In this document: in pieces, positions 1 through 45,323 of the stretch
Numbering within the stretch: position 1 is the stretch's first letter
Layout of the letters: each line of letters begins with the position of its first letter
IMG/VR virus record: IMGVR_UViG_3300034072_001386
Coordinates: 1 to 45,323 of that record
Reading direction: 5' to 3' (one strand)
Origin: a virus
DNA: 45,323 nt
Translations under genes and position numbers: made by a program
Notes under the pieces: generated by a model
What the model saw: the letters and a program-made list of their open reading frames with translations, nothing else
What the model was told of the DNA's origin: nothing
Database searches by the model: none

Positions 1-140
1 AAATCCATGGTTGGACGCTGCAACGGATTCTTGAGGTTGTGCCTATAGCTCGACCCCAAATAGCTCCCCGCTGGCGTGCTCAGCCAGTGGAGAACCATTT
101 GCTCTATGTCGGTCGGGGCAATGCTCAGGGCAGCAGTCAT
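1..140 (-). CDS. Baseplate/tail protein, 5' part only (runs off the window)
   Basis: Only the first 46 codons lie in the window. The protein starts MTAALSIAPTDIEQMVLHWL and continues with STPAGSYLGSSYRHNL, so it is cut by the window edge and not broken. The phrase 'VLHWLSTPAGSYLGSSY' resembles the start of gp25-like baseplate wedge proteins, where a helix is followed by a 'TP-G-S' turn; this is a weak, inferred match. It is the first gene after the tape-measure-like gene and has its own late-promoter-like element about 40 bases upstream (167-190), as expected for a new virion operon. No strong Shine-Dalgarno is visible before the ATG at 140. Confidence 0.6.
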   Translation of the reverse strand, partial: MTAALSIAPTDIEQMVLHWLSTPAGSYLGSSYRHNLKNPLQRPTMD

Positions 141-166
141 GCACAAATGCTACGACCCCAAAAAAG

Positions 167-190
167 CGAATTAACCGGGTTTTTCTGCGC
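167..190 (-). promoter_or_regulatory. Late-promoter-like element F
   Basis: On the minus strand the sequence reads GCGCAGAAAA, then ACCCGG, then TTAATT, 28 bases or so before the ATG at 140. It matches the pattern shared by elements A-E: a GCGCAGAAAAC block, a short GC-rich spacer and an A/T box in the -10 position. Here the spacer and A/T box also form a TTAACC-type operator, so a repressor at that site would cover the promoter. Confidence 0.6.
171..183. promoter_or_regulatory. Dispersed operator site 1 (A-tract variant)
   Basis: The sequence TTAACCGGGTTTT is one of 16 copies of the WWAACC-S-GGTTWW palindrome. It lies just after the stop of the gene ending at 191 and overlaps late-promoter element F. 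Confidence 0.7.
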
Positions 191-2779
191 TCACGCGGCA
201 CCGCCAATTCCACCCGTGGCCACATGCGCCAATCGGCGGTCTGACAAGTCCTGTCCTGGGTCAGCCATGGGCGCACTGGCCACTCCACGGCCAGCGCCAG
301 CCGTAGCAATGGCAGCAGGCACGGACGGCGCTGCAGCGACAGCGGTTGCCGTGGGGCTTGTGGCCACCTTTGCCGCAACCACAGGGGCGTGCGCGCTTAC
401 CGCGCCCGAAACAGCGGGCGCGGGCGATGCCTTCGCTGTCTGCATGGCACCGCCGCTGTAGTTGGCCACAGGGTCGGCGCTGTACTTGGCGAATAGCTCA
501 TTGCGGTGCGCAATGCCGTTTTGGCCACCGTTGACCACCTGCGTGGTGCCCTTCACATCCCCTGCGCGCGCCTTGACCCCTGCGCCGCTGTCTTTCCACC
601 ACTGCACCGAAGCCTTGGCCGCAATGGCAGGGTCTTGCAGCAAGTCGGGGTTGTTTTCCAGATCAAGGCCCAGCTTCTCTCCCAGCTTTTTGTAGTTGTC
701 GCGCCCGGTAATCTGAATGCTGCCCCGGCCTCGGTACTTGTAGCCATCGCCTGGGTCTTTGTTGCCCATGCGCCCGCCGTACATCAGCTCGGCCACGGCC
801 TCTGGCCCCTGCTTCATGGCGGCTTCAATCGCTGGCATCCCCTTTTTGGCGGCAGTCTTGCTCACGGCTGCAATGCGATCAGCACTGCGGTAGTTGAAGC
901 TCTCTTCACCAGCTCGGAACCCATTGGATTCGTGATCGACCTGCGCCATGAGCATGGCGCGCTCGTTTTTGTTGGTGATGCCCTGCGCGTCCATTTCTGC
1001 AACCAGTGCATTTTTACGGTCGCCCGACTTCCATTCGTTTTTCACTGCTGTGGCCACTGCTGTAACTCCTTTGCCGACTGTGGATTGTTGAATGGCTTTG
1101 CCGGTCGCTTGCACCGCGCCACTGGCCGCTTCGCCTGCGGTTTTGGCCGCGCCCTTGGCTACCGACCCTGCGGTTTGCACGGCACCTTTGGCCGCCTCGT
1201 ATGTCTTTTTGACCCCGGCCTTTATGTCTATGCCGGTCGCGCTGCGTATCGCCTCATTGGCGGTATTGGCCTTGTCTTTAAGGAACCCAACGGCTCCGTC
1301 TTTGACTTCTTTGAGGTAGCCGACTCCGACCTCCCAGCCAGCAGCAAGCGCACTCATGCCCTTGGAAAATCCCTCGCGCATAAAGTCCACGCCCGCCATG
1401 AACTTGCCGGGTAAATCCGCTTCGCGCAGGCTTGTGACCCAGCCGCCGACCGTTTCACCGATGACTTGACCCGCCTTGTCTCCGAAGAAGGCTCCAGCCG
1501 CGCCACCGACTACGCCACCGATGGCCATGCCGATTGGCCCACCCAGCGCGCCAATGGCCGCGCCCAGCTTGGCACCGGCAAACATGCCGCCCAAGGTGCC
1601 AGCCGTGCCGCCGACTGCACTCCCGGTCGCCTTGTCCTTTTCCTTGCGGGTCATGTCGCTGGTTTCGCTGGCCATCACAGCGCCAGCACCACCGAGCAAC
1701 GTCAACGCGGTGCCAAGCAGGGGCACCCTTTTGAGCGCCCCTTTAAAGTTGGCCATCTTTGACGGCTTGCCTTGAATGGCTGGCTTGCCCGGAGCACTGG
1801 CACCGCCGCCTGCGCCACCAGCAGCAAAACCACCACGTCCGGGGATGGTGCCGCCTACACCAGCCAAACCAGCAGCACCCAGCAACGACTTGGGCAAGAA
1901 ACGGCTAAACACAGCAATGAGCATGGCCTTGAGGCCAATCAGCAGCAGAGACACAAAGCCACTTCGCCCCTTGCCGTCGCCTGCGGGCTTTTCAATCAAA
2001 GCCGTGATGCCCTTCTGTGTCAGCTTTTGGTGCTTTGTGTCTTGATCGTCCTTGCCGCGCATGTGCTGCCAAAAGCGGCGATACCAGCGCTCTTGCTTTT
2101 TCTCTTTCGGGTCGCCTGCAATCAGCTCATAACCGCGAGCCATGGGGCGCGCGATTTCATTGACCGCCTTGATGGCGGGGTCTGCTTCTTCGGCATCCCC
2201 TGCAGACTTCACGGCCTGCATCAAGCGATCTATGGCACCGCTGGTGGCCGAATCACCATCAGGCGATGACCCACCCTCTCCATCGCCTGATGCATGCCCT
2301 GATCCGCCTTTTTTGACAAAACGCCCATTGGCCGCACGCTGATGCGACTCCATGGCCCGCGCCTTGCTGGAAGCCTTGACCACCGCATCCCCTACGGCCT
2401 TGGTAGCTTGGCTTACTGCTGCTGCCGATGCCGTCCCTGTGGAGCCGTTGACTGCAGGTGTTGCAGATGCTTGCCGCAATGGGGGCTCAGCCGCTTGCCT
2501 TGGTTTAGCTTGCTGGGATACCGCATCAATCAGCCCTTTGGCGATGGATGCGTCATTCGATGCCCGGTAGGCGGTAGCAGCTACGGCCGGCAGCGCCACA
2601 TCGTCATTGCGCGACTTTTGCGCCCTTGCTCTTGCTGCACCGCCTGCGCTTGATGCGCCAAGTAGCGCACGAATGGCCCGAATGTCCTGAGCCATCGCCT
2701 GCGTACTCTCCAGTAGCTGCTCAATCTGTACTGGATCACCAAGCAAGAACCCTTGTGCATCGTGCTTTAAAGCTGCCAT
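191..2779 (-). CDS. Tape-measure-like virion protein with C-terminal GH19 lysozyme domain
   Basis: This 862-residue protein probably spans the tail lumen or baseplate and opens peptidoglycan at infection. The first 220 residues are Ala/Ser-rich and low in complexity. Residues about 270-310 hold a hydrophobic stretch (FVSLLLIGLKAMLIAVF). Residues about 385-445 are a Gly/Ala zipper-like region, followed by helical repeats ('KGAAKTAGEAASGAV'). Residues about 595-780 are a GH19 chitinase-type lysozyme, with VDHESNGF (candidate catalytic Glu), GRMGNKDPGDG and YRGRGSIQITG. It follows the portal and a tube-like protein. At 862 residues it is short for a long P1-type tail, so it could instead be a baseplate or internal lysozyme. 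The ATG at 2779 lies 3 bases after the upstream stop. Confidence 0.8.
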   Translation of the reverse strand: MAALKHDAQGFLLGDPVQIEQLLESTQAMAQDIRAIRALLGASSAGGAARARAQKSRNDDVALPAVAATAYRASNDASIAKGLIDAVSQQAKPRQAAEPPLRQASATPAVNGSTGTASAAAVSQATKAVGDAVVKASSKARAMESHQRAANGRFVKKGGSGHASGDGEGGSSPDGDSATSGAIDRLMQAVKSAGDAEEADPAIKAVNEIARPMARGYELIAGDPKEKKQERWYRRFWQHMRGKDDQDTKHQKLTQKGITALIEKPAGDGKGRSGFVSLLLIGLKAMLIAVFSRFLPKSLLGAAGLAGVGGTIPGRGGFAAGGAGGGASAPGKPAIQGKPSKMANFKGALKRVPLLGTALTLLGGAGAVMASETSDMTRKEKDKATGSAVGGTAGTLGGMFAGAKLGAAIGALGGPIGMAIGGVVGGAAGAFFGDKAGQVIGETVGGWVTSLREADLPGKFMAGVDFMREGFSKGMSALAAGWEVGVGYLKEVKDGAVGFLKDKANTANEAIRSATGIDIKAGVKKTYEAAKGAVQTAGSVAKGAAKTAGEAASGAVQATGKAIQQSTVGKGVTAVATAVKNEWKSGDRKNALVAEMDAQGITNKNERAMLMAQVDHESNGFRAGEESFNYRSADRIAAVSKTAAKKGMPAIEAAMKQGPEAVAELMYGGRMGNKDPGDGYKYRGRGSIQITGRDNYKKLGEKLGLDLENNPDLLQDPAIAAKASVQWWKDSGAGVKARAGDVKGTTQVVNGGQNGIAHRNELFAKYSADPVANYSGGAMQTAKASPAPAVSGAVSAHAPVVAAKVATSPTATAVAAAPSVPAAIATAGAGRGVASAPMADPGQDLSDRRLAHVATGGIGGAA

Positions 2780-2782
2780 GGG

Positions 2783-3691
2783 TTACACCTTCATAAACGT
2801 ATCGAGCTGGCTAAAAGTCATTTGCAACTCTTGCAACCCATCCTCCCGGCGTGATTGCTCAGTGGAGAGGGTTTGGACGCGAAACAGGCCTTCGTCGGCG
2901 TAGGCGTCTGAATGGCCTCCTCCGCCCTCGATCACCCCATGCAACACCTTGATCTTGAGGGCGTAGTCCGCTGGAACCCCCACCGTGCCATCGCGTGCCA
3001 CCGCCCGCGCGTGGTGCCGCGCCCAAAACTTTTTGAGGCTACCGCTTTGATCGTCAAACGTGGTGAACCGCATCTCCACGGCCTCTTGACCTGTCACCGT
3101 ATCAACCAGCGCCCCTCCCACCCGCTTTTTGTCGCCCGTGATGTTGAAAGCGTCATAGCTCACATCCACCGCAAAAAGGTTGAATGCGCTGGAAAAATCC
3201 CCCTCGGACAGCGAGCTGACTTCGAGCAAAAAGAAGTTCTTGTGAACGTGCTTACCTAAGACAACTTTCTCGACAAGCTGCTTGGCATTGCTAAGGGAGC
3301 CGCCGCCAAGCAATGGGCTTTTACGACCCATGATGGCCTGCTGCGCTGCACTGCCTGAGAGCGTATTTAGAAGGCCGTCGAAAAAACCACCCTCCAAGGC
3401 CGCCATGCCTGCATCGTCCCAATTGCCGCTCATGGCATGGCCCAGCACTTGGGAGCCTGCATTGATCTTGGAGCGCAAAGAGTCAGGCACGTACTTGTTG
3501 GCCAAGCTGGCCGCTGCACTGCCTACAACATTGCTTGCAGCACCCACCACCGCAGTGGCTACCTTCCCCCCACCAAAAGCGGCAATCGCTGAGTTGGCAA
3601 CGCTGCCCAGTCCCGCCTTAAATCCGCTCTGTATCGTGCTGGCCAACCCCTTGCTGGCCATCGAATCGGCTACGTTGTTGTAGAGGCTCAA
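2783..3691 (-). CDS. Tail tube/baseplate junction protein (tentative)
   Basis: This 302-residue protein has a Gly/Ala/Ser-rich N-terminal half (about 1-130) and a beta-rich C-terminal half, 'FAVDVSYDAFNITGDKKRVGG' in character. The C-terminal part looks like a tube-fold domain, as in baseplate-tube junction proteins of the gp48/gp54 type in T4-like phages; that is inference from style and position. Its ATG at 3691 overlaps the portal stop by 4 bases (ATGA), so it is translationally coupled. It is followed by the tape-measure-like gene, the usual place for a tail-core component. Confidence 0.45.
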   Translation of the reverse strand: MSLYNNVADSMASKGLASTIQSGFKAGLGSVANSAIAAFGGGKVATAVVGAASNVVGSAAASLANKYVPDSLRSKINAGSQVLGHAMSGNWDDAGMAALEGGFFDGLLNTLSGSAAQQAIMGRKSPLLGGGSLSNAKQLVEKVVLGKHVHKNFFLLEVSSLSEGDFSSAFNLFAVDVSYDAFNITGDKKRVGGALVDTVTGQEAVEMRFTTFDDQSGSLKKFWARHHARAVARDGTVGVPADYALKIKVLHGVIEGGGGHSDAYADEGLFRVQTLSTEQSRREDGLQELQMTFSQLDTFMKV

Positions 3692-5238
3692 AATCCGCCC
3701 CCTTCCCCGCCGCCCATTTCGCTGGGGCGCTTGGTTTCCATGAGCTGCGCGTAGAGCTTGGCCTGATCCGCGTCCAGTCGCATGGTCTTGGCGAAATACT
3801 CTTCGGCAATCTCTTTGCTGCAGCCGATGTTTTTGAGCATGTCGATGGCCTGCGCCAGCATCATCCCGGCATTCATCGCATCGGTGCGCGTGCGCTGCGC
3901 CTCGGCCTCTAGGGCGCTGATAGAGCCATAGAAGTTGACCACGTAGGGGCGGTCTTTTTCCTCAAAAATGAACCCGTACTTGCTGTACGTGTGAACGTCG
4001 ATAACGTGGTTAAAAAACCCGGTTAAGGCCACACGCAACCAGCGCGCGCGCTCGGCCACTTGCGCACTGGTGCGAAAGAAACCACCCTCACCCAAGCCGC
4101 CGGACATTTGATCGGCAAAGCCAATCATGGACAGGTCAACCCCAATCGCACCCGCCAGCAAGCGCGCGTGTAGCATGGCGTCTTCGATGCTCAGGGGCTG
4201 TACGCGGCTATTGCCAGCACCCCCGAAGCTAATGAGCTGCTTTTCGTTGAAGACCGGCAAAAAGTGCTTGATCTTCTCCAGCACCGGCATGCCTTCCTTG
4301 ACTGCCTTTAAGGCCCGGTCGCGCGACTGTGTAAACAGTTTGGTGACGGATTCCATAAACCGCCGCTGCTGATCCAGCGTCATGCCCGCCAGATTCACGC
4401 CAATGGTTTCCTCGGACATGGAATCAGTCAGCCGGTGCCCCACTAGACCCGCCAGCGTGGCGCTCAGATCATCAAACGGCTTTTCTGCAGCGTGCAGGAG
4501 CGATCCACCCACCAGCGATGGCAGCAGCGGCAGTTTGGTTATGTCGTCTTCGGTGACGTTGACGCGCAGCGCCTTCTCAATCACGCTGGGCTGCGGAATG
4601 AACTGCGTGCGCGCCATCTTCAAGCGCGCAAGCTGAAAGGCACTCAGGCGCTCCCAGTTCTTTGGCCCCGTGAACACCGAGTAGCCCACCGTGCGCCCCG
4701 CCTGCTCATACGGCTGCACCATGGGAGGCAACCAGTTTTCATCCATGTGCAAGCCGACCACGCCCTTGTTTCGGTTCGTGTACACACGCGCATAGGCATC
4801 GCCCGCCCAGCTCCCCACATAGGCGATAGGCGTCACCACCTCGTTAAAAAACCCGGTTAATTGACCGTCCAGCTCCGCAACGATGTTCTCAAGCGCCTTG
4901 TTGCCTTTGATGTTGCTTTTTGGCTCGATGAAAACGATCTGCCCGCTTGTCTCATGACCCCCAGTAGCTGCCGTGACCAGCAGCCCTAAGCTGGTCGAGC
5001 AAATGGGGTCGGACTCCATACGCCCCAGCTTCATGTAGGTGACGCTGCGCTCGCGGATTTGACGACCGCTCGCGCTGAGCATGGTCGCAACAGAAGTACC
5101 CGACAACCCATACGCAATGTCTTGGGTCTGCGAGATTTCTTTTAGGAGACTGTTTGAGGGGGCTGCAGTGCCTTTTTTCCTGAATCGCTGGAACCAAGAT
5201 TCGGACTGCTTCCCCTCTGTAACTACGATATTGGGCAT
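3688..5238 (-). CDS. Portal protein (P1 Prt-like)
   Basis: A 516-residue protein with portal character: an N-terminal region with many helices, a central 'MSEETIGVNLAGMTLDQQRRF' type segment, and a long helical region with 'GVDLSMIGFADQMSGGLGEGG'. It would form the dodecameric ring at the capsid vertex and pass DNA. The length fits P1-type portals (about 500 residues). It begins an operon of its own behind late-promoter element A and leads to the tube and tape-measure-like genes. Two dispersed operator sites lie inside it, each coding LTGFFN. The C-terminus is Gly-rich (GGGEGGGF). No strong Shine-Dalgarno is seen before the ATG at 5238. Confidence 0.75.
   Translation of the reverse strand: MPNIVVTEGKQSESWFQRFRKKGTAAPSNSLLKEISQTQDIAYGLSGTSVATMLSASGRQIRERSVTYMKLGRMESDPICSTSLGLLVTAATGGHETSGQIVFIEPKSNIKGNKALENIVAELDGQLTGFFNEVVTPIAYVGSWAGDAYARVYTNRNKGVVGLHMDENWLPPMVQPYEQAGRTVGYSVFTGPKNWERLSAFQLARLKMARTQFIPQPSVIEKALRVNVTEDDITKLPLLPSLVGGSLLHAAEKPFDDLSATLAGLVGHRLTDSMSEETIGVNLAGMTLDQQRRFMESVTKLFTQSRDRALKAVKEGMPVLEKIKHFLPVFNEKQLISFGGAGNSRVQPLSIEDAMLHARLLAGAIGVDLSMIGFADQMSGGLGEGGFFRTSAQVAERARWLRVALTGFFNHVIDVHTYSKYGFIFEEKDRPYVVNFYGSISALEAEAQRTRTDAMNAGMMLAQAIDMLKNIGCSKEIAEEYFAKTMRLDADQAKLYAQLMETKRPSEMGGGEGGGF
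4014..4026. promoter_or_regulatory. Dispersed operator site 2 (A-tract variant, inside portal gene)
   Basis: The plus strand reads AAAACCCGGTTAA within a longer GTTAAAAAACCCGGTTAA shared exactly with site 3. In the portal it encodes LTGFF. Confidence 0.65.
4848..4860. promoter_or_regulatory. Dispersed operator site 3 (A-tract variant, inside portal gene)
   Basis: The 18-base sequence containing this site is identical to that at site 2, about 834 bases away. It also encodes LTGFF followed by N and, two residues on, V. Confidence 0.65.
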
Positions 5239-5265
5239 GCCCCAATGGTGGAGCGCTGCCTCGGT

Positions 5266-5291
5266 GAAAAATTGCCCGTTTTCTGCGCGTT
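5266..5291 (-). promoter_or_regulatory. Late-promoter-like element A (portal operon)
   Basis: The minus strand reads AACGCGCAGAAAAC, GGGC, AATTTTT. It is 39 bases upstream of the portal ATG. If the A/T box is a -10, transcription would begin near 5260 with a leader of about 22 bases. It overlaps the last two bases of the TrfB-like gene. Confidence 0.65.
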
Positions 5292-5517
5292 ACGCGCTGG
5301 GGATTTGCACCCCATGCAGCACTTGGGCGCGCTGCAAAGCGATACGGGCGCTATCGAGCACCGTTTTGATGTGACCGACTTGGATCAATGTCGCAGCCGC
5401 CGCAACCTCCAGCGGCTGGCCATCCACCAGCACCATGCGCAAGGCTTTGGAGCTGGCGCTTTTGCCACGCAAGCGCAGCAGGCCCGCCAAAGCCTCGAAC
5501 TCAGGGTCGGTCATCAT
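5290..5517 (-). CDS. TrfB/KorA-like DNA-binding regulator
   Basis: The 75-residue protein carries the pattern of the TrfB/KorA helix-turn-helix: 'FEALAGLLRLRGKSASSKALR', 'VLVDGQPLEVAAAATLI' and a recognition-helix segment near 'VGHIKTVLDSARIALQRA'. KorA of IncP plasmids represses several plasmid operons through a 12-base palindrome, and is itself autoregulated. This gene overlaps the upstream HTH gene by 4 bases (ATGA), so the two are a coupled regulatory pair placed between the DarB and portal operons. The intergenic region before the pair holds a perfect 12-base palindrome (5908-5919), a natural candidate operator. It could also be one of the regulators that reads the scattered TTAACC sites. 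The family call is from sequence pattern only. Confidence 0.65.
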   Translation of the reverse strand: MMTDPEFEALAGLLRLRGKSASSKALRMVLVDGQPLEVAAAATLIQVGHIKTVLDSARIALQRAQVLHGVQIPSA

Positions 5518-5810
5518 GCGCGTCCCTTTCTTTTCTCGCGGGGCTGCGGCGGTGGCAGGGCGCGGTCAAGCCCTGCCTCTATGGCCATTGCAGCAAGAGA
5601 CACGGCGCGAGGCAGCGGCGAGTCGCTGCCGGTAGCCCTGCTTTTTCCAGTCAGGTACGCAGCGTATGTACTTCGGTCAACGCCAAGCTTTAGGGCTGCA
5701 TCGCTGTAGCTTAAGCCCATGCGCTGCTGCCAGTCTTTCAGCTCTTCGTTATTCCGAACAGGAATGACTACCAGCATCGCTGGCGCAAAATTAGAATTTT
5801 GATCTTGCAC
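5514..5810 (-). CDS. XRE-type helix-turn-helix transcriptional regulator
   Basis: A 98-residue protein from a GTG start. It has one HTH: 'ELKDWQQRMGLSYSDAALKLG', 'VDRSTYAAYLTGKSRATG', the XRE/Cro arrangement with a recognition helix around VDRSTYAAYL. The C-terminal part (LPRAVSLAAMAIEAGL) is likely a dimer or tail helix. I chose GTG at 5810 because TAGGG sits 5 bases before it; an upstream ATG at 5834 and a downstream ATG at 5775 lack a Shine-Dalgarno. A perfect inverted repeat (5786-5801) falls inside the first codons of this reading, which leaves the ATG at 5775 possible if that repeat is an operator. It is coupled to the TrfB/KorA-like gene. Confidence 0.65.
   Translation of the reverse strand: MQDQNSNFAPAMLVVIPVRNNEELKDWQQRMGLSYSDAALKLGVDRSTYAAYLTGKSRATGSDSPLPRAVSLAAMAIEAGLDRALPPPQPREKRKGRA
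5786..5801. promoter_or_regulatory. Inverted repeat, possible operator
   Basis: CAAAATT-AG-AATTTTG is a perfect repeat with 7-base arms and a 2-base centre. It lies at the start of the XRE-type regulator gene, where autoregulation would be expected. Confidence 0.4.
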
Positions 5811-5876
5811 TTTTGCCCTACCAATGGCGCGCATGTGCGCCGAAAGATATATGGAAGGAGCCGTAAGGCTGTTTTT

Positions 5877-5904
5877 AGAGAGGGTGCATTATGCGACTCT
5901 CTCT
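5877..5904. promoter_or_regulatory. AGAGAG/CTCTCT inverted repeat
   Basis: Arms AGAGAG (5877-5882) and CTCTCT (5897-5902) flank a 14-base centre in the leader of the two-regulator operon. It may be an operator or a leader hairpin. There is no T-run typical of a terminator. Confidence 0.3.
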
Positions 5905-5907
5905 GGT

Positions 5908-5919
5908 ACTAAATTTAGT
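5908..5919. promoter_or_regulatory. Perfect 12-base palindrome, candidate KorA-type operator
   Basis: ACTAAATTTAGT is perfectly symmetric and lies in the promoter region of the regulator pair. KorA of RK2 binds a 12-base palindrome (GTTTAGCTAAAC), so the size and position fit autoregulation by the TrfB-like product. The exact promoter boxes here are not clear. Confidence 0.45.
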
Positions 5920-5970
5920 TGTTATTGCGTATGTAGTACATCGCAAACCATGCATAAAACGACTATTTGC

Positions 5971-6390
5971 TCAATTAAAAACCATTCGTCCTTCCATGTC
6001 TGCATCAAATAGGACATACCAATCAGGGTCATTGGCCACCAGCACGAACTGGTTGCCCCCTACCATCTGCGTGGCAAGCTGCTGGCTGCGAAATTCGTCC
6101 GCCGCGATGACCGTGCTCAGGTCATCGACTCCACGGTATTCATTGGCCACCAAAGGGTCAGACTGCTCTCCCGCCTGGTAGCCGTTTTTGCGCATCGCCT
6201 CTTTGAGCGCCCACCAGTACGGCCCATAGTCCACATAGCGATGCGGTGCCTTGGCCAAGCGCTGCGCCACCACGCTAAGGCCGAAGCCCAGCAGGTCACT
6301 CAGCCCCTTGTTCGCCTTGAGGCCTGCTTTGCGCTCCTGCACCACTTGCGCGATGTATTCAGGGGAAAACTTATATTCAGTAAAAAGCAT
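5971..6390 (-). CDS. Small protein coupled to DarB-like gene (unrecognised)
   Basis: A 139-residue soluble protein without signal or membrane segment. The N-terminus (EYKFSPEYIAQVVQERKAGL) is helical, a 'YVDYGPYWWALKEAMRKNGY' segment follows, and the C-terminal half is mixed alpha/beta ending DPDWYVLFDADMEGRMVFN. I do not recognise the family. It starts 19 bases after the DarB-like stop with AGG 7 bases before the ATG, so it is probably co-transcribed with it. It may be a partner or a co-packaged protein of the anti-restriction set. Confidence 0.6.
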   Translation of the reverse strand: MLFTEYKFSPEYIAQVVQERKAGLKANKGLSDLLGFGLSVVAQRLAKAPHRYVDYGPYWWALKEAMRKNGYQAGEQSDPLVANEYRGVDDLSTVIAADEFRSQQLATQMVGGNQFVLVANDPDWYVLFDADMEGRMVFN

Positions 6391-6408
6391 GTTTTGGCCT
6401 AATTTTGG

Positions 6409-9400
6409 TTATCGCGGCAGTTTTTTGGACGCTTCGCTGGCCTGTAGGTCAGGCTTGCACGCAGGATAAAGCTCAAGCAGTTTTTCCCATGCCGAAATAC
6501 GAATATTCCACACCTCGGCATCACCATCCCAGCGGAACCCTCCCTTACCGGCGACTTCCTTGATCTGCTCTTTCCACAGCTTTGTATTGCCCTTGATGCC
6601 GACAAATTCAGCCCCTGAAATGGCGGGCTGCAGTGGCTCTTTGGCGGCCTTTTGAGCCTCCAAAGCGGCGCGCTCTTGCTCGGCCTTGATCGCGCTGAGC
6701 TTTGACATGAATTGACTCTTGAGTGCCATCCCGGAAACGACATATCCAAGCACCACGGACAACCACTCTGCAGAGTCATCGAAAACATCAGCATCAGCCC
6801 ATGGCGCAAGACGCGCAAGGCTTTGCTGCACCGATGCAACAAGACCACCCACCGTGTCCTGCCCATCAATGGCCTGAGACAGCATCTGCTTGGCCCCTGC
6901 ATCCGATACCGGCATGTTGGCCTGAATCGCCTGGCCAAACACATAAGAAGTAACGCGCTGAGCATCCTTTTCGCGCACTTTCAAGCCATGCGAAGCGGCG
7001 AAGCCTACCAACGCACTAAAAAGGTTATTTTCGGAACGGTTAATGACTTCCGTGGTGGCGCTCACTACGAAATCTGACTCCGAATTGGCGAAGCCCAGCA
7101 CCACGCTTTTTTGCGCCTCAAAAATTCGGGCAGCAATCGTGCCCGGCCGGGCTTGGCTGGGCTGGATCACATAAGGGAAGTGCGGTGCCGCCAAGCCCAT
7201 TCGATGCACGGGATAGGACTTATTGAGCGCAGTAGTGCGGTAGTCCGTCACCTTGGGGACGCGATCAGAAAACACCGTAGTCGGCCGGCCGCTTGCTGCC
7301 CACTGGTCTTCAATGGCTGCGGCGCGCTGCAGCAGCGCCACATAGCCCGCATCGCCCTCATGCACCACCCCGGCAATGGCGCGCGCCCAGCGGGTCATCT
7401 GGTCGTAGTCGTCCGCTCCGCGCTCGTCGGGGCGGTACACATACGGCTCACCGTTTTCCAGCACCTGCACCACGCCGAACAATGCTCCGTCTGCGCCGAC
7501 GGCGAAGTCTCCCGTCATCACGGGCGTGGTGCCAAAGTAGCCACCCTTGCCTTCCGCAAAGGCCTTGGCCAGCGCCACACGCATAGCCCCGGACTGCTGT
7601 GCTTGGCCTTCATAGGCGCGCACGGCCTCTTGGATCATGGACTTGGCCATGCCGATTTCCGCCTCCCACTCGGCGTGCAGCGGCGAGCCTTCTGTGATGG
7701 TGATGCTGTAGCCACCATAGCCGTACTGCAGCTTTTTTCTCAGCTCTTCGTCCTTGATGGGCGCGCCCATATACGAGGTCGCCTCTTTTTTTAGGTAAGC
7801 ATCCACATCCATCACATTGCCGCCGCGCTGCTCTGCAAAAACTACGCTTTGGTCAATCACCCGGCGCGCGGTCGCAATGCGCGCCTGTATGTCGGCCAGC
7901 AGGTCGCGCACGCGCTGCTGCGCTGGGCTGGCTTCGCCTTGCGTGACACGGCCCTGCAGGCGCTTTTCCTCCAGCAACAGGCTGCGCAGGCCCATCACCT
8001 GCTTGACCATCATGGGCCGCGCTGTGTCGTTGTCTTTGATGAATTGGCGCTGCTTGGTGATGGCGTCCAGATTGATGTTTTGGCGCTCACGATTGAGCTT
8101 GGAGCGCTGCGCGGTTTCCTTGGCGTCAGCTTCCTCTTGCGCGCGGCGCACGCCATCAGGATCACCCACCGCGTCAATTAGGGCCGTCATTTGCTCGGCA
8201 GACATACCGCCGCCCACGCTCACGCGGTTATCGCCCTCGCTGTCCATGACCTTGCCGATCCAGTCGGCCTTGCGGCTGACCATGGCGCGCTTGGCCATGT
8301 CATAGGTGCCGTCTGCATCGTAGAAATAGACGTTCACCAGCGATGTGAAATTGCCTTGGCGCACGCTGCGCCCGTTGCGCTGCTGCAGGCTGTCAGGCGT
8401 CCAGCCCGTGGTTAGGTGATGGTTGGCCTGCGTGCCGATTTGCAGGTTGATACCCACCTCGGCCTTTTCGTTGGCCAGCACGGTCTGGTACTTGTTGTCG
8501 GCCCCATGGGCGTTAAAGCCGTCCTGCACGCCTAAGATTTCCTCGGGCGTGTTGTTGGTCTTGCCGGTGATGATGGCGATGGCGCTGGCTGGCGTGCCTG
8601 CGCGCTTGGCCAAGATGCGCTTGATCTTGTTGTGCATGGGTAGCACATCGCAAAACACGATCTGCTTGACGATCTTGGACTTGTTGCCCTGCGCATCCAT
8701 GCCGCGCGGATTGGCGCGCTCTTTCTTGTAGTTGTCCAGCAAAGCGGCGATCTTGGGCGGAATGGTCACATCCAAGTCCAGCCCCATTTTCTCGGCCATG
8801 GCCTCAAATTCAGACTGTGATTTGGGGTCGATGGTGTCCAACTTAACCCGGTTTTTTTGCACCAATGCCGCGCGCACATGCACCGTCAGCTCTTCGGTTT
8901 TATCGCCGTTTTCGCCCTTGACGGTCTTGCGCGAAATCACCGCGTCCTCGGGCGTGCTGGGGGCCAGCCGATGGCGCTTTTCGCTCAGTTTCTTGGTGTT
9001 GAACTTGTCCACCAGTGCCTGTAGCTGCTCGGCCTTGTTCGCTGGCACAGAGTAGAAGGTCGCACGCTGATCCAGCTCGGGATCGAGCACCAGCATGTTC
9101 ATTTTGTTGATGAGGTTGAAGGGGTGGCCGATCAACTCCATGGGTTCGCCAAAGTGCGCAGCCACCTCTTTGTAAGCCTCTTCACTGCCGCGCGGGTTGT
9201 CTTTCTCGCTCAGGGTATCAATGGCCCAGCGGAAAGCCTGCTTGTACAGGTTCAGGCGCTCGTTGACTTCCTCTGGCAGTTTCAGGGGCTGGGCATGCTC
9301 GGCCTTCTCGGGCACCACAATGACCTTGCCCACCTGCGCTGCGGTCTTGATCGAAAACACCGAATTGACCACCTTGCGAAGCAGCGCCGCATTGTTCAGT

Positions 9401-12400
9401 CCCGTGAACACGTTGGATTCGCGCTCGATGCCGTCCATGGTCACGTCAGATTCGGTGTCGATCTGGCACATCATCTGCATGAAATTGTCGGCACCCTGCA
9501 CGCCCAGCAGCATGTCGTTCACGCGGTCGTGGCCCACGGCCAGCGCCAGCATGGAGAAAATTTCCAGCGGGCTATTGGTGATGGGGCTGGCTGTGAGCAC
9601 CAAAACGCCGTCCTTGCGTGCCGACTGGCCCCGGATATACCAAGCCTTGGCCTGTGCATCCAAACCGCGCTGAGAGCTTTCTGCAAGGCTCAGGTACTTG
9701 CCACCCTTGAACTCGCTGGTCTGCGCGCTGTTTTTGAAGGCGTGGCCCTCGTCAATCACCAGCGAATCCACGCCCAAGTCTTCCAAGTACGGCGCGCTGC
9801 CGCCCTTGTTGGCCAAGATGGCTTTGAAGCCTGCCGCCTTGCCCTTGTTCTTTTCGTCCTTTTTCTTGTCCTGCACCTCCGCAAATGAGCTGTCCACGCG
9901 GCGCATGTACATGCCGAAGGCCTCAATCGTCTGGTCACGCAGGCGCAAGCGCTCGAAAGCCTCGAACGTCATGTAAATCTTGGCGTGGCGATTCTCTCGA
10001 ATGCGGTTCAGGTCTTCGTCATACGCTGCCGGATCGACCTTGAAGCCCTCGCCCTTTTCACGCAGGCCCACAAACAGGCAGTCATCCGTGCTGGCATAGG
10101 CCTTCATGGATTCCTTGCGCCAGTTGGAGAGCACCGATCCGGGCACCACGAACACGGTTTTTTTCTTGACGCCGATGCTCTGCACGTACTGCACCGCTGC
10201 AAGGGCCGTCGCAGTCTTGCCCAAGCCCACGTCAAAGCCATTGCCGCCGCCGAACTCGCGCGCTTGCTGGCGCACAAAGGCGTTTTGGTAGTCGTGCAGG
10301 GCAATCGCATCGCCCCAGCCTTCAATAGACAGCGAATCACCCACGTCTTCCTGCACAAAGCGCAGCTTGTCCGGGTCATCGGCCATCGTGCGCAGGCGCG
10401 ACTTGATGCCATCGTGTGAGCGCACCCAGCCGTTGAACTGCTCATTGGCCGTGCGCACCATGGACGCCAGCTTTTTGAGGGCTTCGGCCTTGCTCATTTG
10501 CAAGTCCGCCGTGCCAATGGTGATCGTGCCGTTTTTCAGGTAGTCGCCAATGCGGTTCTTGAGCTTTTCTTCGTCCGTGAGGCCTCGGTACTTGCCCTTG
10601 TCCGTGATCTGCACGTCCGGGCGCGCTTTGCCGGTGGCCTCGTCGTACACCACCACACTTTCAGGGCTGACAAAGCGGCGCAGGAACTCGGCCTTTTCCT
10701 CTGCTGTGACGTGGGGGGAGAACAGGTTGAACTCCATCTTGTCCACGTCCACGCGGTTCAGGCGCTCTTGGGCCTGCAGCTTTTGGCGCAGCAGCTTGGC
10801 CTTGACGCCTTCGTCGGTGGCGCTGGCAATCTCGGCATTGATGCGGCGCAGGAAGTCGCCATAGCTGCCGCTGTAGTAGTCGCTGGACGGTGTGATGCTC
10901 TGGCCATCGCCACTGATGCAGTAGTCATCGCTGGCCAGCGGGTCAAAGTCGGCCCCCAGCACCTCGCGCGCCTTGTCCACTGGCACGCTCATGCTCTTGA
11001 GCTGGTAACGCAGGCCTTCAAAGCCGCGATCTGCCGTGATGGGGGCCAGCGCCTGCACTTCGCGCTCAATATCGCCACGCCAGAACGCCGAAAACCCGGT
11101 TTTCTTGCTGTACTGGGTCGTGATGACGCGCAGCGCCTTTTTGACAGAATCGCCCTTGTAGCTGCTGGCGCGGCTGGCTACGCTGTGCTGCGCCTTCAAT
11201 GCCGCAGACAGTGCCGCATAGTCCTGCTCAAAGTTGACCGGCTCCCCATCGTTGGCGCGCTCTTCCATCACCTGCTCAGCCGCCAGCCCCACCACGGCTG
11301 CGCCCCATACCGCCTCACGCTCGGCTTGGGTGTTTTTCACCATATCTGGCAGCAAGCGCTTGAGCCATGCGGGCACCTCCATGCTGCGCCCGGTCTGGTC
11401 TAGCTGGATGGCAGCGGTCGCCACGTCCTGCATCGCCAGCTTGGCCTCAAATGCCGCGTAGGCCGTGGACAGCTTGCCCAGTGTCTCGGACAGCGCGCTC
11501 GCTTCCTTGTCGCCTTCGCCCTGCGCCACCCATTGGCCATCTTGCATTTTCAATAGCTGGCCACGCTGGTACAGGGTGTCACCCTCGTTGTACACGATGG
11601 GGCTGGATTCAGTCGCATTCAGCAGCTCCCAGTCGATACGGGACTTGGGCAGCTTGCGCAGCATCTTGCCAATTTCGCCCACCGTGGCATTGGTGGTCAG
11701 CACGTCCACCTCCCCAAAGCGGCCCTTGCCCTTGGCCAGCTCACCCAGCACAAAGCGCTTTCCTTCGCCTCGGAAGTAGTCGCCCTGCAGGTATTCATCC
11801 CACAGCACCCCGGCCTGCTCCAGCACTTCGGGGGATTGGTCGCGCAGCTCTTCGATGCGCTCCGCTGACGCCTTGCTGAATTTGCGGAAGAAAATCACGT
11901 CCGTCATCGTGTCTGCAGCCGCTGCACCAAACACCGAATTTGGCAGGCGGAATGCCCCGATGAATTCGGCTTCATAGGCCACATCGCGGCGCATGCGCAT
12001 TTCAGCGCCACTCTTGCCAGAGACACAGCGCGGGGGCGTGATGAATGCCGCGATGCCTCCCGGCTTGAGCTTTTCGATGCTGCGGCGAATGAAATAGCTC
12101 TCCAGCGGCTCCTTTTGGTACTTGGGGTCTAGGTGCTGGTTGCCGCCGCGATCTGCCAGCGTGCCAAAGGGCACATTGGAAATCACCGCGTCGTACTCTT
12201 CGTCGGGGGTGTTGGCTGCTACGCGCTCAAAGGGGCTGACTGTGACGCTGTAGCCCGATCCACCGTTGACCAGTTGGTTGATGCGGCCCGATGTTTCATT
12301 CAGCTCCACCGCGTCCACGACAGCTGACTCCGGTGCCGCCGCGCCAAAAATGCCGGTGCCGCCGCATGGATCGAGCACCTTGCCACCGGCGAAGCCCAGC

Positions 12401-12828
12401 TCTTTCATGGCCTCCCACATGCCCTCGGCAATGGGCATGGGGGTGTAATACTCATAGGCGCTGCCCTTTTTGCCGTCCGCGCCCACCATGCCGCCGCCCG
12501 TGCCGCTGTACTTGGCCAGCACCGCTTTTTGCTCTTGGGTCAGGCTGACAGGGCTCAAGTCCCCGGCGTCAATCTGCGCCAGCAGCGCCATGGCCGCCGC
12601 GTTGTCGCGCTTTCGCTGGGACTGCTTGCGGTCTTCGTCATAGGCATACAGGCTGGCCATGCGCTGGCGCGGCAGCACCGCCGTTTTGAAGGCCTGCAGC
12701 AGCCCTTCCATGAATGGCAAGCGCAGCATGGGTGCGCTCTCGCGCGCCAGTTGTTCGCGCAAGGAAGCCACGGCCAAGTGCTGCTGGCCATTGGCATCGT
12801 CAAGGGTCGTTTGTTGTGTTGGGTGCAT
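6409..12828 (-). CDS. darB: DarB-like anti-restriction protein: N6-adenine methylase plus SNF2 helicase
   Basis: This 2139-residue protein resembles P1 DarB (about 2250 residues), which is packed in the head and injected to protect phage DNA from type I restriction. Near residue 149 is a SAM-binding motif, VLDPCGGTGIFGAAAP. Near 215 is the catalytic motif SNVPFG, the NVPF form of NPPF. The second half is an SNF2 helicase: Walker A (DVGLGKTATALA) near 866-876, a DEGH box (VIDEGHAFKN) near 1022, and motif VI-like QQRNGRSVRQGN near 1480. Long charged helices fill the C-terminal third. GGA lies 6 bases before the ATG at 12828. It has a degenerate late-promoter element at 12878-12900 and contains two dispersed operators. 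Confidence 0.85.
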   Translation of the reverse strand: MHPTQQTTLDDANGQQHLAVASLREQLARESAPMLRLPFMEGLLQAFKTAVLPRQRMASLYAYDEDRKQSQRKRDNAAAMALLAQIDAGDLSPVSLTQEQKAVLAKYSGTGGGMVGADGKKGSAYEYYTPMPIAEGMWEAMKELGFAGGKVLDPCGGTGIFGAAAPESAVVDAVELNETSGRINQLVNGGSGYSVTVSPFERVAANTPDEEYDAVISNVPFGTLADRGGNQHLDPKYQKEPLESYFIRRSIEKLKPGGIAAFITPPRCVSGKSGAEMRMRRDVAYEAEFIGAFRLPNSVFGAAAADTMTDVIFFRKFSKASAERIEELRDQSPEVLEQAGVLWDEYLQGDYFRGEGKRFVLGELAKGKGRFGEVDVLTTNATVGEIGKMLRKLPKSRIDWELLNATESSPIVYNEGDTLYQRGQLLKMQDGQWVAQGEGDKEASALSETLGKLSTAYAAFEAKLAMQDVATAAIQLDQTGRSMEVPAWLKRLLPDMVKNTQAEREAVWGAAVVGLAAEQVMEERANDGEPVNFEQDYAALSAALKAQHSVASRASSYKGDSVKKALRVITTQYSKKTGFSAFWRGDIEREVQALAPITADRGFEGLRYQLKSMSVPVDKAREVLGADFDPLASDDYCISGDGQSITPSSDYYSGSYGDFLRRINAEIASATDEGVKAKLLRQKLQAQERLNRVDVDKMEFNLFSPHVTAEEKAEFLRRFVSPESVVVYDEATGKARPDVQITDKGKYRGLTDEEKLKNRIGDYLKNGTITIGTADLQMSKAEALKKLASMVRTANEQFNGWVRSHDGIKSRLRTMADDPDKLRFVQEDVGDSLSIEGWGDAIALHDYQNAFVRQQAREFGGGNGFDVGLGKTATALAAVQYVQSIGVKKKTVFVVPGSVLSNWRKESMKAYASTDDCLFVGLREKGEGFKVDPAAYDEDLNRIRENRHAKIYMTFEAFERLRLRDQTIEAFGMYMRRVDSSFAEVQDKKKDEKNKGKAAGFKAILANKGGSAPYLEDLGVDSLVIDEGHAFKNSAQTSEFKGGKYLSLAESSQRGLDAQAKAWYIRGQSARKDGVLVLTASPITNSPLEIFSMLALAVGHDRVNDMLLGVQGADNFMQMMCQIDTESDVTMDGIERESNVFTGLNNAALLRKVVNSVFSIKTAAQVGKVIVVPEKAEHAQPLKLPEEVNERLNLYKQAFRWAIDTLSEKDNPRGSEEAYKEVAAHFGEPMELIGHPFNLINKMNMLVLDPELDQRATFYSVPANKAEQLQALVDKFNTKKLSEKRHRLAPSTPEDAVISRKTVKGENGDKTEELTVHVRAALVQKNRVKLDTIDPKSQSEFEAMAEKMGLDLDVTIPPKIAALLDNYKKERANPRGMDAQGNKSKIVKQIVFCDVLPMHNKIKRILAKRAGTPASAIAIITGKTNNTPEEILGVQDGFNAHGADNKYQTVLANEKAEVGINLQIGTQANHHLTTGWTPDSLQQRNGRSVRQGNFTSLVNVYFYDADGTYDMAKRAMVSRKADWIGKVMDSEGDNRVSVGGGMSAEQMTALIDAVGDPDGVRRAQEEADAKETAQRSKLNRERQNINLDAITKQRQFIKDNDTARPMMVKQVMGLRSLLLEEKRLQGRVTQGEASPAQQRVRDLLADIQARIATARRVIDQSVVFAEQRGGNVMDVDAYLKKEATSYMGAPIKDEELRKKLQYGYGGYSITITEGSPLHAEWEAEIGMAKSMIQEAVRAYEGQAQQSGAMRVALAKAFAEGKGGYFGTTPVMTGDFAVGADGALFGVVQVLENGEPYVYRPDERGADDYDQMTRWARAIAGVVHEGDAGYVALLQRAAAIEDQWAASGRPTTVFSDRVPKVTDYRTTALNKSYPVHRMGLAAPHFPYVIQPSQARPGTIAARIFEAQKSVVLGFANSESDFVVSATTEVINRSENNLFSALVGFAASHGLKVREKDAQRVTSYVFGQAIQANMPVSDAGAKQMLSQAIDGQDTVGGLVASVQQSLARLAPWADADVFDDSAEWLSVVLGYVVSGMALKSQFMSKLSAIKAEQERAALEAQKAAKEPLQPAISGAEFVGIKGNTKLWKEQIKEVAGKGGFRWDGDAEVWNIRISAWEKLLELYPACKPDLQASEASKKLPR
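8843..8855. promoter_or_regulatory. Dispersed operator site 4 (A-tract variant, inside darB-like gene)
   Basis: TTAACCCGGTTTT, continued by more T, lies within the helicase part of the DarB-like gene and encodes KNRVK. Confidence 0.6.
11091..11103. promoter_or_regulatory. Dispersed operator site 5 (both arms A/T-tract, inside darB-like gene)
   Basis: AAAACCCGGTTTT is symmetric around the central C but has AA/TT outer pairs in place of TT/AA. It encodes KTGF. It is the weakest-matching member of the set. Confidence 0.45.
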
Positions 12829-12865
12829 TGCAGATTCCGCGAATTAACCATGCAGATTCTGCGAA
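12829..12865. repeat. Direct repeat at the DarB-like start
   Basis: TGCAGATTCCGCGAA (12829-12843) and TGCAGATTCTGCGAA (12851-12865) differ in one of 15 bases and start 22 bases apart, two helical turns. On the minus strand each copy is followed directly by ATG, so the translation-start region itself is duplicated. The GGA used as Shine-Dalgarno lies in the copy next to the true start. Confidence 0.5.
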
Positions 12866-12877
12866 GCAAACCACCCT

Positions 12878-12900
12878 GAAATTCCCGCGTTTTCCGCTTG
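12878..12900 (-). promoter_or_regulatory. Degenerate late-promoter-like element G (DarB operon)
   Basis: The minus strand reads CAAGCGGAAAAC, GCGGG, AAATT-type A/T box. It keeps GAAAAC, the GC-rich 5-base spacer and the A/T box of elements A-F but lacks the CGCA. It is about 60 bases upstream of the DarB-like ATG. Confidence 0.4.
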
Positions 12901-12967
12901 ACCGGCCTTGGCTCACTGCGCAAAAACCACTAAATCAATGAAAATACACATTGCTTTGCTTTTTTCT

Positions 12968-12995
12968 TTGAATTATTGGCTTTTATGGGTATGAT
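12968..12995 (+). promoter_or_regulatory. Sigma70-like promoter for plus-strand small gene
   Basis: TTGAAT (12968-12973), a 16-base spacer and TATGAT (12990-12995) form a good host-type promoter in an A/T-rich patch unlike the surrounding GC-rich DNA. It would drive the 40-codon gene at 13107. Confidence 0.55.
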
Positions 12996-13043
12996 TGCCC
13001 CAGCGATTCAGGCAAATGTGCTTTTGGATCGCACAAAAAGAAT

Positions 13044-13075
13044 GACCCGCTCAAGGCTGGCACCAAGAGCGGGTC
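13044..13075 (+). other. Leader hairpin upstream of small gene
   Basis: GACCCGCTC (13044-13052) pairs with GAGCGGGTC (13067-13075): a perfect 9-base stem with a 14-base loop, 31 bases before the small gene's ATG. No T-run follows, so it is not a terminator. It may control translation or RNA stability, or be a protein site. Confidence 0.45.
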
Positions 13076-13106
13076 GGCATCGCAAACACTTTGGAAGGTA
13101 CATGCA

Positions 13107-13229
13107 ATGAAAGTCGATCTTATCACCTTGGCCCAGCAAGTTCGCGCAGCTCACACACACGGCACCAGCATAAAGATGCCTCTGCTCACAATGAATCAGT
13201 GGAGCCAGTTGAACTGTCTTTTGGCCTGA
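13107..13229 (+). CDS. 40-residue plus-strand protein (moron-like)
   Basis: The peptide starts MKVDLITLAQQVRAAHTHG and ends NQWSQLNCLLA. It has no recognised domain; the N-terminal half could form one helix. GGAAGG lies 10 bases before the ATG. It is one of only two clear plus-strand genes and has its own sigma70-like promoter (12968-12995), leader hairpin and strong terminator (13247-13272), so it is a self-contained unit between two minus-strand operons. This is the pattern of a phage moron, expressed independently of lytic control. Function unknown. It could also be mainly an RNA with a short leader peptide. Confidence 0.5.
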   Translation: MKVDLITLAQQVRAAHTHGTSIKMPLLTMNQWSQLNCLLA

Positions 13230-13246
13230 TCCAGTCCAGACACAGC

Positions 13247-13272
13247 AAAGCCCGCATCAGCGGGCTTTTTTT
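13247..13272 (+). terminator. Rho-independent terminator (bidirectional)
   Basis: AAAGCCCGC pairs with GCGGGCTTT around an ATCA loop, followed by a seven-T tract on the plus strand. It ends the small plus gene. The same stem lies at the 3' end of the minus gene ending at 13271, where its T-run is only three bases. Confidence 0.75.
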
Positions 13273-13609
13273 ATGGCTTGCCGTGGAATTTCTCGTCACA
13301 CGCCGTAGAGCAAAAGGGCGCGCTTTCCACGGTACACATGGCGGTGCAGCGCTTTCGCAAGCACTTCACCCGCAGCCACACTTCCCCGGACTCCACCTTG
13401 GCCTTCCATTGCTTTTCGCAGGCCTCGCAGCAGCAGCCACTGAACTGCAGCAGGCCCAAGGCTCCGCACTGGTTCCTGCATGGCCACGCCTGATTGCGCA
13501 GCGCCTTTTCGCGCGCACGCTTCTTTGCCTGCTGGCTGGCAATGGTGATTTCAGCAGGCGTGCGCGGCGCATACTTGCCAAAACGCCCCATCAAATACAG
13601 CTTGGACAC
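13271..13609 (-). CDS. Cys-rich zinc-finger protein
   Basis: A 112-residue protein from GTG at 13609, with GAGG 7 bases upstream. An ATG at 13684 would overlap the preceding gene by 65 bases and is less likely. The N-terminal 40 residues are basic (KKRAREKALRNQ). Cys residues follow in pairs: PCRNQCG, CCCEACEKQW, CLRKRC, TAMC and FCSTACDEKF. The last resembles the end of MYM/TRASH-type zinc ribbons. It probably binds one or two zinc ions and perhaps nucleic acid. It is the last gene of the polyvalent operon and ends at the bidirectional terminator. Confidence 0.6.
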   Translation of the reverse strand: MSKLYLMGRFGKYAPRTPAEITIASQQAKKRAREKALRNQAWPCRNQCGALGLLQFSGCCCEACEKQWKAKVESGEVWLRVKCLRKRCTAMCTVESAPFCSTACDEKFHGKP

Positions 13610-13619
13610 CTGCCTACCT

Positions 13620-14003
13620 CTAGGTCTTAACCCGGTTAAGTTGGGGCCACTGGGGCGCGTTTTGCGGGTCTTCGGGCGGCTCAATCACTGGGGGCGCAGT
13701 GCTTACAGTCCCCGTGCGGATTGCCTCGATTTGCGCCTGCACCACTGCCACCGGATCACGCACAGACACGCCCCAGCTATCGGGTATCAGCATGGTCTGC
13801 AGCGCCACCTCCCCCAGCGTTTCCATGGTGTAGCCAAAGCCCGTGGGCGGCACGATAGCGCGCAGCAGGCCCGCAAAGTATTCCTTGGCATGCGCGCTGC
13901 CAGTCCAAAGCACCGGGCCGTCATCGGGGAAATAGGCACCCAGCGCCCCATAGGGAGTGAGCACCGTATAGGCATCGTCGGGCACGACAAATGGAGCTGT
14001 CAC
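13620..14003 (-). CDS. Small protein of the polyvalent operon (unrecognised)
   Basis: A 127-residue acidic protein with no membrane segment. The N-terminal part (VVPDDAYTVLTPYGALGAYFPDDGPVLW) is beta-rich, and a Pro-rich tail follows (APPVIEPPEDPQNAPQWPQL). The last residues, LNRVKT, are encoded by dispersed operator site 6, as if the reading frame had absorbed the operator. It overlaps the stop of the metallopeptidase gene by 4 bases. Function unknown; it is likely part of the co-expressed, perhaps co-packaged, set. Confidence 0.6.
   Translation of the reverse strand: MTAPFVVPDDAYTVLTPYGALGAYFPDDGPVLWTGSAHAKEYFAGLLRAIVPPTGFGYTMETLGEVALQTMLIPDSWGVSVRDPVAVVQAQIEAIRTGTVSTAPPVIEPPEDPQNAPQWPQLNRVKT
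13627..13639. promoter_or_regulatory. Dispersed operator site 6 (perfect)
   Basis: TTAACCCGGTTAA is a perfect 6+1+6 palindrome. It forms the end of the coding region at 13620-14003, encoding the C-terminal LNRVK. Confidence 0.75.
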
Positions 14004-16009
14004 AGGATCATTCCTTGCAAGTCTTCGGACACTTTAACGGGGTCGGGCCTCTTGTCTGCAGAGAATCCTTCCGCGCGCCAGCGCATCATGTACGCCAGTA
14101 CCCAGTTTAAGCGGTCGGTCACGAAATGACTGGTATGCGTGACCAGCTCAATCGCCCCCGGCTGTCCATTTGCAACCACCACGTAATGCCCATCCACCTT
14201 GGTGCGCACGGTCTTGGTTTTTACGCGGCCCTTGGCGTCTTTGACCTGCACCGCCGACTCCTTCACCACCTTGGCGGAATAGAACAAGGCAACCTGTCCC
14301 GGTACGCTCCCCGGCATGGTTCCCAGTGGCTTTGCCTTCATAGTGGCCAGAATGCGCGAATAGGCCGATCCATACAGGTAGTCGGTGCTATCGGGCTTGA
14401 ACCCTGCACTGGCTACGTGGCGCTGCTCATAGGCCTTCACCGCCTTGGCTTTGGCCTGCGCCACGGCATCCACCACATGGCGCGACTCTTGGCGCAGCGA
14501 CAGGTGCAGCTTTTCCAGCGCATCACGCGGGCGCTCAATAAAGCCCCGCACAAAAGCAAAGCTCTGCGGGTCTTTGGTCAAGCGCTGCGCCAGCAATACC
14601 GGGTCTGAATACGACTCCAGCACCATGGAGAAAATCTCGGTCATGCCGTGGGCGTAAATCTTGCCCATGTACGGGGAAAAGAAGTGATCCACAAAGGCGA
14701 TTTCGTCATCCTCATACCCGGCATCGCCCGTCAGCTTGGATAGCTTGTCACTCTGGCCTGCGTCCGAGCGCATACGGATAAACAGGCGCGCAGCAGCAGC
14801 AGCGCTTGGGTCAGCCTCGATGTGGTGCCCCAGCTCATGCCACAGCACGCGCTTGTTGAAGTTCTTGCCGCTCTTTGGCACGAAAATCTGCCCTGGATTG
14901 CCGTGGGGCATGTTGGCTGCTGCGCGCTCTCTTTCGTGGGTAAGTATGCGCACCGTATCCAGCCTGCCGCGCACGAACCGGAAAAACTCGGCGGCATCCT
15001 TGCGCACCTGTGTGGGGGCATAGCCGCCCTTGCGCAGCGCAGCCTCGGCATCGGGCGTGATTTCGATGGCCTGCGCCCAGCTCTTGGCGTCTTTCTCCGT
15101 CACCTCCGAGCTATCCACAACCTTCGCCGTGAGGGACTTCATCAGTAGCTCGGCTTGATCCACCTTCTGGCGCTGCACGTCTATTGCCGCATAGACGCGC
15201 TCTGAAAGCGCATCGCTCAGGCGTATGTACTCCGCGTCAATGGCGCGCTGCTTGGCCAGCAGCTCCTGCAACGCTTGAGCACGATCTTGACGGGCTTGCT
15301 CCGTGTCTTCCAAGGGCGAGTCACGCAAAGCAATGAACTCACCGGCCACCGCGTTACTGCGCTCCCGGTGGGCCTCCATTTCCTTGTAAGCCATCGGATC
15401 AAAAGTTTCCAGCGATGGAAAGTCCACCCATTGGAAAGCCAGCTTTGCCGACTCCAGCTCCTGCGCGCTGTAGCTGCCCTCTTCAATAGCCCGGTACATG
15501 GATGCCTTGGCATGGACGTGGCCACGCATGTACTCGGGCGTATCTGCGGGCTCCGGCAGGTCGGTGAATGTGCGAATTAACCCGGTTAAGTCGGCGGTAT
15601 TTTGGTGCTCCGCGCGTAGCCCCAGCTCGATTTCCTCCCCCTCCAGCAAACGCGACAGTTGCAGAATGTCAGCGGCCTTCAATCCCGCCTCGATCTGCAG
15701 CGCCGGGGGCGCGTCCTGCGCCAGCTTTGCCAGCTCTTCGCCCAGTACCGCGTGCAGCTTCTCCGGCACCATGCTGGCGCTTCCCTGCGCCACCCCAGCA
15801 GGCGGCACCCAGTTGGGCAGCAGTTGCTTGCGCAGCCCCATCGCGCGGCGCTCGATCAGCGCCCGCTTTTTGATGGCATCCAGTGGATCATCGCTGGCGC
15901 TGGCAGACGCGCGCAGTTGCAGCAAGGCTGCGCACAGCCCCACACGCTCTTGCACGCCCATGGCCGCGCCAGTGAGGGCCAAGCCCCCCTTGGTTTTTGT
16001 CTTGACCAT
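14000..16009 (-). CDS. Zincin-like metallopeptidase polyvalent protein
   Basis: A 669-residue protein. Near residue 388 it has LWHELGHHIEAD, the HExxH zinc-binding motif of zincin peptidases. A downstream 'GMTEIFSMVLESY' about 80 residues later offers a third ligand (Glu). N-terminal to this are coiled-coil regions (about 60-340). The C-terminal part (about 500-669) is unrelated to known catalysis and ends with a region rich in charged residues. Metallopeptidase domains of this type occur in polyvalent proteins that phages and conjugative elements deliver with their DNA. A dispersed operator (site 7) lies inside it. It starts 3 bases after the preceding stop. Confidence 0.7.
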   Translation of the reverse strand: MVKTKTKGGLALTGAAMGVQERVGLCAALLQLRASASASDDPLDAIKKRALIERRAMGLRKQLLPNWVPPAGVAQGSASMVPEKLHAVLGEELAKLAQDAPPALQIEAGLKAADILQLSRLLEGEEIELGLRAEHQNTADLTGLIRTFTDLPEPADTPEYMRGHVHAKASMYRAIEEGSYSAQELESAKLAFQWVDFPSLETFDPMAYKEMEAHRERSNAVAGEFIALRDSPLEDTEQARQDRAQALQELLAKQRAIDAEYIRLSDALSERVYAAIDVQRQKVDQAELLMKSLTAKVVDSSEVTEKDAKSWAQAIEITPDAEAALRKGGYAPTQVRKDAAEFFRFVRGRLDTVRILTHERERAAANMPHGNPGQIFVPKSGKNFNKRVLWHELGHHIEADPSAAAAARLFIRMRSDAGQSDKLSKLTGDAGYEDDEIAFVDHFFSPYMGKIYAHGMTEIFSMVLESYSDPVLLAQRLTKDPQSFAFVRGFIERPRDALEKLHLSLRQESRHVVDAVAQAKAKAVKAYEQRHVASAGFKPDSTDYLYGSAYSRILATMKAKPLGTMPGSVPGQVALFYSAKVVKESAVQVKDAKGRVKTKTVRTKVDGHYVVVANGQPGAIELVTHTSHFVTDRLNWVLAYMMRWRAEGFSADKRPDPVKVSEDLQGMIL
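15577..15589. promoter_or_regulatory. Dispersed operator site 7 (perfect, inside metallopeptidase gene)
   Basis: TTAACCCGGTTAA lies within the coding region and encodes DLTGL. It is the perfect form. Confidence 0.7.
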
Positions 16010-16012
16010 GCC

Positions 16013-16414
16013 TTACCCGTTCTGCTTGACTTCCAGCTCTGCCCAGTGGGTGATCGCCTCGTTTGACACCTGCGCGCCCTCGCCCACCAGCGCACCCATG
16101 CCCTCCAAGGCCTCCACCGCCCCCTTGATGCGCTCATACAGCGCTTGCAGGCCTTCGGCGTCATGCTGGCCTTGGGTCACTGCCAAAAGCGCGTCTAGGT
16201 GCGGCTTGATGCCTTCCTGTGCCACCGATGCAGGCTCTTGCACCTCTGGCGTAGGCTCCATGGCTGGCGCAGGCTGCGCCCCCATGAGCTTGGCCCGGAC
16301 TTCCAGCACTTGGCGCGACAGCTTCATGCGCTGCAAAGGGGATTTCTCCCCCTGCAGTGCCGTGCGCAGCCCAAGCAATTCCTTGGTCAGTTTGATGCGT
16401 TCAATTGCATTCAT
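16013..16414 (-). CDS. Small coiled-coil protein of polyvalent operon
   Basis: 133 residues from ATG at 16414, with GGGAG 8 bases upstream; a GTG two codons earlier is too close to it. The N-terminus (NAIERIKLTKELLGLRTAL) is one of two similar helices, the second being LQRMKLSRQVLEVRAKLMG. This helical ERIKL-x-KELLGLR type motif often occurs in polyvalent proteins. A Pro/Glu-rich linker and a C-terminal helical domain follow. It lies between the metallopeptidase and the InPase-domain protein and is probably packed or delivered with them. Function unknown. Confidence 0.6.
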   Translation of the reverse strand: MNAIERIKLTKELLGLRTALQGEKSPLQRMKLSRQVLEVRAKLMGAQPAPAMEPTPEVQEPASVAQEGIKPHLDALLAVTQGQHDAEGLQALYERIKGAVEALEGMGALVGEGAQVSNEAITHWAELEVKQNG

Positions 16415-16429
16415 TTGCACGGCTCCCGG

Positions 16430-19400
16430 TTAGGCAGTTGCTGCCAGCGCGGCATTGGATACAACGTCAGCGGCTTTTTCAAACAAGGCGGCAATCTCTG
16501 CATCGCTGCCATGCTTTTCAAACAAGGCCTCCAAGTTGTCAAAGTCCACTGTCAGCGGGTCTGTCTTGCCGTCTGCAATGCCTTGCAGGTACTGCAGGGC
16601 TGCTGTGCGCTCAGGGTCTGCGCTTTGCGGCTCTTGTGCTGCGGTTGCATGCTTGGCAATCGCTGCATCAATCGTCGCCTTTAAACCCTCAAACATTTTG
16701 AATGCATCCTGCATATCAATCTCTCGCAGCTTGTTCGGCTTGCGCGCATCTAGCTTGTTATTGACTGAGTGCGCAGTGTCACGGTCAACACCGTAAGCAG
16801 CCATTAACAAGCTGTCGCGCCCACTCTTGCTGAATGTTTCCATCAAATCAATTTGCGCTGCGTCAGTCATGCCTTCAAAGCTGCTCAGGCTATATGCGAT
16901 GTCCTTGAGATACTTTGCAGCTTCCTCGATTGTTGAGCCTTCTACATACTGCTTCGGCTTGGTGCTTTCAGATTGCTTTTCCTGCATCAGCTTTGCAAAG
17001 CGTTCGCCCGCCTCCTTTGGCATGCTGTCCATATCGGGGAAGGTGTCGAATGGGTACTGCTGCCACATTTCCTGCTGAATAGCGGCCTCAAGCATTCGCA
17101 AATCGCCCTCTTGGACGTATTCATAGTAGTTAGCCGCGTACTCATGGCCAGCGAAGTGCTGCGCGAGCTTTTCCACTGCCTCTGCGCGCTCAGATTCGGT
17201 GTGCAGGCGGCGAATTTCAAAAGATTTCAACTCTTTCTCTGTCAGCTCACGGCTATAAACCGCAACCCCATGGCGCGCTGTACTGGCAATGTCTGGCGTA
17301 GCTGGGTCAACGCGCAGGAAGCCATCTTGCGGAATTGCTCCCGGCCCTGCAGGACGGTTTACCAGCGCATAACGGTACTCAGTGCTCGCAGTGGTGTTTT
17401 CTGACTCTGGCATTGGCTCATTGGCCTGTGCTTCACGCTGCAACTGCTCCAAGCGCTGGCGCGTGCGGCGCGCTTCGGCGTTGGTGTTTTTCAGCTCATA
17501 GTCAGGAAAGCCCACGCGGCCCGCAAAGTCCTTTTTGAACAGGCCTTCAATGGTCGTTTCGCTCCAGCCCATGGCGGCAAGGCCTGCGCGGTCGTTCTTG
17601 CGCACCAGCTTGTTTGCACTGCGCATCAACTCGCTGTAGCCCTCCAAGTAGGCCAGCTTCGCCTGCAGCTTGGCAATGGCATCTGGATCGGTGCTGTAAA
17701 TCTCCCCCTTGGGCTTAGCCCTGAGCAATGCATTTAGGCGTGCTACGGGCGTGTCTGCGGCCTGCACAGGCTCTACCTTGGGTTCTGGCTGCGGCTCTGG
17801 CTGCACTTGCTCTTGTGGCGCTGGCAGTGCCTGCACCAGCTCTGCCAGCTTGGCGGTGATTTCCTTGGCCTTGGAGCTTTCCAGCGCCACAGCATCACCG
17901 GCTGCGCCCGTGTACAGGGTCACAAAGCCACCCTCGGAGATAGCTGCACGCGCGGCAATCTGGCCATCCTTGCCGATCTGTGCGGACACGCCGAAGTGCG
18001 TGGCACCGTCAAACAGGGAGCCTGTGTGCAGCGATGCCGTGAAGTCACCCCACACCACCTGAGCCCCGGCTGCTTCTGCGGCTTTTTCCAAGTCCAAATT
18101 GGCGCGCACAAAATCCAGCGACTTGCCGAAAAACTCGCTGTCTTCGTCGTCCACGATGCCGTCATCACTGGATGGCGCATCGTCGCTGTTTTCTGCCCAG
18201 TCTTTGGCGTCAATTCCCTTCGCAACCTCTGCAGGATCATCCCCCACGCGGGCGATGTAATCGAAACTGCCGTTGAAGTCGATTTCATCCAGCATGCGGC
18301 TGTCAGGGCTCATAACAATTTCTGTGCCGCGCGGGCTTTCTACCGCCCACTGACCTCCCTCGGTTTCTTCGTCTGGATTGGTGTTTGGCTTGCCGTCCTG
18401 CGTCAGCTTCCAGCCCAGCTCCTGCAATTCCTTGGCCACACCTTCAATCAGCTCGCCCAACTGGCCAAAATCGCCGGACGCGCGGGCCTTGGCCACCTTG
18501 ACCTTTTCCATAATTGCGCGGACGCGATCAACCAGCTTTTGCATATTCATGTGCGAAGGCATTTCAGGCAATCCGCGCGCAATCAAATCCTCGCACGCCT
18601 GCAAGTAGCCCAAAATCTCGCCTTCACCAACATTTGCCAGCTTGGCCAGACTCGCATTGCCGTACTCAAGGCGGTGATTCAGGCACCATTCCAGCGATTC
18701 ATAGGCCTCGCGTGCCTCTTTCTTGGTCACTGCCTTGACCTTGGCAGGCTTGGCCAGCGCCAGCACATCAGTACCCTTCACCAGCTTGAGCTTGGCGGCC
18801 ATTTCTTCGGCGGTCAGGCTCTTGCCTTGCATGGCATGACCCATACCCGTGAGCACTTGGTTGGCCAACCAGTCGTAAATGTCCTGCGCGCTGCCGGTCT
18901 TGGTCTGCTGCATGCCCGATTGCGTGGCCTTGGCTTCGTAGTCGCTGCCCTTGGCCTCCAAGGTCACATATTCGCTGCTGCGCGACTTGCCAATCAGGTA
19001 CACAGCGGCGTACTTTTCTGCCATGGATGAGTCCCACCACTTGTCAGACGTGGCGGCAGGCTCTTGCTCTTCTGCAGCCTTGCGCGCTGCCTCTGCCTCT
19101 TGCTCGGCCTTTTGCGCCTCTTCCATGGCCTTAGCCTTGTCGGCATCCCACTGCTTACCGGCTTCCTGTAGCACCTTGGCGGCTTCGGCGGGTTCGGCCT
19201 GCGCCACCCACTGGGCCTCTACTACGCCTGTCAGGTTGCGGTCGTCCATTTCGCCGCCACCGATCCACGCATAGGGGTCGGACTTAACCCGGTTTTTTAG
19301 CGCAGTCATTACCTTGGCTTCCCACTCGCTGCGGGTCATTCCAAGGTTCTTGCTTTTGTTCTTTGCAGCTTCGATCTGCGCAATCTGGTGCTCTTCCAAT

Positions 19401-20632
19401 TCCAGCTTGGCCAGCTCCAAATCCTTCTGTGCGGCGCTCAGCTCAGCCTCCAGCCCCTGCACCTCACCCTTGAGCGTTTCAATGGCCTGCAGGCGCTCGG
19501 CGCGCTTGCCGTTGGCACGCTGGAATGCGGCGCTGTTTTTGTCGGCCAGTCGCATCATGCGGCGCGCAACTTCGCGCACGTTCAAGTCCTTGCCCAGCTC
19601 GGGCGCGACAACGATGGTCACGTCCTTTTTATTGAGCATCCATTTCCACGAAATCAGCTCGTCGTCAGGGTTGATCTTGCTGGGGTCGGCGTCCGGGTTG
19701 TGCAGGTACACGCTGATTGTCTGCCCATCGCTCAGCTCATACACCACAGCCACTTGTGCGGTGCCGCGCTGCTTAAAGGGGTCGGATACCTGCATGGCCT
19801 GCGTTTTAACGGCCACGTTGGTGACGCGATCCATGGCCGCGCGCAGCAGGCCCATGCGCTGCTCTAGCTTCACAAATGGCGTCACCAGCGCATCCAGCGC
19901 CAACACCGATTCATTGTCGGGGTCGCTCAAAATGTCGGCCATGCTGGCGCTGTCCAGCAGCAAGCCGCCTGCGCCGTCATCACGGCGAATGTCGTAGATC
20001 AATTGGTCGAGGTTGCCGCCAATGGGCAACGCTTCGCCATTCCATGCCGTAGGCTTCATGGCTGGGCTTTCCTTGGGGTTATAGGGGAGGTGCTGGGGGT
20101 CAGCAGGACGGTCTAAGCTGGCGTACTTGAGCCACCAGCGGAATTGATCGAGGGTCATCGGCACGATGCTTTGCAGGCCTTCCCAGCCCAGCTCGTAGCT
20201 GGCCATGTACGCGGCCCGCGCGGCCTCTTCGCTGCCAAAGCACAGCATGGCCTTGTGCTCGTCAAAGCGGCCCTGAAACCCTTGGTTGATGACGTACACC
20301 GTGCCGCTATCGACCTGCGCGCCGATAAAGCAGTCCACGGCATCACCATCGGCCCCCTTGGTGCCCTGCAAGTAGCCGTAGTGCGCGCCCATGACGTTGC
20401 GCCACTTGCGCCCCGTGGTCTTGCTGCACTTTTCGCGCACGGAGCCTTGGGGCTGCTCGATACACAGCGTCAGGCCTTGCCACTGCACGCGGCCCACTTT
20501 GTAGTTTCCAGCGTTGCAGGTCGCATCACTGGGGCGCTGCTTGCCAAAACCGAAGGCACTGGCGTGCGCTGCTTGGTCTATCGCTGCAAGCATTGCGTCA
20601 AAAGACGCGGGAGGTGGAATATTTGATGGCAT
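16430..20632 (-). CDS. Large polyvalent protein with N-terminal pyrophosphatase-like domain (DdrB-like)
   Basis: About 1400 residues. The N-terminal 180 carry the phage InPase-like signature: MGAHYGYLQGTKGADGDAVD near 81-100, then FIGAQVDSGTVYVI and GRFDEHKAML. LLLDSASM near 224-231 may be a protease cleavage site that frees the N-terminal domain. Long coiled-coil and Ala/Glu-rich stretches follow (about 400-560). Near 1150 a 'YALVNRPAGPGAIPQDGFLR' block matches a segment I associate with DdrB-like anti-restriction proteins. ATG 20632 was chosen over GTG 20686 because the late-promoter element lies between them; no clear Shine-Dalgarno precedes it. Confidence 0.75.
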   Translation of the reverse strand: MPSNIPPPASFDAMLAAIDQAAHASAFGFGKQRPSDATCNAGNYKVGRVQWQGLTLCIEQPQGSVREKCSKTTGRKWRNVMGAHYGYLQGTKGADGDAVDCFIGAQVDSGTVYVINQGFQGRFDEHKAMLCFGSEEAARAAYMASYELGWEGLQSIVPMTLDQFRWWLKYASLDRPADPQHLPYNPKESPAMKPTAWNGEALPIGGNLDQLIYDIRRDDGAGGLLLDSASMADILSDPDNESVLALDALVTPFVKLEQRMGLLRAAMDRVTNVAVKTQAMQVSDPFKQRGTAQVAVVYELSDGQTISVYLHNPDADPSKINPDDELISWKWMLNKKDVTIVVAPELGKDLNVREVARRMMRLADKNSAAFQRANGKRAERLQAIETLKGEVQGLEAELSAAQKDLELAKLELEEHQIAQIEAAKNKSKNLGMTRSEWEAKVMTALKNRVKSDPYAWIGGGEMDDRNLTGVVEAQWVAQAEPAEAAKVLQEAGKQWDADKAKAMEEAQKAEQEAEAARKAAEEQEPAATSDKWWDSSMAEKYAAVYLIGKSRSSEYVTLEAKGSDYEAKATQSGMQQTKTGSAQDIYDWLANQVLTGMGHAMQGKSLTAEEMAAKLKLVKGTDVLALAKPAKVKAVTKKEAREAYESLEWCLNHRLEYGNASLAKLANVGEGEILGYLQACEDLIARGLPEMPSHMNMQKLVDRVRAIMEKVKVAKARASGDFGQLGELIEGVAKELQELGWKLTQDGKPNTNPDEETEGGQWAVESPRGTEIVMSPDSRMLDEIDFNGSFDYIARVGDDPAEVAKGIDAKDWAENSDDAPSSDDGIVDDEDSEFFGKSLDFVRANLDLEKAAEAAGAQVVWGDFTASLHTGSLFDGATHFGVSAQIGKDGQIAARAAISEGGFVTLYTGAAGDAVALESSKAKEITAKLAELVQALPAPQEQVQPEPQPEPKVEPVQAADTPVARLNALLRAKPKGEIYSTDPDAIAKLQAKLAYLEGYSELMRSANKLVRKNDRAGLAAMGWSETTIEGLFKKDFAGRVGFPDYELKNTNAEARRTRQRLEQLQREAQANEPMPESENTTASTEYRYALVNRPAGPGAIPQDGFLRVDPATPDIASTARHGVAVYSRELTEKELKSFEIRRLHTESERAEAVEKLAQHFAGHEYAANYYEYVQEGDLRMLEAAIQQEMWQQYPFDTFPDMDSMPKEAGERFAKLMQEKQSESTKPKQYVEGSTIEEAAKYLKDIAYSLSSFEGMTDAAQIDLMETFSKSGRDSLLMAAYGVDRDTAHSVNNKLDARKPNKLREIDMQDAFKMFEGLKATIDAAIAKHATAAQEPQSADPERTAALQYLQGIADGKTDPLTVDFDNLEALFEKHGSDAEIAALFEKAADVVSNAALAATA
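19284..19296. promoter_or_regulatory. Dispersed operator site 8 (A-tract variant, inside polyvalent gene)
   Basis: TTAACCCGGTTTT, extended by further T, encodes KNRVK in the polyvalent protein. Confidence 0.6.
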
Positions 20633-20660
20633 GCGGGCAATCGTAGGATTGCGAATGCTG

Positions 20661-20686
20661 CTTTTTTCCCCCTGTTTTCTGCGCAC
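20661..20686 (-). promoter_or_regulatory. Late-promoter-like element B (polyvalent operon)
   Basis: The minus strand reads GTGCGCAGAAAAC, AGGGGG, AAAAAA. It is 41 bases upstream of the ATG at 20632. It sits back to back with the plus-strand promoter at 20702. Confidence 0.6.
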
Positions 20687-20701
20687 TTCCCCATCAAATC
20701 C

Positions 20702-20730
20702 TTGATGAACGCGCGTTACAAGACTACATT
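20702..20730 (+). promoter_or_regulatory. Sigma70-like promoter with operator in its spacer
   Basis: TTGATG (20702-20707), 17 bases, TACATT (20725-20730). The first ten bases of the spacer (20708-20717) are the perfect palindrome AACGCGCGTT, the typical place for a repressor. The expected start of transcription is at the gene's ATG (20737), so the message would be leaderless. Confidence 0.6.
20708..20717. promoter_or_regulatory. AACGCGCGTT palindromic operator candidate
   Basis: It lies between the -35 and -10 boxes of the plus-strand promoter. The same core recurs in the 16-base palindrome at 21740-21755, about 1 kb away on the far side of the plus-strand gene. Confidence 0.5.
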
Positions 20731-20736
20731 AAGGCC

Positions 20737-20964
20737 ATGCCTAAAAAGAAAAATCCAACGATTGCCAAAATCCAAGCACGGGTGCGCTCCATGGAGTCCC
20801 GTAAGATAGAAGCCGGTGCCCGCCGTATGCCCGGTGGACTGCTGCAGCCCGAAGCCACTCAGGCTATTGAATCCTTGCTGGCCAGTGGCTTTGCACCCAA
20901 CATCACACACGCTATCAACCGTGCATTGATTGAATGTGCCGCTAGGATCACACCCCAGCAGTAA
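20737..20964 (+). CDS. Ribbon-helix-helix-like DNA-binding protein (leaderless)
   Basis: 75 residues. The N-terminal 30 are very basic (MPKKKNPTIAKIQARVRSMESR). The C-terminal part fits a ribbon-helix-helix fold: strand RMPGGLL, helix PEATQAIESLLASG, turn, helix NITHAINRALIECAAR. Such proteins bind DNA as dimers through the strand. AAGG lies only 2 bases before the ATG, but the promoter's -10 ends at 20730, so transcription should begin at the ATG itself, as with lambda cI from PRM. Its promoter holds an AACGCGCGTT palindrome, so autoregulation is likely. It is a plus-strand unit in a minus-strand genome. Targets are unknown. Confidence 0.6.
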   Translation: MPKKKNPTIAKIQARVRSMESRKIEAGARRMPGGLLQPEATQAIESLLASGFAPNITHAINRALIECAARITPQQ

Positions 20965-20982
20965 GCATTTTTCTCCACTCAC

Positions 20983-21007
20983 AAAGCCCGCCCTGAGCGG
21001 GTTTTTT
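20983..21007 (+). terminator. Rho-independent terminator of plus-strand RHH-like gene
   Basis: CCCGC-CCTGA-GCGGG with flanking AAAG/TTTT pairing and a six-T tract. It lies 19 bases after the stop codon. Confidence 0.75.
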
Positions 21008-21013
21008 CATTTC

Positions 21014-21026
21014 TTAACCGGGTTAA
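21014..21026. promoter_or_regulatory. Dispersed operator site 9 (perfect)
   Basis: TTAACCGGGTTAA in the intergenic region, just after the terminator of the plus-strand gene. Confidence 0.75.
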
Positions 21027-21068
21027 TTTCCACTGCGTTTGCGCTGTACCAGTGCTTAACTTTCTCTC

Positions 21069-21566
21069 TTGGTTCTTGTTTGTTTGGAGACTGTTAACTT
21101 CTCAGCTCCCCCCGTTGACTGCCAGAGGGTTCGAGGGTTGCTCATCTTGGCAAAGGCTCCCCCAGCCCAGCGCTCAAAAAAAAGCGGCTCGGTTGCGGTC
21201 TTTGCCAAGGCTCTGCCGTCAGGACGGATGGGAGACAAATTGGCCCGTGCCACTGGATACGTGGGCACGGTTAGCGGATTCACGGGCATATCCCCCGCGT
21301 GCAGGCCTGTTCCGCCTCAAGGCTCTAGGTGCGCGCTTCCCTGCACCCCCGGCTTTCGCCTTCATTCATCGCGCGCTATGGCCGCCCATGTGCGAATCGT
21401 GAATACCTTGGAGCGAAGTTACCAACCCCAAGGCTTGACGCATAACGCATGGATTGCGGACAGGAGTGCAGAAGGCACGCGCATATGCACAGCTACGCCA
21501 TGGGCTTGTACAGCGGTCGTAGATATGGATACAATGTGTCTAACGCAACGGCCTATCCCAAGTTAG
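21069..21566 (+). CDS. Doubtful 165-codon reading frame in the large intergenic gap
   Basis: This frame starts at TTG and has no Shine-Dalgarno. The product is Cys/Pro/Arg-rich and of odd composition (e.g. SGFTGISPACRPVPPQGSR, CTPGFRLHSSRAM). It ends just before a strong terminator, which is the only support. No family is recognised. The region 21027-21500 otherwise shows no gene on either strand; the frame may be chance in GC-rich DNA. Confidence 0.2.
   Translation: MVLVCLETVNFSAPPVDCQRVRGLLILAKAPPAQRSKKSGSVAVFAKALPSGRMGDKLARATGYVGTVSGFTGISPACRPVPPQGSRCALPCTPGFRLHSSRAMAAHVRIVNTLERSYQPQGLTHNAWIADRSAEGTRICTATPWACTAVVDMDTMCLTQRPIPS
21506..21535 (+). promoter_or_regulatory. Sigma70-like promoter, candidate small RNA promoter
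   Basis: TTGTAC (21506-21511), 18 bases, TACAAT (21530-21535). It is 45 bases before a strong terminator hairpin, so the transcript would be about 75-80 nucleotides. Confidence 0.4.
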
Positions 21567-21618
21567 AAACCGTCTGCGGAAAAGCTCCGAAGTTCCACGT
21601 TCGGGGCTTTTCTTTTTT
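21542..21618 (+). ncRNA. Candidate small RNA of about 77 nucleotides
   Basis: The stretch lies between a plausible promoter (21506-21535) and a strong intrinsic terminator. TCTAAC (21539-21544) and GTTAGA (21562-21567) could pair around a 17-base loop, although the predicted start cuts the first three bases of the left arm. No homology is recognised. It may instead be only the 3' end of a longer transcript. Confidence 0.3.
21580..21618 (+). terminator. Strong rho-independent terminator
   Basis: AAAAGCTCCGAA (21580-21591) pairs with TTCGGGGCTTTT (21600-21611) over 12 base pairs, including one U-G pair, with an 8-base loop and a C-T6 tail. Confidence 0.75.
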
Positions 21619-21739
21619 CTAGGGTTGCTTTTCAAAAAGAGAGCAAGCCAGCTAGAGCTTTCGGCATCTGTGCCATTGTTGGGCTGGATCATACACGCCC
21701 AAACTGCCGCAATCACCTGTATTTGCGTACAGCAGTAAA

Positions 21740-21755
21740 AATAACGCGCGTTATT
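21740..21755. promoter_or_regulatory. Perfect 16-base palindrome
   Basis: AATAACGCGCGTTATT is fully symmetric and contains the AACGCGCGTT core found in the promoter of the RHH-like gene. It lies next to the terminator of the tail operon and upstream of no minus-strand start, so it may be an operator or a looping site. Confidence 0.5.
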
Positions 21756-21756
21756 A

Positions 21757-21782
21757 AGCAAAAACCCGCACACGGCGGGCTG
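21757..21782 (-). terminator. Rho-independent terminator of tail/DarA-N operon
   Basis: The minus strand reads AGCCCGC, loop CGTGT, GCGGG, then TTTTTGCTT. It lies about 20 bases after the stop of the gene ending at 21803. Confidence 0.7.
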
Positions 21783-21793
21783 CATGCATCGTC

Positions 21794-21806
21794 TTAACCG
21801 GGTTAA
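21794..21806. promoter_or_regulatory. Dispersed operator site 10 (perfect, extended arms)
   Basis: TTAACCGGGTTAA lies inside a longer palindrome with 10-base arms (21791-21810). It covers the stop codon of the DarA-N-like gene. Confidence 0.75.
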
Positions 21807-22291
21807 GACGCCACAATCTGCGCGCGAATCTTGGCGGCTTCATCGCGTGTGGTGGCGATGGCTTCCTTGATCTGGTCGCGCTTTTCCGTTAGCACTTTCT
21901 CCAGCTTGGGCGCGGCTGTGCGAATGCTCGGGGGCAGCGCCACCTTGGCATTGGCCAGCTTCTTTTGGAACGCTGCGCGCCCTGCATTCATGGCCTTGAC
22001 CACCTCGTCAATGGCGGCCTTGTGGTCGTCCGGGTTCTTGAGCGGCAGCACCCGGCCATTGAGCAGCAGTTGGTAAATGTCTCCGGTCTGCTTCACGCGA
22101 AAGAGCACCACTTGGCTGTCCGCGAAGGTCATGCTCATTTCACGGTGGGAGATACCGGCTGTGCGCTTTACAGTCGTGCCGTAGTCGGTATCCACAAGCT
22201 GCGCCCCGGCGCGCGTGAAAAAGCCCTGCAGGGTCTTGCTCGCGCGCCCCTTGGCCAGATCGTCAAAGGTAAAGAGTACGTTTTTAGCCAT
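21803..22291 (-). CDS. DarA N-terminal-domain-like protein
   Basis: 162 residues from ATG at 22291. The block VKRTAGISHREMSMTFADSQ, followed by VLFRVKQTGDIYQLLLNGR, LPLKNPDDHKAAIDEVVKAM and NAGRAAFQKKLA, is what I know as the DarA N-terminal domain (defence against restriction A). In P1, DarA is a head-borne protein made large and then cut by the head protease; here the domain stands alone. The last third is a long helix (EKVLTEKRDQIKEAIATTRDEAAKIRAQIV). It is the last gene of the baseplate operon, overlaps the previous stop by 8 bases and ends in a dispersed operator. The Shine-Dalgarno is weak. Confidence 0.7.
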   Translation of the reverse strand: MAKNVLFTFDDLAKGRASKTLQGFFTRAGAQLVDTDYGTTVKRTAGISHREMSMTFADSQVVLFRVKQTGDIYQLLLNGRVLPLKNPDDHKAAIDEVVKAMNAGRAAFQKKLANAKVALPPSIRTAAPKLEKVLTEKRDQIKEAIATTRDEAAKIRAQIVAS

Positions 22292-22553
22292 GGCTGGCGT
22301 CTTTCTCGGCCTGTGCCGCTTGGTAGTAACGGGGCAAATGGGCGCGCTGCAACTCGGACTCATACGCCGTCTTGCAGTGCTCTTTTTGCCAAAAGAAAAG
22401 CAGGTCGATGGCTCTGGCTGTCCACCCCCACCACTTGTGACGCTTCATGCGCATCCGGTGCGCGCGAGCGGACAGGGTTTCGTCGGCCTGCCCGCCCAGT
22501 AGCGTGTTCAGAAGTTGGTCAAAGGCAATCAGTACCTGAAACAGTGCTTGCAT
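22284..22553 (-). CDS. Small conserved phage protein (unrecognised)
   Basis: 89 residues from ATG at 22553, with GAGGGAG just upstream; a further ATG five codons before lacks this. The N-terminus has a helix (QALFQVLIAFDQLLNTLLGG), then QADETLSARAHRMR and DLLFFWQKEHCKTAYESELQ. Proteins of this style occur in phages of GC-rich hosts near baseplate genes. It may be a tail or membrane-associated component. No enzyme motif is seen. It overlaps the DarA-N-like gene. Confidence 0.55.
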   Translation of the reverse strand: MQALFQVLIAFDQLLNTLLGGQADETLSARAHRMRMKRHKWWGWTARAIDLLFFWQKEHCKTAYESELQRAHLPRYYQAAQAEKDASHG

Positions 22554-22564
22554 GACTCCCTCGG

Positions 22565-23191
22565 TCAATGTGGTGGCGACACGTCCGCGCCATCGCCTTG
22601 TTCTGTGTGGGTGTGGTCGCTGCCCACGTTCACCCCGTTGTGCGTCAGGGTGCCGCCAGAGATTGCAGCGCCACCGCCACCGGACACCGAGATACCGCCC
22701 GTGCCGGTAATCAGGTCATCCACGGTCAGCGCGCCCTTGATGTGCGTCAGCGGCGCTTCAATCGTGACCAGTGACGGGCTCTTGATCGTGATGTTGGCCC
22801 CAGTGGATTCGATCAGCACATTGCCGCCCGCAATGAACTGCATGAGCTTGACCGCAAGCAGCTCAATGTTGTCTTGATGGAACCGGCGCCAGTCGGTGCC
22901 ATTGCCCACGCGCGGATTGCGAAAGCCGGTGATGATGGGATAGCGCGCGTCCCCGCACTCAAACTCCACCCACACGGTATCGCCCGCCAAAATCAGAATG
23001 TCGGTCGAAAACTCCCCAGCCTTGGACTTGTCGCCAATGGGGTATTCGATTTCTGCCGATATGCCGGGGCCAGTGCCATCGGTCAGGCCGGGGATATGCA
23101 CGCGGCACTCCCTGCGTTTTTTGTCGTAGCTGGCCACCACGGCGGGCAGCTTGCCGGGGATAAAGCCGTGGGCCTGATCGGAATCGCTCAT
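22565..23191 (-). CDS. Baseplate spike protein (gpV-like)
   Basis: 208 residues from ATG at 23191, behind GGGGGACGTGG. After an OB-fold-like N-terminal part (VVASYDKKRRECRVHIPG; WVEFECGDARYPIITGF), it passes into a beta-helical repeat (GGNVLIESTGANITIKSPSL, VTIEAPLTHIKGALTV). It ends with a tip that has HTHTEQGDGADVSPPH. The closely spaced His residues near the C-terminus fit the iron-binding apex of contractile-tail spikes. It would puncture the outer membrane. It overlaps the hub gene by 4 bases and is followed by small tail proteins. Confidence 0.75.
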   Translation of the reverse strand: MSDSDQAHGFIPGKLPAVVASYDKKRRECRVHIPGLTDGTGPGISAEIEYPIGDKSKAGEFSTDILILAGDTVWVEFECGDARYPIITGFRNPRVGNGTDWRRFHQDNIELLAVKLMQFIAGGNVLIESTGANITIKSPSLVTIEAPLTHIKGALTVDDLITGTGGISVSGGGGAAISGGTLTHNGVNVGSDHTHTEQGDGADVSPPH

Positions 23192-24081
23192 ACCACGTCC
23201 CCCAGCCACAGCTTGGTAAAGGCTTGCTGAGCCCCACCCGATTCGGTGCCGGATGCAAAGTAGTGACAGGCCGTGATGATGGCCAAGTTCTTAGCCCCGG
23301 CCACCTCAATCACGTCCCCAGCGCACAAGTGGCCCGCAAAGTCGATGCGCGCCTCTTTGCGGCGCACCAGCACCTTGCCCATGCCATTGAGCATCAGCTT
23401 GCTTTTGCGCGGTGCGTAGCTGCTGGATCGGGCCTTGGTGCTGTCCGCATAGATGATCGAGCCATCGTCGGCAATGCTGTAGAACGTGGGCACCTCATGG
23501 CGCTCCAAAAAGTCGCTTTCTGCGCCCTTGGTGGCGCTGGACGGGATGCTCATGGATGGCGCGGCTTTGAGCATGTCAGCCAGCCGCAAAAACTCCATGC
23601 GCCCGTTTTTCCAGCGGATCGCGCCTCCCGAGTCCTGTACGGCCCGCGCCAGCATGAATGTCGGGGTCTGCCCCTTCATGCACACAAAGCGCGGAACCGT
23701 CACGTCCTGCGCCATGGGGCGAAGGGTGCAGCCACAGGCCCGGTATAGGGTGTGCAGGGGCTGGTTTTCCATCACGATAGGGCGCTCCAGCACGTAGCTG
23801 GCTGGGGTGCAGGCTTCCAGATACGCCACCAGCTCCACGGCGGCCTGCAGTCTGTCGCCTTGCACCTGCCCTCCCGTGATGGGCTTGCGTGAAATGATCT
23901 TGAGCCGGTCGCCTTGGCCCGTGGTCAGCACCATGCCCTCTTTGGTCTGCGCCAGCACCGATTCGTCGGCGCGCAGCGTGGCCTCAAAGGTCACAGGGAT
24001 GGGCGTCAGGTCAGTGCGCAGCGCGGCCTTGATGATGGCATCGCCGCGCACCTGATCGCCGTTGTCGAACATCAAGATCAT
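23188..24081 (-). CDS. Baseplate hub protein (gpD/gp27-like, tentative)
   Basis: 297 residues. The mix of beta strands and motifs such as 'GMVLTTGQGDRLKIISRKPI' and 'YLEACTPASYVLERPIVMEN' has the style of baseplate hub proteins on which the spike sits. It is immediately upstream of the spike gene, with a 4-base overlap, which supports a hub role. There is no lysozyme motif. The family is inferred from order and fold style, not from a distinct signature. Confidence 0.55.
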   Translation of the reverse strand: MILMFDNGDQVRGDAIIKAALRTDLTPIPVTFEATLRADESVLAQTKEGMVLTTGQGDRLKIISRKPITGGQVQGDRLQAAVELVAYLEACTPASYVLERPIVMENQPLHTLYRACGCTLRPMAQDVTVPRFVCMKGQTPTFMLARAVQDSGGAIRWKNGRMEFLRLADMLKAAPSMSIPSSATKGAESDFLERHEVPTFYSIADDGSIIYADSTKARSSSYAPRKSKLMLNGMGKVLVRRKEARIDFAGHLCAGDVIEVAGAKNLAIITACHYFASGTESGGAQQAFTKLWLGDVV

Positions 24082-24087
24082 GGGTTG

Positions 24088-24522
24088 TTACACCGTGAAG
24101 GGGCCGAACCAAAACGCACGCATGGGCAGCGCTTCATGCTCGGCGCGAATGTCCGCTTCAATCTCGGAGCTGGCCCGCCCAAACGCATCAACGCCCAGCC
24201 CGCGCGAGGCCTCCATTTGCTTGGCTTGGTCGCGCTCCATGTACAGGCTCCACAAGTCGCTGATAACGGCCCATTCGCTGGGGATTACCATCAAGTCCTT
24301 ATCAATGGCCACTGCCTGCGGGCGCGGGGTGCTTGCATCGCGTTTGAATGCCTCTTCCCATGCTTCGCGCTGCAGGCGTTGCACGGCCAGCTCGCCATAG
24401 GCCGTGTACTTGCGCACTGCCGCGAGGGCAAGCGCAAGCACCTGCTCAGGCGGCAGTAAGTTGGTATCTGGCGCTTCCTGCGTCAAATACCGATCCACTT
24501 TCGTTTGGATACTCTCGGGCAT
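24088..24522 (-). CDS. Tail assembly protein between tube and hub (unrecognised)
   Basis: 144 residues, mostly helical, acidic and soluble: ESIQTKVDRYLTQEAPDTNL, VLALALAAVRKYTAYGEL and AVISDLWSLYMERDQAKQME. It lies 6 bases before the hub gene and 12 bases after the tube candidate, so it is probably a tail assembly factor or a baseplate initiator. No motif settles this. Confidence 0.55.
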   Translation of the reverse strand: MPESIQTKVDRYLTQEAPDTNLLPPEQVLALALAAVRKYTAYGELAVQRLQREAWEEAFKRDASTPRPQAVAIDKDLMVIPSEWAVISDLWSLYMERDQAKQMEASRGLGVDAFGRASSEIEADIRAEHEALPMRAFWFGPFTV

Positions 24523-24534
24523 GTGCTACTGCGC

Positions 24535-25032
24535 TTAGAACTCGCCCGTGCCTTCGACCACTTCACCCGTGTAGTGATAGAACAAGGTGCCCGAAAACTG
24601 CAGCACTTGGCCCTTGTTTTCCCAGTCGCGGTCAACGGGGTCGCACTGGATAAAGCAGTCTTTGAACGGCTTGTAGCGGCTGTAGTTGGTGGGCGATACG
24701 CCTTCGTACACGCGCGCATTGAAGATGCCACCCTTGGTCAGCAGCTCAATGAGCATCTTGTCCACTTCGCCCGCCTTGTTTTCCATCAGCGTGATCGGGC
24801 CTTGCAGGTTCTTTTTGGCTACCTGCGGCTGCCACGATGCACTGCCAGCGGGGCCGGGGACTTCAATTTCACCCGTGGTGCTCAGCGTTGGCCATGGCAC
24901 CTGCTTGGCCAGCAGCCACATGTGCTCGTAACCCTCGACTTCAAACACAAAGTCAGAGTTGATCGCCTTGATCGTTTTTGCAGCGACTTGGGCGTGCAGA
25001 TCGCCCAATTGCTTGCCCGTGAGAATCGCCAT
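24535..25032 (-). CDS. Probable tail tube protein
   Basis: 165 residues from ATG at 25032, with TTTTTGGGG upstream; a TTG four codons earlier overlaps that box. The protein is beta-rich: INSDFVFEVEGYEHMW, ASWQPQVAKKNLQGPI, IFNARVYEGVSPTNYSRYK and VLQFSGTLFYHYTGEV. Its size and its place at the head of a late operon, before hub and spike, fit the tube that lines the contractile sheath. It is the first gene behind late-promoter element C. Confidence 0.55.
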   Translation of the reverse strand: MAILTGKQLGDLHAQVAAKTIKAINSDFVFEVEGYEHMWLLAKQVPWPTLSTTGEIEVPGPAGSASWQPQVAKKNLQGPITLMENKAGEVDKMLIELLTKGGIFNARVYEGVSPTNYSRYKPFKDCFIQCDPVDRDWENKGQVLQFSGTLFYHYTGEVVEGTGEF

Positions 25033-25087
25033 CGCGTACCCCAAAAAGTCATTCGAGGCTTCCTACTCTATTGACGCGATGGGACTG

Positions 25088-25112
25088 ATTTGTCGGCGTT
25101 TTCTGCGCGTTT
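25088..25112 (-). promoter_or_regulatory. Late-promoter-like element C (tube/baseplate operon)
   Basis: The minus strand reads AAACGCGCAGAAAAC, GCCGAC, AAAT. It is 65 bases upstream of the tube ATG at 25032 and touches the end of the HTH-repeat gene. Confidence 0.6.
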
Positions 25113-25669
25113 TAGGCTGCGTGCTCAGGGATGCCAAGGCGCTCACGTTTGCCGCGTACATCGCGCGTCCTGCGGGCCAGCTCGCGCGCCAGCACCTTAT
25201 CGGGCATGGTGCCCAGCTTGGCCAGCTCTTGGGCCTGCCATGGGCGGCTGACTACCACCGGGGGGAGTTGGGCTGCGATGCGCCAGCGGCGCGCGGTTTC
25301 GTAGCTTCGGCCAAACATCAGCGCCACCTGCATGTCAGGCACCTTGCCCAGCAGTGGCGCTGCTTGCGGGGGCATGCCCCGGCGCTCAAACGGCGCTTCG
25401 AGCTGCTGGCGTTTTCTCTTGATGCTTGACTCTGACAGGCCCAGCTCAGCGGCCAGCACCGCATCGGGCACAGTGCCCAGCTTTTGCAGCAGCGGCAGGC
25501 TCCAGCGCTGGCGGTGGGCGGGCTGCTTGCCCAGTGCCAGGCGCAAATAGCGCACTTGTCGGGGCGTCACGCCAAGCTCTTTGGCTATGTCCACATCAGC
25601 GCGCAGGCCCAGCATCGGCACGGCGCGCGCTTGCCATGCTTTGCTGGGGGCTGTGTGGGGGGCATTCAT
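25112..25669 (-). CDS. Protein of four tandem helix-turn-helix repeats
   Basis: 185 residues made of four related units of about 35-40 residues. Each reads roughly 'LG-x-PD-x-x-LA-x-x-LG-x-S-x-x-x-V-x-x-x-R-x-x-L'. Examples: ADVDIAKELGVTPRQVRYLR (about 24-43), VPDAVLAAELGLSESSIKRK, VPDMQVALMFGRSYETARRW and MPDKVLARELARRTRDVRGK. Tandem HTH units suggest binding to several DNA sites. It lies at the end of the capsid-lysis operon, directly before late-promoter element C. It could be the late-gene activator or a reader of the scattered palindromes. That is inference; the family is not named here. Confidence 0.6.
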   Translation of the reverse strand: MNAPHTAPSKAWQARAVPMLGLRADVDIAKELGVTPRQVRYLRLALGKQPAHRQRWSLPLLQKLGTVPDAVLAAELGLSESSIKRKRQQLEAPFERRGMPPQAAPLLGKVPDMQVALMFGRSYETARRWRIAAQLPPVVVSRPWQAQELAKLGTMPDKVLARELARRTRDVRGKRERLGIPEHAA

Positions 25670-25678
25670 GCGCCCATT

Positions 25679-26248
25679 TTAGGGCGGGCCGTAGCACTGG
25701 GTTTGTGACCACTGCACCAGCTTTTCATAGCGGTTTTTCAGCAGTCGGTAGCGGGTGGCGTTTTCCACGCTCACGCGCTGCACATCGCTCAGCGGCAAAC
25801 CGGCTGGGAGGTCGGCCCATTGGGGTACTGACAAAGCATCTGCAGCGGTGGCGCTGGCTGTGTCAGCGCTTGGGGCGGTGCTTTCTTCACCCATGTTTGC
25901 GGCACGTACTGCGTGGTCGTGCAGGCTGACAAAACCCATGGGAACAGTGCAAGCAGCATCAGCTTGGATCGAGACATATTCAGGTACTTTCTGGATGATG
26001 GTTTTGCCGTCGCGGTACACGATGCGCTCGACTTCGATGTACTCGGTCACGGTCTTGGTTTCCTCGACCGCATCGTCCGCTTTGGTCTTGTTGTTTTGGG
26101 ACTTGCCCTCTGCGATGGCGGCATCAGCAACGGCCTTGCCCTTCATGTAGCCGTCTTTCCATACCCAATGGCCAGCGACAGCCAGCGCGCCAAGCAGCGC
26201 CACCAAGACAAGGGCGCCAGCGGCTGCATTCGTGAGTTTTTCCCTCAT
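25679..26248 (-). CDS. Rz: Inner-membrane spanin, Rz-like
   Basis: 189 residues. Residues about 9-28 form one membrane helix (AGALVLVALLGALAVAGHWVW), and the rest is periplasmic with charged and helical stretches (KADDAVEETKTVTEYIEVER and ENATRYRLLKNRYEKLVQW). This is the layout of an i-spanin, which joins inner and outer membrane in the last step of lysis. A lipoprotein gene lies wholly inside it in another frame (25789-25977), the classic Rz/Rz1 arrangement. It follows two holin-like genes and its ATG overlaps the previous stop by 4 bases. Confidence 0.75.
   Translation of the reverse strand: MREKLTNAAAGALVLVALLGALAVAGHWVWKDGYMKGKAVADAAIAEGKSQNNKTKADDAVEETKTVTEYIEVERIVYRDGKTIIQKVPEYVSIQADAACTVPMGFVSLHDHAVRAANMGEESTAPSADTASATAADALSVPQWADLPAGLPLSDVQRVSVENATRYRLLKNRYEKLVQWSQTQCYGPP
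25789..25977 (-). CDS. Rz1: Outer-membrane spanin, Rz1-like lipoprotein (nested)
   Basis: 62 residues, entirely inside the Rz-like gene in a different frame. MSRSKLMLLALFPWVLSAC is a lipoprotein signal with lipobox VLSAC and the modified Cys at 19. The mature part is short and Pro-rich (PPQALTQPAPPLQML), as in Rz1. The pair would bridge the cell envelope and fuse the membranes. Because the frame is shared, both proteins constrain each other's sequence. Confidence 0.75.
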   Translation of the reverse strand: MSRSKLMLLALFPWVLSACTTTQYVPQTWVKKAPPQALTQPAPPLQMLCQYPNGPTSQPVCR

Positions 26249-26631
26249 GCTTTGGCCCCTGCACTGCCCGAATTAACCGGGTTAAGACGGGGGCGCGACT
26301 GGGCTTTGATCGTGGCAAATTCCCTGATCCAGCTTCGCAAAATCAGCAGCGCAAAGCCCGTATAGATGCCAACTTCTGAAATGTTAGGCGGTTGGTTGAC
26401 CAGCGCCAGCGATATGCCGTGAAAGCCCGTCCAGCGAAAGAACGGCGCGGCCAGTACGCCAAAACTGGCAAACGCCATCACGGCCCACGCGATGCCTTTG
26501 ACGGCGCGGTAAAAGCGCTCCATGGGGGCGATACCGCGCTCCATGAGGGGGCACTGAAAAATGCGGTCGGAAGACTGCAAGGCGATTACAAAAGCTGCAA
26601 CCCAGTGCAGCACATAGAGGGTTGTCAGCAT
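26245..26631 (-). CDS. Holin-like or antiholin membrane protein
   Basis: 128 residues with three membrane segments: about 3-20 (TTLYVLHWVAAFVIAL), about 44-64 (IAWAVMAFASFGVLAAPFF) and about 85-105 (VGIYTGFALLILRSWI). The C-terminal tail contains LNPVN, encoded by dispersed operator site 11. It lies between the other holin-like gene and the spanins, so it is probably a second holin or its regulator. Confidence 0.55.
   Translation of the reverse strand: MLTTLYVLHWVAAFVIALQSSDRIFQCPLMERGIAPMERFYRAVKGIAWAVMAFASFGVLAAPFFRWTGFHGISLALVNQPPNISEVGIYTGFALLILRSWIREFATIKAQSRPRLNPVNSGSAGAKA
26273..26285. promoter_or_regulatory. Dispersed operator site 11 (perfect)
   Basis: TTAACCGGGTTAA near the 3' end of the holin-like gene; it encodes the C-terminal LNPVN. 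Confidence 0.7.
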
Positions 26632-26634
26632 GGC

Positions 26635-27105
26635 TTAGGCTCCATCCTTTTGGGGTTCAGTCAACTTGGGCTTGGGAGTGTGAATTGCATCGGAGTAGCG
26701 CTGGATGCAGCGCTGCAGCAAGATGCGCGCACCGGCACCCACCACGAAGGCCACACCAAGCTGCAGCTCTGCGCCCATCGTGGGGATCATGGCCATGCTT
26801 AGCGGTGTCATGTACCCGGAGGTCACGCTGCTGGACAGCACCACAAAAAAGCGCTGCAGCATGTTGCTGATACGCGCCATGACGCCCTGCCCCTCCAGCG
26901 GAACGCTATTGAGCAAAAAAATGGATGCCACCGCACCCAGCATGCCCGCCACCAGAAAATCCGGGCGCAGGCCCAGCGATACCCCGAAGATGGTCAGTAT
27001 CTGCACGGCCCCGCCCACAGTTGCCGAAGACCCACCCGACAGTACGCCACCCCCAGCAGAGGGGTACAGCGCAATGCCCGCAGCGGTCGTAGCTGCTTCA
27101 CTCAT
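26635..27105 (-). CDS. Holin-like membrane protein
   Basis: 156 residues. Three hydrophobic stretches can be seen: about 33-66 (AVQILTIFGVSLGLRPDFL..LGAVASIFLL), about 85-105 (RFFVVLSSSVTSGYMTPLSM) and about 112-130 (ELQLGVAFVVGAGARILL). A charged C-terminus follows. Its place just before a second membrane protein and the spanins suggests a holin that opens the inner membrane. No endolysin gene adjoins it in this window. Confidence 0.6.
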   Translation of the reverse strand: MSEAATTAAGIALYPSAGGGVLSGGSSATVGGAVQILTIFGVSLGLRPDFLVAGMLGAVASIFLLNSVPLEGQGVMARISNMLQRFFVVLSSSVTSGYMTPLSMAMIPTMGAELQLGVAFVVGAGARILLQRCIQRYSDAIHTPKPKLTEPQKDGA

Positions 27106-27129
27106 TGCAATCCTTTCAGTCCCCCCGCG

Positions 27130-27357
27130 TTAGCGCCTGCTTGCCGCTTTGGTGACGTTGTTGACTCCAGCAATCACGGCATTCAGCCGCTCATTCACAC
27201 CGGCCAGCAGCTTGATTTCATCTTCCTTGGCCTGTTTCCAGCGCTTGAAAGACTCGGACTCAAAAAACTGGCGCGCTGCACTTGGAGTCACGCTCAAAGC
27301 TGTTTCCAGCGAGGTATTGCCTGAATATAGGGTGAGGTCATGCGCTAGTTGGCTCAT
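27130..27357 (-). CDS. Small tail/lysis-operon protein (unrecognised)
   Basis: 75 residues from ATG at 27357, overlapping the previous gene by 20 bases. It is soluble and helical: ETALSVTPSAARQFFESESF and KRWKQAKEDEIKLLAGVNER. A longer frame starting at 27645 lies mostly inside the upstream gene and was not used. It precedes the holin-like genes and may be a tail assembly or lysis-timing factor. Confidence 0.5.
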   Translation of the reverse strand: MSQLAHDLTLYSGNTSLETALSVTPSAARQFFESESFKRWKQAKEDEIKLLAGVNERLNAVIAGVNNVTKAASRR

Positions 27358-28183
27358 GTTTTCTGCCCAGCTCTCGCGCTGCCGGGGAGAGACAGGCATC
27401 AACAGGAAAGTTGGCCGGGGGCAATGCTGCTCCCGCCTCCTTTTCTGCATCAGGCCGTGGCAAGAACACGGGGCGGCCTTCGATGCTGAATTCCCAGTCA
27501 AACAGGTGCGACAGCGCGCCCTTGCCCCACCGATAGAGCATGTACAGGGCGGCAAACTGGTTGTCAGGCCACGCGCTAAAGATGCGCATGCGCTGCATGA
27601 GCCAGTCGTCATAAGCACCCACGGCCTCGGGCGCAGGGATTTCATCGACCACGCTTTGCACGGCGCCGTCCTCGGCGGTTACGCGCACCATCTGCGCGGC
27701 CATGCAGCCAAATAGCCAGTGCATGCGCAGCGTCATGGGCTGGCGCTGGCCATCAGGCCTTGGCGGCATGTCCACCATGCCCTGCACGCGCTCGATGGAC
27801 TCCAGCATGTAGCCATACAGGTGCTGCATGCCCCAGTGGTCGCCGCTGAGCTGGCCAAGGTACAGGGGCGCGCTCACGGTCGCCGGATCAATGTCGTGGT
27901 CGGGCTGCAGATAGTCGGTGAACTTTCCTTTGTCGCCAATGGGAAAGTCCGGCTGATCCGTATTGATGGCCATGAGGTACTGCCCCACCCCCAAGGCGCG
28001 CTCTTGCAGTGTCCAGTGCTGCGGGTCGATATTGGTTTCCCCCGCGCAGGAGCGCAGCATCAGCGTGTTGGCGGCCTCTTCGCTGCCCTCGGGATGGCCT
28101 GCGATGGCCATGGACTGACCAATGCTCAGCTCATGCATTTGCACGCGCAGGCGCACGGTGGAAAGTAGTGGAAAGTGAATCAT
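27338..28183 (-). CDS. Baseplate or tail protein (unrecognised)
   Basis: 281 residues with no membrane segment or known catalytic motif. The N-terminus MIHFPLLSTVRLRVQMHELS is beta-like and is followed by many aromatic residues (LMAINTDQPDFPIGDKGKFT; DNQFAALYMLYRWGKGAL). It lies in the late operon between a virion protein and the lysis genes. In P1-like genomes such positions hold baseplate components; that role is inferred. Translation probably starts at ATG 28183. Confidence 0.5.
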   Translation of the reverse strand: MIHFPLLSTVRLRVQMHELSIGQSMAIAGHPEGSEEAANTLMLRSCAGETNIDPQHWTLQERALGVGQYLMAINTDQPDFPIGDKGKFTDYLQPDHDIDPATVSAPLYLGQLSGDHWGMQHLYGYMLESIERVQGMVDMPPRPDGQRQPMTLRMHWLFGCMAAQMVRVTAEDGAVQSVVDEIPAPEAVGAYDDWLMQRMRIFSAWPDNQFAALYMLYRWGKGALSHLFDWEFSIEGRPVFLPRPDAEKEAGAALPPANFPVDACLSPAARELGRKHEPTSA

Positions 28184-28196
28184 GGTGCGAGTCCTC

Positions 28197-29003
28197 TTAG
28201 ATAGGGCCGATGGCCTTCCAGTCGTTGCGGTCGATAGCGGAGCGGGTGCAAAACGTCACGGGCATGGCCAACTGCACAAAATTGCCGCGTGCGTCGATAG
28301 GACTGTCCAGCGGGATCGTGGCGGCCTCGATCACCATGTCCCGAAAAATCCGGTTCTTGTAGCGCAGCGCCACAGGCAGCGGGGCCAGCGAGGGCATGAG
28401 CATTTCCACCATGCCTGCAGCCTCGTTGCGCGCGGTGTTGGCTGCGCGGGCGATCACACTGCCGTCTGCCGACAGCTCTTGGGGCAACATCCAGTCCATG
28501 AGCTGCGCAAGGGGGCGCTCGACTTCGGCCAGCGGGTCACGCCATGCGCGCAGTAGCAGCGTGGCCGTGATCTTGATGGGCTGCATGCCGTTGAAAACCT
28601 GCGTGCTATTGAGCTTGGTAATGCCCGTGCGGCCTTCAAACGCGGTGAGCTGGCTGTTGATCTTGTCGCGCAGACCTGCAGCCACACCTTGGTCACTTGA
28701 GCCTGCCAAAGAGGCTACCAAGGGCTGCAGCGCGCCAGTCTGCAGCATCGCAGCCAGCGCGGGCGCTTGGCTCTCGGTTCCGCTGCTCTCAAACGGGCTT
28801 TGCCAGTTCATGGCCACTTCCAGCGATGCATCTTGCAGCGCCCCTACGACCGCTGGGGCGCTGGTGTCCTGCACCCAGCGGGCGTCCTCTTTTTTGAGCT
28901 TGTAAATCTGGCCAAGCAGGTGCTGATTGAGTCCGTCCCACAGTCCGCCCGTGGTCATCCCCATACTCTTGCCTGCTGTCAAGTTTGATAGCAATGTCGC
29001 CAT
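28197..29003 (-). CDS. Tail/baseplate structural protein (unrecognised)
   Basis: 268 residues from ATG at 29003, with TGGGGGA 5 bases upstream; an in-frame ATG at 29018 overlaps the terminator hairpin. The middle part reads 'FNGMQPIKITATLLLRAWRD' and 'VERPLAQLMDWMLPQEL', the end 'VQLAMPVTFCTRSAIDRNDW'. It looks like a baseplate assembly protein. It is the first gene after a hairpin terminator (29016-29040), so its level may be set by read-through. Confidence 0.5.
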   Translation of the reverse strand: MATLLSNLTAGKSMGMTTGGLWDGLNQHLLGQIYKLKKEDARWVQDTSAPAVVGALQDASLEVAMNWQSPFESSGTESQAPALAAMLQTGALQPLVASLAGSSDQGVAAGLRDKINSQLTAFEGRTGITKLNSTQVFNGMQPIKITATLLLRAWRDPLAEVERPLAQLMDWMLPQELSADGSVIARAANTARNEAAGMVEMLMPSLAPLPVALRYKNRIFRDMVIEAATIPLDSPIDARGNFVQLAMPVTFCTRSAIDRNDWKAIGPI

Positions 29004-29015
29004 GTATTCCCCCAA

Positions 29016-29040
29016 CAAAAAAGGGGGCGCGAAGCCCCCC
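29016..29040 (-). terminator. Rho-independent terminator inside the capsid operon
   Basis: The minus strand reads GGGGGC, a short TTCGC-like loop, GCCCCC and then six T. It lies between the basic-tail protein gene and the baseplate-like gene, and should lower expression of the downstream genes relative to capsid and sheath. Confidence 0.75.
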
Positions 29041-29069
29041 TTGAATCCCCTTGTGTCAGGGGCTGCGGC

Positions 29070-29846
29070 TTAGCGGCTCAGGCCCATTTGACGGCGCATG
29101 CGCATGGACTTGGCGCGGCGCATCATGGCGCCGGCACCAAAGGCCTTGGAGCGCGCTTTGCGCAGCGCCAGCTTCTGTTTGGACGACAGCTTGGGGGTGC
29201 CAGAAATGCGCTTGCGAATAATCACCTTGCGGCCACCGCGAATCGCCACCTTCTTTTTGTAGGCGCTGTCCATGACCGGCTCTTGGTCTTCGTCAGTGAA
29301 CACCACCGAGTCCAGCAGCGCGCCCTCGGCATCGTCGCCATCTGGCAGCGAAGCGGCCAGCAGTTCACGCACGCGCGATGCAGCGGCGCCGGCTTCCTCC
29401 AAGTCGTCGCCAAAGATAGCTTCGGCATCTTCGGCGCTGGCACCCATGTTCTGCATGTAGGCGCTGGCCGTGGAGAAGGCTTCCAGCGCCACGGCTACCT
29501 CGTCAGGGCCAAGCTCGCCGTCCGCGTTTTCATCAGCAATGCCAATCAGCGTGTTGACCAGACGATCCGCAAGCGATTCGCCGGGCTCCAGATCGTCGGT
29601 GCCCACCCACTGATTGACCACCGCCACAGCAAACGTAGAGGTGTACTGGTCAGCAAATGCATCGGTGGCGCTGTCCAATGTGGTCTGCGCTTCCTTGTCT
29701 TGGGCGGGCTGCTTGCCATTGTCGGCATCTTTGCCAGCGGTGGCGCTGTCCAGCGTGGTATGCGAAGCGCTGATTGCGCTGGCGGCCTTGATGATGACGC
29801 TGGCCTGTGCCAGTGCCACGGGATTGAGGTTATTCAAGAGGCTCAC
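29070..29846 (-). CDS. Virion protein with EF-hand loop and releasable basic tail
   Basis: 258 residues from a GTG with AAGGAT upstream. It has four DS motifs: LDSA (32-35), LDSA (57-60), LDSV (178-181) and MDSA (192-195). Residues 105-116 (DENADGELGPDE) fit a canonical EF-hand calcium loop. The middle is acidic. Residues 196-258 have no Asp or Glu and about 22 Lys/Arg, e.g. KVIIRKRISGTPKLSSKQK and RRAKSMRMRRQMGLSR. If the prohead protease cuts after the Ser of the last motif, this 64-residue protamine-like piece would be freed inside the head. It follows the sheath gene. Confidence 0.65.
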   Translation of the reverse strand: MSLLNNLNPVALAQASVIIKAASAISASHTTLDSATAGKDADNGKQPAQDKEAQTTLDSATDAFADQYTSTFAVAVVNQWVGTDDLEPGESLADRLVNTLIGIADENADGELGPDEVAVALEAFSTASAYMQNMGASAEDAEAIFGDDLEEAGAAASRVRELLAASLPDGDDAEGALLDSVVFTDEDQEPVMDSAYKKKVAIRGGRKVIIRKRISGTPKLSSKQKLALRKARSKAFGAGAMMRRAKSMRMRRQMGLSR

Positions 29847-29861
29847 TGCTGATCCTTTCTG

Positions 29862-31529
29862 TTACTTGGTGACTGCGTGGGTGGCGTGGATGGCGCGGGC
29901 GGTGCCGTCATAGCGCGCGGTGTAATCCATCACCATCGTGTCGTGGGGGCGTGCATCGCTGGGGCGCACGTACCAAATGGCGGCTTGGCCCTTCATTTCA
30001 GGCTCATTGCTGGGCTTGATCCAGCCTGCCGCAAGCGCGCCTTCAAAGTAGTTCTTGAACCACTCATTCATCTTTTTGACGGCTACCTGCATGGGGAGCT
30101 GCAGCAGTCCCTTGGCGTAGCGTGTCGCGGCTTCGTCGGTGTGCGTCACCATGTCCGCCACGTTCTGCAGCATGATGAGGCTGTTGCTCACAGGCGCGCA
30201 GGTCAGCGAGTCAAAGAACACGCAGCGCGAACCGCCGTCGTACTCGGAGAAGATGACCGGGTTGATCTTGGCCTTGGCCAGCGCCGACAGTTCCTTGTTG
30301 TCGGGGGTGTAGGTTTGCGTCATGCCTTGGCGGCTCACTGGCCATTCACGGCCTGCAATCGCATAGTTCTTGGGTGCAAAGCCCCTGGCATCCACCTGCG
30401 CGTTACGACCGCACGCATAGGCGATATTGAGCGTGGCCACACCAAAGTAATCCTTGGCATTGATACCGGCAGGATCAAGCGACTTGATGGGCGCCCAGTA
30501 GCCTTGCAGCAAGTGCGCTTCCTTTTGGCCCGTCATGTTGATCTGCTCCACGAAGGCCTCGGCCTGCTCGGGCGTCATCCAGCCGGGAACGTCAAAGCGC
30601 AGTTGGCGCGCAGTGCGGTAGGCCAGCCCTGCCAGTTGCGAGAACAGGGCAGGCGCTTGCGTGCCGCCGGAGCTGATGTAGGCGAAGTTATGGGGCGTGA
30701 ATTCCAAGCGCTTGCACGCGGCTTGGTAGTCTTCCATGCCGTAGGCAGTACCACCTTCGTCAAAGCACAGCAGCACGTCAGACTGCGCCCACTTGGCCAT
30801 GCCTGCATCGTTTTCACCGTAGGCAGCGCTATCGGGCAGGATGGAAACCTCTTGGGTGGTGCTCAGCAGCTCCACGTCATCGGAGAGGTTGGCCACCACG
30901 TCAGGCAACCACTTGGAGTTACCGTTATCGTCCAGCGCCCCCGGCACCAGCGATCCCGAAAATTCATGCAGTGCGTTGCCGTCCTTGTCAGACAGGCGCA
31001 CCGTAATTTCGTTGACCGGCACCTCGATACCGCTTTGCTTGGCGCTTTCTGCGCGGAACGAAAGTTTGATGCCATCGTTGAAGCACTCCAGATGCTTGAC
31101 GGCAAACAAGAAATCTTCTTCGGGGGCATCGTCTTGCACCGTGAAGGCGATGCTCTCGGGTACTGCTGCGACTTCGCCAGATGCAGCTTTGGCAGGCACG
31201 TACTGGCACACGGCCCACTTGATCTTGGCGGCAGGCGTCACAAGGCGCGAGATAACCGCCTCATAAGCACCTTGGCTCAGGGCTTCAATCACATGCACCA
31301 TGGCGTGATTGAGGGCGCTCAGGCGCACAGGCTCACCACGGCCCAGTTTTTTGCGCACATTGCCCTCATGCACCTTGAAGGCGCGGTCAATACGGCCACG
31401 GGTGGCGCGCATCGGAATGCCAAACACGCGGTCGCTGATGCTTTGCGTGGGTAGCTCGGACTTGTCTTTGAGCGGGTTGAGCTGAACACCGGATTCCGCG
31501 CCCAGTTGTCGAACAAATGCTGCTGTCAT
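29862..31529 (-). CDS. Tail sheath protein (P1 gp22-like)
   Basis: 555 residues. The sequence begins MTAAFVRQLGAESGVQLNPL and carries 'PSDARPHDTMVMDYTARYDGT' near the end, with a mixed alpha/beta centre: FAYISSGGTQAPALFSQLAG and FGVATLNIAYACGRNAQVDA. The length, the neighbouring capsid gene and the late promoter fit the contractile sheath; P1 likewise has its sheath and capsid genes side by side. AGAAGG lies 9 bases before the ATG. The assignment rests more on order than on a specific motif. Confidence 0.6.
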   Translation of the reverse strand: MTAAFVRQLGAESGVQLNPLKDKSELPTQSISDRVFGIPMRATRGRIDRAFKVHEGNVRKKLGRGEPVRLSALNHAMVHVIEALSQGAYEAVISRLVTPAAKIKWAVCQYVPAKAASGEVAAVPESIAFTVQDDAPEEDFLFAVKHLECFNDGIKLSFRAESAKQSGIEVPVNEITVRLSDKDGNALHEFSGSLVPGALDDNGNSKWLPDVVANLSDDVELLSTTQEVSILPDSAAYGENDAGMAKWAQSDVLLCFDEGGTAYGMEDYQAACKRLEFTPHNFAYISSGGTQAPALFSQLAGLAYRTARQLRFDVPGWMTPEQAEAFVEQINMTGQKEAHLLQGYWAPIKSLDPAGINAKDYFGVATLNIAYACGRNAQVDARGFAPKNYAIAGREWPVSRQGMTQTYTPDNKELSALAKAKINPVIFSEYDGGSRCVFFDSLTCAPVSNSLIMLQNVADMVTHTDEAATRYAKGLLQLPMQVAVKKMNEWFKNYFEGALAAGWIKPSNEPEMKGQAAIWYVRPSDARPHDTMVMDYTARYDGTARAIHATHAVTK

Positions 31530-31581
31530 TGTTTAAAACCTTCTTTTGTTGGATGTCTGCGATAAGGGCGCGGCATATCCA

Positions 31582-32088
31582 TTAGTCGGCTTGCACAGTC
31601 ACGCCGGCCGCAAACCCATTGAGTTCGCACAGGGCTTGCACATCGGTCGCAAAGCGGTGCAATTGGTCTGCATTGCGAAATGTGGCGGGCTGGGTGGTCA
31701 GCTCTGGCAGGCCTGCTACGTGGGCCAGCGTGAGGCCTTGCAGCTCAGGGAAGGTCACGCGGCGGGGCATTTGGTTGGTTACGGTCACAGACAGCGGGAA
31801 ACCACGCGCCACCAGCTCCTGCGCAGCATCGCCGTTTGCATTGGAGTCAGGGCCAATCGCCACATTCAAGGGCGCTTGTGCGGCCTGCTGCGCGCCTTGC
31901 TGGCTGTCCGCTGCGGCAGTCGTGGCTTGTTGGGTGTCAGTGCTGGCGCTGGTGGTGGCGCTGTCAGTCACTGCACCTGCTTGCTGGGTGGCTGCAGCAT
32001 CGTCGGCGGCAGTTGCCGATGCGTTTGCGGCGGCGGCTGTTGCTGCGCCAGCGCTAGTCTTTGCGGGTGCTTTTACTTTGCTATTCAT
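31582..32088 (-). CDS. Capsid-sheath intergenic protein with Ala-rich N-terminus
   Basis: 168 residues. The first 80 are Ala/Thr/Ser/Gln-rich and low in complexity (AGAATAAAANASATAADDAA, TTSASTDTQQATTAAADSQQ) and include VTDSATTS, a DSA motif. The C-terminal 85 residues form a compact domain (FPLSVTVTNQMPRRVTFPEL, LHRFATDVQALCELNGF). It may be a head-tail connector or decoration protein; the low-complexity part could be a tether or be removed by the head protease. Function unknown. Confidence 0.55.
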   Translation of the reverse strand: MNSKVKAPAKTSAGAATAAAANASATAADDAAATQQAGAVTDSATTSASTDTQQATTAAADSQQGAQQAAQAPLNVAIGPDSNANGDAAQELVARGFPLSVTVTNQMPRRVTFPELQGLTLAHVAGLPELTTQPATFRNADQLHRFATDVQALCELNGFAAGVTVQAD

Positions 32089-32122
32089 AGTCGTTGGAGT
32101 CTGAAAAAGTGATGGCCTGCGC

Positions 32123-32147
32123 CACGACTTAACCGGGTTAAGTCGTG
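32123..32147. promoter_or_regulatory. Dispersed operator site 12 (perfect, with 12-base arms)
   Basis: The core TTAACCGGGTTAA (32129-32141) is extended to a 25-base palindrome with 12-base arms, CACGACTTAACC on the left, and one central G. It is the longest palindrome of the set and lies between the capsid stop and the next gene. It has no T-run, so it is not a terminator. Confidence 0.8.
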
Positions 32148-32161
32148 ACGCCGGAGCTGGC

Positions 32162-33856
32162 TTAGCGCATGTTTGTGACCGTAATCAGCGCGGCACCCTT
32201 GGCGCTTGCGCGGTGGGGGTTGGCGGCTGTGAAGTCACGGGCGTAGAAGCTCATGCCTTCGTTTTGGTCATCACCGGCTTGCAGGTTCTTGACCGTGGGC
32301 GCATGGGAGTCGCCGAACACCACGGGGTTACGCGCGGAGTTGGTGGCACGGCCCACTGCCAAGATTTCAGCGCTGGTGTTGGTTTCGCTGACGCCGCGCG
32401 GGGTGTAGTAGCAGTCGTACTTGCCGAACAACTTGCCGTAGCGGTAAATACCGGGGCGCTCTTCCACGCCGGAAGGCTCAAAAATGTCGCGCGGCAGAGC
32501 TTCCCACTGGCTCTTGACATCCTTGCCTGTGTACAGGTGCGTGATGCCGTGATCCATGGTGTCTTCCACCATCTTTTGCGACTGCAGGCCCAGTTGCGCG
32601 CCGAAGTCCGACCAGATGCGCGAGCGCAGCATGTCGCTTGAGCGGCTTGCCCACTCGAAGTTGTAGGTGCCTGTGTTTTGCTCTGCAGCGCGGCGAGCCA
32701 GCGCCAGCGCGCGGTAGTGGCGCTCAATCGTGTACTGGCGCTGGATGGCTACCATCGCTTCGCTCAGGGGATCGAGGCCCAGTTCGTTGGCCATCTGGCC
32801 GCGTGCATCAGGCGACACACGGGTGCGGGCACGCCATGGGTTGGCATACAGGTCGAACACTTCCACCGAAGTACCCAGCACAGCGCTCAGTTGGGGCGCG
32901 CGTTCAAAGTTGATCGGCGCTTCAAAGTACACGGGCACCGTAGTAGGCAGTGCGGGTGTGGTGGTCAGTGCTGCAGCGCCGGTTTCGCAGTTATAGACGC
33001 CGCCAATGACGTACTTTTGACCGGCAATCGTGACTTCACCGTTGACGGCGCTAGCACCGGAGCCACCCATGCGGCTTTCAATCGCGCACAGCTCACCGTT
33101 GATGTACACCTCGCCACGACCGCGCAGGGTAGGTGCGCCATCAATCGTCTGCAGGCAGGTGTCGGCAGTCTCTTGAACGCCTGTGATCTTGAAATTGAGC
33201 TTGCCTTCGGCATTGGGGTATGCCTTGTGAACGCGCATGGACGAAATGAACGCTTGGCCAGCAAAAGCACCATCGAGCAGCGCGCCCTCCGCGTATGCGC
33301 CGGTTGCACCCACTGCGGTGTGCGACACGATGGCCAGCTTCGCTTGGTTGGAGCGCAAGTCCGCAGGCAGGTACATCGCCCAAGGGGTTGCCTCGGCCAC
33401 AGTGGCATAGAACGCCATCACAGCGCGGTTAGGCTGGATCGACAGGGGATCGTGCGCGGTGCTGAAAGCGCTGTCGAGCTTGAACTCATGGCGCGCGTGA
33501 AGGGTTTGCGCATATGCGTTGTGGATCGCTTGCTCCATCAGGTCAGCGGGCACAGCGCAGCCATTGGCGTGCTCGTATGCATGAGCGCTGTCCAAAATGG
33601 CCTTGGTGTATTCAGCTTTGCCGAATTCGTCCATGGCGATCTGCACAGTCTCAGGCACCTTAATGTCGCCACGGCTGACGGCTTCGCCAAGGAATTCAGC
33701 ACCACCGGCTACCGCGTGCGTGGCGCTGTCCAGTTGCGTACCAGACGCAGCGCCAGCGCGCACGGCATCAGCAGCCGCGTTTTTGATACCAGCCACCAAG
33801 GCGGCTACTTGCAAAGTGGAGCTTTTAGTAATGCCCACCTCGGTTGTCTTGCTCAT
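32162..33856 (-). CDS. Major capsid protein (P1-like)
   Basis: 564 residues from ATG at 33856, with GAGAGGA upstream; the 45-codon extension to 33991 runs into late-promoter element D. The first 130 residues look like a pro-region with three LDSA motifs (42-45, 88-91, 127-130). After FKLDSAFSTAHDPLS comes the mature-like part, beta-rich with many Ala and aromatic residues. Removal of an N-terminal pro-region of this length is known for T4 gp23. It leads the capsid operon and sits next to the sheath gene. Confidence 0.75.
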   Translation of the reverse strand: MSKTTEVGITKSSTLQVAALVAGIKNAAADAVRAGAASGTQLDSATHAVAGGAEFLGEAVSRGDIKVPETVQIAMDEFGKAEYTKAILDSAHAYEHANGCAVPADLMEQAIHNAYAQTLHARHEFKLDSAFSTAHDPLSIQPNRAVMAFYATVAEATPWAMYLPADLRSNQAKLAIVSHTAVGATGAYAEGALLDGAFAGQAFISSMRVHKAYPNAEGKLNFKITGVQETADTCLQTIDGAPTLRGRGEVYINGELCAIESRMGGSGASAVNGEVTIAGQKYVIGGVYNCETGAAALTTTPALPTTVPVYFEAPINFERAPQLSAVLGTSVEVFDLYANPWRARTRVSPDARGQMANELGLDPLSEAMVAIQRQYTIERHYRALALARRAAEQNTGTYNFEWASRSSDMLRSRIWSDFGAQLGLQSQKMVEDTMDHGITHLYTGKDVKSQWEALPRDIFEPSGVEERPGIYRYGKLFGKYDCYYTPRGVSETNTSAEILAVGRATNSARNPVVFGDSHAPTVKNLQAGDDQNEGMSFYARDFTAANPHRASAKGAALITVTNMR

Positions 33857-33931
33857 GTTGTCCTCTCGGAAGTTAAAAACACGCCGACCGATGGGCCGAC
33901 ATGACAAGATTTTTGGAGTCCGGGCAGGGGT

Positions 33932-33957
33932 GTTTTGGGCGCGTTTTCTGCGCGTTT
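33932..33957 (-). promoter_or_regulatory. Late-promoter-like element D (capsid operon)
   Basis: The minus strand reads AAACGCGCAGAAAAC, GCGCCC, AAAA. It is about 86 bases upstream of the capsid ATG; a long leader of about 70 bases follows. Confidence 0.65.
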
Positions 33958-34122
33958 GCTGGGGGTGGTGGATTGCGGGCCGCAAGTACACGGGTTACAC
34001 CGTTTCAATTACATACCTGCGCCACCCCGAAATCACCCCCTAAATAAGCAGCGCAAGGCGTTGATTGCCTTCCTTTTTAAGCTATCTATTTAATAGCTGT
34101 TTGGCGCGCGAGATGGCCCGTG

Positions 34123-34764
34123 CTACTCAAGGAAAAAGGCCGAATTAACCGGGTTAAGAGGCTCGGTTTCTTGGGTGTCTTCATGGGGCGCGTCGCCGGT
34201 TTCCACTGGCAGGGTATCGCTGCTTTCGTCGTCAGGCTGCGCGCCTTCGGCCAAGTCAAAATCTGCCGCGCGACTGAGCATGTAGCGCGGCAGGTAGGGC
34301 GGCATTTCCATGGTGGGCTGCACCGTGGCGATTTCGTAGGCCAGCCGCGCTGCATCGGGCGCATCACCCAGCACAAAAAGCACCAAATCCTTGGTTTTCA
34401 GCTCTACAGGCAAGGCGGGCGCTTCGCCAAGGGCAGGGGGCGGAGGCAGCTCCGTGGCCAGCGCATACGAAGCCATGGCATCCCCCCCGGCTGGGGCGTC
34501 CAGTGCCTCGGTCATGCTCATGCCTTGGCCCATGAACTGCTCGGCACGCATGGCGTAGCCGTTGGCCAAAAACTCATAGTGGTAGTTGGGCTCGTCTTGC
34601 GAGTCCAGAACTGCCGCACCCCCCAGTGTGGGCATGCCTCCGAAGCTCTCGGGGCCGGTGCGATCCACCACCTTGCGGAAAAACTGCACGCTCCACGCAT
34701 TGGGGTGACGGCGAATGACATTCAGGGCCATGCGCTGGATGCCGGTTGATACGTTGTAGAGCAT
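34123..34764 (-). CDS. Virion assembly protein (unrecognised)
   Basis: 213 residues. The N-terminal half holds VVDRTGPESFGGMPTLGG and VLDSQDEPNYHYEFLANGY, with one VLDS motif near 52-55. The second half is acidic, with a Pro/Asp/Glu-rich tail that ends LNPVNSAFFLE, where LNPVN comes from dispersed operator site 13. It is the last gene of the neck operon and may be a neck or completion protein. 266 bases of non-coding DNA with late promoter D follow before the capsid gene. Confidence 0.55.
   Translation of the reverse strand: MLYNVSTGIQRMALNVIRRHPNAWSVQFFRKVVDRTGPESFGGMPTLGGAAVLDSQDEPNYHYEFLANGYAMRAEQFMGQGMSMTEALDAPAGGDAMASYALATELPPPPALGEAPALPVELKTKDLVLFVLGDAPDAARLAYEIATVQPTMEMPPYLPRYMLSRAADFDLAEGAQPDDESSDTLPVETGDAPHEDTQETEPLNPVNSAFFLE
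34145..34157. promoter_or_regulatory. Dispersed operator site 13 (perfect)
   Basis: TTAACCGGGTTAA near the 3' end of the gene ending at 34123; it encodes LNPVN. Confidence 0.7.
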
Positions 34765-34767
34765 GGG

Positions 34768-35892
34768 TTATGCCTTTCGGTTGCGTTCCAGCAGCGCCAG
34801 CATGGCTTGGGGCGTCATGCCGTATTCCTTGGCCAGCAAATTGAGCATTTCCTTGCTGTCCTTGGCCTTGGCTGCGTTTTTGCTGGCGCTGGCCGTCTGC
34901 TTGGGTGGTGGCGCTGTTTTGACGGCCTGCGTGAGCGCCTTTTTCGCAATGATCTGCTTGCGCTTGGATAGCTGCTCCGCGCTGGTGGAAATGGTGCGGG
35001 CGCGCTTGAACATTTTGGCGGCCTGCTCTTCCATTTCGCGCTGCGTGATCTTGTTGGCCGTCTTTTTAATGTCCGAAGGTCGGCCTGCAGCGCGCCCTTT
35101 TTCGATCAAGCGCGACAAGAACGCGGTCACATGCGCGCCTTGCGCAATCTCGGCCATGGTGCGCACAACATGCTTGCAGGCTACCCCCGTGAGGTTGGCA
35201 TTCGTCACCTTGGGGTAGCCCGTCTCGGGCCTGCCCGCGTTGAAGGCTCCGATGGTGCTGATATAGCGGTAAAAGAAGGTGTGTCGCCCGCAGTCACAGT
35301 CGAATTTCAAGGGCTCCTGCCGCAGCCAGCGCGCCATGGTCAGGGGCGAGCCCTGCGCGCCTGCTACGGCAGCCTCATAGCTCATAAATTCCACCGTGAC
35401 GTAGTGCTTGGTTTCCTTGTATTTCAAGCTGGCATTGGTCAGGAACTGCACGCGGCCTGCTTTGGCCTGCACGGGCATGGACACGCGAATTTCTTTTTGC
35501 GCCCGCTGCTTGTCTATGTGTGCCGAAAAGTCCAGCACCTGCTGCGCCGTAATCCCCCCGCGAAAGTTCTGCTGGACGGTCTTGATGTTGCCCTTGAACG
35601 CCTGTATCTGCTTGGCAGACAGCGCCACCGACTGCTGGCCCATGAGCACTGCAGAGGTGCCCAGCGTTTCCTCCAGCACCTTCGCAGGCGTCCATTTCGC
35701 ACCACTGGCCACCTGATTAGGTGACAGGATGTTGGCCGCTCCTACGCGCCTGCCTTCGTCGGCCTGCGCCAGCGCGCGCGCCTCGGCTCCAGCATTGCGC
35801 ACCTTACCCAAGTCCGCGATCTTGGATGCGAACATTTTGCGCAGCGAGATAGACGGCTTGGCGGTGGCGGTGGTCTTTTTCTTCGCAGCCAT
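34768..35892 (-). CDS. SWIM-type zinc-finger virion-operon protein
   Basis: 374 residues from ATG at 35892, which overlaps the previous stop (TAATG). Cys199, Cys201 (FDCDCGRH) and Cys239, His241 (GVACKHVV) make a CxC...CxH SWIM zinc motif, a fold usually linked to DNA or protein binding. The N-terminal 60 residues and the C-terminal 80 are basic (MAAKKKTTATAKPS; SKRKQIIAKKALTQAVK). Its place among neck and tail genes suggests a virion or assembly role, perhaps a DNA-contacting one. Confidence 0.6.
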   Translation of the reverse strand: MAAKKKTTATAKPSISLRKMFASKIADLGKVRNAGAEARALAQADEGRRVGAANILSPNQVASGAKWTPAKVLEETLGTSAVLMGQQSVALSAKQIQAFKGNIKTVQQNFRGGITAQQVLDFSAHIDKQRAQKEIRVSMPVQAKAGRVQFLTNASLKYKETKHYVTVEFMSYEAAVAGAQGSPLTMARWLRQEPLKFDCDCGRHTFFYRYISTIGAFNAGRPETGYPKVTNANLTGVACKHVVRTMAEIAQGAHVTAFLSRLIEKGRAAGRPSDIKKTANKITQREMEEQAAKMFKRARTISTSAEQLSKRKQIIAKKALTQAVKTAPPPKQTASASKNAAKAKDSKEMLNLLAKEYGMTPQAMLALLERNRKA

Positions 35893-36227
35893 TAGTAGGC
35901 CTTCCAAATAGGCTCACCGCCCCGGCGCAGCTCAGGGATGGTTTCAAAGCCCGCTTCGCGCTTGAGCTGCAGCAGCTTTTCAGGGCTGGGAACCACCAGC
36001 ATGGTTTGCTCCAGCGGGTCGGTGATGTGGTCAAGCCCTGCCGCTGCTTGGATCGTCAGCGCTTCGTGCCGGGTGCCATACACGCGCTGGCTGATCTTGG
36101 TCAGGTCTAGGCGCTCAGCCGGTGCTGTCTCGATAAACAATGCCCCGCGCGTAAATGGCTTGGCATGCAGGCAAAAGCGGCGCACCACGCGCCAGTAACG
36201 CATCGCTGCGGCTGTATCTACGTCCAT
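35892..36227 (-). CDS. LysM-like tail protein (gpX/gp53-like)
   Basis: 111 residues. The core 'DLTKISQRVYGTRHEALTIQ..GLDHITDPLEQTMLVVP' has the pattern of LysM-like tail proteins such as gpX or the gp53 wedge: a helix, YGT, a second helix and a 'V-x-P' end. It is followed by a helical tail. This small protein would sit on the baseplate or tube. It is coupled to the SWIM protein gene by TAATG. Confidence 0.55.
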   Translation of the reverse strand: MDVDTAAAMRYWRVVRRFCLHAKPFTRGALFIETAPAERLDLTKISQRVYGTRHEALTIQAAAGLDHITDPLEQTMLVVPSPEKLLQLKREAGFETIPELRRGGEPIWKAY

Positions 36228-36235
36228 GGATCACC

Positions 36236-36727
36236 TCAGATGGAAAAGCCCATGCCGCGCTGAAAAGCCCCCAGCGTGTCGAACATGGCAAAGCAGTCCT
36301 TGACTGCGGATTGACTGCGCGCGGCCCAGCAAGTGGCCACCACGCCCATTTGCTCGCACGTCACGCCAGAGTCGATGCGAACCTTGGGGCCGGATTCGTC
36401 GTATTCCCCCACTTCAATGACGCTGGACGGCGATGCGCGCTCGGTGCCCGACTCCAGCCGAAGCATTCGGCCATCGCCCTTGTCGGTGCCGTAGAAGTCC
36501 AAGAACGCCTGCACCCCCTCCCGGAAGTGCTCAGGCAGCATCACCAAGTCCACGTCCCCGGCGCTGTCGAAGCCCACCACCAAGCACCCCTTGGCGCGGG
36601 CCGTCTGGAACTTGGCCAGCTTTTTGATTTTGAGCAGTCCCGTGCCGGGGTCATAGACGCTCAGCACCGTGCAGGCCTTGCCGCTGTAGCCGGTGCTGTT
36701 GGCTTGGATCATCACAAGGTCACTCAT
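36236..36727 (-). CDS. Small virion-operon protein (unrecognised)
   Basis: 163 residues, beta-rich at first (ACTVLSVYDPGTGLLKIKKL, GCLVVGFDSAGDVDLVML), then VIEVGEYDESGPKVRIDSGV. It includes FDSA and RIDSG, but these lie in strand-like contexts and are not obvious cleavage sites. It overlaps the previous gene by 4 bases, so it is part of the neck operon. Function unknown; a head-tail joining or tail-completion role is possible. Confidence 0.5.
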   Translation of the reverse strand: MSDLVMIQANSTGYSGKACTVLSVYDPGTGLLKIKKLAKFQTARAKGCLVVGFDSAGDVDLVMLPEHFREGVQAFLDFYGTDKGDGRMLRLESGTERASPSSVIEVGEYDESGPKVRIDSGVTCEQMGVVATCWAARSQSAVKDCFAMFDTLGAFQRGMGFSI

Positions 36728-37605
36728 ACCGACTTCACCCCCGCGTCTGTGACCTCGCGCTTGGAAATGTCTGCCCCGCTGTCCTGCGCCTGCTGCGTGC
36801 CATCCACTTGACGCAGGAATGGGAAGCCCTCGACCTGCACCGACTTACCAGGCAGATTGCCCTCATAGCCCGTGACAGGCTTGGCTACGCCAGTGCCGGG
36901 TGCCCCGCCACCACCTACACCACCACCAGCGCCAGCAGCAGGCAGAACCTGCAGCGTTCCGTCCGCAGCCAAATAGGTTTCTCCAGCCCCCACAGCGCGA
37001 TAGATGGGCTGTGTGGTGCAGAAACTCACGTCCACGGCCATCATGGTCAGGCTCTTAACGTCCGTCTGGATCAGGTTGGGCAGCACGTCCGTGGTGTCGA
37101 GCTGGGCGGGCCAAAACGAATCAACCCCTGCAAATTTCCAGTTGACCTCAAACACATGGTTGCGCCAGTTGCCCAGCCACAGCACAAACTGGCTGGCCAA
37201 GCTCTCGGCGGTGTCGCTGTCGTGTGCAGCAAATAGCACTTGCACGCGGTAGTCGCGCGCCTGTGTGCGCAGCTCAAACACGCGCTGCTGGTCATCGCCC
37301 GGAATGATGACGTGTACCGGCGAAGAGATTTCCTTGTTGCGACCTGCCTGCGTGGGGTTCACATCGCGCGCCACGGCCACCAGCGCCACCGGCATCTTGT
37401 GGGGCTTGCTTGGCCCTGCATTGGGTTCATTGCGCTGCCACAGCGTCAGCATGTCCTCTGCCGCGTCCACCATACGCCCCGGCACGATGGCCACCGCATG
37501 GGATGGCTCGCGCGCCACGAACTCTTGCAGCGCTGGCGTCATGGGGGCTACTTGCTTGAAAAACCGCACCATCCATGCCGCGCAGGCTTCTTTGAATTGC
37601 TGCAT
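36724..37605 (-). CDS. Neck/tail-completion protein (unrecognised)
   Basis: 293 residues. The N-terminal half is helical (QQFKEACAAWMVRFFKQV). A beta-rich section follows (VQVLFAAHDSDTAESLASQF, LWLGNWRNHVFEVNWKF). A Gly-rich linker (GAGGGVGGGGAPGTG) near 225-240 then leads to a short tail. It lies directly after the protease/scaffold gene. The layout suggests a tail terminator or connector, but no signature proves it. Confidence 0.5.
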   Translation of the reverse strand: MQQFKEACAAWMVRFFKQVAPMTPALQEFVAREPSHAVAIVPGRMVDAAEDMLTLWQRNEPNAGPSKPHKMPVALVAVARDVNPTQAGRNKEISSPVHVIIPGDDQQRVFELRTQARDYRVQVLFAAHDSDTAESLASQFVLWLGNWRNHVFEVNWKFAGVDSFWPAQLDTTDVLPNLIQTDVKSLTMMAVDVSFCTTQPIYRAVGAGETYLAADGTLQVLPAAGAGGGVGGGGAPGTGVAKPVTGYEGNLPGKSVQVEGFPFLRQVDGTQQAQDSGADISKREVTDAGVKSV

Positions 37606-37608
37606 GGC

Positions 37609-38517
37609 TTACCCCAGCAGCACAGTGCGGGCGAACTCGGTGGCGCGACTGATAGTGGTGCGCACGGGAGATTCCTTCTCTTTGGCCAGCTCCTGCGGCT
37701 GCAGCAGCTCCGCGTGCATGAATGCATCGGTCTGCGCTTGCAGCATGTCCGCCGTTGCGCTGTCGTAGAGCATCACCCCCCGACCCTGAAACGCGCCTGC
37801 CGTGGCGCTGTCGTACTGCGTGGCCAGCTTGGGATCACGCTTGGCCAGCAGCGATAGCAACTCTTCGATCTGGGCATCACGCTCTTCGATCATGTGATTG
37901 AAGCGCATACGCTCGGCGTGGGCGTTGTCTAGCGACACTTCCAGCGCCATCTGGTGCTCCAGCGCGATATAGCGGTCAATGTCCTGCAGTGACAGGCGCT
38001 GTGCGTGCGCATCGTCCAGCAAGCAGTCGTACAGCGCATCGTGGGCCTGCTCATAGGCGCTATCGAGCGTGAAGCCGCGATTGCCCATGTAGTTGGGGGC
38101 AAAGACGTAATCCATGCCGCCGAAGTAGCGCTTTGGCTCGTTGATGACGCTGGAAAAGCCCCCGACACGCGAGCTGTAGGCCTTGCGCGCCTTTTCTCCC
38201 GCGTCCGTGTCCAAGAACTCTTGTTCGTGCTCAATCGTGCCGTCTTGGTAGGCCTTGGCGAACACGGTCACGACTGCAGGCTCTACGTTCACCTGAGTTT
38301 TGCCATCCATGCCGCCCTCTGCTGCCACCGCGCCGAATTTGACCCGTGGCCAGTGGCCATAGAACCCCACCAGCGTGCGCGCCTTGATGGCCTCTTGGCA
38401 CGCGGCGCTGTTAATCATGCTGTTGACCAGCGGAATGTTGAAGTTGCGCGGGCTACCGAATGCCTTGTAGCCGCGATCCTTGAGGTTGTAGGCAATCTTG
38501 CCGGTTTTCTCGCCCAT
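37609..38517 (-). CDS. Candidate prohead protease fused to scaffold
   Basis: 302 residues. Residues about 1-150 look like a T4/HK97-type prohead protease fold: VGFYGHWPR (His55 candidate), NVEPAVVTVFAKAYQDG, and VGGFSSVI with Ser122/123 as candidate nucleophile. FTLDSA (150-154) follows, then an acidic, helical scaffold-like part (about 155-230, e.g. ERDAQIEELLSLLAKRD), then YDSA at 235-238 and 251-254. The DSA motifs would let it cut itself free from its scaffold. It opens the operon behind late-promoter element E. The catalytic residues are proposed, not shown. Confidence 0.55.
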   Translation of the reverse strand: MGEKTGKIAYNLKDRGYKAFGSPRNFNIPLVNSMINSAACQEAIKARTLVGFYGHWPRVKFGAVAAEGGMDGKTQVNVEPAVVTVFAKAYQDGTIEHEQEFLDTDAGEKARKAYSSRVGGFSSVINEPKRYFGGMDYVFAPNYMGNRGFTLDSAYEQAHDALYDCLLDDAHAQRLSLQDIDRYIALEHQMALEVSLDNAHAERMRFNHMIEERDAQIEELLSLLAKRDPKLATQYDSATAGAFQGRGVMLYDSATADMLQAQTDAFMHAELLQPQELAKEKESPVRTTISRATEFARTVLLG

Positions 38518-38587
38518 GTTGTGCGCCCCTGTATGTGCTGTGCTGGCACCTACCAGCGATCAGCCAATAATGGGCTGCGCAAGGGGC

Positions 38588-38611
38588 AAAAATCGGGGGG
38601 TTTTCTGCGCG
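38588..38611 (-). promoter_or_regulatory. Late-promoter-like element E (protease/scaffold operon)
   Basis: The minus strand reads AGCGCGCAGAAAAC, CCCCCG, ATTTTT. It is about 82 bases upstream of the ATG at 38517. A dispersed operator lies 14 bases upstream of it (38626-38638). Confidence 0.6.
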
Positions 38612-38625
38612 CTGCACAGGGCAAA

Positions 38626-38638
38626 TTAACCGGGTTTT
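38626..38638. promoter_or_regulatory. Dispersed operator site 14 (A-tract variant)
   Basis: TTAACCGGGTTTT directly after the stop of the gene ending at 38639 and next to late-promoter element E. Confidence 0.65.
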
Positions 38639-39058
38639 TTACCCCTTACCGCCCCAGCCCTCACGCAATGCGCGCTTTATCTCAATGAAATGCGCTTCTT
38701 CTGCCGCATAGTTTGGTGCCAGCCTTTGCAAAAACGCGCGCAGGCTCATGCTGCAGTTCACATCAACCACGTAGGCACTGTTTGGGCTGAAAACCAGCAG
38801 TGAGCCATCGCTAAATTCATAGCGATCAAAGCCTATCGTTTTGTTTTGCGTGTGCCCTATCTTTCCCTCACCGGCATAGCGCTGCATGGCAGGACGTGCG
38901 CGGCCCGCATCGCGCCCCCAGCGGTCAAAGTGGCGCTGGGCGAGGCAGTTGTGCGGGGTTGGCGATTCACGCTGCCCGATGCACGCATCCAAGTCCACGT
39001 AAATCTTGCGCGCTGCTGCCCGTGAGGCATTGCTTTGACCGTTGAAAACGCGGCGCAT
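38639..39058 (-). CDS. Accessory protein (unrecognised)
   Basis: 139 residues behind the strong AGGAGAGG. It has YVDLDACIGQRESPTPHN early on and FDRYEFSDGSLLVFSPNSAY in the middle. A helical C-terminus follows, with FLQRLAPNYAAEEAHFIEIK. No known motif. It is the last gene before the virion operons and is separated from the accessory operon by dispersed operator site 15, so it may be controlled by that site. Confidence 0.55.
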   Translation of the reverse strand: MRRVFNGQSNASRAAARKIYVDLDACIGQRESPTPHNCLAQRHFDRWGRDAGRARPAMQRYAGEGKIGHTQNKTIGFDRYEFSDGSLLVFSPNSAYVVDVNCSMSLRAFLQRLAPNYAAEEAHFIEIKRALREGWGGKG

Positions 39059-39078
39059 TGGCCCCTCTCCTGTCGAAA

Positions 39079-39091
39079 TTAACCGGGTTAA
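39079..39091. promoter_or_regulatory. Dispersed operator site 15 (perfect)
   Basis: TTAACCGGGTTAA overlaps the stop codon of the gene ending at 39088 and lies 21 bases before the next ATG (39058). Confidence 0.75.
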
Positions 39092-39537
39092 TTTTGCTTT
39101 TTCTCAGCGCCACCAAAGCGCCATTCATCATCGCCACGCCACCAGCCCACAAAGCCGCCTGCAGTGATAAATCCACGCTCTGGCTGACCACCCTCTACCA
39201 GCTTCTCAATCGCGTAGCCTGTCACCCTGTAGCCGCGCTCCTGCAGGTCTTGCAGCTTGCGTGTGGCCACATGGGAAAAGTCAGGGGCATCGTCTGCGCG
39301 AAAAGCGCGGGCCATGGCTTCTGTGCTTTTTTCTGGCACCAGCTTCCACCCCCGCGGCACTGCTGGAGCGCGGCGGGCTGCTTGCCAAAACTGAGCGCAC
39401 AAAGCTGATTGAGCTGTACCCCATATGCCATAGGTTCGCGCCAATTCCTCAAACTTCGGGTCGTTGTATGGCTCGCCTTCGCGCAAGTTTTTAGGCGCTT
39501 CCGGGTCAGGCAACCCATTCCATGCGTTTAGTGTCAT
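39088..39537 (-). CDS. Accessory phage protein (unrecognised)
   Basis: 149 residues. 'RGWKLVPEKSTEAMARAFRAD' near the middle resembles a short block shared by many phage accessory proteins. The end is VGWWRGDDEWRFGGAEKKQN. No enzyme motif is seen. It is coupled to the upstream gene by an ATGA overlap and closes the accessory operon. The function of the block is unknown. Confidence 0.5.
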   Translation of the reverse strand: MTLNAWNGLPDPEAPKNLREGEPYNDPKFEELARTYGIWGTAQSALCAQFWQAARRAPAVPRGWKLVPEKSTEAMARAFRADDAPDFSHVATRKLQDLQERGYRVTGYAIEKLVEGGQPERGFITAGGFVGWWRGDDEWRFGGAEKKQN

Positions 39538-39875
39538 CCCTGCTTCTCCTGTGTGACCCGCGAGTCAATTGCGGTGATGCCAGCATTCGGATTGAGCGCA
39601 TCCTGCGCAAGCTGCCGCAAGATCGGTCGATCACCGGGGAAACGCTCGTCGCAGAAGTCTGGGCAAAGCGCAGCGATAAGGCTGTCGCACTCCGCATCAC
39701 TCAGCGGCACGCGCTGCGCTTGGGATGCCTCTAGCTCCTGCACGCGGGCGCGCAATAAACGGATTTCTAAAACTGCATCGCGCAATACATCTATTTCTTC
39801 GCGTGTCAGGTGGTCGTCGTTGTAATGCGCCATTTTCAGCAGCGCCTCTGGCTGCTCTGTGCTTGTGTGTGTCAT
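39534..39875 (-). CDS. Accessory protein starting MTHTSTEQ (coiled coil)
   Basis: 113 residues. It starts MTHTSTEQPEALLKMAHYND and shares its first 20 bases or so with the gene at 42375. A coiled coil follows (LTREEIDVLRDAVLEIRLL, RARVQELEASQAQR). The rest reads DAECDSLIAALCPDFCDERF. The gene is linked on both sides by 4-base overlaps. No known function. Confidence 0.5.
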   Translation of the reverse strand: MTHTSTEQPEALLKMAHYNDDHLTREEIDVLRDAVLEIRLLRARVQELEASQAQRVPLSDAECDSLIAALCPDFCDERFPGDRPILRQLAQDALNPNAGITAIDSRVTQEKQG

Positions 39876-40102
39876 CGCTTGCCTTTCTTCTGCGCCTCAA
39901 TACGCGCCAGCAGTGACCTGCGCAAATTCAGCAGGTGCTCTGCCACATCGTCGTGAAGCGGGATCAGCGTTGCACCATCATTCTGGCCCTTCTGGAACGC
40001 ACCAAGCATGCCCATGAACATCGGCGCCATGTCCGCGTCGATGATGGCGATATGCTGCTTTCCATCCAGCTCCACAAACACGTTGATTGCGGTGACTGTC
40101 AT
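39872..40102 (-). CDS. Small accessory protein (unrecognised)
   Basis: 76 residues: TAINVFVELDGKQHIAIIDA, a short helix MAPMFMGMLGAFQKG, and a basic helical C-terminus (NLRRSLLARIEAQKKGKR). No signal or membrane segment. It is joined to both neighbours by ATGA overlaps. Function unknown. Confidence 0.5.
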   Translation of the reverse strand: MTVTAINVFVELDGKQHIAIIDADMAPMFMGMLGAFQKGQNDGATLIPLHDDVAEHLLNLRRSLLARIEAQKKGKR

Positions 40103-40383
40103 GGATTTCCCTCTGTCAGGTTGATGGCGAAAACCTCCACCGGGTTAGGCCCGAAGTGCGGATGTGTGATGGTCTTTATCGTGTAGCCGCGCCATGGCAG
40201 AACAATGCGTCGGGCGTGGTCGTCACGCGACGGATAGCCAAGGGTTAGCACTATCTGGTTGTACTGGCGGCTCTCCAGGCGCTTGCACCAGTGTGGCGTG
40301 CGAAGCCGGAATTCCTCTAGCTTGATCCCGGCGCGTATCGCGTCGAAGTACTCGCGCTTCAAAGGAAGGTGCAATGTCTTCAT
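40099..40383 (-). CDS. ASCH-domain-like protein, copy 2
   Basis: 94 residues. LPLKREYFDAIRAGIKLEEFR is the typical start of an ASCH domain, where a 'YF-x-x-I-x-x-G-x-K' helix is followed by a strand. RQYNQIVLTLGYPSRDD and a 'VFAINL' end complete it. ASCH proteins bind RNA, and some hydrolyse modified nucleosides. The gene at 44310-44618 is a paralogue (YFQQIKARTKTEEFR...). Each copy follows a 'SWHAY' coiled-coil gene, so a two-gene cassette is duplicated. No active site is proven here. Confidence 0.6.
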   Translation of the reverse strand: MKTLHLPLKREYFDAIRAGIKLEEFRLRTPHWCKRLESRQYNQIVLTLGYPSRDDHARRIVLPWRGYTIKTITHPHFGPNPVEVFAINLTEGNP

Positions 40384-40733
40384 GCCTTTTCCTTCAGTGC
40401 ACGCAACTCAGCTTCCAGCTCTTTGATGCGTGCGTCTTGCTTCTTCCATTCTTGGTATGCGTGCCAGCTACCACCCTTGGCAACACTGATGCGGATGGCT
40501 TCCACATCTTCTGGCGTGAGCTTGGTCAACTTCTCATCCGTGTTGATCAAAAATGTGCCGTTGTCCCAGTCAAAACCAAATCCGGCGCTCACTACCGCCA
40601 CCGATGGCGTGCCGCCGATAGCGCCAGGAGAATGGATGCACACCCTGACCTTCTTGTCAAAGTGTCGGCTGTCGCGCTGCATGATGATTTCTGCAAGGCC
40701 GCCCACTGTCAGCTCTGTGTTTGCTGCTGTCAT
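40380..40733 (-). CDS. Coiled-coil accessory protein, copy 2
   Basis: 117 residues. It shares with the protein at 44611-44973 an almost fixed block: GFDWDNGTFLI..LTKLTPEDVEAI, KGGSWHAYQEWKKQDARIKE, and a C-terminal coiled coil. The N-terminal 40 residues are different in style. The two proteins are clear paralogues. It is coupled to the ASCH-like gene by a 4-base overlap, as is the other copy by an 8-base overlap. It may be a partner of the ASCH-like protein. Confidence 0.6.
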   Translation of the reverse strand: MTAANTELTVGGLAEIIMQRDSRHFDKKVRVCIHSPGAIGGTPSVAVVSAGFGFDWDNGTFLINTDEKLTKLTPEDVEAIRISVAKGGSWHAYQEWKKQDARIKELEAELRALKEKA

Positions 40734-40909
40734 TTATTGACCTTTAAGTCTTCGTCAATCTTGGCCTGCTCGCACTCTGGGTGGTACTTGCGCGCCACGT
40801 AGTGGATTCCGTTGTGCTCACTGCGGCGCGCGTACTGGCTTCCCTCGTGGATGGCTCCATGGCACCAATAGCAGGTGTAACCCTTTGGGGCCGTGCGAAT
40901 GCTGCTCAT
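40730..40909 (-). CDS. Small zinc-finger-like protein
   Basis: 59 residues from ATG at 40909, with CAGGGAGAGCAGCC upstream; the longer frame to 40948 lies within the preceding gene. YTCYWCHGAIHEGSQ and KYHPECEQ give a C-x2-C ... H-x2-C zinc site in a short LIM- or HNH-like layout. It may bind nucleic acid. The 5' Shine-Dalgarno lies within the junction repeat of the previous gene. Confidence 0.5.
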   Translation of the reverse strand: MSSIRTAPKGYTCYWCHGAIHEGSQYARRSEHNGIHYVARKYHPECEQAKIDEDLKVNK

Positions 40910-41169
40910 GGCTGCTCTCCCTGCTTGGCTGCTTGGGTGGCGCGCCATGCTGCTACAGCACCTACAGCTTCTGTGGCTGCATCTGTGGCGCGCTGAGGAT
41001 GACCGAACAATGCTAGTAGGCGTGATGCTTCGCGTACCGTTGAATACAACACCTCAATCGGGTCATCTGCGCCTTCGCGCATTGACACCAAAGTCTCCTC
41101 TGATCGGTATCCGTCATCTGCTTTGTAAGAGATCGAGCATTTCGCTGCTGTGATTTTTGGATCAGCCAT
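40906..41169 (-). CDS. Small accessory protein with ATQAAKQGE end
   Basis: 87 residues from ATG at 41169, behind AGGGAGGTGCAA. The N-terminus is MADPKITAAKCSISYKADDG, then REGADDPIEVLYSTVREASR. The C-terminus (AWRATQAAKQGEQP) is the junction repeat shared with other genes here. A longer frame starting at 41316 lies in the upstream gene and was not used. Function unknown. Confidence 0.5.
   Translation of the reverse strand: MADPKITAAKCSISYKADDGYRSEETLVSMREGADDPIEVLYSTVREASRLLALFGHPQRATDAATEAVGAVAAWRATQAAKQGEQP
40916..40945. repeat. Junction repeat copy (type 1)
   Basis: Near-identical to the repeat at 41178-41211: 3' codons for RATQAAKQGE plus the GGGAGA Shine-Dalgarno of the gene starting at 40909. 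Confidence 0.65.
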
Positions 41170-41401
41170 TTGCAGCACCTCCCTGCTTGGCTGCTTGGGT
41201 GGCGCGCTCATAGTGCTCTGTAACTTGCTTCCGATGCTTGCCAACGCGTTGCAATAAAACATCTCCACGCTTCCAGTAATAGGAGCCGCTGCATGCTCCG
41301 CACTTTCTGCACTCAATCAATACGCCGGTTGCTGGGTGGGATTCAACTTCCAAATTCATTGATCCGCACCGTGGGCATGATTCGTATTTTTTCGCGTCCA
41401 T
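41162..41401 (-). CDS. Zinc-ribbon protein (Lar-like, weak)
   Basis: 79 residues from ATG at 41401, which overlaps the previous stop (TGATG), with GGGAGG upstream from the junction repeat. CPRCG..MNLEV and ECRKCGACSG make a two-CxxC zinc ribbon, the layout of Lar-type restriction-alleviation proteins of phages; the match is weak. It ends with the ATQAAKQGG junction repeat. Confidence 0.5.
   Translation of the reverse strand: MDAKKYESCPRCGSMNLEVESHPATGVLIECRKCGACSGSYYWKRGDVLLQRVGKHRKQVTEHYERATQAAKQGGAANG
41178..41211. repeat. Junction repeat copy (type 1)
   Basis: A repeat of about 30 bases whose minus strand encodes (E)RATQAAKQG and ends in AGGGAGG, the Shine-Dalgarno of the next gene (start 41169). 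Other type 1 copies lie at 40916-40945 and 42551-42589. Confidence 0.65.
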
Positions 41402-42375
41402 CAAAAGCCTCCCTGCTTGGCTTGGGCTGCAAGCTCAGAGTCTGGAATGACCTTGAAGGCGAACGGCTCAGTTCCAGTGATACGGACAACAATGTTTGGG
41501 ATGCTTTTTGCGCACTGAATTTCAACGCACCCATCAGCATCAATACCGCCATCTTCAAAAGCGCGCACAACCGCGTCGTGCAGTGTGTCATGCTGACCAT
41601 CGGGGTCGTCTGCAACCCAAAACATATCGCAGCCCTGCGCATCCAGCCCCTGCTGGGTGGGGTGGGTGGCGGCAAGCGCAGCTCGGGCCTTCCATGCCAA
41701 TGCAGCCACATGCTTGTGAAACCAAAGATCAGCAGCTTGAATGATTGAGTAGCTGTTAGGGTATGTTCCGTGCAACCAATTTACAAACGCTTCTCTCTCG
41801 TCGGTTATTGCCTGCGGCACTCCCTCTGCGGGGTGCGCGGGGGTGGTGTTTTGCATTGCCACAAATGCACCGTCCAAGAACGCACCGGCGAACTTCCGGG
41901 CCATGTTTAGGCATTCAACCTCGCGCCCAATGTAAAGCTGCTGTGTTCCGCCAGCAACAACAGCCCAGCGATGGAACATGCTTTCATGTGACGGAACGAC
42001 TTTGTATCGATCTACAGCCATCTGTTCAATTGCTTCCGGCACTTCGGCCTGCACTGCCTGCGGTGCTGCCACCTGCTTGCGCAGCGGCTCCACGCCCCCG
42101 GCGCCTATGGCATCCAGCTGGGATTCCAGCTCCGCGATGCGTTCATCCTGAGCCTCGATCGTCGCGTCGCGTGCGGAAATGCCGTCGTAACGGTGGCGAT
42201 GGTCGATTTCCAGGCGCTGCTCCAACTCCGCAATGCGGGCGTGCTGGGCGCGAAGGCATGCGGCTGCTGATGAGTATTCTTCCGCTATTGCTTGCGAGTG
42301 AACTCCGACATTTAGCCGCTCAACGATATCCGCCAATCGCAGCGCCTCTGCCTGCTCTGTGCTTGTGTGTGTCAT
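41401..42375 (-). CDS. Mosaic accessory protein, MTHTSTEQ start and AAQAKQGG end
   Basis: 324 residues from ATG at 42375. Parts in order: MTHTSTEQAEAL start (shared with 39875); a coiled coil (CLRAQHARIAELEQRLEI; TIEAQDERIAELESQLDAI); APQAVQAEVP (shared with 44313); SMFHRWAVVAGGTQQLYIG, known in phage accessory proteins; TPAHPAEGVP (shared with 43630); and AQAKQGG at the end. This patchwork suggests gene building by recombination between short shared segments. No enzyme motif is seen. A longer start at 42501 overlaps a small membrane-protein gene. Confidence 0.55.
   Translation of the reverse strand: MTHTSTEQAEALRLADIVERLNVGVHSQAIAEEYSSAAACLRAQHARIAELEQRLEIDHRHRYDGISARDATIEAQDERIAELESQLDAIGAGGVEPLRKQVAAPQAVQAEVPEAIEQMAVDRYKVVPSHESMFHRWAVVAGGTQQLYIGREVECLNMARKFAGAFLDGAFVAMQNTTPAHPAEGVPQAITDEREAFVNWLHGTYPNSYSIIQAADLWFHKHVAALAWKARAALAATHPTQQGLDAQGCDMFWVADDPDGQHDTLHDAVVRAFEDGGIDADGCVEIQCAKSIPNIVVRITGTEPFAFKVIPDSELAAQAKQGGF
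41408..41433. repeat. Junction repeat copy (type 2)
   Basis: Minus strand encodes LAAQAKQGG and carries the AGGGAGG Shine-Dalgarno for the gene starting at 41401. The matching copy is at 42895-42922. Confidence 0.65.
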
Positions 42376-42545
42376 TGCTGCTCTCCCTGTGGCGCGCACG
42401 TGTAAACCGTGCCTTCGTGACGAAATTTCCCCATCAGCTCGCAATCCTTTGCTGTGGACTGAATGCTCAGGCCTGCGACGTAGCCCGTCACAAGAATGCA
42501 AAGCACTGCGCCTGCGAAAAATGCGGCGTATCTGTAGGTCTGCAT
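42372..42545 (-). CDS. 57-residue single-pass membrane protein
   Basis: A short gene from ATG at 42545, with GGGAGAGAAGTAA upstream (Shine-Dalgarno from the junction repeat). MQTYRYAAFFAGAVLCILVT begins it and GYVAGLSIQSTAKD follows, so residues about 7-26 form one membrane helix or signal anchor. The short outer part has two Cys (KDCELMG, VYTCAPQ) that could form a disulfide. The end, PQGEQQ, overlaps the next gene as ATGA. Function unknown. Confidence 0.55.
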   Translation of the reverse strand: MQTYRYAAFFAGAVLCILVTGYVAGLSIQSTAKDCELMGKFRHEGTVYTCAPQGEQQ

Positions 42546-42890
42546 TTACTTCTCTCCCTGCTTGGCTGCTTGGGTGGCGCGCTGCTCATACGCAAGCACC
42601 GCATCGGTGAAAACATCGCAATCGTCGTCGCCGTCCACCGTGTAATCCTCGGCTGCCACAATGCGCGCCATCAGATCGCAGCAGGTTGCGCACCAGCGAT
42701 GGGTCATGAAATCCCCGTACTTTCCTGTTTGGCAGCGGTGGCGCTCACCCTTGGCGATGGTGTTTTTGCAGTGGCAGCATTCATGCTCTTTGGCTGCGAC
42801 AACCATCTTGTTTGATAGCACTGTGTCGCCTTGCTCGCCAAAGTCACCCTCAAACGGGTCGAATGCCAAGATGCTCTCATCAGTGCTCAT
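42546..42890 (-). CDS. Cys/His-rich zinc-binding protein
   Basis: 114 residues. CCHCKNTIAKGERHRCQTGK and THRWCATCCDLM give two CxxC-type knuckles, a likely zinc-binding module. A variable tail with DDDCDVFTDA precedes the ATQAAKQGEK junction repeat. Its ATG sits behind GCAGGGAGGTGCAGC. It may bind DNA or RNA. Related to no enzyme that I can name. Confidence 0.5.
   Translation of the reverse strand: MSTDESILAFDPFEGDFGEQGDTVLSNKMVVAAKEHECCHCKNTIAKGERHRCQTGKYGDFMTHRWCATCCDLMARIVAAEDYTVDGDDDCDVFTDAVLAYEQRATQAAKQGEK
42551..42589. repeat. Junction repeat copy (type 1)
   Basis: Encodes YEQRATQAAKQGE on the minus strand and holds the GGGAGAG Shine-Dalgarno for the gene starting at 42545. Confidence 0.65.
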
Positions 42891-43630
42891 GCTGCACCTC
42901 CCTGCTTGGCTTGGGCTGCAAGGGCGGCGCGGTCGATGCGCTCGATTTCAGCCAGGACCAATGCACCTGCTTTTTCGAGATTGCGGCGATGGCCGGAGGG
43001 CTTCCACCAGTCATCGGACCAAGGCCACATCTCCCCGACAAAATCCTGGGCTGACCTCGTTCGCACAAAGACCCCCGGCGCCGTGTGAGGCGCTTTGATC
43101 GCTGCGCAGCTGGCCGAATGTGCGGCATAGCATGCGGCGGCAAGCGCCATTTCTCCGGTGTCGTACACGTCGTCGCGCTCGGGCTTCCAGCCTTCGGTCT
43201 CGATCTGCCGCTTACGCTCGGCCAGCACATCGCGTGCCGCTGGCGTCAGCGCATCCATCCCCTGCGCTGCTGGCTGGGTGGCGGCAAGATGCGCGGCATG
43301 AAAATTTGCGTTCTTTGTGGTGTCACAGTCAAAAGCCATGTGCATCACTCGCGCTGCCGCGCGGTTCGCTGCGCCAGTCTCCAAGCCTTCGTCATGCGCG
43401 CCAGACCAGATAGCGCAATGCCAAGACCACGCATATTCTGGGTCGGCCTTCATTGCAGCTTTCAGAGCCTCCATTGCCTGCTGCGGCTGCAAAGCCTGCG
43501 CTGGCACTCCCTCTGCGGGGTGCGCGGGGGCGGCGGATTTCAGTACGCGCTCGCGCAGCTCATGGTCTTCTGGGCCACAAAGTGCAAGCAGCTCCTGAAG
43601 AAACTGGCTTGGTATCGTCACGTTTTTCAT
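42887..43630 (-). CDS. Accessory protein with two phage domains
   Basis: 247 residues in two parts. Residues about 60-105 (DPEYAWSWHCAIWSGAHDEG) carry a block often found in phage accessory proteins. Residues about 135-235 (VLAERKRQIETEGWKPERDD, then WPWSDDWWKPSGHRRNLEKA, then VLAEIERIDRA) form a second, independent block that is also common in phages. PAHPAEGVP is shared with 41401-42375, and the end is AAQAKQGGAA. No catalytic motif can be named. The gene is coupled to its neighbour by ATGA. Confidence 0.6.
   Translation of the reverse strand: MKNVTIPSQFLQELLALCGPEDHELRERVLKSAAPAHPAEGVPAQALQPQQAMEALKAAMKADPEYAWSWHCAIWSGAHDEGLETGAANRAAARVMHMAFDCDTTKNANFHAAHLAATQPAAQGMDALTPAARDVLAERKRQIETEGWKPERDDVYDTGEMALAAACYAAHSASCAAIKAPHTAPGVFVRTRSAQDFVGEMWPWSDDWWKPSGHRRNLEKAGALVLAEIERIDRAALAAQAKQGGAA
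42895..42922. repeat. Junction repeat copy (type 2)
   Basis: Encodes LAAQAKQGG and supplies AGGGAGG upstream of the gene starting at 42890. Confidence 0.65.
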
Positions 43631-44313
43631 TGGTCAGCTCCACTGGCAGTGTTGCGCGGAACATTGCGTTCAATGATGCGGACGCGCGGGTTGTACAGCT
43701 CCAAGGCCGTAGTCCAGTCCGCATGCGTCATGTTCTTTTCGGTCACGCCATCGGGCCATTCGACCTGCAGGCCCAGCGCGCGACACATGATTTCAATTTC
43801 CCCTGCAATCGCGCTCTTTCCGCTGCCAGTGAAGCCGGAAACCGTCACCAGAACTTCGCCGCGCACCGCCGGCACTGCGGCCTGCACTGCCTGCACTGCC
43901 TGCGGTGCTGCGTGCTCCCCGCTCTCCGTGCTGGATAGCCTGTCCTTGGATGCTGGATCAAAATTTCCGCCGTCAATTTCCTTGACCACTTCGACCGCGT
44001 TTTGTAGCTGCTGCGCATAGGCTGTAGCGCGTGCTGGATCAACGCCATCAAAGCGCAGATAGCCACGCACGCACTCATAGACGTGGCGCAGGGCTTCAAG
44101 CTCTTGCTCAGCCTCACGTTCTGCAGCGTTGCGCGCCTCAAATCGGCTTCGCATGGTGTCACCCAACATCAGGATGTTTTCCAGCTCTGGCGTGCTAAAT
44201 CCAATGCAGGCATTCCAGCATGCAGCCAAGCGGCGCGCATCATCTTCTGCCATTGCCTGCGAAAAATCACCAGCGCGCATCGCAGTTTTCTCTCGGCTAT
44301 TTTCTTCGGTCAT
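43627..44313 (-). CDS. P-loop NTPase-like accessory protein
   Basis: 228 residues. The N-terminal part (EDDARRLAACWNACIGFSTP) is a common phage block. After the APQAVQAVQAAVP linker comes a P-loop: VTVSGFTGSGKSAIAGEIEI, with Walker A GFTGSGKS (160-167). The C-terminal end (VEWPDGVTEKNMTHADWTTA) looks like the rest of a minimal kinase- or NTPase-like domain, too short for a complete helicase. It may be a nucleotide kinase-like or regulatory ATPase. ATGA overlaps join it on both sides. Confidence 0.6.
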   Translation of the reverse strand: MTEENSREKTAMRAGDFSQAMAEDDARRLAACWNACIGFSTPELENILMLGDTMRSRFEARNAAEREAEQELEALRHVYECVRGYLRFDGVDPARATAYAQQLQNAVEVVKEIDGGNFDPASKDRLSSTESGEHAAPQAVQAVQAAVPAVRGEVLVTVSGFTGSGKSAIAGEIEIMCRALGLQVEWPDGVTEKNMTHADWTTALELYNPRVRIIERNVPRNTASGADQ

Positions 44314-44618
44314 AGCGACACGTCCTCTCCAGTTACATCAATGGCGTACACGTCCGTAGGCACGTTTTTGAAGTGCTCATGCACCAACCCCTCGCGGGTG
44401 CTGAATCCAACCCACCTGCGCTTGATACGGCGCGTTTTATCGTTGGCCAATGGGTAGCCTTCGGTGATTTCCACGAAGTCGAATTCCTTGCCTTCGATAC
44501 GCTTGGCCCAATAGGGCGTCATGGCCCTGAACTCTTCGGTCTTGGTGCGCGCCTTGATCTGCTGGAAATACAGACTCACGACTGGCAGCACCAGCGTTCT
44601 TGATGTGCTCTTAGGCAT
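44310..44618 (-). CDS. ASCH-domain-like protein, copy 1
   Basis: 102 residues. LVLPVVSLYFQQIKARTKTE, then EFRAMTPYWAKRIEGKEF, DFVEITEGYPLANDK and VYAIDVTGEDVSL make an ASCH-type fold like its paralogue at 40099-40383. The shared blocks are 'YF-x-x-I-x-A-x-x-K-x-EEFR', '(T)P-x-W-x-KR' and 'GYP'. It follows a 'SWHAY' coiled-coil gene, overlapping it by 8 bases. RNA binding or nucleoside hydrolase activity is a family possibility only. Confidence 0.6.
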   Translation of the reverse strand: MPKSTSRTLVLPVVSLYFQQIKARTKTEEFRAMTPYWAKRIEGKEFDFVEITEGYPLANDKTRRIKRRWVGFSTREGLVHEHFKNVPTDVYAIDVTGEDVSL

Positions 44619-44973
44619 TGATCTGCCCTTTCAATCGCGCCACCTCTTGCTCCAGCTCTTTGATGCGCGCTTCCTGCTTTTTCCACTTTTCATAGGCGTG
44701 CCAGCTCGATCCCTTGCGCACGCTTTCATGGATGGCTGCAACGTCCTCTGGCGTGAGCGAGGTCAAGGGCTGCGCAGGTCGCAGCAAAAGACTGCCGCTG
44801 TCCCAGTCAAAACCATGCTGAGCGTTGATAACCGTCACCGCGGGGGATGGCCCCACCCCTCCGGGCCTGCACACCAAGATGCGCACTGTGGATTCAAGGT
44901 TGCGCTTGCCGCCGCTCATAGCCATTTCAGCCAATCGCAGGGCCGTCCAGTCCTTGGCGTGTGATGCGCTCAT
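44611..44973 (-). CDS. Coiled-coil accessory protein, copy 1
   Basis: 120 residues. It shares GFDWDSGSLLL, TSLTPEDVAAI, KGSSWHAYEKWKKQEARIKE and the C-terminal coiled coil with the protein at 40380-40733. The N-terminal 50 residues differ. It is coupled to the next gene (ASCH-like) by an 8-base overlap and to the previous one by ATGA. It may be a partner of the ASCH-like protein. Confidence 0.6.
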   Translation of the reverse strand: MSASHAKDWTALRLAEMAMSGGKRNLESTVRILVCRPGGVGPSPAVTVINAQHGFDWDSGSLLLRPAQPLTSLTPEDVAAIHESVRKGSSWHAYEKWKKQEARIKELEQEVARLKGQINA

Positions 44974-45278
44974 ACAGCGCCACCCTGCAGGGATGGAATA
45001 GCGGTGTACAGCGGCGTCGTGTAATAGCCATCAGCGCGCGCACTTACAGGAATCGATCCGCAATCAAAGCGGCTTTGGCTGCTCTGGTGTCGCTTCACAT
45101 CTTTAGGATTGAAATAGAACAGTGGAGCCTGCACCTCGCGGCGCTCTTGCTCGGCCATGAGCTGGTCGCACATGCGCGCGGCATCCGTCAAATCGCCATC
45201 CAAGATCAGCGCGTGCAATGCTTTCAGGCTGGGTGCTGCTGTGACTTCCTGCGCCACTACGTTGTCTTTTTCACTCAT
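44970..45278 (-). CDS. Accessory protein with TPLYTAIPS end
   Basis: 102 residues behind the strong GGAGGAAGC. It is mostly helical (PSLKALHALILDGDLTDAAR, MCDQLMAEQERREVQAPLFY), with a C-terminal YYTTPLYTAIPSLQGGAV. Such 'PLYT' tails occur in many small phage proteins, of unknown function. It is the first gene of the accessory operon in this window; a perfect dispersed operator (45291-45303) lies just upstream and probably controls it. Confidence 0.5.
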   Translation of the reverse strand: MSEKDNVVAQEVTAAPSLKALHALILDGDLTDAARMCDQLMAEQERREVQAPLFYFNPKDVKRHQSSQSRFDCGSIPVSARADGYYTTPLYTAIPSLQGGAV

Positions 45279-45290
45279 GCTTCCTCCGTC

Positions 45291-45303
45291 TTAACCGGGT
45301 TAA
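45291..45303. promoter_or_regulatory. Dispersed operator site 16 (perfect)
   Basis: TTAACCGGGTTAA lies 13 bases upstream of the ATG of the first accessory gene, a typical repressor position. Confidence 0.75.
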
Positions 45304-45323
45304 GTGTGCATAGCCACCATGGC

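Follow-up and report, generated by a model that had tools for sequence, protein, structure and literature searches.

Does a four-residue motif that recurs in several proteins of one virus mark the sites where its prohead protease cuts, and if so, which bond is cleaved? The question is raised by a viral DNA of 45,323 nucleotides (IMG/VR record IMGVR_UViG_3300034072_001386; hereafter "the window"), in which a preliminary description noticed repeated copies of [LYM]DSA, read them as prohead-protease sites and placed the cut after the Ser. We find that the motif is very probably the recognition sequence of the window's own prohead protease (Pro), with the consensus Phi-D|[S/A]-Phi, that Pro most likely cuts head proteins there, and that the acidic residue of the motif appears to have been switched together with the enzyme. 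The enrichment of the motif, the homology of the sites and the concerted exchange of Asp and Glu were computed here, and the capsid cut of phage P1 was determined by others.

Occurrence of the motif

The window contains 11 copies of [LYM]DS[AV], confined to four proteins (about 1.3 are expected in 14,086 aa). The capsid precursor, Pro and an EF-hand protein together hold 10 copies against a mean of 0.14 in within-protein shuffles, with 0 of 5000 shuffles reaching 10, and the remaining 39 ORFs hold none (0.97 in shuffles). The lone LDSA of the fourth, a DarA-like polyvalent protein, is by itself not significant (p = 0.15 in the shuffle test). Every copy in the preliminary description was recovered, and all motif-bearing ORFs are on the minus strand, as are all features given below. 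The capsid, Pro and EF-hand copies lie inside the range it had assigned to them (29070-38517), but the polyvalent LDSA (19946..19957) is outside it.

There is almost no probability that the motif arose by chance or composition in proteins rich in Asp, Ser and Ala. The EF-hand protein is indeed acidic and Ala-rich, and many ORFs carry the loose motif at background rates, but the excess over shuffles and the retention of sites across lineages at 20-50% identity both argue against this explanation. By itself, the loose motif lacks specificity, because control proteins of Xanthomonas phage Rb1 also show some excess of the Asp motif and unrelated small ORFs head the ranking of phage D6 ORFs by the Glu motif.

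Candidate cleavage sites in four head proteins

BLAST and HMM matches for gp23, gp22, gp21, PmgG, Pro and DarA place the window among P1-like (Punavirus-related) elements, and the gene order 23-22-21-pmgG is kept; a scan of viral contigs returned a single partial relative. We refer to Aeromonas, Acinetobacter, Pseudomonas and Burkholderia elements, Rb1 and the window as D-type, and to P1, D6 and elements from Enterobacter (EntKob), Serratia (SerMar) and Vibrio (VibAlg) as E-type, after the acid in the motif.

The major capsid protein precursor (32162..33856; 564 aa from an ATG start; phrog_1014) is a homolog of P1 gp23, with 45% identity to the Rb1 capsid and 20% to P1 gp23. A Pfam/NCBIfam search found no family for it, and a profile built with P1 gp23 and the window capsid matches the Gp23 structure 9ukm. 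The maturation cut of P1 gp23 has been mapped by Edman sequencing to MLE120|SVA, giving the mature N-terminus SVAAEM (PMC9024508). In an unguided MAFFT alignment, LDSA 127-130 (33467..33478) falls on this column in window-type capsids, and distant capsids retain Phi-D-[SG] there despite indels. The column reads Phi-D-[SG]-x in D-type relatives, with the exception of AciOlei, which has Asn, and Phi-E-S in P1, D6, EntKob, SerMar and VibAlg; Asp is present in 92% of 26 sequences, compared to a flank mean of 61%. Because it aligns with the experimentally mapped P1 site, the region of residue 128 is most likely the maturation cut of the window capsid. Given that P1 is cleaved between the acid and the Ser, we predict the bond LD|SA (D128|S129), with a propeptide of residues 1-128 (33473..33856) that ends at the column of P1 E120|S121 and a mature protein beginning at S129 (SAFSTAHD), one residue before the A130 start (AFSTAHD) suggested earlier. 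Another propeptide site, LDSA 42-45 (33722..33733), is FDSA or LDSA in most D-type relatives and is missing from the aligned Aeromonas and P1 sequences. The LDSA at 88-91 (33584..33595) is doubtful; it is ILDG in most relatives, and we rejected it as a general site.

The protease (37609..38517) is 39% identical to the Rb1 "prohead core protein protease" and 22% identical to P1 Pro (BLASTP E about 1e-10), and thus belongs to the P1 Pro family; Pfam and NCBIfam contain no family for it. Its putative catalytic residues, His55 and Ser122, are invariant across the family (contexts GH55 and FS122) and are comparable to NH85 and VS140, which we take to be catalytic in T4 gp21. Profile alignment with the T4 gp21 sequence gave no link, and a Foldseek search with a low-confidence model (pLDDT 56) ranked chains of 5jbl (T4 gp21) 1-3 as weak, non-significant matches (E 0.04-0.1). 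A candidate self-cleavage site, LDSA 151-154 (38056..38067), lies just past the conserved domain, in a column that reads LDSV, MLDSA or LDDV in D-type and MFESA, MLESA or MMESA in E-type relatives. YDSA 235-238 (37804..37815) is a further candidate, with LDSV, VLDAV or VLDSA at a similar place in relatives. The YDSA at 251-254 (37756..37767), in a window-specific insertion absent from relatives, was rejected as a general site and, like capsid 88, is not one of the conserved copies. When Pro was searched for the residue that determines the acid, window positions 8, 125, 126, 131 and 133 were found to separate the Asp and Glu types, none being decisive without a structure.

The DarA-like polyvalent protein (16430..20632; 1400 aa from ATG) carries the Pfam domains InPase (37-169), DarA_N (245-367) and DarA_C (1085-1143). 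Here the LDSA noted earlier is present (residues 226-229) and is partly conserved, as LDSA, MDAV or FDSA, in window-like and some Pseudomonas elements, but it is lost in the aligned Acinetobacter, Aeromonas and P1 proteins. We therefore rejected it as the main DarA cut in favor of the family-wide LALD247|ALV (LDAL, residues 246-249; 19886..19897; predicted cut D247|A248), which aligns with P1 DLLE68|AISS. At this column the compared D-type genomes have Phi-D-[AS], and P1, D6, SerMar, EntKob and VibAlg have Phi-E-[AS]; the column falls at the start of DarA_N (66 in P1, 245 in the window). The structure model of P1 DarA starts at residue 70, about 9 kDa having been removed.

The EF-hand protein (29070..29846) is a homolog of P1 gp21 (31% identity; 46% to an Rb1 ORF). 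Its loop, DENADGELGPDE, fits the canonical 12-residue DxNxDGxLxxxE and by sequence makes it an EF-hand protein; D105, N107, G110 and E116 are invariant in 13 sequences, and the loop is degenerate in P1 gp21. There are weak matches to calerythrin and NCS-1, and no family was found in Pfam/NCBIfam. A fold search was discarded (model pLDDT 51, meaningless matches). The predicted cut D193|S194 in MDSA 192-195 (29262..29273) would free a strongly Arg/Lys-rich C-terminal tail (residues 194-258; 29070..29267) that is conserved from the window to P1. Its column reads LDAVYRK, FDATYRK or MMDAVVK in D-type and LTEAFKK, MLEAVRK or MLEALKK in E-type relatives. LDSA 57-60 (29667..29678) is aligned with Asp in D-type relatives and Glu in P1; LDSV 178-181 (29304..29315) is [IV]D[SA]F in several relatives; and LDSA 32-35 (29742..29753) is among N-terminal Phi-D-[SA] sites whose position shifts.

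Taken across these proteins, the motif is wider than [LYM]DSA: relatives show Phi-D-[SAG]-[AVILST], with Asp or Glu depending on the phage. A location in linkers and at domain borders holds for capsid 127 (the border of pro-region and mature protein), Pro 151 (the end of the conserved domain) and EF 192 (where the basic tail begins); the polyvalent protein fits it approximately. The cut-site reading itself is thus supported by the enrichment and the P1 capsid column; the bond, the motif width and some of the copies had to be revised.

The apparent Asp/Glu switch and competing explanations

Each relative examined uses a single acid type across the homologous capsid, protease, gp21 and DarA sites. 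Given that the acid is constant within a phage across four substrates, enzyme specificity and substrate sites appear, from sequence comparison, to have switched together within the P1-like family. When the motif columns were chosen with P1 left out, P1 had Glu in 5 of 14, compared with 7 of the 91 remaining conserved-Asp columns (Fisher p = 0.009, the unit being columns, which are not independent events); in nine other lineages, 0-2 motif columns are Glu. The alignment-free result is similar. Across 15 further D-type genomes, the capsid, Pro and EF-hand proteins are enriched in PhiD[SA]Phi but not in PhiE[SA]Phi, and P1 capsid, Pro and gp21 show the reverse (E-motif 11 observed vs 2.0 shuffled; D-motif 2 vs 2.0), as do D6, EntKob, VibAlg and SerMar. 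No motif enrichment was found in the P1 control proteins (tail, portal, terminase and DarB). Applied to T4, the same test picks out the scaffold gp22 and the capsid gp23 as enriched in [LI]xE[AGS], and tail and portal proteins show no enrichment. In the best capsid tree, the E-type Vibrio element falls with D-type Aeromonas elements (support 97). This tree favors two independent switches, but a history with only one change from D to E is not rejected (AU p = 0.096).

Could the same protease cut after the Ser (LDS|A), so that the mature capsid starts at A130? Small residues flank that bond on both sides, and we found no protein-level sequencing of any D-type phage capsid in the literature. However, the P1 bond at the aligned column is E|S, and in the DarA sites the position of the Ser is taken by Ala (LD|AL). 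Moreover, it is the acid that changes in all substrates together, which is what the specificity pocket of an acid-specific protease would predict. The proteases of T4, phiKZ and SPN3US also cut after Glu, with SPN3US favoring Ser directly after the cut, and we consider cleavage after the Ser improbable. Similarly unlikely is a role for the motif in docking or packaging, as a signal for co-assembly of head proteins into the prohead rather than for cleavage. The motif is common to proteins expected in the prohead, and capsid targeting of P1 DarB does use an N-terminal signal, but one copy coincides with the mapped P1 cut and another with the missing DarA N-terminus. The strict use of a single acid type per phage better suits a protease pocket, and the copies are at domain borders, multiple cut motifs being common in SPN3US propeptides.

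We therefore retain cleavage by Pro directly after the Asp of Phi-D|[S/A]-Phi, which would take place during head assembly. That cleavage occurs in the window phage, and at exactly this bond in D-type phages, is inferred, as is the scaffold role discussed below. Cleavage of the capsid precursor at D128|S129 would release a scaffold-like propeptide of 128 residues, and Pro would cleave itself in the region beyond its catalytic domain. The EF-hand/gp21 protein would be cut at least at D193|S194, the junction of acidic body and basic tail, and a cut at D247|A248 would strip the DarA-like head protein of an N-terminal segment with the InPase domain.

The role of gp21 and comparison with known systems

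The EF-hand protein had been described as a virion protein. This may well be wrong: its homolog gp21 is missing from the LC-MS/MS table of the P1 virion, in which the neighbors PmgG and BplB were detected. P1 gene 21 is essential by CRISPRi (operon polarity is possible), and gp21 ranks first for motif enrichment among the P1 ORFs tested. Based on top enrichment, essentiality and absence from the table, we propose gp21 as the P1 internal scaffold, and by homology and analogy with T4 gp22 we lean toward the EF-hand/gp21 protein being an internal scaffold or core protein that Pro digests. The P1 authors propose that the capsid propeptide is itself the scaffold, a point against such a role. It is possible, though less likely, that the protein helps to assemble the tail or baseplate and carries the motifs incidentally. 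The annotation of P1 gp21 reads "baseplate or tail tube", and its gene sits between the sheath and the tube-linking PmgG; against this stand the rank of gp21 in motif enrichment, the basic-tail cut column, which goes from Asp to Glu together with the capsid, and the virion table, where its neighbors were found. We give slightly better than even weight to the combined view that the protease switched between Asp and Glu with all of its substrates, perhaps more than once, and that EF-hand/gp21 is the scaffold P1 had seemed to be missing, possibly calcium-regulated in the Asp type.

An Asp-cutting branch with matched substrates would show in nature how a protease and its substrates co-evolve, and it would provide closely similar pairs for comparison (Aeromonas MLDSV and Vibrio MLESI). 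The identity of the P1 scaffold and the targets of Pro also become residue-level predictions, in gp21, at DarA E68|A69 and in Pro self-cleavage at MFE|SA. In our literature search on prohead proteases, we found no Asp-cutting case.

The closest known system is P1 itself (PMC9024508, PMC12810830), which has a homologous protease, capsid, gp21 and DarA and whose capsid and DarA cut sites align with those of the window; the residue that precedes the cut is Glu in P1 and Asp in the window phage. The literature on P1 Pro, gp23 and DarA processing (PMC9024508, PMC12810830) describes no consensus motif, gp21 processing or Pro self-cleavage. The phiKZ gp175 and SPN3US gp245 proteases (MEROPS S80; PMC5694885, PMC10052503) resemble our reading of the window in their short motif, their numerous substrates (packaged proteins among them), their self-cleavage at the C-terminus and, in SPN3US, the preference for Ser after the cut; unlike what we predict for the window protease, they cut after Glu (A-X-E in SPN3US; PMC5694885, PMC10052503). 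In the T4 gp21 system, which also cuts after Glu and differs from the window in gene order and in lacking detectable protease sequence similarity, the protease trims the capsid and digests gp22, an internal scaffold, as we propose for P1-like phages; a motif is enriched in scaffold and capsid there too, and Pro gives a weak fold match to 5jbl.

A short acidic motif in the head proteins

The 45 kb virus record represents a P1-like phage with a contractile tail, in which homologs of capsid, sheath, EF-hand protein and PmgG keep the P1 gene order 23-22-21-pmgG; its nearest relative among catalogued phages is Xanthomonas phage Rb1. A preliminary description proposed [LYM]DSA as a prohead-protease site, and every copy that it listed was confirmed at its residue, except that the copy in the polyvalent protein (19946-19957) lies outside the range it gave. 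We find that [LYM]DS[AV] occurs 11 times in the 46 window ORFs (~1.3 expected), with 10 copies in the capsid, protease and EF-hand protein (shuffle mean 0.14) and none in 39 other window ORFs. On its own, the one copy in the polyvalent protein does not reach significance.

One capsid copy of the motif aligns with the place where the P1 capsid is cut. Experiments by others established this cut, which lies between E120 and S121 (AMLE/SVAAE, the slash marking the bond) because Edman sequencing gave SVAAEM as the N-terminus of mature gp23 (PMC9024508). In an unguided alignment of window-type capsids and P1, LDSA 127-130 of the window capsid (32162-33856, minus strand) occupies the E120/S121 column, and we therefore predict that D128/S129 is the bond cut, one residue earlier than the cut after Ser originally suggested. 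Phi-D-[SG], where Phi is hydrophobic, is kept at this column by the more divergent capsids of phage-plasmids found in Burkholderia, Pseudomonas, Acinetobacter and Aeromonas, also where adjoining residues are lost, with one exception, an Asn in Acinetobacter oleivorans. The same site reads MLDSVRSS in an Aeromonas element versus MLESVAAE in P1.

A second homologous site is found in the DarA-like protein (16430-20632, minus strand). P1 DarA lacks ~9 kDa of its N-terminus and its cryo-EM model begins at residue 70 (PMC12810830). LALD247/ALV of the window shares an alignment column with P1 DLLE68/AISS, the column holds D in the D-type genomes compared, and Pfam DarA_N starts at this site in both proteins (P1 66, window 245). 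The LDSA noted earlier in this protein is 20 residues upstream and absent from several lineages. The InPase domain (20126-20524) lies entirely inside the segment lost by the predicted D247/A248 cut, and loss of this N-terminal part would take the domain with it in the window phage.

Asp and Glu change in concert

With motif columns set without P1, P1 has Glu at 5 of 14 motif columns, one each in capsid, Pro and DarA and two in gp21, compared with 7 of the 91 remaining columns of conserved Asp (Fisher p = 0.009). Nine other lineages tested have 0-2 such columns. An alignment-free analysis of capsid, Pro and EF-hand protein in 15 further D-type genomes found PhiD[SA]Phi enriched (weakest in A. 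oleivorans, p = 0.025) and PhiE[SA]Phi not enriched. The same P1 proteins are reversed, with 11 PhiE[SA]Phi (2.0 expected) versus 2 PhiD[SA]Phi (2.0 expected); neither motif is enriched in the P1 tail, portal, terminase or DarB proteins. All four proteins are of the Glu type in phage D6 and in elements of Enterobacter kobei, Serratia marcescens and Vibrio alginolyticus, and no genome among those compared mixes the types. In the capsid tree, the Glu-type Vibrio element clusters with Asp-type Aeromonas elements (support 97), so two switches or a reversal would be needed; the AU test does not reject one switch (p = 0.096).

Candidate enzyme and core protein

Window Pro (37609-38517, minus strand) is homologous to P1 Pro with H55 and S122 conserved, and its top fold match, non-significant and on a low-confidence model, is the T4 gp21 protease (5jbl). 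From these features we infer that Pro is the cleaving enzyme, which would act on head proteins by cutting after Asp. A conserved site (window 151; P1 MFESA) lies directly C-terminal to the conserved domain, as would be predicted from self-cleavage of the kind known for SPN3US gp245 and phiKZ gp175, and additional candidate sites lie nearer the C-terminus. RefSeq lists P1 Pro (L002:19014-20033) and its homologs (phrog_1801) as "tail fiber protein", and PHROGs places them under "tail"; the prohead protease has probably been misannotated, and the error is spreading. The Asp-type Aeromonas Pro (L034:19887-20855) sits on a long branch (0.79) among Glu-type sequences, its exact position having low support; such a branch might be the trace of a specificity change.

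The EF-hand protein (29070-29846, minus strand) is homologous to P1 gp21 (31% identity). Its best-conserved site borders a very basic tail: MDSAYKKK in the window, LDAVYRK, FDATYRK and MMDAVVK in other EF proteins, LTEAFKK in P1 and MLEAVRK in D6. Among P1 ORFs, gp21 ranks first in Glu-motif enrichment, above gp23; when the shuffle test was run as a control on T4 proteins with the T4 motif, the scaffold gp22, which the T4 protease digests, was strongest and the capsid second. Gene 21 is essential by CRISPRi, with a polar effect possible (PMC10695390), gp21 is absent from the P1 virion LC-MS/MS table, and the P1 authors report no scaffold identified so far (PMC9024508). These data are most simply explained if EF/gp21 is an internal core protein, which Pro would chop and degrade. 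Against it stand the old tail annotation of gp21 and its gene position.

Window-type phages share a conserved, canonical EF-hand loop. In P1 gp21 this loop is degenerate, a possible sign that the P1 lineage has lost calcium binding. A His/Lys-rich module of ~80-90 residues starting GDFxGHPFRGNQ is shared by an EF protein (L014:13262-14317) and the Rb1 DarA-like protein (L005:3801-7463), head proteins that are unrelated and come from two phages; it has Phi-D/[SG] motifs on either side, as if freed by the protease. Ulx (L002:9995-10435), a Dar protein packaged in the P1 capsid, has the third-highest Glu-motif enrichment of the P1 ORFs and may be a further Pro substrate.

Comparison with known prohead proteases

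The literature searched, which covered few subscription journals, yielded no description of an Asp-type prohead protease or an Asp/Glu switch. It is already known that prohead proteases can recognise a short motif and act on several head substrates, and those of T4, phiKZ and SPN3US cleave after Glu.
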